26,861 bases of DNA, from contig JAMOSO010000057.1 of assembly GCA_027063065.1 (NCBI GenBank), forward strand, positions 1-26,861, read 5' to 3'. The stretch is from Planctomycetota bacterium. GTDB taxonomy: Bacteria; Planctomycetota; JAMOSO01. A program made the translations under genes and the position numbers. How positions within the stretch are numbered: the stretch's first letter is position 1; every line of letters starts with the position of its first letter. The notes under the pieces were generated by a model. That model saw nothing but the letters and a program-made list of their open reading frames with translations, did not search any database and was not told where the DNA came from. Below, piece by piece: positions 1 to 26,861 of this stretch.

Positions 1-221
1 AAAATAACTAAAACATCTCAAGCTTCTTTGCTTGGTATTTCTAGAAGTAGTATATATAGAAAACCTAAAACTCGTGAAGAGTCTTTATATAATCAAAAAT
101 TAGTATGGATAGCAAAGGCTGTTGGGTTGATTATGTTTTTATAGAAAGATTATGGAAATCGCTAAAATATGAAGAAGTTTATCTTAATGCATACGAATCC
201 ATCAATAAAGCAAAGCAGTGA
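1..221 (+). pseudogene. IS3-family transposase (OrfB) remnant with internal deletion
   Basis: Two pieces of an IS3-type OrfB lie side by side in different frames. Frame 1 (from base 1 to about 111) reads an N-terminal helix containing ASLLGISRSSIYRKPK, the usual start of IS3/IS150 OrfB. Frame 3 (about 114-221) reads GCWVDYVFIERLWKSLKYEE and then VYLNAYESI, the usual C-terminal region that carries the catalytic Glu, and then meets a stop at 219-221. The roughly 200 residues normally between them, including the two catalytic Asp residues, are missing, and the frame shifts at the junction. The element is therefore dead. The window edge cuts its 5' side. IS3 family membership is secure; the subgroup is not. 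Confidence 0.85.
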
Positions 222-236
222 GAGACTGCTACTCAG

Positions 237-278
237 TCATGAATTAACTTTTTTAAATTTCATGATTTTTTCTTATTT
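237..278 (+). terminator. hairpin plus T-run after IS remnant
   Basis: TCATGAA (237-243) pairs with TTCATGA (259-265), and the intervening bases can extend the stem imperfectly. A T-rich run follows from 266. This has the shape of a weak intrinsic terminator reading rightwards, 15 bases after the truncated transposase stop. Confidence 0.4.
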
Positions 279-287
279 ACCACTGAA

Positions 288-313
288 TATGTCCGTTGAT
301 TGGGGACCACTTT
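288..313 (+). repeat. probable right-end inverted repeat of the IS3 remnant
   Basis: The stretch around TTGGGGACCACTTTA resembles the terminal repeat of many IS3-family elements, which often start TGAAGTGGTCCCC when read inwards from the other end. It lies shortly after the OrfB remnant, in the expected orientation. The left end is outside the window, so the pair cannot be checked. Confidence 0.4.
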
Positions 314-403
314 ATGTCAATTAAAGAGATAGCAAACTTTCTCAAAGTAAATGAAACAAAAATCAATAATCTACTAAACAAACATGGGTTAAAACACAAA
401 TAA
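314..403 (+). CDS. short HTH-like ORF, possibly a fragment
   Basis: A 29-codon frame (ATG at 314, TAA at 401-403) starts exactly at the putative IS end. It encodes a lysine- and asparagine-rich peptide beginning MSIKEIANFLKVNETKINN, which reads like one helix-turn-helix. GGGGA about 8 bases upstream could act as a ribosome binding site, although those bases also belong to the IS end. It may be the broken N-terminus of a regulator, the short HTH region of an IF-2-like N-terminus, or chance. No function is assigned. Confidence 0.25.
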   Translation: MSIKEIANFLKVNETKINNLLNKHGLKHK

Positions 404-408
404 TAGAT

Positions 409-440
409 GTATAGAGACGTGCCTAGCGACGTCTCTATAC
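409..440 (-). terminator. 12-bp hairpin downstream of desulfoferrodoxin
   Basis: GTATAGAGACGT (409-420) and ACGTCTCTATAC (429-440) form a perfect 12-bp stem with an 8-base loop. It begins 8 bases beyond the stop of the minus-strand gene at 448. Flanks on both sides are AT-rich but lack a clean T-run, so it is probably a weak, possibly bidirectional terminator. Confidence 0.6.
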
Positions 441-447
441 TACATAA

Positions 448-834
448 TTATTTAGAAATCCAAAAACCGTGTAAATTACAAAAGGCTCTAGCTTGCAAAT
501 CTGCCGTAGTATCAGCAACACAAAATGTTGCCTCGGCTACAGAATCACCCTCTACAAAATCATGTCGCAACACTTGTGAACCACAAATTAATTCCACAAA
601 TAAAATATAATGATCCGATTCCATTGGATGCGCAATATCACCTACTTTAACAATAACTTTAGATCCTTCACGAACAATCACAGGGACGTGTTTTTCTACA
701 GCAGCATCAACACTGTTTTCTACGAGCTTATCCATAATTGCATCACAACACTTTATATCATTTGCACCATTCCATAATGATTCCACAATATTACCGCATT
801 TTGAACAACTATATACTGATTTTTTTTCTGGCAT
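448..834 (-). CDS. dfx: desulfoferrodoxin (2Fe superoxide reductase)
   Basis: Reduces superoxide to hydrogen peroxide in the cytoplasm of anaerobes without releasing oxygen, taking electrons from rubredoxin-type donors. The 128-residue length is typical. The N-terminal desulforedoxin domain has its four iron ligands (C10, C13, C29, C30). The C-terminal neelaredoxin domain keeps the His4Cys centre as H49, H69, H75, C119 and H122, within VEKHVP, HPMESDHYI and CNLHGFW. The conserved E47-K48 next to the active site is also present. AAGGAG sits just before the ATG at 834. The upstream M20 amidohydrolase on the same strand ends 43 bases away, so the two may share a transcript. All key residues are intact, so it should be active. 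Confidence 0.95.
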   Translation of the reverse strand: MPEKKSVYSCSKCGNIVESLWNGANDIKCCDAIMDKLVENSVDAAVEKHVPVIVREGSKVIVKVGDIAHPMESDHYILFVELICGSQVLRHDFVEGDSVAEATFCVADTTADLQARAFCNLHGFWISK

Positions 835-877
835 TGCTTCTCCTTTTTTATGTGTAATATGTATGTATTCACTATTA

Positions 878-2059
878 TTAAAATTTTGAGTCTTTTAACA
901 CATTTAAAGTCATAGCCGTCATAAATATAATACCATTACGCATAGCATCATCATTAAAATCAAATGATGGATTATGCAAAGCAGGAGCATCTTCTCCTAC
1001 CCCTAACCTAAAAAGAGCACCTGGATAATCAGTTAAATAATATGCAAAATCTTCTCCACCCATTGATGAGTGCTCAATTTGATGCCATGCCTCTTGACCA
1101 AAATACTGCTGGGTAATATCAAAACCCATATCAACCATTTCTGCACTATTTATTGTGGCAATATAAGGCAATTCACATTGTAAATCATAACTGGCACCAT
1201 TTGCTAAGCACACACCCTTTACTATTTTCTCTATTTCGCCTGAAAACACATCAGCTAATTTTGGATCTAAATAACGAAATGTGCCTTCCATTTCTACCTG
1301 ATCTGGTATAACATTTCCATTAAGACCGCCTTCAAACCTACACACGCTTAATACAGCTGGATCCTTAGCGGGAATAACCCTAGACACAATAGATTGTAAA
1401 TTTTCAACTACTTTTGCACCAATTAAAATTGGGTCTATAGTATTTTCTGGAGAAGACGCATGACCTCCCCTACCCTTAATTGTAATTTTAAAAAAACCTG
1501 CTGCGCCAGTAATAGCACCTGATTTGCAAGCTATTGAACCTACTGGCAACTTACTTTGACCATGTAATGCAAATACGGCATTAGGTTGAGGATCTAACAA
1601 AGCACCTGCCTCTACTAAATCCTTACCCATCGCTTTAATTTCTTCGCCTGGTTGAAAAACAAATCTTACCGAACCTTCAAAAGTATCCCGTAATTGATTT
1701 AAAACCAAAGCTGTCCCATATAACATAGCACTATGCCCATCGTGACCACAACCGTGCATAATACCGTCAATTTGCGACTTATAATTTTTATCAGAATTCT
1801 CACAAAGTGGCAAAGCATCCATATCAGCGCGCAAGGTTACATTTTTACCCATTGAGCTACCCTGCAAAATACCTACAACATCTGTTTGTAAAAAAGGTCT
1901 TTGCAATTCAATTGCGGTACTGGCTAAGCTTTCTCTAATTAAAGATGAAGTTTTAAATTCTTGCCCAGCTAATTCTGGATTTTTATGTATTTGATGACGC
2001 ATTGCAATGGCGTCTGGCAAGATAGAATCAACTATTTTGCATAATGATGATTGATCCAT
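878..2059 (-). CDS. M20D-family amidohydrolase / N-acyl-amino-acid hydrolase
   Basis: A 393-residue cytoplasmic metallo-amidase of the M20D group (hippurate hydrolase, N-acyl-L-amino-acid or IAA-amino-acid hydrolase type), which removes the acyl group from N-acylated amino acids. Visible motifs are RADMDALP (77-84), MHGCGHDGH (101-109, metal ligands C104 and H106), PGEE (137-140), H166 in ALHGQ, HASSPENTIDP (200-210, dimerisation lid), GGEDFAYYL (334-342) and LHNPSFDFND (361-370, ligand H362). AGGA precedes the ATG at 2059. It stands behind a hairpin that follows the aldolase gene, so it may have its own promoter or depend on read-through. The exact substrate cannot be told. The DapE and ArgE roles are less likely because this Cys-containing motif set is typical of M20D. 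Confidence 0.88.
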   Translation of the reverse strand: MDQSSLCKIVDSILPDAIAMRHQIHKNPELAGQEFKTSSLIRESLASTAIELQRPFLQTDVVGILQGSSMGKNVTLRADMDALPLCENSDKNYKSQIDGIMHGCGHDGHSAMLYGTALVLNQLRDTFEGSVRFVFQPGEEIKAMGKDLVEAGALLDPQPNAVFALHGQSKLPVGSIACKSGAITGAAGFFKITIKGRGGHASSPENTIDPILIGAKVVENLQSIVSRVIPAKDPAVLSVCRFEGGLNGNVIPDQVEMEGTFRYLDPKLADVFSGEIEKIVKGVCLANGASYDLQCELPYIATINSAEMVDMGFDITQQYFGQEAWHQIEHSSMGGEDFAYYLTDYPGALFRLGVGEDAPALHNPSFDFNDDAMRNGIIFMTAMTLNVLKDSKF

Positions 2060-2121
2060 ATTTATCCTTTAGATTATAAACTAACCGATTGGCAGTTGAC
2101 CTACCTAGCATACTATATCAG

Positions 2122-2158
2122 ATACCCCGCGTTTTAGTTATGCTAAAACACGGGGTAT
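2122..2158 (-). terminator. 16-bp hairpin after the aldolase gene
   Basis: ATACCCCGCGTTTTAG (2122-2137) and CTAAAACACGGGGTAT (2143-2158) make a 16-bp stem with a 5-base loop. The single odd pair is C-A on the plus strand but G-U on the minus-strand transcript, so the hairpin is fully paired only in minus-strand RNA, the direction of the flanking genes. It starts 7 bases after the aldolase stop. No good U-run follows, so it may attenuate or process the transcript rather than terminate it fully. Confidence 0.65.
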
Positions 2159-2165
2159 TATAAAA

Positions 2166-3242
2166 TTATTTACTTAACCAGTCTTGTTTATGACTTTGCA
2201 CAAACTCGTCATCATGTAAATGAGGATACGCTTTATAAACTCTATCTATTTCTTCAAGTTGACCCGGTGATAATGTTTCTTGTGGATTTAAACATCGGAT
2301 AGACTTCATCAAACCTTGACGACGTAAAACCTCATGAATACCCGGTATACATCCATGAAAATTATTAGCCGCATCAAAAAATACAGCATTTGAATCTGTA
2401 ACTTCGATATTGCGAGATAACATTTCAACAGGAATATCCTTCCCACTATCTACTATAGAATGTATTTCGTCTAATAATTCAACAGCCTTTTTAGTCCAAA
2501 CACACCAATGCCCTAAAAGACCACCTTTAACACGAGCTTCTACAACACCCCTTGCCGTTTTAAAACGATATGGGCTCAACAAATCCATAATAATATTATC
2601 ATCATTACCTGTGTATAGCGTTATATCATTTTCTTTACCCGCATCGCAAATAGCTCGCACAACATCAATTGTTTGATAACGATTAAATGGAGCCATTTTA
2701 ATCCCCAAAACATTATCTATTTGCGCAAAACGTTTCCAAAAATCATAATCTAAACTCATACCGCTAATGGCAGACTGCAAGAAAAAACCAATAACAGGTA
2801 TTTCTGCTGCAACGGCTTCGCAATGTGCAATTTTTTCGTCATTGGTTTTATCTTTAAATGCTGACATATTTAACAATGATGCGTGAAACCCTAAAGATGC
2901 AGCTAATTTAGCCTCTGCAACAGCTTGTTCCGTCAAGCCGCAAATGCCTGATACTTTTAAAATACCTTTACCTTTTTTGGCACAAATATCATCGATAGAC
3001 TGGCTTGTAAAACGCAAAACATCTTCCAGCATATCAATTTTTTCATCACGGATTTCAAATTGAGTTGTATGCACACCAATAGCAATGCCACCTACTCCAG
3101 CGTCAATATAATAATTAGCTAAAGCACGCATATCCTGTTCGTCTATAGACATATCTTCTTTCAAAGACAGCGGATGCGCAGGTATAACACAACCCTTGCG
3201 AAAGTTATTTAAAATATCCTGTGGGATTTCATTTATTTTCAT
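2166..3242 (-). CDS. DapA-like (dihydrodipicolinate synthase family) aldolase/lyase
   Basis: A 358-residue class I aldolase-fold protein, longer than classical DapA (about 290-300), with a roughly 60-residue C-terminal extension. The N-terminal part (GCVIPAHPLSLKED, then GGIAIGVHTTQ at 51-61) matches the usual TPxxxDG and GTTGE regions in altered form. K182 in LGIKMAPFNR is in the position of the Schiff-base lysine. The conserved catalytic Tyr region of DapA/NanA (YN.P) is replaced by GFFLQSAISG, so lysine-pathway DapA activity is unlikely. AAGGAG precedes the ATG at 3242. The gene lies 11 bases after the epimerase stop on the same strand, so the two form an operon. A catabolic role on a sugar-acid or keto-acid substrate is inferred from this pairing only. 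Confidence 0.8.
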   Translation of the reverse strand: MKINEIPQDILNNFRKGCVIPAHPLSLKEDMSIDEQDMRALANYYIDAGVGGIAIGVHTTQFEIRDEKIDMLEDVLRFTSQSIDDICAKKGKGILKVSGICGLTEQAVAEAKLAASLGFHASLLNMSAFKDKTNDEKIAHCEAVAAEIPVIGFFLQSAISGMSLDYDFWKRFAQIDNVLGIKMAPFNRYQTIDVVRAICDAGKENDITLYTGNDDNIIMDLLSPYRFKTARGVVEARVKGGLLGHWCVWTKKAVELLDEIHSIVDSGKDIPVEMLSRNIEVTDSNAVFFDAANNFHGCIPGIHEVLRRQGLMKSIRCLNPQETLSPGQLEEIDRVYKAYPHLHDDEFVQSHKQDWLSK

Positions 3243-3253
3243 TATTACTCCTT

Positions 3254-4276
3254 TTAAAATTTACCGTCAGTTACTTCAAATTTTGTGGGCTTGCCTAGAC
3301 TTTTACCACCATTTTGTAACCATTTAACTTGCATTTGTATTAATTCATCAACACTTTTTGAAGGGTATCCAAATTCTTTAGTTGCCTGCATAGAATTTGA
3401 CAAATACGTCTTGCCAGGCGATCCGACAAACTGCACCTGCTTACCTAAAAGTTTTGCCATTTTTACAGCAACATCTTTCATTGTAAGTGTTTCTGGACCT
3501 GTAATATTAATTGGTGTTGCAGGACAAGAACATAATTTTAAGCACAAAATAGCCTGTGCCACAGCGTCACCCTGCCATAAACAGTTAAAATGTCCCGTGG
3601 ATAAATCTACCACTTCATCCTTAATGATTTTTTGACAAATATCATGCAATACACCGTAACGCAAATCTACACTATAATTTAAACGAAAATGACATACCTT
3701 TGTTTGCCACATACGACAAGCATAATTAAACATCATCTCACGACCATAAGCCGAAGTTGCATAATCGCCAATTGGTGCTGGCTTTACTGTTTCATCACAA
3801 CCACCTTCTAAAGCGTCAACTAATGGATAAACACAACCAGTAGAAAAATCAACTATATTTGAATCTTTAAAATGACGAACCACATATCCCGGCACTAAAG
3901 TATTCATAACCCAAGTGATATCTTCACTGCCATCTGTACCAAATTTTTTAGCCACCATATAAATAACGTTCTTCATTTTTTCTAAAGATGCAACCTCATC
4001 TGGATTAGACAAATCGCATTTTCTAGTCTCAACCCCAGCAGACTCTAAAATATTTTGAGCTTCTGGATCAGAAAATCTTGCCACACCTAAAACTCTTTTT
4101 TGTACACCTGCCAAATCAATAGCACGCTTTGCCATTACAGCAAGATTTACGCCCATTTTACCTGCTACACCCAAAATGACTATATCGCCATCTAAGATTT
4201 GCATATAATCAACCAACTCTTTTGAAGGAGTGGTAATTATATTATTTAACTCCGCTTCATTTTGAATACTATCCAT
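3254..4276 (-). CDS. NAD-dependent epimerase/dehydratase family (extended SDR) protein
   Basis: A 340-residue extended-SDR protein. The Rossmann dinucleotide motif GVAGKMG is at 36-42, after a roughly 30-residue N-terminal lead. The substrate region has DFSTGCVYP (143-151), matching the Ser/Thr of the catalytic triad, then YATSAYGREMMF (172-183). The usual YxxxK lysine is absent: Y172 is followed by Ala at +4 and Y177 by Met at +4. It is therefore an atypical member and may not be a redox-cycling epimerase. I chose the ATG at 4276 because GGGGAA lies 7 bases upstream; an in-frame TTG at 4297 has no such site. It is the first gene of an operon with the DapA-like aldolase, suggesting consecutive steps on one substrate. 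Confidence 0.78.
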   Translation of the reverse strand: MDSIQNEAELNNIITTPSKELVDYMQILDGDIVILGVAGKMGVNLAVMAKRAIDLAGVQKRVLGVARFSDPEAQNILESAGVETRKCDLSNPDEVASLEKMKNVIYMVAKKFGTDGSEDITWVMNTLVPGYVVRHFKDSNIVDFSTGCVYPLVDALEGGCDETVKPAPIGDYATSAYGREMMFNYACRMWQTKVCHFRLNYSVDLRYGVLHDICQKIIKDEVVDLSTGHFNCLWQGDAVAQAILCLKLCSCPATPINITGPETLTMKDVAVKMAKLLGKQVQFVGSPGKTYLSNSMQATKEFGYPSKSVDELIQMQVKWLQNGGKSLGKPTKFEVTDGKF

Positions 4277-4474
4277 TATAATTTCCCCGTTTATCAATGT
4301 AATCTCACAAAATAATAAGACTTTAATAAAATATCATTATGCCCGCTCTATACTACGCTAGCTGACTTAACGTATGTCGTCTGATTTAATATACATATCA
4401 ACTGATATAAACATATTATTATTAATACCCTATAAAATAAAGCTTTTAATATAAATTTTTTCCTAAGCTTGCAG

Positions 4475-4503
4475 TTGTCACCAATCCCCCTACAATATAG
4501 ATT
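4475..4503 (+). promoter_or_regulatory. candidate sigma-70-type promoter for the carboxylase gene
   Basis: TTGTCA (4475-4480) and TAGATT (4498-4503) are 17 bases apart, 43 bases upstream of the ATG at 4546. The -10 match is only moderate. The rest of the 4277-4545 gap is AT-rich and should also hold the divergent promoter of the epimerase operon, but I could not pick it out. Confidence 0.3.
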
Positions 4504-4545
4504 TACAATTAGGCAATTTTTCTGTACCTTCAGGATGATAACTTT

Positions 4546-7500
4546 ATGAATACACAAAATAAAACTGATAACTTTTTTGAGCTTGCCGAACAACGAGCGT
4601 CTGAATTTTCTTTACTAAAGGGTGTCAACCCAAGTTCACACGAGCGGCAAAAGCATGAAGTCGAATTAGCCCTAGAAGGCCTTTTAGACAAAAAAACCAT
4701 AGAAAGCACAACAAATCGGCTAAAAACACTAGATGTAGACAGCTATATCGCCGAAACCGTTGAACCTTCCGAGCAAAAAAATCGCCTAGGGTTTAAAGCT
4801 GTTTTAAAACAATTAAAAATAAACATCATTAAAGAAACTTCTATGGGGCCACTATATTGTGCCGAAGTAGAAATGGACCTTCAAGGTCAAGAACGCCGTT
4901 TATGCCTTTTGGCACAAGAAAGAACCGCCAACAACGGTGTATGGGCTCCAGAACATCATAATAAAGCAATTGAATTAGTACGAAATTATGCCCAATATGC
5001 CATTCCCGTTGTTTGCTTTATCGACACTCCCGGTGCAGATGCTGGCGAAATAGCCAACGCCAATAACCAAGCACATTCTATCTCGCATTTTATTGCAGAA
5101 ATGGCCAATGTGGATATCCCAACTGTAGGTATTATTTTAGGTAATGGCTACTCAGGTGGCGCAATACCATTAGCCACAACTAATCTTTTATTGTCTGTAC
5201 GCGATGGCGTCTTTAACACTATCCAACCAAAAGGATTAGCCGCCATTGCCCGCAAGTTTGACTTATCTTGGCAAGAATGCGCAAGCTATGTAGGCGTAAG
5301 CTCTTACGAATTATATCAACAAGGCTATATCGATGGCATTATCGATTATGTACCCGGAGAAAAAGGCCCTCAACTAGAAAACCTACGCAATGCTATCACA
5401 TCTGCCATAATAGCCATTGAAAAACGCTCTTTGCAGTTTGTAAAAAATACAGATGGCATAGTCGAACATTACTTAGCTAGTTTAAATCGTTATTTAGATC
5501 CATCAGAAAAATTGCAAGAATTTGAAAATCATTCTTACTTAAATTTAACTAAACACCCTACAGAACATTTAAATGTTTTTGGCATCACATATCGTTATTT
5601 AAGATATTTAAGCTTACGCAGTCGTATCAGCTCTACTGTCAGTGCCAATTTTTCCCGTTCAACCAGTTTGGCAACACCTAAGGGAGACTTATCCCAACGC
5701 GTCAAAGAAGAACTAGAACACGCCTTTAAAAACTGGCAAGAAAACCCCCTATTAATACGTTATGATGATGAATTATCTAAAAGTTATAAAACATATATAA
5801 ACCGTCAAGAACACAGTAGTGACCAACGCGGTAAATTATCCAAATTGATATTTGGCGATCCTGCCGAAAACCTCAAAAAAGCAAAATCTGAATTATACCT
5901 TAGCTACTGTTTTCATTTGCATAATTTATGGAAAGCTGGCAGTCAAAATAACTTTTTAGCCCTTTTACAATATTTGAGCTCCGAAAACATCAAATCCACA
6001 GAAAAAGACCCCAACGAAATGACAGTATTAGATGTCATTAGTGCTGATGAATTTCGTGAAGGAATGTTAAGAGAATGCAAAAACTTTATTATATTTGACC
6101 AAGTCTACGATCAAATAATTACTGATTTAAGGCCTATTGCCAAAGAAGCTAAAGAAACTAACACCATTTCACGCCAATCGGTAGGTGATTTATTAGAATC
6201 TGCATTGCACAGTGCCGCTGCCAAATTAGGCAATATGTTAAAAGAAGATGAAGCATCAGATTTTGAACTTAAAAAACAATTTTATGCCTGGCTCAAAATC
6301 TTATTAAACAACTCACAAATGAGTGATTTTATTCGCCCTGTACAAGAGTGGAAAAAAATTCAATATCCCCGCATTTCAGAACCTTTATTTGCGATTGTAA
6401 CTTTTATGTTTGAACACTTATTAGTTGAATATTATCGTGCAGAAAGCGAAGGTGTAAATTTTAACGGTAAAATTAAATTGCGTAACATAGGTATGAAAGA
6501 TTTTTGGAACCGCCTTAATACCGCATACACTGACTTATTAATAACTGATATATTAATCAACGATAAACGCAGTAAAAATACACGTTTTGAATCATTTAAA
6601 GGTGAATTTTTAAGCGATTTCCATGAATTAGACCCTGATTTAATGACAGCTGATCCTGTTAATTTTCCAGGATTTAGAATCTCAATTGAGCAAGCATTAT
6701 CAAAAGGTATCAAACCATGCGGTACAATCACAGGCATTGCTAAATTAAAAGATTGCAAAGAAAACACTAATATCGGAGTCATTATATCTAATTTAGACTT
6801 CCAAGCGGGCGCATTTGATATGGCCTCTGCACAAAAATTTTGTAATTTATTATTAAAATGTGCAAAGCACAGTTTACCTGTAGTGGCTTTTATCTCATCT
6901 GGCGGCATGCAAACCAAAGAAGGTGCAGGCTCTTTATTTTCTATGGCCATAGTAAATGATCGTATAACTCGTTTTGTGCGTGATAATGACCTTCCTGTAA
7001 TATGCTTTGGATTTGGCGATTGTACTGGTGGCGCACAAGCATCTTTTGTAACACACCCATTAGTACAAACTTATTACTTTAGTGGTACTAATATGCCATT
7101 TGCCGGACAAATAGTTGTACCTAGTTACTTGCCAACCACTACTACCTTATCTAATTATTTATCCACTAACGAAGGTTCAATGCAAGGATTAGTTAAGCAT
7201 CCATTCAACCCAGATATTGATGCTCAACTGCGTGAAATTGATCCAAATATCCCAATCCCATCCGAAACTGTTAGCGATGTTTGTAATCGAGTATTGCAAG
7301 GCTCTTATGTTCAAGAAGAATTAGACTTAAACAACTCTTTTACCGATGAACGCTCATTGATAAAACCAGTTAAAAAAGTTTTGATTCACGCACGTGGTTG
7401 TACGGCATCTAAATTAATCCGCATAGCCCAACAAGAAAACATTGCCGTAGTATTAGTGCAATCCGACCCTGATATGGACTCAATCGTCGCAGAACAATTA

Positions 7501-9105
7501 ACCAAAAATGATACATTAATCTGTATTGGTGGCAACACTCCTGACGAAAGCTATCTAAATGCCGAGTCTGTACTGCGTATTGCACAACAAGAAAATGTCG
7601 ATGCAATTCATCCAGGCATTGGCTTTTTATCCGAAAACGCCGATTTTGCTCATATGTGCCGTAACCGTGGGTTAAATTTCATTGGACCTTGGGCATCATC
7701 TATGGAATTAATGGGCAATAAATCAAACGCTATCGATACCTCTATGCGATGTGGCGTACCTGTAGTACCTGGCTCTCACGGCATTTTGCCAGACTTTGAA
7801 ACAGGTATGCAAGTTGCCGATAAAATAGGCTATCCAGTATTATTAAAAGCTGTACATGGTGGCGGTGGTAAAGGTATACAAGTCGTAGAAAAACCCGAAG
7901 ATTTTAGAGAATTATTTTTTACTATTTCCTCAGAAGCTCGCGCAGCATTTGGCTCTGGTGATGTATACTTAGAAAAATTTGTAACTAATTTACGTCATGT
8001 AGAAATTCAAATTTTACGAGATACCCACGGTAACTGTCGCATACTAGGATTGCGTGATTGTTCTGTACAACGCAATAATCAAAAAATTATTGAAGAATCA
8101 GCCTCGACAATGCTCCCTAAAAACTTAGAACAAGACGTTTACAAATACGCCGCGTTAATCGCCAACGAAATCGATTACATAGGCGCTGGTACCGTTGAAT
8201 TTATCTATGATTTAGATAACAATGCTGTTTATTTTATGGAGACAAACACCCGCTTGCAGGTCGAACATCCCGTCACAGAAAAAACAAGCGGAGTAGATAT
8301 AGTAGCTCGCCAATTTGCTATTGCCGGCGGAGCAGACATCAGCGATATTAGTCCCGCATCTAACGGATATGCCATAGAAGCACGCATCACTGCCGAGCGC
8401 ACTAGCGTAGATGACGGCGAAATCAAATTTATACCAACTCCTGGAAATGTTACTAAATTTAAAATTCCAACCAATGACAATATTTCTATTGTAAAAATGG
8501 TTGATGCCGGTAAAGCCATTACACCTTATTATGACTCCTTAATAGCCCAAGTTATCGCAACTGGCAAGGATAGAAACGAAGCCGCTGATAATTTATTAAA
8601 AGCACTAGAAGGCACATCCATAGAAGGTGTACACACTAACATCCCATTAGTTAAACGCATTTTAAAAGACAAAACATTCCGTAACGGTAAATACAACACT
8701 CAATATTTAAATGGCTTATTAGAGAATATTGATATCGAAGAAATGATTACCGAAGGCGATAAAGCATCTGGCAATACATCCATAAGTTTAGATCGCTCTG
8801 CAATCGAAATAGAAGGTAGCGAAGAAATCAAAGTAATCAGCCCTTCTACTGGTGTATTTTACGATGCTCCTTCTCCTGCCGAACCATGCTTTGCCCCTGT
8901 AGGTTCAATAATTAAGACAAATCAAACAATATGTTTATTAGAAGCCATGAAATTATTTAGCCCATTAACTTTAGACTCTTTTAACTCTGAAGAAGCATAC
9001 TTATATAATCCTGAACAAAATTTTAAAATAGTCAGGGTTATCCCTACCTCTGGACAAGCTGTTAATAAAGGTGATTTATTAATGGTAATTTGCCCTTGCG
9101 ATTAA
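4546..9105 (+). CDS. single-chain acetyl/acyl-CoA carboxylase (CTalpha-CTbeta-BC-BCCP fusion)
   Basis: A 1519-residue cytoplasmic biotin enzyme expected to make malonyl-CoA (or a related acyl-CoA product) for fatty-acid synthesis. Domains in order: (1) about 1-300, AccA-like carboxyltransferase alpha with IDTPGAD (159-165) and GNGYSGGA (199-206). (2) About 300-690, mostly charged and helical, with no family I recognise and no AccD zinc ribbon. (3) About 690-925, AccD-like beta half with SSGGMQTKEGAGS (784-796) and CTGGAQASF (826-834). (4) About 942-1390, biotin carboxylase with the glycine loop around K1109 and the active-site stretch METNTRLQVEHP (1231-1242, including E1232, N1234, R1236, E1240). 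(5) About 1440-1519, biotinyl domain with EAMKL and biotin acceptor K1469. Alpha precedes beta, the reverse of eukaryotic and AccD5-type CT. AGGATG lies before the ATG. Propionyl-CoA or long-chain acyl-CoA could be the real substrate. Confidence 0.92.
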   Translation: MNTQNKTDNFFELAEQRASEFSLLKGVNPSSHERQKHEVELALEGLLDKKTIESTTNRLKTLDVDSYIAETVEPSEQKNRLGFKAVLKQLKINIIKETSMGPLYCAEVEMDLQGQERRLCLLAQERTANNGVWAPEHHNKAIELVRNYAQYAIPVVCFIDTPGADAGEIANANNQAHSISHFIAEMANVDIPTVGIILGNGYSGGAIPLATTNLLLSVRDGVFNTIQPKGLAAIARKFDLSWQECASYVGVSSYELYQQGYIDGIIDYVPGEKGPQLENLRNAITSAIIAIEKRSLQFVKNTDGIVEHYLASLNRYLDPSEKLQEFENHSYLNLTKHPTEHLNVFGITYRYLRYLSLRSRISSTVSANFSRSTSLATPKGDLSQRVKEELEHAFKNWQENPLLIRYDDELSKSYKTYINRQEHSSDQRGKLSKLIFGDPAENLKKAKSELYLSYCFHLHNLWKAGSQNNFLALLQYLSSENIKSTEKDPNEMTVLDVISADEFREGMLRECKNFIIFDQVYDQIITDLRPIAKEAKETNTISRQSVGDLLESALHSAAAKLGNMLKEDEASDFELKKQFYAWLKILLNNSQMSDFIRPVQEWKKIQYPRISEPLFAIVTFMFEHLLVEYYRAESEGVNFNGKIKLRNIGMKDFWNRLNTAYTDLLITDILINDKRSKNTRFESFKGEFLSDFHELDPDLMTADPVNFPGFRISIEQALSKGIKPCGTITGIAKLKDCKENTNIGVIISNLDFQAGAFDMASAQKFCNLLLKCAKHSLPVVAFISSGGMQTKEGAGSLFSMAIVNDRITRFVRDNDLPVICFGFGDCTGGAQASFVTHPLVQTYYFSGTNMPFAGQIVVPSYLPTTTTLSNYLSTNEGSMQGLVKHPFNPDIDAQLREIDPNIPIPSETVSDVCNRVLQGSYVQEELDLNNSFTDERSLIKPVKKVLIHARGCTASKLIRIAQQENIAVVLVQSDPDMDSIVAEQLTKNDTLICIGGNTPDESYLNAESVLRIAQQENVDAIHPGIGFLSENADFAHMCRNRGLNFIGPWASSMELMGNKSNAIDTSMRCGVPVVPGSHGILPDFETGMQVADKIGYPVLLKAVHGGGGKGIQVVEKPEDFRELFFTISSEARAAFGSGDVYLEKFVTNLRHVEIQILRDTHGNCRILGLRDCSVQRNNQKIIEESASTMLPKNLEQDVYKYAALIANEIDYIGAGTVEFIYDLDNNAVYFMETNTRLQVEHPVTEKTSGVDIVARQFAIAGGADISDISPASNGYAIEARITAERTSVDDGEIKFIPTPGNVTKFKIPTNDNISIVKMVDAGKAITPYYDSLIAQVIATGKDRNEAADNLLKALEGTSIEGVHTNIPLVKRILKDKTFRNGKYNTQYLNGLLENIDIEEMITEGDKASGNTSISLDRSAIEIEGSEEIKVISPSTGVFYDAPSPAEPCFAPVGSIIKTNQTICLLEAMKLFSPLTLDSFNSEEAYLYNPEQNFKIVRVIPTSGQAVNKGDLLMVICPCD

Positions 9106-9113
9106 TCTAAACA

Positions 9114-9144
9114 TGCCATAATTAGTATAAAGCTAATTATGGCA
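9114..9144 (+). repeat. perfect 12-bp inverted repeat before the sigma-54 regulator
   Basis: TGCCATAATTAG (9114-9125) and CTAATTATGGCA (9133-9144) are perfect arms around a 7-base loop. It starts 8 bases after the carboxylase stop and ends 8 bases before the regulator ATG at 9153. No T-run follows, so it could be a weak terminator, an operator, or a structure hiding the regulator's start. The regulator has no clear Shine-Dalgarno sequence. Confidence 0.65.
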
Positions 9145-9152
9145 AATCTGTT

Positions 9153-10478
9153 ATGCCCAGTTATATTAATACGGAAATGATTTTAGAAAGTATCAGCGAT
9201 GGGGTTTTTACTGTTGATATGGACTGGAAGATTAATTTTTTTAATAAAGCTGCCGAACGCATAACAGGTATTAAACGCCAAGACGCCATTGGCAAACGTT
9301 GTAATAGCGTCTTTAAATCTGATATGTGCCAAAATCAATGTGCACTATCAACCACAATCAAATCAGGCAAACCAATTATTGGCCGTTCTGGTTTTATCAT
9401 TAATCAGCAAGGGCAAAAAATACCCATTAGTCTATCCACTGCCGTATTGCGAGATACACAAAGCAATATAGTAGGCGTTGCTGAAACATTTAGAGATTTA
9501 AGCGAAATACACAGCTTACGCAAAGAATTACAAGGCGAAGTGAGTATTGGCGACATGATTAGCCACGCCAAAAGTATGCAACATTTACATGAATTAATTC
9601 CAGCTCTAGCCCGAAGTGACAGCTCTGTTTTAATACAAGCACAAACCGGAACTGGCAAAGAATTAGTTGCAAGAGCCATTCACAATTTAGGCCCAAGACG
9701 TAACTTTCCATTTGTTGCACTTAATTGTGCCGCATTACCCGAAACATTATTAGAAGCAGAATTATTTGGTTATGTACGCGGTGCATTTACTGGAGCCGAT
9801 ACCAATAAGCAAGGGCGACTAGAAGTAGCCGGACAAGGAACTTTATTTTTAGACGAAATCGGTGAAATCCCTCCTGCTATGCAAGCCAAACTATTACGCG
9901 TACTACAAGAAAACATCTACGAGCCACTTGGATCAAATCAAAGCAAACAATTAAACGCACGCATTATAGCTGCTACAAACCAAAATCTGCCTGACTTAAT
10001 ACAAAAGGGATTATTTAGGCAAGATTTATATTATCGACTCAATGTCGTACCATTAAGTTTACCGCCGCTAAAAGATCGCAAAGAAGACATTCCACTACTA
10101 ATCGAACATTTTATTAATCAATTTAATACACGTCAAAATAAACATATTCAAGGGGTTTGCCCATCTGCTTTAGCTTTATTAATATCCCATTCTTATCACG
10201 GCAATGTAAGAGAACTAGAAAACATTATCGAAAGAGCCTTTGTACTATGCCAAGATGGATTAATACAGGTAACGCACCTGCCAGAAGAACTACAAAAATT
10301 AGAACAAAAAAAAACACTTAATACAACATCATTACAACATTGCAAAATACAAAATGAACGCACCGCAATAATGCAAGCTTTAAAAAACAACAATAATCAT
10401 CGACTAAAAACAGCAAATGAACTTGGCATACATAAAACAACATTATTTAGAAAAATGAAAAAATTAGGGATTAAATAA
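9153..10478 (+). CDS. PAS-domain sigma-54-dependent transcriptional activator (ORP-cluster type)
   Basis: A 441-residue bacterial enhancer-binding protein that remodels sigma-54 RNA polymerase. Residues about 8-118 are a PAS sensor carrying three cysteines in GKRCNSVF and CQNQC (C50, C59, C63). Residues about 130-365 are the AAA+ domain with Walker A AQTGTGKE (163-170), the sigma-54 contact loop GAFTGA (210-215) and Walker [10 protein letters not shown] (230-238). The C-terminus (about 400-441) is a Fis-type HTH. There is no receiver domain, so the PAS domain is the likely input. An alternative ATG at 9177 also fits the PAS start. The gene sits directly upstream of an ORP-type operon with a sigma-54 promoter. 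The Desulfovibrio orp operons are likewise controlled by sigma-54 and a cognate regulator, so this is the probable local activator. Confidence 0.92.
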
Positions 10479-10479
10479 A

Positions 10480-10524
10480 ACTGCAAAACTGCAACTAATT
10501 TACAGTTTACAGTTGCAAAACAGC
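10480..10524 (+). promoter_or_regulatory. candidate upstream activator sequence (dyad and direct repeats)
   Basis: TGCAACT (10490-10496) and AGTTGCA (10511-10517) form an inverted repeat. It is flanked by tandem AACTGCAA copies (10479-10494), and TTACAGT occurs twice (10500-10513). The dyad lies about 125-150 bases upstream of the predicted sigma-54 transcription start, the usual place for enhancer-binding protein sites. No T-run follows, arguing against a terminator. Confidence 0.55.
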
Positions 10525-10612
10525 TACCTATTCACATTTACACGTAATACCTGTAAACCCGTAAACAATTACAAGCACATTGTTTATATCTTATCGCTAT
10601 TTATTACATACA

Positions 10613-10630
10613 TTGGCACACCTATCGCTT
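10613..10630 (+). promoter_or_regulatory. sigma-54 (RpoN) promoter of the ORP-like operon
   Basis: TTGGCACACCTATCGCTT carries the -24 GG (10615-10616) and -12 GC (10627-10628) with exactly 10 bases between them. It matches TGGCAC-N5-TTGCW except for C in place of one T. Transcription would start near 10640. This placement rules out the in-frame GTG at 10638 as the first codon of the next gene. Confidence 0.82.
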
Positions 10631-10661
10631 AGCACCAGTGTACTTTTTAAAGGAGTTTATT

Positions 10662-11015
10662 ATGAAAATAGCAATATCTTGCAAAGGCCCTAGTATTGAC
10701 GATTCATTTGACAGTCATTTTGGACGCGCATCTTACTTCCAAATCTTTGAAGACAACAAATGGCATAGCTTTGACAATCGAGAAAACGCCAATGCTGCCC
10801 AAGGCGCTGGCATCAGCACAGCACAAAGCATCATCGATATGGGTGTAGATGTAATCATCACAGGCTCACTTGGCCCTAAGGCTAGCCGAGTAATAGCAGA
10901 TAGCGACATACAAGTATTTTTATCAGACCTACCAAGCATAAAAGAAAACTTGTTACAATTTGCACCTAAACTTGGCTTATCAATCACACCAGAAACAATG
11001 GAAGCAAAAAAATGA
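10662..11015 (+). CDS. NifX/NafY-like (dinitrogenase FeMo-cofactor domain) ORP-type protein
   Basis: A 117-residue single-domain protein of the NifX/NafY/VnfX-like fold, the family that includes the Mo-Cu orange protein ORP of Desulfovibrio. The family pattern is visible in DSHFGRASYFQIF near the N-terminus and AAQGAGISTAQSI followed by MGVDVIITGSLGPKA in the middle. These proteins bind metal-sulfur cofactors; a Mo-Cu cluster here is inferred from context only. The ATG at 10662 is preceded by AAAGGAG and is the first start downstream of the predicted sigma-54 transcript start. It is the first gene of the operon, and its stop overlaps the next start by 4 bases (ATGA). No nitrogenase genes are nearby, so nitrogen fixation is not implied. 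Confidence 0.88.
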   Translation: MKIAISCKGPSIDDSFDSHFGRASYFQIFEDNKWHSFDNRENANAAQGAGISTAQSIIDMGVDVIITGSLGPKASRVIADSDIQVFLSDLPSIKENLLQFAPKLGLSITPETMEAKK

Positions 11016-11863
11016 AAATAGCCTTTGCTTCTGGCAAAGGCGGAACTGGCAAAAGCACAATAGCCAGAACCTTTGCAAACTATATAGCCAAGGACAAACA
11101 TGTTAGCCTCATTGATGCCGATGTAGAAGAGCCTAACCAATTATTGTTTTTTAAAGCATCTACAACCGAAGCGTCAAAACCCGTCAGTTTGCCAATACCA
11201 GTAATCGACAACGACATCTGTAGCAAATGTGGCGCTTGTGTAAAATTTTGCAATTACAATGCGCTATCACTCAATAAAAAAGGCGTAACAGTTTTTCCAG
11301 AACTATGCCATGCCTGTGGAGGTTGCAGTATGGTATGCCCTATCAATTGCATAAGCGAAACACCACACGAAATTGGCGAAACAACCTTAGCACACAACAA
11401 AAACATCAGCCTTATTCAAGGCAAACTCGCCATCGGATCTAGCCACGCCACCCCCCTAATAGAAGAGCTCTTAAAACGCGCTCCACAAAATAAAACAACA
11501 ATTATCGACTCGCCACCCGGATCTGCATGTTCTTTAATGGCCGTTGCCAATGCAGTAGATGCAATTGTGTTGGTAGCCGAACCCACCCCTTTTGGGCTAG
11601 CCAATTTAGAAACTGTTGTAGATGTATGTGAAGAGCTTGAATTATTATTTGGAGTAGTAATTAACCGATGCAACATGGGCAATACATGCGTATTAGATTT
11701 TTGTCAAAAACACGACATTGAAATACTTGCCGAGATACCATGGTATTACGATGTAGCTAGCTCTTGCCAGCCAATATCGCAATTAGAAAGCCATTTTAAT
11801 ACCCAAAACAATCCTATGCAAAAATTAGCCGAAGCCGTATCAAAATGGGAGGCAGAATGTTAA
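11012..11863 (+). CDS. MRP/MinD-family P-loop ATPase with inserted 2[4Fe-4S] ferredoxin domain (first copy)
   Basis: A 283-residue MinD/ParA-type ATPase. The deviant Walker A GKGGTGKS is at 8-15. A ferredoxin insert carries two CxxCxxCxxxC sets (C70, C73, C76, C80; C99, C102, C105, C109), predicted to hold two [4Fe-4S] clusters. TTIIDSPPGSACS further on is the Walker A' or switch region. Desulfovibrio ORP complexes contain two such ATPases (DVU2103/DVU2104 type), and this is one of the pair. The role there is unsettled: handling or inserting a metal-sulfur cofactor, or redox-linked ATPase partnering. Start and stop overlap both neighbours, so translation is probably coupled to the NifX-like gene before it and the paralogue after it. 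Confidence 0.9.
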   Translation: MKIAFASGKGGTGKSTIARTFANYIAKDKHVSLIDADVEEPNQLLFFKASTTEASKPVSLPIPVIDNDICSKCGACVKFCNYNALSLNKKGVTVFPELCHACGGCSMVCPINCISETPHEIGETTLAHNKNISLIQGKLAIGSSHATPLIEELLKRAPQNKTTIIDSPPGSACSLMAVANAVDAIVLVAEPTPFGLANLETVVDVCEELELLFGVVINRCNMGNTCVLDFCQKHDIEILAEIPWYYDVASSCQPISQLESHFNTQNNPMQKLAEAVSKWEAEC

Positions 11864-12735
11864 AAGAAATTGTTATATTAAGCGGCAAAGGCGGAACTGG
11901 CAAAACGTCAATAACGGCTGCCATAAGCAATATGCTATCACAAAAGCAAAAAATCATTATCGCCGATTGTGATACTGACGCTACAAATTTACATCAAATT
12001 TTACAACCAACCCTAATTGATAAAAACGATTTTTATAGCGGTAAAATTGCGCGTATCAAACAAGATACCTGTACAAGCTGTGGCAAATGCGTCAAAGTTT
12101 GTAGATTTTCGGCAATAGAAACATTTAACCATGGCGAACAAACTAGAATCAATTCCAAAAAATGTGAAGGCTGTGGTGTTTGCGACTTGGTTTGCTATCC
12201 AACTCGTTCAATAATTTTTAAAGACCGACTTGTTGGCAATATTAAAACTTCACAAACACCTGCAGGCATTTTAGTACATGGTGGATTATTGCCAGGCGGA
12301 GAAAACTCTGGACACTTAGTAACTGCTATAAGAAAAAAAGCCCGTGACTTAGCCAACACCGAAAACGCCACAACCATTTTAATTGATGGACCTCCAGGGA
12401 TTGGCTGCCAAAGCATAGCATCATTAACCGGCGTAACTGAGGCAATTTTAGTAAGCGAGCCAACCGTATCAGCAATCCATGACACTGAACGCATTATAGA
12501 ACTATGCAAACATTTTAATATCCCTGCAACATTAACCGTAAATAAAGCAGATATTAATGCAGAACTAAGCAAAAAATTGCATCAATTAGCCAGCAAAAAT
12601 AACATTAAAATCGCACCGAGCATCCCATATGACAAAGAAGTTATCAATGCCCAACTAAAAGGCGAAAGTTTTATTTTAAACAAAAACACATCGGCATCTA
12701 TTGCCCTAAATAATTTTTTTAAAACTGTTTTTTAA
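11857..12735 (+). CDS. MRP/MinD-family P-loop ATPase with inserted 2[4Fe-4S] ferredoxin domain (second copy)
   Basis: A 292-residue paralogue of the preceding ATPase, with the same architecture: Walker A GKGGTGKT (10-17), two cysteine sets (C72, C75, C78, C82; C103, C106, C109, C113) and TILIDGPPGIGC. I chose the ATG at 11857 because GGGAGG stands 4 bases before it; an upstream in-frame ATG at 11845 would overlap that ribosome site. It overlaps the first ATPase by 7 bases, so the pair is probably made in equal amounts and may form a heterodimer, as MinD-fold ATPases dimerise around ATP. It is the second ORP-type ATPase, and the pairing of two distinct copies is a hallmark of these clusters. 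Confidence 0.9.
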   Translation: MLKEIVILSGKGGTGKTSITAAISNMLSQKQKIIIADCDTDATNLHQILQPTLIDKNDFYSGKIARIKQDTCTSCGKCVKVCRFSAIETFNHGEQTRINSKKCEGCGVCDLVCYPTRSIIFKDRLVGNIKTSQTPAGILVHGGLLPGGENSGHLVTAIRKKARDLANTENATTILIDGPPGIGCQSIASLTGVTEAILVSEPTVSAIHDTERIIELCKHFNIPATLTVNKADINAELSKKLHQLASKNNIKIAPSIPYDKEVINAQLKGESFILNKNTSASIALNNFFKTVF

Positions 12736-12749
12736 ACCAAGGAGACACC

Positions 12750-13103
12750 ATGAAAATTGCCATACCCACAACCAACCAAACGCTAGACCAGCATTTTGGA
12801 CACGCCCAAGAATTTAGTTTTTTTGCTACAGAAGGCGAAAACGTAACATTTATAAATACATTGGCTGCACCACCACATCAACCTGGCGTACTTCCAAAAT
12901 GGTTGATAAACGAAAAAGTAAACATTATTATTGCCGGTGGCATTGGCGGTGCCGCCATCGATATTTTAAACAAGCAAAACATCACAGTAATTACTGGTGC
13001 ACCAGCCATCGACCCAATGCAATTAGCTCAAAGCTATGCTAAAGGAGAGTTGCAAAGTAAAGACTCTGTTTGCACATCTCATCTAGGATGTGAATCACAT
13101 TAA
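12750..13103 (+). CDS. second NifX/NafY-like protein with CxxHxxCxxH tail
   Basis: A 117-residue protein of the dinitrogenase FeMo-cofactor family. It has the N-terminal DQHFGHAQEFSFF and central HQPGVLPKWL, then VNIIIAGGIGGAA. It differs from the first copy in a C-terminal tail with evenly spaced potential metal ligands C108, H111, C114 and H117. AAGGAG lies before the ATG at 12750, 14 bases after the second ATPase. The two NifX-like proteins flank the two ATPases, which suggests a cofactor carrier and a target or scaffold served by the ATPases. That division of labour is inference; only the family membership is certain. Confidence 0.88.
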   Translation: MKIAIPTTNQTLDQHFGHAQEFSFFATEGENVTFINTLAAPPHQPGVLPKWLINEKVNIIIAGGIGGAAIDILNKQNITVITGAPAIDPMQLAQSYAKGELQSKDSVCTSHLGCESH

Positions 13104-13105
13104 AA

Positions 13106-14257
13106 ATGCGTTTTCAAAAAAAAGCTGTCATAACTGTAGCCTCATCTCATGCATTACATGATATTTTTACATCATTTTTTGCACCATTAATCCCTTTACT
13201 ATCAGAGAAACTAGGCTTCAGTTATGCCACAGCAGGCATTTTAGCAGTAGTACCTAAAGCGCCTGCTTTATTAAACCCGTTCTTTGGATATATTGCCGAT
13301 AAATTAATTATCAAGTGGTTTTTAATTTTATCTCCACTTATTTCAATATTGGCAATGGGACTATTAGGCATAGCCCCATCTATCACTGTTTTAGCTGTTT
13401 TATTATTAATAACTGGATTTTCTGGTGCAATTTATCACGTTAGTGCGCCTGTTATTATGCGTGCAGTTTCTGGTAATAAAATTGGAACAGGAATGAGCTT
13501 TTTTATGTTTGGCGGCGAACTAGCCCGCACATTAGGACCTTTATTAATCATCTCTGCCATATCTATGTGGGGACTAGACGGCACTTACAAATTAATACCA
13601 TTGGGCATAATTGCCACCACTATATTATATTTTCAAGTCCGCAAATTACCCGATGTTCGTCCGCACAAACAAAAAGATAACCCAACGCGTGAACCTATTT
13701 TTGACGCTATCAAACAAATGAAAAGTCTATTTATTATTATTGTACCAATGTTGTTATTTCGCGCGTTTTCTAAAACAGCCTTAACTACATTTCTACCAAG
13801 TTATTTAGTTGCACAAGGTATGAGCGTTACCAAAGCAGGATATTCTTTGGCACTACTAGAAATTTTTGCTGCTATAGGCACTTTAATGGCAGGCAGTTTA
13901 TCCGACAAATTTGGACGTAAACGCATTGTAGTATTAATTATGGCAATTACGCCTATTTTAATGTATAGCTTCACCATAACTGCTGGACTAATACAAATGA
14001 TTTTAATTGGGGCGATGGGTTTAGTATTTTTTGCTAGTGCACCTGTTTTTATGGCAATGGTTAACGATATGAACTCTAACTATCCCAGTCTTGCCAATGG
14101 CTTTTATATGATGAGTAGCTTTGCCATGAGCTCTATAGTATCTCTTTTAATAGGTTATTGGGGTGATTGGTATGGACTAAAAATCACCTATCAAATCACT
14201 GCCATATTAAGTATAGGCGCTCTGCCTTTTGCATTAATGATAAAGGAAACCAAATGA
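13106..14257 (+). CDS. MFS transporter (fosmidomycin-resistance-like subgroup)
   Basis: A 383-residue inner-membrane protein with about 11-12 hydrophobic segments. The N-terminal SHALHDIFTSFFAPLIPLL resembles the Fsr-type MFS start (H..nD). A loop GSLSDKFGRKR in the second half is the classic MFS motif A (GxLaDrxGrkr), and GYIADKLI is its counterpart in the first half. It starts 2 bases after the second NifX-like stop and ends in a 4-base ATGA overlap with the MBL gene, so it is firmly part of the ORP-like operon. Substrate unknown: export of a small molecule or thiometallate-like compound is only a guess from context. MFS genes are not a standard part of ORP clusters as I know them. Confidence 0.85.
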   Translation: MRFQKKAVITVASSHALHDIFTSFFAPLIPLLSEKLGFSYATAGILAVVPKAPALLNPFFGYIADKLIIKWFLILSPLISILAMGLLGIAPSITVLAVLLLITGFSGAIYHVSAPVIMRAVSGNKIGTGMSFFMFGGELARTLGPLLIISAISMWGLDGTYKLIPLGIIATTILYFQVRKLPDVRPHKQKDNPTREPIFDAIKQMKSLFIIIVPMLLFRAFSKTALTTFLPSYLVAQGMSVTKAGYSLALLEIFAAIGTLMAGSLSDKFGRKRIVVLIMAITPILMYSFTITAGLIQMILIGAMGLVFFASAPVFMAMVNDMNSNYPSLANGFYMMSSFAMSSIVSLLIGYWGDWYGLKITYQITAILSIGALPFALMIKETK

Positions 14258-15027
14258 ATTATAAAATCACAATCTTAGTCGATAACTATCTATCTCCTCC
14301 ATTAGAAATAGAACATGGATTTTCGGCATTGATAGAATATAAAAACAAACGCATTTTATTTGATACAGGTCAAAACAACGCCCTTTTTACAAATGCTAAA
14401 ATTTTAAATATTGATTTAAACAATATTGATTTCTTAATTTTGAGTCACGGACATTATGATCACGGCGGTAATATTGCTAAAATTATTAATCTAAATCCAG
14501 ATATACAAATAATAGTTCACCAAAATGCGTGTATACCACGTTATTCCATACACCCAGATAAGCCCGTAAAAAATATTGGTTTAAGCAAACAAAATAAAAT
14601 TGCACTAATAGAACATCCAAATATTATATGGTGTTCTAAACCTTTAGAATTACTTCCTTGTCTATGGGTCAGCGGAGAGATTTTACGCAAAACTGATTTT
14701 GAAGATTGTGGTGGACCATTTTATTTAGATACAAACAAACAAAATCCCGATTTTATTGAAGACGATATGTCAATTTGTATTATCGATAATAATCAGTTAA
14801 ATATTATTTGTGGCTGTTGTCATTCTGGCATAGTAAACACTATCGATTGGTTTAAAAAATTAACAGGGCTTGACGATATTAATAGCGTGCAAGGAGGATT
14901 ACACTTATTGCACAGCGACACCAATCGACTTAACAAAACATTTGATTATTTATCTAAAAATGTAAAAACGATTCACGCCTGCCATTGTACTGGCACAGAA
15001 GCTATCAATAGCATTAATCAATTATAG
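14254..15027 (+). CDS. MBL-fold metallohydrolase (COG1237-like)
   Basis: A 257-residue metallo-beta-lactamase-fold protein. The metal site motif is SHGHYDHGG (64-72; ligands H65, H67, D69, H70), with further His at H190 in CGCCHSG, H217 in GGLHLL, and H241/H244 in HACHCTG. The layout matches the COG1237 group, which includes homologues of archaeal dihydropterin (MptA-neighbour) enzymes. The actual reaction is unknown. The ATG at 14254 overlaps the MFS stop (14255-14257); an earlier in-frame ATG at 14167 would overlap the MFS coding region by 90 bases and is rejected. It is the last gene of the operon, followed at once by a strong hairpin terminator. MBL proteins of this type are, from memory, often near NifX/MRP genes in anaerobes. 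Confidence 0.87.
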   Translation: MNYKITILVDNYLSPPLEIEHGFSALIEYKNKRILFDTGQNNALFTNAKILNIDLNNIDFLILSHGHYDHGGNIAKIINLNPDIQIIVHQNACIPRYSIHPDKPVKNIGLSKQNKIALIEHPNIIWCSKPLELLPCLWVSGEILRKTDFEDCGGPFYLDTNKQNPDFIEDDMSICIIDNNQLNIICGCCHSGIVNTIDWFKKLTGLDDINSVQGGLHLLHSDTNRLNKTFDYLSKNVKTIHACHCTGTEAINSINQL

Positions 15028-15029
15028 AC

Positions 15030-15068
15030 AAAACAAGTGTGGACATTATACATCCACACTTGTTTTTT
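15030..15068 (+). terminator. strong bidirectional intrinsic terminator
   Basis: AAAACAAGTGTGGA (15030-15043) pairs perfectly with TCCACACTTGTTTT (15053-15066) around a 9-base loop, with T-rich sequence after it. It lies between the converging MBL gene (stop 15027) and the flavoprotein gene (stop 15072), and the A-rich left arm gives a U-run on the minus-strand transcript too. Confidence 0.9.
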
Positions 15069-15071
15069 ATT

Positions 15072-16415
15072 TTAACGATTACACAAATCTCTAGCGATTG
15101 GTTTAGCCGCTAAAATTGCAGGATAAACCACTGGAGAAGCTGTCAATAATGGATGAGTACCCACTTGCATTGTTACCAAATCAACCGCAGTCATATTTTG
15201 TTGAATAGCAATGCCCAAAACATTAATTAATTCGCCAGCAGATTTACCTGTAACAACTTGTGCACCCAAAAGCACACCTTCGTTTTTAGAGAAAATCAAT
15301 TTTACATTCTGAGTAGACGTGTCCTCTATTTTGCCAGGATGACGATCGACAGCCGTTGCAGTACCAACAACAACCTCAAAACCCTCTGCTTTAGCAGTGT
15401 CCTCTGTTATGCCAGCTGCACCCATAGCTAGACCATCAATTGCAGAAGAAAAAATTGAAATAGTGCCTTGATTCTTTTTGACAATTTTTAAACCATATAA
15501 ACTCATACCGGCAATACGTCCATCAAAGGCAGCGGTAGAAGCTAACATAAGCCTAGTAGACTTACGAGTAAAATAATCTTTATGCTCGGCACAATCACCA
15601 GCGGCAAATACATCTGCAACCGATGTGCGTTGATATTCGTCTGTCCAAATAGCTTTATGTTTACCAATATCCAAACCAGCTTGTTGAGCCAACTCTGTAT
15701 TAGGCCTATAACCTATAGAAAGTATAACAGCCTCCGCATCTAAAATTTCGCCACCTTCAAGCTCAACACCAGTTACTTTGCCATCACCTAATATTTGCTT
15801 AACTTTAGCTCCAGTCTTGATATTTAAACCTGATTTAATCAACTGATCCGAAACCTTACCCGATATATCACTATCAAAAGCCAAAGGCAATACTCTATCT
15901 AAACCTTCAACTAAAGTTACATTTTTACCAGCTTGGCGAAGTTCATCACTAACTTCCACACCAATAAATCCAGCTCCAATAACTACAATATTTTTAGCAG
16001 CTTTAATACTTTCTAAGCTACTTTTCAAATACTCATAATTTTTTGGCACTGTAAATACGCCATCTTGATCTACACCAGCAATTGGTGGCACAAAAGGAGT
16101 TGAACCAGTTGCTAAAACCAACTTATCATATTCAACCGTTTGATTAGTAGTAATAACATTTTTTGCTTCAACATCAATTTTGGTTACTTCTTCAATCAAA
16201 AAATCAACGCCTACATTTTCAATTGGCGTAATTGGCATTATGTTTTCATCAATAGATTTTAAAGATGAAAATATATATGGAATGCCACAGGGAACCATAG
16301 AAACTTCTTCTTTGCGAATAATTAAAACCTTCTTGTCAGGAAAGCTTAATTTAGCTGTTTTTGCAGACACAAAACCAGCAGCAGAACCACCTACAACAAC
16401 AATATCGTACTTCAT
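15072..16415 (-). CDS. FAD-dependent CoA-disulfide reductase / NADH oxidase family
   Basis: A 447-residue cytoplasmic flavoprotein of the pyridine nucleotide-disulfide family. The FAD motif DIVVVGGSAAGFVSA is at 4-18. C43 in VPCGIPY is the single redox cysteine of the CoADR/Nox group. NIVVIGAGFIGVEVSDEL in the middle is the NAD(P)H-binding site, and VFAAGDCAE is the second FAD contact. The C-terminal dimerisation domain contains QVVTGKSAGELINVL. Likely roles are NADH-dependent CoA-disulfide or polysulfide reduction, or O2 reduction, all plausible in an anaerobe facing oxidative stress. I chose the ATG at 16415, preceded by GGAG; a start at 16463 would need an unusual 16-residue lead and would lie upstream of the predicted transcript start. 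Confidence 0.88.
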   Translation of the reverse strand: MKYDIVVVGGSAAGFVSAKTAKLSFPDKKVLIIRKEEVSMVPCGIPYIFSSLKSIDENIMPITPIENVGVDFLIEEVTKIDVEAKNVITTNQTVEYDKLVLATGSTPFVPPIAGVDQDGVFTVPKNYEYLKSSLESIKAAKNIVVIGAGFIGVEVSDELRQAGKNVTLVEGLDRVLPLAFDSDISGKVSDQLIKSGLNIKTGAKVKQILGDGKVTGVELEGGEILDAEAVILSIGYRPNTELAQQAGLDIGKHKAIWTDEYQRTSVADVFAAGDCAEHKDYFTRKSTRLMLASTAAFDGRIAGMSLYGLKIVKKNQGTISIFSSAIDGLAMGAAGITEDTAKAEGFEVVVGTATAVDRHPGKIEDTSTQNVKLIFSKNEGVLLGAQVVTGKSAGELINVLGIAIQQNMTAVDLVTMQVGTHPLLTASPVVYPAILAAKPIARDLCNR

Positions 16416-16451
16416 TTTTTCTCCAAAATAATAATTACACGTAACTTTGCA

Positions 16452-16481
16452 ATTATAAGACAATACAATGCTTTAAGTCCA
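16452..16481 (-). promoter_or_regulatory. sigma-70-type promoter of the flavoprotein gene
   Basis: On the minus strand, TGGACT (16481-16476) and TATAAT (16457-16452) are 18 bases apart. The -10 is perfect and the -35 matches 4 of 6. Transcription would begin near 16445, about 30 bases before the ATG at 16415. Confidence 0.55.
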
Positions 16482-16556
16482 CAAAAATTAATAGCCTTAC
16501 ATGTATTAAACAAACATACAAAACTAAATATTTTTTGCTATATATTTACGCAAGAC

Positions 16557-17426
16557 TTAGTTGCCAACAACAGTATTAATAGCATTTTTTATATTATCTA
16601 ATATATCACTGGCTATAACAGAATATGGATTAGATTTATTTAACGCCATATCACCAGCTTTACCATGTAAAAAAACAGACAATGGAATTGCCTTATCCAT
16701 ACTGCAACCCTGTGCAATTAACGAACTTAATATTCCCGCTAAAACATCGCCACTACCCGCAGTAGCCATCCCCGAATTACCAACTGGCATAATAACTGAT
16801 TTGCCATTGTTAAAAACTATAATAGTAGGATAACCTTTATAAATAATATTAATATTAAACTCCACAGCTATTTTACTAATTGCATTTGCACGTTTATTAA
16901 CATCACTTGATAACTTGCCAAATAACCGTCGCCATTCTCCTTGGTGGGGCGTAAGCACTAAATTAGCCTTATGTTGTTTTAATAAATCTAAATGATTTTC
17001 AAAAGCATTAATACCATCTGCATCTAAAACAGTATCAATATCTATGCAAGAAATAATTTTATGAACTAATTGGGCGGTATTTTTATTGCGTGACAAACCA
17101 CAACCAATTAGCAAGGCGTTTTTTCTAATACTTAATCGCTCAATATCTGTAAATGCACTAATTGCTGGTGTGCCATCGGTGGTTTCGACAATACTATGCA
17201 AAACAGGTTCTGTTAATTTGATAGATAATGGCACAAGTAAAGATTTACCTATAGCACAATGCACCATACCGCAACCTGAGCGCAACGCAGCTTTAGCGCA
17301 TAAGCTTACAGAACCAAGCATACCCGTTGAGCCACACAACATCAAAACAAGCCCATGGTCAAATTTAGAACCAGTTTTATGCCTAGGTGGCATAGTAAAC
17401 AAATTTGAACCTATTGTTTTACACAT
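16557..17426 (-). CDS. nnrD: ADP-dependent (S)-NAD(P)H-hydrate dehydratase
   Basis: A 289-residue ribokinase-like repair enzyme that dehydrates damaged NADHX/NADPHX back to NADH/NADPH using ADP. Motifs are DADGINA (135-141), LTPHQGEWRRL (158-168, usually TPHPGE), K197-G, and NSGMATAGSGDVLAGI (217-232), which holds the catalytic Asp (D227). It lacks the YjeF_N epimerase half that is often fused on, so the epimerase must be elsewhere or absent. The ATG at 17426 is preceded directly by an in-frame GTG (17429); neither has a strong ribosome site. The downstream flavoprotein gene on the same strand has its own promoter. Confidence 0.9.
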   Translation of the reverse strand: MCKTIGSNLFTMPPRHKTGSKFDHGLVLMLCGSTGMLGSVSLCAKAALRSGCGMVHCAIGKSLLVPLSIKLTEPVLHSIVETTDGTPAISAFTDIERLSIRKNALLIGCGLSRNKNTAQLVHKIISCIDIDTVLDADGINAFENHLDLLKQHKANLVLTPHQGEWRRLFGKLSSDVNKRANAISKIAVEFNINIIYKGYPTIIVFNNGKSVIMPVGNSGMATAGSGDVLAGILSSLIAQGCSMDKAIPLSVFLHGKAGDMALNKSNPYSVIASDILDNIKNAINTVVGN

Positions 17427-17480
17427 CACTTATATACCTAAAATTAAATTGCGATTTTAAAATTGCAGTTTTGTTCTCTA

Positions 17481-17509
17481 TTGACATAAAGAATTAGAAA
17501 CTGTTTACT
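17481..17509 (+). promoter_or_regulatory. sigma-70-type promoter of yidC
   Basis: A perfect -35 TTGACA (17481-17486) is followed after 17 bases by TTTACT (17504-17509), which matches 4 of 6 of the -10 consensus. The predicted start lies about 30 bases before the yidC ATG at 17548. Confidence 0.6.
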
Positions 17510-17547
17510 GTGAGGCTTTATATTTTATATCCAAAAAAAGGTTGTCC

Positions 17548-19230
17548 ATGGAAAAAACTCGCCCAATCATACTTATTATTGCCATATTTTTTACTTTTTG
17601 GTATCTAAAATCCATTACTCCGCCTGTACAACAGCCTAAAACTAAGCAAGCATCATCAAATACGGTTACACAAAACAAAAGCACAGATAACATAAATATA
17701 CCAAATACTATCACAAGTGCCAACCAACCCATTGTAGCCCATCCAAAACCTTCCAACATTAAAATAGTAGATGATATTATTTTAAAAAATGATGTGGTTA
17801 AAATAATATTAACCAATAATGGCGCAGTAGTAAAAAGCGTAGAGTTGCAAAAATATTTTGAAGACACAAAAAACACTCAACCTCTTTTATTACTAAGCGA
17901 TCAATATGGACGCGCATCTTTTGGCGTTAGACTACACAATAATGCGCAACTACAACCTTGGAAAGTTGCAAAATCCTCAACAAACAGCGTTACTTTTATC
18001 AGACCCGATAATAGCGGATTAATTCTTACAAAAACCTTTACATTGACCGATTCTGGCGATTTGCATACAAATACAAGCATTACTAATCCAACCAATAACA
18101 CTATTGCTATCGCTCCATATCTGGATGGTCCCGCAGGCATTAAAGTTGCACCTCATTCTTTGTTGGGTGCAAGCTCTAAGCCATTTGTCTATGGGGTTTA
18201 TGATGACAACAATATTGATTTAAAAGATGAAGACTTAAAAGATATCAAAGAAGATGGCTATACAGCTAGCGTCAATAGTAGTTTAAGATGGTTTTCGCTA
18301 CGCAGTAAATACTTTGTTGCCGCCTCAATGGTAGAAAACGCAAAGTTATATCATCAAATTATCGGTTCATACATCAAAAACCCAACTGATGATAAATCCA
18401 AAGAATCACTTGCCACTACATTAGTAGCAAATATGACGAATTTAGCCCCACAACAAACAAAACAATATAAATTTAACACTTATCTAGGGCCTATTAGCCG
18501 TCAATTATTTGCCACCAAACCATATACCGACCTAGAACCACTGGCTCACTTGGGACGATTAGCCCCTATCTGTGGGGTTTTAATAGGAATTATCAATATA
18601 TTCCACAGCATTATCGGCAATTATGGCTTGGCAATTTTATTAGTAACATTATTAGTAAAATTGGCCTTACACCCTTTAACTGCCAAAGGTATGCGATCTA
18701 TGTATGCCATGCAAAAAATAGGCCCTAAACTAAAAGCCTTAAAAGAAAAATACGGTGATGACCGTCAAAAATTTGGTATGGAACAAATGAAACTTTTTAA
18801 GCAAGAAGAAGTCAACCCAATGATGGGATGCTTGCCAATGTTATTGCAAATGCCAGTATATATTGCTTTATATACCACCTTAACACGAGTTATTGAAGTA
18901 CGCCATGCATCTTTTTTATGGATTGATGATTTATCAAAATCAGATGCCCTATTTGCCTTTGGCACAACAATACCCATTTTAGGTGACACTTTTAATTTAC
19001 TGCCATTACTTTGGATGACATCTATGTTTTTTCAACAAAAAATGACACCAAAAAGTCCCGACCCAAATATGGCACAACAACAAAAAATGATGCAATTTAT
19101 ACCTTTTGTATTTGGCTTTATGATGTATTCTATGCCATCAGGTCTAATGCTATACTGGGTTGCGCAAAATATATTTTCAATTATTGAACAAGCCAAAATA
19201 CGCAAAAAATATATGCCAAAAACAACATAG
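17548..19230 (+). CDS. yidC: membrane protein insertase YidC
   Basis: A 560-residue inner-membrane insertase that folds and inserts membrane proteins with or without SecYEG. Residues 5-20 are the first membrane segment. Residues about 25-340 form the large periplasmic P1 domain found in diderm bacteria. The conserved core (about 345-550) has five membrane segments and the cytoplasmic coiled region AKGMRSMYAMQKIGPKLKAL. The substrate-groove position held by Arg366 in E. coli appears to be Lys (K371 in LLVKLALHPL). I chose the ATG at 17548 over an in-frame TTG at 17542 because AAAAAGG is well spaced. The usual rpmH-rnpA-yidD neighbourhood is missing; instead a CoA-binding protein follows 9 bases later. 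Confidence 0.95.
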   Translation: MEKTRPIILIIAIFFTFWYLKSITPPVQQPKTKQASSNTVTQNKSTDNINIPNTITSANQPIVAHPKPSNIKIVDDIILKNDVVKIILTNNGAVVKSVELQKYFEDTKNTQPLLLLSDQYGRASFGVRLHNNAQLQPWKVAKSSTNSVTFIRPDNSGLILTKTFTLTDSGDLHTNTSITNPTNNTIAIAPYLDGPAGIKVAPHSLLGASSKPFVYGVYDDNNIDLKDEDLKDIKEDGYTASVNSSLRWFSLRSKYFVAASMVENAKLYHQIIGSYIKNPTDDKSKESLATTLVANMTNLAPQQTKQYKFNTYLGPISRQLFATKPYTDLEPLAHLGRLAPICGVLIGIINIFHSIIGNYGLAILLVTLLVKLALHPLTAKGMRSMYAMQKIGPKLKALKEKYGDDRQKFGMEQMKLFKQEEVNPMMGCLPMLLQMPVYIALYTTLTRVIEVRHASFLWIDDLSKSDALFAFGTTIPILGDTFNLLPLLWMTSMFFQQKMTPKSPDPNMAQQQKMMQFIPFVFGFMMYSMPSGLMLYWVAQNIFSIIEQAKIRKKYMPKTT

Positions 19231-19239
19231 GAGCCAACA

Positions 19240-19602
19240 ATGCAAACAGTAGCAGTAGTAGGAGCAAGCCCAAAAGAAGACAGGTATTCGTATAAAGCCA
19301 TGCAAATGCTAACAGAAAAAGGACATCAAGCCATACCTGTTGCCCCTGGAAAAAGCGAAATTTTAAACAAGAAATGTTATGCATCGCTAGCTGATATTAC
19401 AGAAAAAATTGATACTGTAACTATGTATGTCGGCTCTGCTCGTCAAACAGATATTATCAAAGACATCTGTGCCATAAAACCACAAAGGGTAATTTTTAAT
19501 CCTGGCACAGAAAATCCTGACGTCTACCCTAAACTTCAAGCCTTAGGAATAAACGTGCAAATAGCTTGTACATTAGTTCTTTTATCAACTGGACAATTTT
19601 AA
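19240..19602 (+). CDS. CoA_binding_2 (YccU-like) protein
   Basis: A 120-residue single Rossmann-fold protein of the CoA_binding_2 family. VAVVGASPKEDRYSYKA at the N-terminus is the nucleotide-binding glycine loop. IPVAPGK and VIFNPGTENPD are typical later family motifs. The biochemical role of these proteins is not established; some are thought to bind CoA or mediate redox-linked CoA chemistry. TAGGAG lies 7 bases before the ATG and overlaps the yidC stop, so it is translated from the yidC transcript. Confidence 0.85.
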   Translation: MQTVAVVGASPKEDRYSYKAMQMLTEKGHQAIPVAPGKSEILNKKCYASLADITEKIDTVTMYVGSARQTDIIKDICAIKPQRVIFNPGTENPDVYPKLQALGINVQIACTLVLLSTGQF

Positions 19603-19641
19603 AAAATTACTTTGCTAGTCCTTTCATAAAGACATTTTACT

Positions 19642-19650
19642 TGTTATAAT
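19642..19650 (+). promoter_or_regulatory. extended -10 promoter for the trpS operon
   Basis: TGTTATAAT contains the extended -10 TG-N followed by a perfect TATAAT (19645-19650). No good -35 stands at 16-18 bases, which is common for extended -10 promoters. The trpS ATG is 30 bases downstream, with AGGG in between. Confidence 0.6.
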
Positions 19651-19679
19651 AAATATTTATCCCTTTTAGGGCTTTTATT

Positions 19680-20702
19680 ATGACAAACAACTCTAAACCC
19701 TTACTGTTAAGTGGTATACAACCATCTGGCAATTTAATGATTGCCAATTATATAGGTGCAATTCGCAACTGGGTGGATTTGCAAAATCAATACAATTGTT
19801 ATTTTATGTTGGCTGACTTACACGCCATCACTGTAACTCAAGAACCTCAAGACTTATTAAAAAATTGTTACGATTTTATTGCCCTATATATAGCTTGTGG
19901 CATAAATCCTGACCAAAATACTATCTTCGTGCAATCACATGTTTCTGGGCATGCAGAACTAGCTTGGCTATTAAATTGTTATACACAAATGGGCGAGTTA
20001 AATCGTATGACACAATTTAAAGATAAAAGCCAAAAACATGCCAAAAATATTAATGTTGGATTATATAGTTATCCTGTATTAATGGCTGCCGATATCTTAC
20101 TTTACAATGCTGATTTAGTGCCTGTAGGTCATGACCAAAAACAACATTTAGAATTAACTCGCGACATTGCCAATAGAATCAACAACAGGCATGGAGAACT
20201 TTTTACAATCCCAGAACCATATATCGCCAAATCAGGCGCGCGCATTATGAGTTTACAAGATCCTAACTCTAAAATGTCTAAATCAGATAAAAATGTTAAC
20301 AACTATATTGGTTTATTAGACGACCCAAAAGTGATTATGAAAAAATTTAAAAAGGCAGTAACTGACTCTGGCGACACAATACGCTATGAGCCTGAAACCA
20401 AACCTGCTATTTCTAATTTAATAGAAATTAGACATTGTGTAACTGGCGAAAGTATTGCCGATATAGAAAAAAACTACGAAGGCAAAATGTATGGTCATCT
20501 TAAAATAGACTTGGCAGAAGCTGTAATAGAATTTCTACAACCAGTACAAGAACGTTTTAATCAATTACGCCAAGACAACACAGAACTAAATATTATTTTA
20601 AAACGTGGCCAAGAAGAAGCTAATAAACGTGCCGAAACTATTTTAAATAAAATGCGCCAAACAATTGGTTTTATTCCTAATATAAAAAATGTTTGTTTAT
20701 AG
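19680..20702 (+). CDS. trpS: tryptophan--tRNA ligase
   Basis: A 340-residue class I aminoacyl-tRNA synthetase charging tRNA-Trp. The HIGH-equivalent region is PSGNLMIANYIGA (15-27). KMSKS (198-202) is perfect, and MAADILLYNADLVPVG in the middle is the tryptophan-pocket region. Length matches the bacterial family. It leads a compact plus-strand operon; only 3 bases separate its stop from the start of the ScpA-MurD gene. No T-box or trp leader structure can be seen in the short 5' region. Confidence 0.96.
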   Translation: MTNNSKPLLLSGIQPSGNLMIANYIGAIRNWVDLQNQYNCYFMLADLHAITVTQEPQDLLKNCYDFIALYIACGINPDQNTIFVQSHVSGHAELAWLLNCYTQMGELNRMTQFKDKSQKHAKNINVGLYSYPVLMAADILLYNADLVPVGHDQKQHLELTRDIANRINNRHGELFTIPEPYIAKSGARIMSLQDPNSKMSKSDKNVNNYIGLLDDPKVIMKKFKKAVTDSGDTIRYEPETKPAISNLIEIRHCVTGESIADIEKNYEGKMYGHLKIDLAEAVIEFLQPVQERFNQLRQDNTELNIILKRGQEEANKRAETILNKMRQTIGFIPNIKNVCL

Positions 20703-20705
20703 TAT

Positions 20706-22910
20706 ATGACATATCGCATTTCTTTAGATCGTTTTGAAGGCCCTATGGATCTTCTTTTGTACTTAATTAAGCGAGAAGAAGTAGAAATTACCGAAGTGCC
20801 TATTTTAAAAATATGCGATCAATTTCTGGATTATGTCAAAACCATGAACGAACTAGATATTAATATCGCTGGTGATTTTATGGTGATGGCATCCACTTTA
20901 ATGGAAATTAAAAGCCGTATGCTTTTGCCAGAAGAAGAAACAGACGAACAAGAAGAAGAATTTGACGACCCACGCATAAGTCTAGTAAAACAATTATTAG
21001 AATATCGCAAATTTAAAGAACGCACTCAACTTTTAAGAGATAATTTTGACAAAGCTGCCACTAGATTTGGGCGACCAAGCATATCAACGATACAAGAAAG
21101 TGATAAGGTAGAAAAGCCTATAGAACTAGGCAATATTGGTTTATTTGATTTATTTGCTGCCTACCAAAATTTAATTAAACATACTGAAACCCCCACAACC
21201 ACAATTATTGACGACAATATATCTCAAGAAAAACATATGTTTTTGGTGATAGATTTAGTCAAACAAAAACATAGCATTCGTTTTGAAGAGCTATTTCCAA
21301 CAAATGCTAGTCGAGTATATATGGCTGGAACTTTTATATCTATTTTAGAACTAGCCAAACAAAAAAAGATATTGATATATCAGGGTTCATCATTTTCTGA
21401 GATACGTGTTACCACACCAGAATACCACCGAGATTATATCTCTAATTTAGAAAGTTTTAATAGACTAAGAGATAAAAATATAACTGTTTTAGGGTTGGGA
21501 AGATTTGGCGGTGGCACATCATTAATTAGATATCTAGCCGAACATGGCGCAAAGGTAAGCGTAAGCGACTCTGGCGATAAAGCCGAGTTATCCAAATCTA
21601 TACAAGCCTTGGACGATCTAAATATAACATTTAATTTTGAAGAACACCAACCAAAGGATATCGAAAAAGCCGATATTGTATTTGTTAATCCAGCCATTAA
21701 ACCAAATGCCAAGATATTAAAAACTGCCAAAGATATAGGTGTAGAACTAGACGCCGATATTAATTATTTTTTAAGACATACACCTGCAAAAGTTATGGGC
21801 GTTACTGGCTCTAATGGCAAAACCACAACAACCACATTGCTTGGCAATATGCTAAAACTGCAAGATAATGACACCTTAATTGCCGGCAATCTAGGTGAGC
21901 CATTTTTACATCGCCTAGACTATTTAACAGACGATGATTCGGTAGTATTAGAGCTTAGCAGTTTTCAATTAGATAGATTAAGTTGGATGGGAATTTCTCC
22001 TAGCATTGCTATTATTACAAATTTATCACCCAACCATCTGGATTGGCATCGCACAATGAGCGAATACGCCAAAGCTAAATACAATATTTTAAAGTATCAA
22101 CACAAAGACGATTTAGCTATTTTAAATTATGATGATAAAACTTTAGCCGATTGGGGTCAACGCTGTCCTGCTCAAACGGTTTTCTTTTCGTGTAGCCAAG
22201 CGATAGAAGGTTATTTTTTACAAAATAACAATGTGATACTACGCAAAAACGGTATAGATAAAATATTATTTGAACTACCTTCGCACACATTAAAAGGCAA
22301 GCATAACCTTAGCAATATTATGGCCGCTATCACATCTGCATATCTTTCTGGCGTAAGTATACCAAAAATTATCTCAGCTATACAAAATTATAAACCACTA
22401 GCTCACCGTCTAGAAAACTTAGGCACACATAATAATATAACCTTTATAAACGACTCCAAATCAACCACACCCGAATCTATGTCTGCGGCTTGTCGTGCTT
22501 TTGACAATAATGTTATTTTACTAGCTGGTGGATATGACAAAGGTGCCGACTTTAAAACAGCGGCTACACAAGCCGCACCACATTTAAAATATGCGTTTTT
22601 ATTTGGTGACACTTCACATAAAATAGGCAGGCATTTACGCAAAGCCAAAGAAAGCGAAAACACCAATACAACAAAAATTATTTGTTATGAAAAAGATTTA
22701 GAAACAGCTTTTAATAAAGCAATTGAAATAGCGCAAGCCAACGATACAATTTTATTAAGCCCTGGTTCTGCTAGCTTTGGATTGTTTAAAGACTTTGAAG
22801 AACGTGGACAAGCATTTAAAAACTTAGTCAACCAATATCGAAAATCAAATTTAACCCCAACCAGTAGCCCTACAAATGCTACATCCCTTGAAAGGAAAAA
22901 TGATGAATAA
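20706..22910 (+). CDS. ScpA-MurD fusion: condensin subunit joined to UDP-MurNAc-Ala-Glu ligase
   Basis: One 734-residue frame encodes two proteins that are normally separate. Residues 1-237 are ScpA, the kleisin of SMC-ScpAB: N-terminal RFEGPMDLLLYLI (9-21), the IAGDFMVMASTLMEIKSRMLL stretch (54-74; helical SMC-neck binder), an acidic linker, and a C-terminal winged helix ending FSEIRV. A linker of about 20 residues follows. Residues 258-720 are complete MurD, which adds D-Glu to UDP-MurNAc-L-Ala: GLGRFGGG (263-270), ATP loop GVTGSNGKTTTT (365-376, K372), ELSSFQLDRL, NLSPNHLDWH (439-448), AGGYDKGADF and SPGSASFGLFKDF (685-697). I see no stop, and no ATG or GTG start with a ribosome site, near the junction, so separate MurD translation is unlikely. 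No scpB is in the window. Confidence 0.93.
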   Translation: MTYRISLDRFEGPMDLLLYLIKREEVEITEVPILKICDQFLDYVKTMNELDINIAGDFMVMASTLMEIKSRMLLPEEETDEQEEEFDDPRISLVKQLLEYRKFKERTQLLRDNFDKAATRFGRPSISTIQESDKVEKPIELGNIGLFDLFAAYQNLIKHTETPTTTIIDDNISQEKHMFLVIDLVKQKHSIRFEELFPTNASRVYMAGTFISILELAKQKKILIYQGSSFSEIRVTTPEYHRDYISNLESFNRLRDKNITVLGLGRFGGGTSLIRYLAEHGAKVSVSDSGDKAELSKSIQALDDLNITFNFEEHQPKDIEKADIVFVNPAIKPNAKILKTAKDIGVELDADINYFLRHTPAKVMGVTGSNGKTTTTTLLGNMLKLQDNDTLIAGNLGEPFLHRLDYLTDDDSVVLELSSFQLDRLSWMGISPSIAIITNLSPNHLDWHRTMSEYAKAKYNILKYQHKDDLAILNYDDKTLADWGQRCPAQTVFFSCSQAIEGYFLQNNNVILRKNGIDKILFELPSHTLKGKHNLSNIMAAITSAYLSGVSIPKIISAIQNYKPLAHRLENLGTHNNITFINDSKSTTPESMSAACRAFDNNVILLAGGYDKGADFKTAATQAAPHLKYAFLFGDTSHKIGRHLRKAKESENTNTTKIICYEKDLETAFNKAIEIAQANDTILLSPGSASFGLFKDFEERGQAFKNLVNQYRKSNLTPTSSPTNATSLERKNDE

Positions 22911-24339
22911 TCACGACACTTATTCTTCTCCTCTTTCATCACGCTATGCCAGCGATGAAATGTTGTACAACTTTTCTGATAACAAAAAATTTCGCACTTG
23001 GCGTCAAATGTGGATTTCGCTTGCAGAACGCGAAAAAGAACTAGGCATTGATATTAGTGACGAACAAATAGCCGAATTAAAAGCAAACGCCGAAAATATA
23101 AATTATGAAACTGCCGCTGCTTTTGAAAAGAAATTTCGTCATGATGTGATGGCTCATGTACATACTTTTGGTGAAGCAGCACCTAATGCAAAAGGTATTA
23201 TTCACCTTGGAGCTACCTCAGCATTTGTAGGTGATAATACAGATTTGGTTCAAATTCGTGATGGTTTATTGATTATTCGTAAACGTTTAATCAGTGTTAT
23301 TAATGCATTAGCTTTATTTGCTAAAGAATATGCCGGCTTACCCACTTTAGGTTTTACACATTTTCAAAGCGCCCAACCTACAACTGTAGGAAAACGTGCC
23401 ACATTATGGCTATATGAATTTTTAACCGATTTAGAAGAACTAGAGTTTAACCTAGAAACTTTGCGTTTTCGTGGCGTTAAAGGCACAACTGGAACTCAAG
23501 CCAGTTTTGTACAGCTATTTAATGGCGATAATCAAAAAATAGATATTTTAGCTACCAATGTTGCTAAAGATATGGGCTTTGATGAAGTTATACCTGTTAC
23601 AGGTCAAACATATAGCCGTAAAACTGATGCTAGAAGCTTAACCTTAATGTCTGCATTAGCTCAATCTGCATCTAAATTTGCCAATGATATACGTCTGCTA
23701 CAACATAAAAAAGAAATTGAAGAACCATTTGAAAAAAACCAAATAGGCTCATCAGCTATGGCTTATAAACGCAACCCTATGCGGTCTGAACGTATTTGCG
23801 CATTATCGCGATACGTTATTGTTGACAGTTTAAATCCCGCATTTACAGCTGCCACCCAATGGTTTGAACGCACATTAGATGATAGCGCCAATAAACGTAT
23901 CGCTATACCAGAAGCCTTTTTAGCCGTTGATGCTATTTTAAGTATAGTTGAAAATGTAGCTAGTGGCTTAGTAGTGCATGAAAAAGTAATCGAAAAACAT
24001 CTAAATCAAGAACTACCTTTTATGATGACTGAAGACATTATGATGGAGGCTTCAAAACATGGGGCAGACCGTCAAGAACTACATGAAAAAATACGTGAAT
24101 TTTCTATGATGGCAGCCACTGCCATTAATGACGAAGGCAAAGACAACCCCTTGTTGGACTTAATTGCCAATGAGCCACTATTTACCGGAGCTAAAGACCA
24201 AATCGAAACTCTAAAAGATGCAAAACGATATACGGGACGTGCGGAAGAACAAACCCACACATTTTTAGACAATTGGGTTAAACCCTTTTTAGATAAATAT
24301 GCTGATGAAATTTCCAGTGGTGCAACATTAAAAGTATAA
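22903..24339 (+). CDS. purB: adenylosuccinate lyase
   Basis: A 478-residue fumarase-superfamily enzyme of purine synthesis, cleaving SAICAR and adenylosuccinate to release fumarate. The signature loop is GSSAMAYKRNP (282-292). HLGATSAFVGDN and THFQSAQPTTVGKR are the other conserved catalytic regions. The start is one of two adjacent ATGs (22900 or 22903); I prefer 22903, which is 6 bases from AAGGA. It overlaps the end of the ScpA-MurD frame by 8 bases, and its own stop shares a base with tmk, so the operon is tightly coupled. The N-terminus (YSSPLSSRYAS) resembles the type seen in Bacteroidetes, Firmicutes and planctomycete enzymes. Confidence 0.96.
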   Translation: MNNHDTYSSPLSSRYASDEMLYNFSDNKKFRTWRQMWISLAEREKELGIDISDEQIAELKANAENINYETAAAFEKKFRHDVMAHVHTFGEAAPNAKGIIHLGATSAFVGDNTDLVQIRDGLLIIRKRLISVINALALFAKEYAGLPTLGFTHFQSAQPTTVGKRATLWLYEFLTDLEELEFNLETLRFRGVKGTTGTQASFVQLFNGDNQKIDILATNVAKDMGFDEVIPVTGQTYSRKTDARSLTLMSALAQSASKFANDIRLLQHKKEIEEPFEKNQIGSSAMAYKRNPMRSERICALSRYVIVDSLNPAFTAATQWFERTLDDSANKRIAIPEAFLAVDAILSIVENVASGLVVHEKVIEKHLNQELPFMMTEDIMMEASKHGADRQELHEKIREFSMMAATAINDEGKDNPLLDLIANEPLFTGAKDQIETLKDAKRYTGRAEEQTHTFLDNWVKPFLDKYADEISSGATLKV

Positions 24340-24965
24340 TGTCAAATTTAACACATTTAGCCGGCCAATTTATTGTATTAGAAGGTCCTGACGGTGGTGG
24401 CAAAAGCACTCAAGCTCAACGTCTTTGTGAAGAACTATCTTCACAAGGCGTTAAAGCTGTTATCACTAGAGAACCAGGTGGTACACTTATAGGCGAAGCC
24501 ATCAGAAAAATTTTATTAGATAATACACATCAAAAAATGAGTGTAGAAACCGAATTGTTTTTATATATGGCAGCTAGAGCACAATTTGTAACTGAAAAAG
24601 TAAAGCCATTATTACAACAAGGTTACTGTGTGATTTCAGAGCGTTTTTTGTTGTCGACAATTGTATATCAAGGATTAGCTGGTGGCATAAATATAAAAGA
24701 TATTTTAAATTGTGCTACATTAGCTGTAAAAGATATTCAACCTAAAGCAACTATAGTTTTAGATGTTCCACCAGAAATTGGACTCAAACGTGTTGGCAAT
24801 AATCCCGACCGTATGGAAGCAAAGGGGTTAAAATTTCACACAAATGTTAGACAAGGTTATTTGACCTATGTGGACAAAGTCAAACCTTCTATTGTAATTT
24901 CTGCACAAGAATCTATAAATTATATTACTAATCAAATTGTGCTTTTTTTAGAACAAACAAAATAG
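24339..24965 (+). CDS. tmk: thymidylate kinase
   Basis: A 208-residue dTMP kinase making dTDP for DNA synthesis. The P-loop is EGPDGGGKS (15-23), TREPGGT is at 43-49, and ERFLLSTIVYQG (101-112) corresponds to the DR[YF] motif. The usual Asp is Glu here (E101), a conservative change. The lid region has NPDRMEAKGLKF. It starts in a TAATG overlap with purB. A tmk-holB neighbourhood is common in bacteria; here a diguanylate cyclase gene sits between them. Confidence 0.94.
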   Translation: MSNLTHLAGQFIVLEGPDGGGKSTQAQRLCEELSSQGVKAVITREPGGTLIGEAIRKILLDNTHQKMSVETELFLYMAARAQFVTEKVKPLLQQGYCVISERFLLSTIVYQGLAGGINIKDILNCATLAVKDIQPKATIVLDVPPEIGLKRVGNNPDRMEAKGLKFHTNVRQGYLTYVDKVKPSIVISAQESINYITNQIVLFLEQTK

Positions 24966-24993
24966 TATTAAGTATCATTTTAGCGAGGGAATT

Positions 24994-26244
24994 ATGCAAG
25001 AAATCTTATTAGTTGAAGACAGTAATATGTTTGGCAAAATGACAAAAGCCAAAATAGAAAACCAATGTAATGCTAAAGTTACATGGACTAAAACCCTTGC
25101 CGACACAAAAAATGCATTACAAAAACAAAAAGGTGGGTTTTCTTTAGCACTATTAGATTTAAACCTACCCGATGCACACCATGGCGAAATTGTTGATCTA
25201 GTGGTAGATTATGGTATTACATCTTTTGTGTTTACTGGTAATTTAAGCGATGCCGTACGAGAACAAGTCTGGAAAAAAGAAGTAGCAGACTATATCTTAA
25301 AAGACGACCCTAACAGTATTACATATATAATTAACGCTATTAATCGTATTCAAAAAAATGAAGACTGTTTAGTTTTAGTTGTAGATGACTCTTCTATGTA
25401 CCGCAATAAGCTAAGCGAATTATTACAAATACAAAAATATCGAGTGCTTACTGCTCCTGATGCTAAAAATGCGATGGAAATTATCAATAAATATCCAGAA
25501 ATAAATCTTGTGCTTACAGATTTTGAAATGCCACAAATAGATGGTTGTATCTTATGCCAAAAAATTAGAAGTAAGTTTTCAATGGAAGAAATGGCTATTA
25601 TTGGGTTATCGTCTTCAAGCAATAAAAGCTTAGGTGCTAAATTTATTAAAAATGGCGCTAATGATTTTATTGTTAAAGATTCTTTCATGATAGAAGAATT
25701 TTACTGTCGTGTTAATCAATGTATTGACATTGTTAATAATCTAACCAAATTTAAAGATTTATCTATTAAAGATTACTTAACTGGCTTATATAATCGCCGT
25801 TATTTTTATGAACATGGCGAAGAACTTTTTAAACAAGCTCAAACAAATAAAACAGATTTATTTTGTGCAATGTTAGATATCGATTCGTTTAAAACCATTA
25901 ACGATAAATATGGTCATGCAATAGGCGACTTAGCAATACAACACATCAGTAAAATCTTAAAGAAAACTATTGCTGACGATGCTTTTGTTGCGCGCATTGG
26001 CGGTGAAGAATTTTGTATTTTAGGTGAAGCCAATATAAATGATGCTAAAGATATTTGTGAACTTATCAGAAAAAACATCAATAATAGCCCTTTGATGTTT
26101 GACAACAAAAGCAAATTTGTACAACTTTCTGTATCAATTGGCATTGCAGACAATAATATAGATACACTAGAGCATCAAATCAACAAGGCTGATCGATTAA
26201 TGTACCTTGCTAAAAATGATGGTAAAAATTGTATTAATATATAA
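24994..26244 (+). CDS. PleD-like response regulator diguanylate cyclase (REC-REC-GGDEF)
   Basis: A 416-residue cytoplasmic signalling protein that makes cyclic di-GMP. Receiver 1 (1-118) has phospho-acceptor D55 with T81 and K103. Receiver 2 (125-245) has D176 with S206 and K228. The GGDEF domain (255-416) has DYLTGLYNRRY (260-270), DIDSFKTINDKYGH (295-308) and the active site GGEEF (336-340). The inhibitory I-site RxxD, expected five residues before GGEEF, reads ADDA, so product feedback at that site is absent. GAGGGA precedes the ATG at 24994. Its 28-base gap from tmk and TAATG overlap with holB place it inside the housekeeping operon. No partner histidine kinase is present in the window. 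Confidence 0.93.
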   Translation: MQEILLVEDSNMFGKMTKAKIENQCNAKVTWTKTLADTKNALQKQKGGFSLALLDLNLPDAHHGEIVDLVVDYGITSFVFTGNLSDAVREQVWKKEVADYILKDDPNSITYIINAINRIQKNEDCLVLVVDDSSMYRNKLSELLQIQKYRVLTAPDAKNAMEIINKYPEINLVLTDFEMPQIDGCILCQKIRSKFSMEEMAIIGLSSSSNKSLGAKFIKNGANDFIVKDSFMIEEFYCRVNQCIDIVNNLTKFKDLSIKDYLTGLYNRRYFYEHGEELFKQAQTNKTDLFCAMLDIDSFKTINDKYGHAIGDLAIQHISKILKKTIADDAFVARIGGEEFCILGEANINDAKDICELIRKNINNSPLMFDNKSKFVQLSVSIGIADNNIDTLEHQINKADRLMYLAKNDGKNCINI

Positions 26245-26861
26245 TGTTAGCGCCCGTACCTAATCAAATTCAAAATGTTTTAGACAAGGCTTTAAAAAAT
26301 CAACACATATCACATGCGTTAATTTTTAGTGGTATAGATGGCTCTGGTCGCAAATTAGCTAGTTACAATTTAGCCAAAGACTTACTTTGTTTAGACGCCT
26401 CAAATTACAAAGCTTGTGGACAGTGCCAGTCTTGTAAAGCAATTTTACAATTACATATAAAAGAACCAGACAATATTACTCACCCTGATTTTCATGTATT
26501 ACAACCAGATGGGCAATATATTAAAGTAGAGCAAATAAGAGAAATTATTAACCAAGCTTGGGTAAGCCCAATGCTATCGCATACCAAAATATTTATTATA
26601 AATGATGCACATTTAATTAACCAAAGTAGTGCAAACGCATTATTAAAAAGTTTAGAAGAACCGCCTAAACAAACTTTTTTTATTTTAATAACAAACAATC
26701 AACGCAACTTAATTCAAACTATTAGAAGTAGATGCCAAATATTTTTTTTTCCCATACCACAAAGTAACTATACAAAAAACAATCGTAATCATATCATTGC
26801 CTGTGAGCTATTAGATCAGTCTAATTTTGATGGATTACAACAAACAATGATAAAACAAGCG
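26244..26861 (+). CDS. holB: DNA polymerase III delta-prime subunit, partial (3' end outside window)
   Basis: The frame stays open from the ATG at 26244 to the window end (206 codons). It encodes an AAA+ clamp-loader subunit: SHALIFSGIDGSGRK holds a modified P-loop, CGQCQSCKAI followed by HPDFH matches the zinc module, IFIINDAHLINQSSANALLK is the Walker B and sensor region, LLKSLEEPP follows it, and TIRSRCQ is the SRC motif. The first base overlaps the diguanylate cyclase stop. It belongs to the operon starting at trpS. The C-terminal collar domain lies beyond the window. Confidence 0.93.
   Translation, partial: MLAPVPNQIQNVLDKALKNQHISHALIFSGIDGSGRKLASYNLAKDLLCLDASNYKACGQCQSCKAILQLHIKEPDNITHPDFHVLQPDGQYIKVEQIREIINQAWVSPMLSHTKIFIINDAHLINQSSANALLKSLEEPPKQTFFILITNNQRNLIQTIRSRCQIFFFPIPQSNYTKNNRNHIIACELLDQSNFDGLQQTMIKQA

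Follow-up and report, generated by a model that had tools for sequence, protein, structure and literature searches.

A single reading frame joins ScpA and MurD in a Planctomycetota genome

Results

Both halves of the fused protein are complete

The window, a stretch of 26,861 nucleotides from contig 57 of a Planctomycetota assembly, contains a single uninterrupted frame in which a complete ScpA kleisin (residues 1-236) is connected by about 17 linker residues to a complete MurD (residues ~254-709). An earlier note on this DNA had described an uninterrupted ScpA-MurD frame, and we recovered it with exactly the same limits, as a frame of 734 residues on the forward strand (Table 1). The fusion is real in the assembled sequence, unusual, and known from this contig alone. 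We regard it as fairly probable that this is a genuine, recent and tolerated fusion in one Planctomycetota lineage, producing one bifunctional protein in which the link itself is most likely neutral.

Table 1. Features of the scpA-murD region of the window
Feature	Position	Strand	Description
trpS	19680..20702	+	directly upstream of the fusion, gap of 3 nt
scpA-murD fusion gene	20706..22910	+	ATG to TAA, 734 codons, computed mass 82.9 kDa
ScpA kleisin part	20706..21413	+	residues 1-236: N-terminal Smc-neck-binding domain, middle ScpB-binding region, C-terminal winged-helix domain
Linker	21414..21464	+	residues 237-253 (TPEYHRDYISNLESFNR); no in-frame start codon
MurD part	21465..22832	+	residues 254-709, all three Mur-ligase domains
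C-terminal tail	22833..22907	+	residues 710-734, low-complexity; overlaps the probable purB start at 22903
purB	22903..24339	+	directly downstream; probable start 22903 with Shine-Dalgarno-like GAAAGG

The Pfam family SMC_ScpA (PF02616) matched residues 20-236 with 130.3 bits against a curated cut-off of 24.6, covering positions 1-230 of a 232-position profile. The NCBIfam ScpA equivalog models (PRK00104.1) aligned end to end (residues 2-239) and missed their cut-off (best 203.5 bits vs 315), which is a naming threshold and not a defining trait of ScpA. Solved ScpA structures were matched by both the N-terminal (3w6j, 3zgx, 4i98) and the C-terminal (5xg3, 5h66) domain, over residues 2-159 and 164-240, and the half is ~35-43% identical to the stand-alone ScpA of relatives. 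It was assigned to ScpA on the basis of the Pfam and solved-structure matches, synteny and the partner genes. Like ScpA of Smc-ScpAB, it matches the family over its full length with N-terminal, middle and winged-helix regions, has trpS as a neighbor, and occurs in a genome that encodes Smc and ScpB elsewhere. Stand-alone ScpA ends in a short or disordered tail, whereas here an entire Mur ligase follows at the C-terminus. When the whole protein was modelled with AlphaFold, the ScpA half was modelled without aligned relatives, and its low score is uninformative.

The MurD half was matched by MurD-like_N (residues 257-347), Mur_ligase_M (366-544) and Mur_ligase_C (567-686) in Pfam, and by the NCBIfam murD equivalog TIGR01087 over residues 258-709 (395.7 bits vs a cut-off of 211.95, profile positions 1-440 of 441). 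It contains TGSNGKTT at 367-374 (the P-loop), NHLD at 443-446, K458, HRLE at 567-570, NDSK at 582-585 and LLSP at 683-686, among which we take the ATP-binding loop, the carbamylated-lysine site and the substrate motifs to be represented. Aligned with 29 further MurD homologues, the protein keeps the catalytic motifs. Solved MurD structures match residues 253-710, AlphaFold gave most of this part a pLDDT of 80-97, and the top PDB matches of the model are all MurD. Among the best 80 loci listed, the closest MurD loci in named records are mostly from Planctomycetota, the best belonging to the anammox group (Scalindua, Kuenenia, Brocadia). The half therefore resembles MurD in its three domains and catalytic motifs, with ~42% identity to MurD of Brocadiia-type Planctomycetota, and differs from stand-alone MurD in having no start codon of its own and beginning behind a kleisin domain. 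Pfam, TIGR01087 and the alignments agree with the earlier claim that both halves are complete in their motifs.

The join lies in the ScpA tail and lacks a start for MurD

Conservation with the stand-alone ScpA of relatives stops at residue 236, and conservation with MurD begins at residue ~254. Within the phylum, the tails beyond the position of residue 236 range from 2 to 183 residues among 20 stand-alone ScpA proteins, which places the join in a tolerant part of ScpA. In six planctomycetotal loci the C-terminal tails of ScpA are 69-183 residues long, many of them enriched in acidic residues and proline. The linker occupies the place of the variable tail of ScpA and of the start of MurD. No recognizable feature was found in it, AlphaFold confidence is low at residues 240-251, and GC and GC3 are even across the join.

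An open linker alone is weak evidence of fusion, as a 22-codon stretch would be open by chance about 1 time in 5 at the local base composition. The case is instead built on the absent MurD start. Between residues 223 and 264 the frame contains no ATG, GTG or TTG, and the TTG at residue 264, the first in-frame start past the join, already lies within the first strand of MurD. The nearest in-frame starts before the join are ATG 178 (position 21237), with TTG 180 and GTG 181 beside it, ATG 206 (21321) and TTG 223 (21372), inside the C-terminal winged-helix domain of ScpA. In no frame is there an ATG or TTG close to the beginning of MurD, and the sole start in the other frames near the join is a GTG at 21406, whose frame is closed by a stop at 21448. 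These results bear out the statement of the earlier note that MurD has no likely internal start.

Partner genes in the host genome

The host assembly comprises 2.13 Mb in 71 contigs and is 90.5% complete and 0.2% contaminated. A separate scpA or murD elsewhere in the genome had been proposed as a check on the fusion. None was found in the 90.5% complete assembly, where the sole ScpA match and the sole MurD-level match both lie in the fused gene, and this favors a real fusion. Smc (1192 aa, 1040.9 bits) and ScpB (120.5 bits vs a cut-off of 89.2) are present, and MurC, MurE, MurF, MurG, MraY and FtsW are all encoded. Since these partner genes are present and no second copy of either half was found in the assembly, Smc-ScpAB and the wall pathway appear to depend on the fused gene. 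The genuine murC adjoins murG on contig 65; a second MurC-like ligase on contig 22 (L077 672-2042) scored 302.9 bits against the MurC cut-off of 335.1.

Distribution of the fusion

A fused homologue would be expected at the head of a score-ordered match list. None of the matches listed for 392 Planctomycetota genomes extends over both halves, and scpA and murD are separate. The fusion was likewise absent among the matches listed for 75 genomes of the class that holds the best MurD matches. In an alignment scan of GTDB representatives, through which phyla other than Planctomycetota were sampled, scpA and murD were again separate at all of the best 80 MurD loci. Nothing was found in 397 genomes of another class at E <= 1e-116, a result that counts little since a distant fusion could miss this threshold, nor in a single-protein scan of the genome collection with peptide patterns, which are poorly conserved. 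No ScpA was found in viral contigs. Conservation across a clade, suggested earlier as a check, was thus not seen: no other genome searched has the fusion, and the host's class is represented in the collection by the host genome alone. The fusion has been seen once, in one genome and on one contig.

Gene neighborhood and origin

Adjacency of trpS and scpA was also found in three relatives. Since trpS directly precedes scpA both here and in these relatives, scpA occupies its old position. Neither trpS nor scpA was found beside murD in the MurD loci of the relatives examined, so we rejected the idea that scpA and murD were ancestral neighbors. As the two genes are not adjacent in any relative examined, murD was probably relocated before fusing, and the simplest history is probably that murD moved behind scpA, after which the intervening stop and start were lost.

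The host dcw cluster on contig 21 (L076 9050-11268) holds murE, murF, mraY and ftsW, with no murD between mraY and ftsW. We considered whether this gap is the sign of a recent move and rejected it, because the murD of relatives is also without a detected dcw neighbor: no dcw genes flank 39 MurD loci of relatives within 1.5 kb per side where the contig allows, and wider contexts share no dcw gene with the host cluster. In another planctomycetotal genome (L089 4498-7374), murD is immediately preceded by a purB whose product is 54% identical to the PurB of the window, where purB comes right after the fusion.

A tolerated fusion and its alternatives

In the reading we prefer, a stand-alone murD would have been placed immediately after scpA in the trpS-scpA unit before the stop of scpA and the start of murD disappeared within the non-essential ScpA tail. 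Genes on the same strand flank the fusion on both sides. The gene would be translated as one bifunctional protein. Judging from family membership and the partner genes, its ScpA half would close the Smc-ScpAB ring together with the Smc and ScpB encoded elsewhere, and the MurD half would add D-glutamate to UDP-MurNAc-L-Ala as a tethered, otherwise ordinary enzyme. ScpA uses its two ends to bind one Smc at its neck and the other at its head cap (PMC4442127). In B. subtilis, ScpA with a C-terminal YFP still forms SMC foci (PMC1188057), which makes a C-terminal MurD on ScpA plausible. Should ScpA and MurD both function within a single chain, cells would be able to live with a sole kleisin joined to a sole MurD, and this would show how much the C-terminus of ScpA and the N-terminus of MurD can tolerate.

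The sequence could also mislead. An indel or a chimeric junction may have turned two end-to-end or overlapping genes into one, and the fusion does come from one contig of a single assembly in 71 pieces. One indel at about 21409-21447 could in principle recreate two overlapping genes, in which ScpA has its own end and MurD begins at the GTG at 21406, but there is no long homopolymer where it would be needed. Without an indel, at least two base errors would be required to erase both a stop and a start, and no ATG or TTG near the MurD start is available in any frame. A chimera would have to join the gene ends exactly, in frame, on the same strand and with the same composition. We therefore consider an artefact improbable. 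It is also unlikely, in our view, that the frame is fused and partly separate products are made from it, with an N-terminally extended MurD freed by initiation inside the ScpA C-terminal domain or by proteolysis of the linker. In favor are the in-frame starts in that domain, ATG 178 following a purine-rich stretch, and the low confidence with which the linker is predicted. Against it, the winged-helix fragment left on the products would be useless, and the internal starts have no clear Shine-Dalgarno sequence of the kind present at several genes of the window, a weak objection since the scpA start has none either.

A further possibility is that the link is functional, MurD being tethered to each Smc-ScpAB so that wall-precursor synthesis and chromosome organization share abundance or location; the earlier note had proposed a coupling of segregation to wall synthesis. 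The product of MurD is a diffusible cytoplasmic precursor, and siting the enzyme brings no obvious benefit. On the other side, the sole copies of ScpA and MurD are physically linked with both halves intact, and fusions of wall-pathway enzymes are known: MurE-MurF in Bordetella, MurB-MurC in Verrucomicrobium spinosum and MurC-Ddl in Chlamydia (PMC6420597). These resemble the present protein in joining a Mur ligase to another protein in one chain, and they include cases from the wider Planctomycetes-Verrucomicrobia-Chlamydiae group. In the bifunctional Mur enzymes found, however, both partners belong to the wall pathway, whereas the partner here is the chromosome-segregation protein ScpA. The linker offers no recognizable feature, and the literature searched holds no link between ScpA and MurD, as had been stated earlier. 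Coupling finds nothing to support it beyond the fusion itself, which is conserved in no genome searched, and we think it doubtful. That MurD is physically part of Smc-ScpAB as a conserved trait of an unsampled Planctomycetota class, with one polypeptide tying wall-precursor synthesis to chromosome organization, seems less probable still.

A neutral or near-neutral link is the best reading because no conservation points to selection for it; at most, the link may fix co-expression in a small genome. Neutrality is argued from absent conservation in genomes outside the host's class, and within that unsampled class the fusion may be an old and conserved trait. Its retention in sister species would make it a direct physical connection from condensin to the synthesis of wall precursors. 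Between the two readings in the earlier note, the alternative that adjacent genes fused neutrally agrees better with the data than coupling does. It needs one amendment: scpA and murD were not found as neighbors in the relatives examined, and murD was probably relocated before it fused.

Other frames in the window

The same contig contains a second large fusion. A 1519-aa frame (4546-9105, forward strand) that combines carboxyltransferase-type domains (ACCA/Carboxyl_trans) with a biotin carboxylase is probably a single-chain acyl-CoA carboxylase. Further along the same strand, positions 10662-12735 encode a FeMo-cofactor-type protein and, behind it, a tandem pair of MinD/NUBPL-type ATPases that both contain an inserted 4Fe-4S ferredoxin segment.
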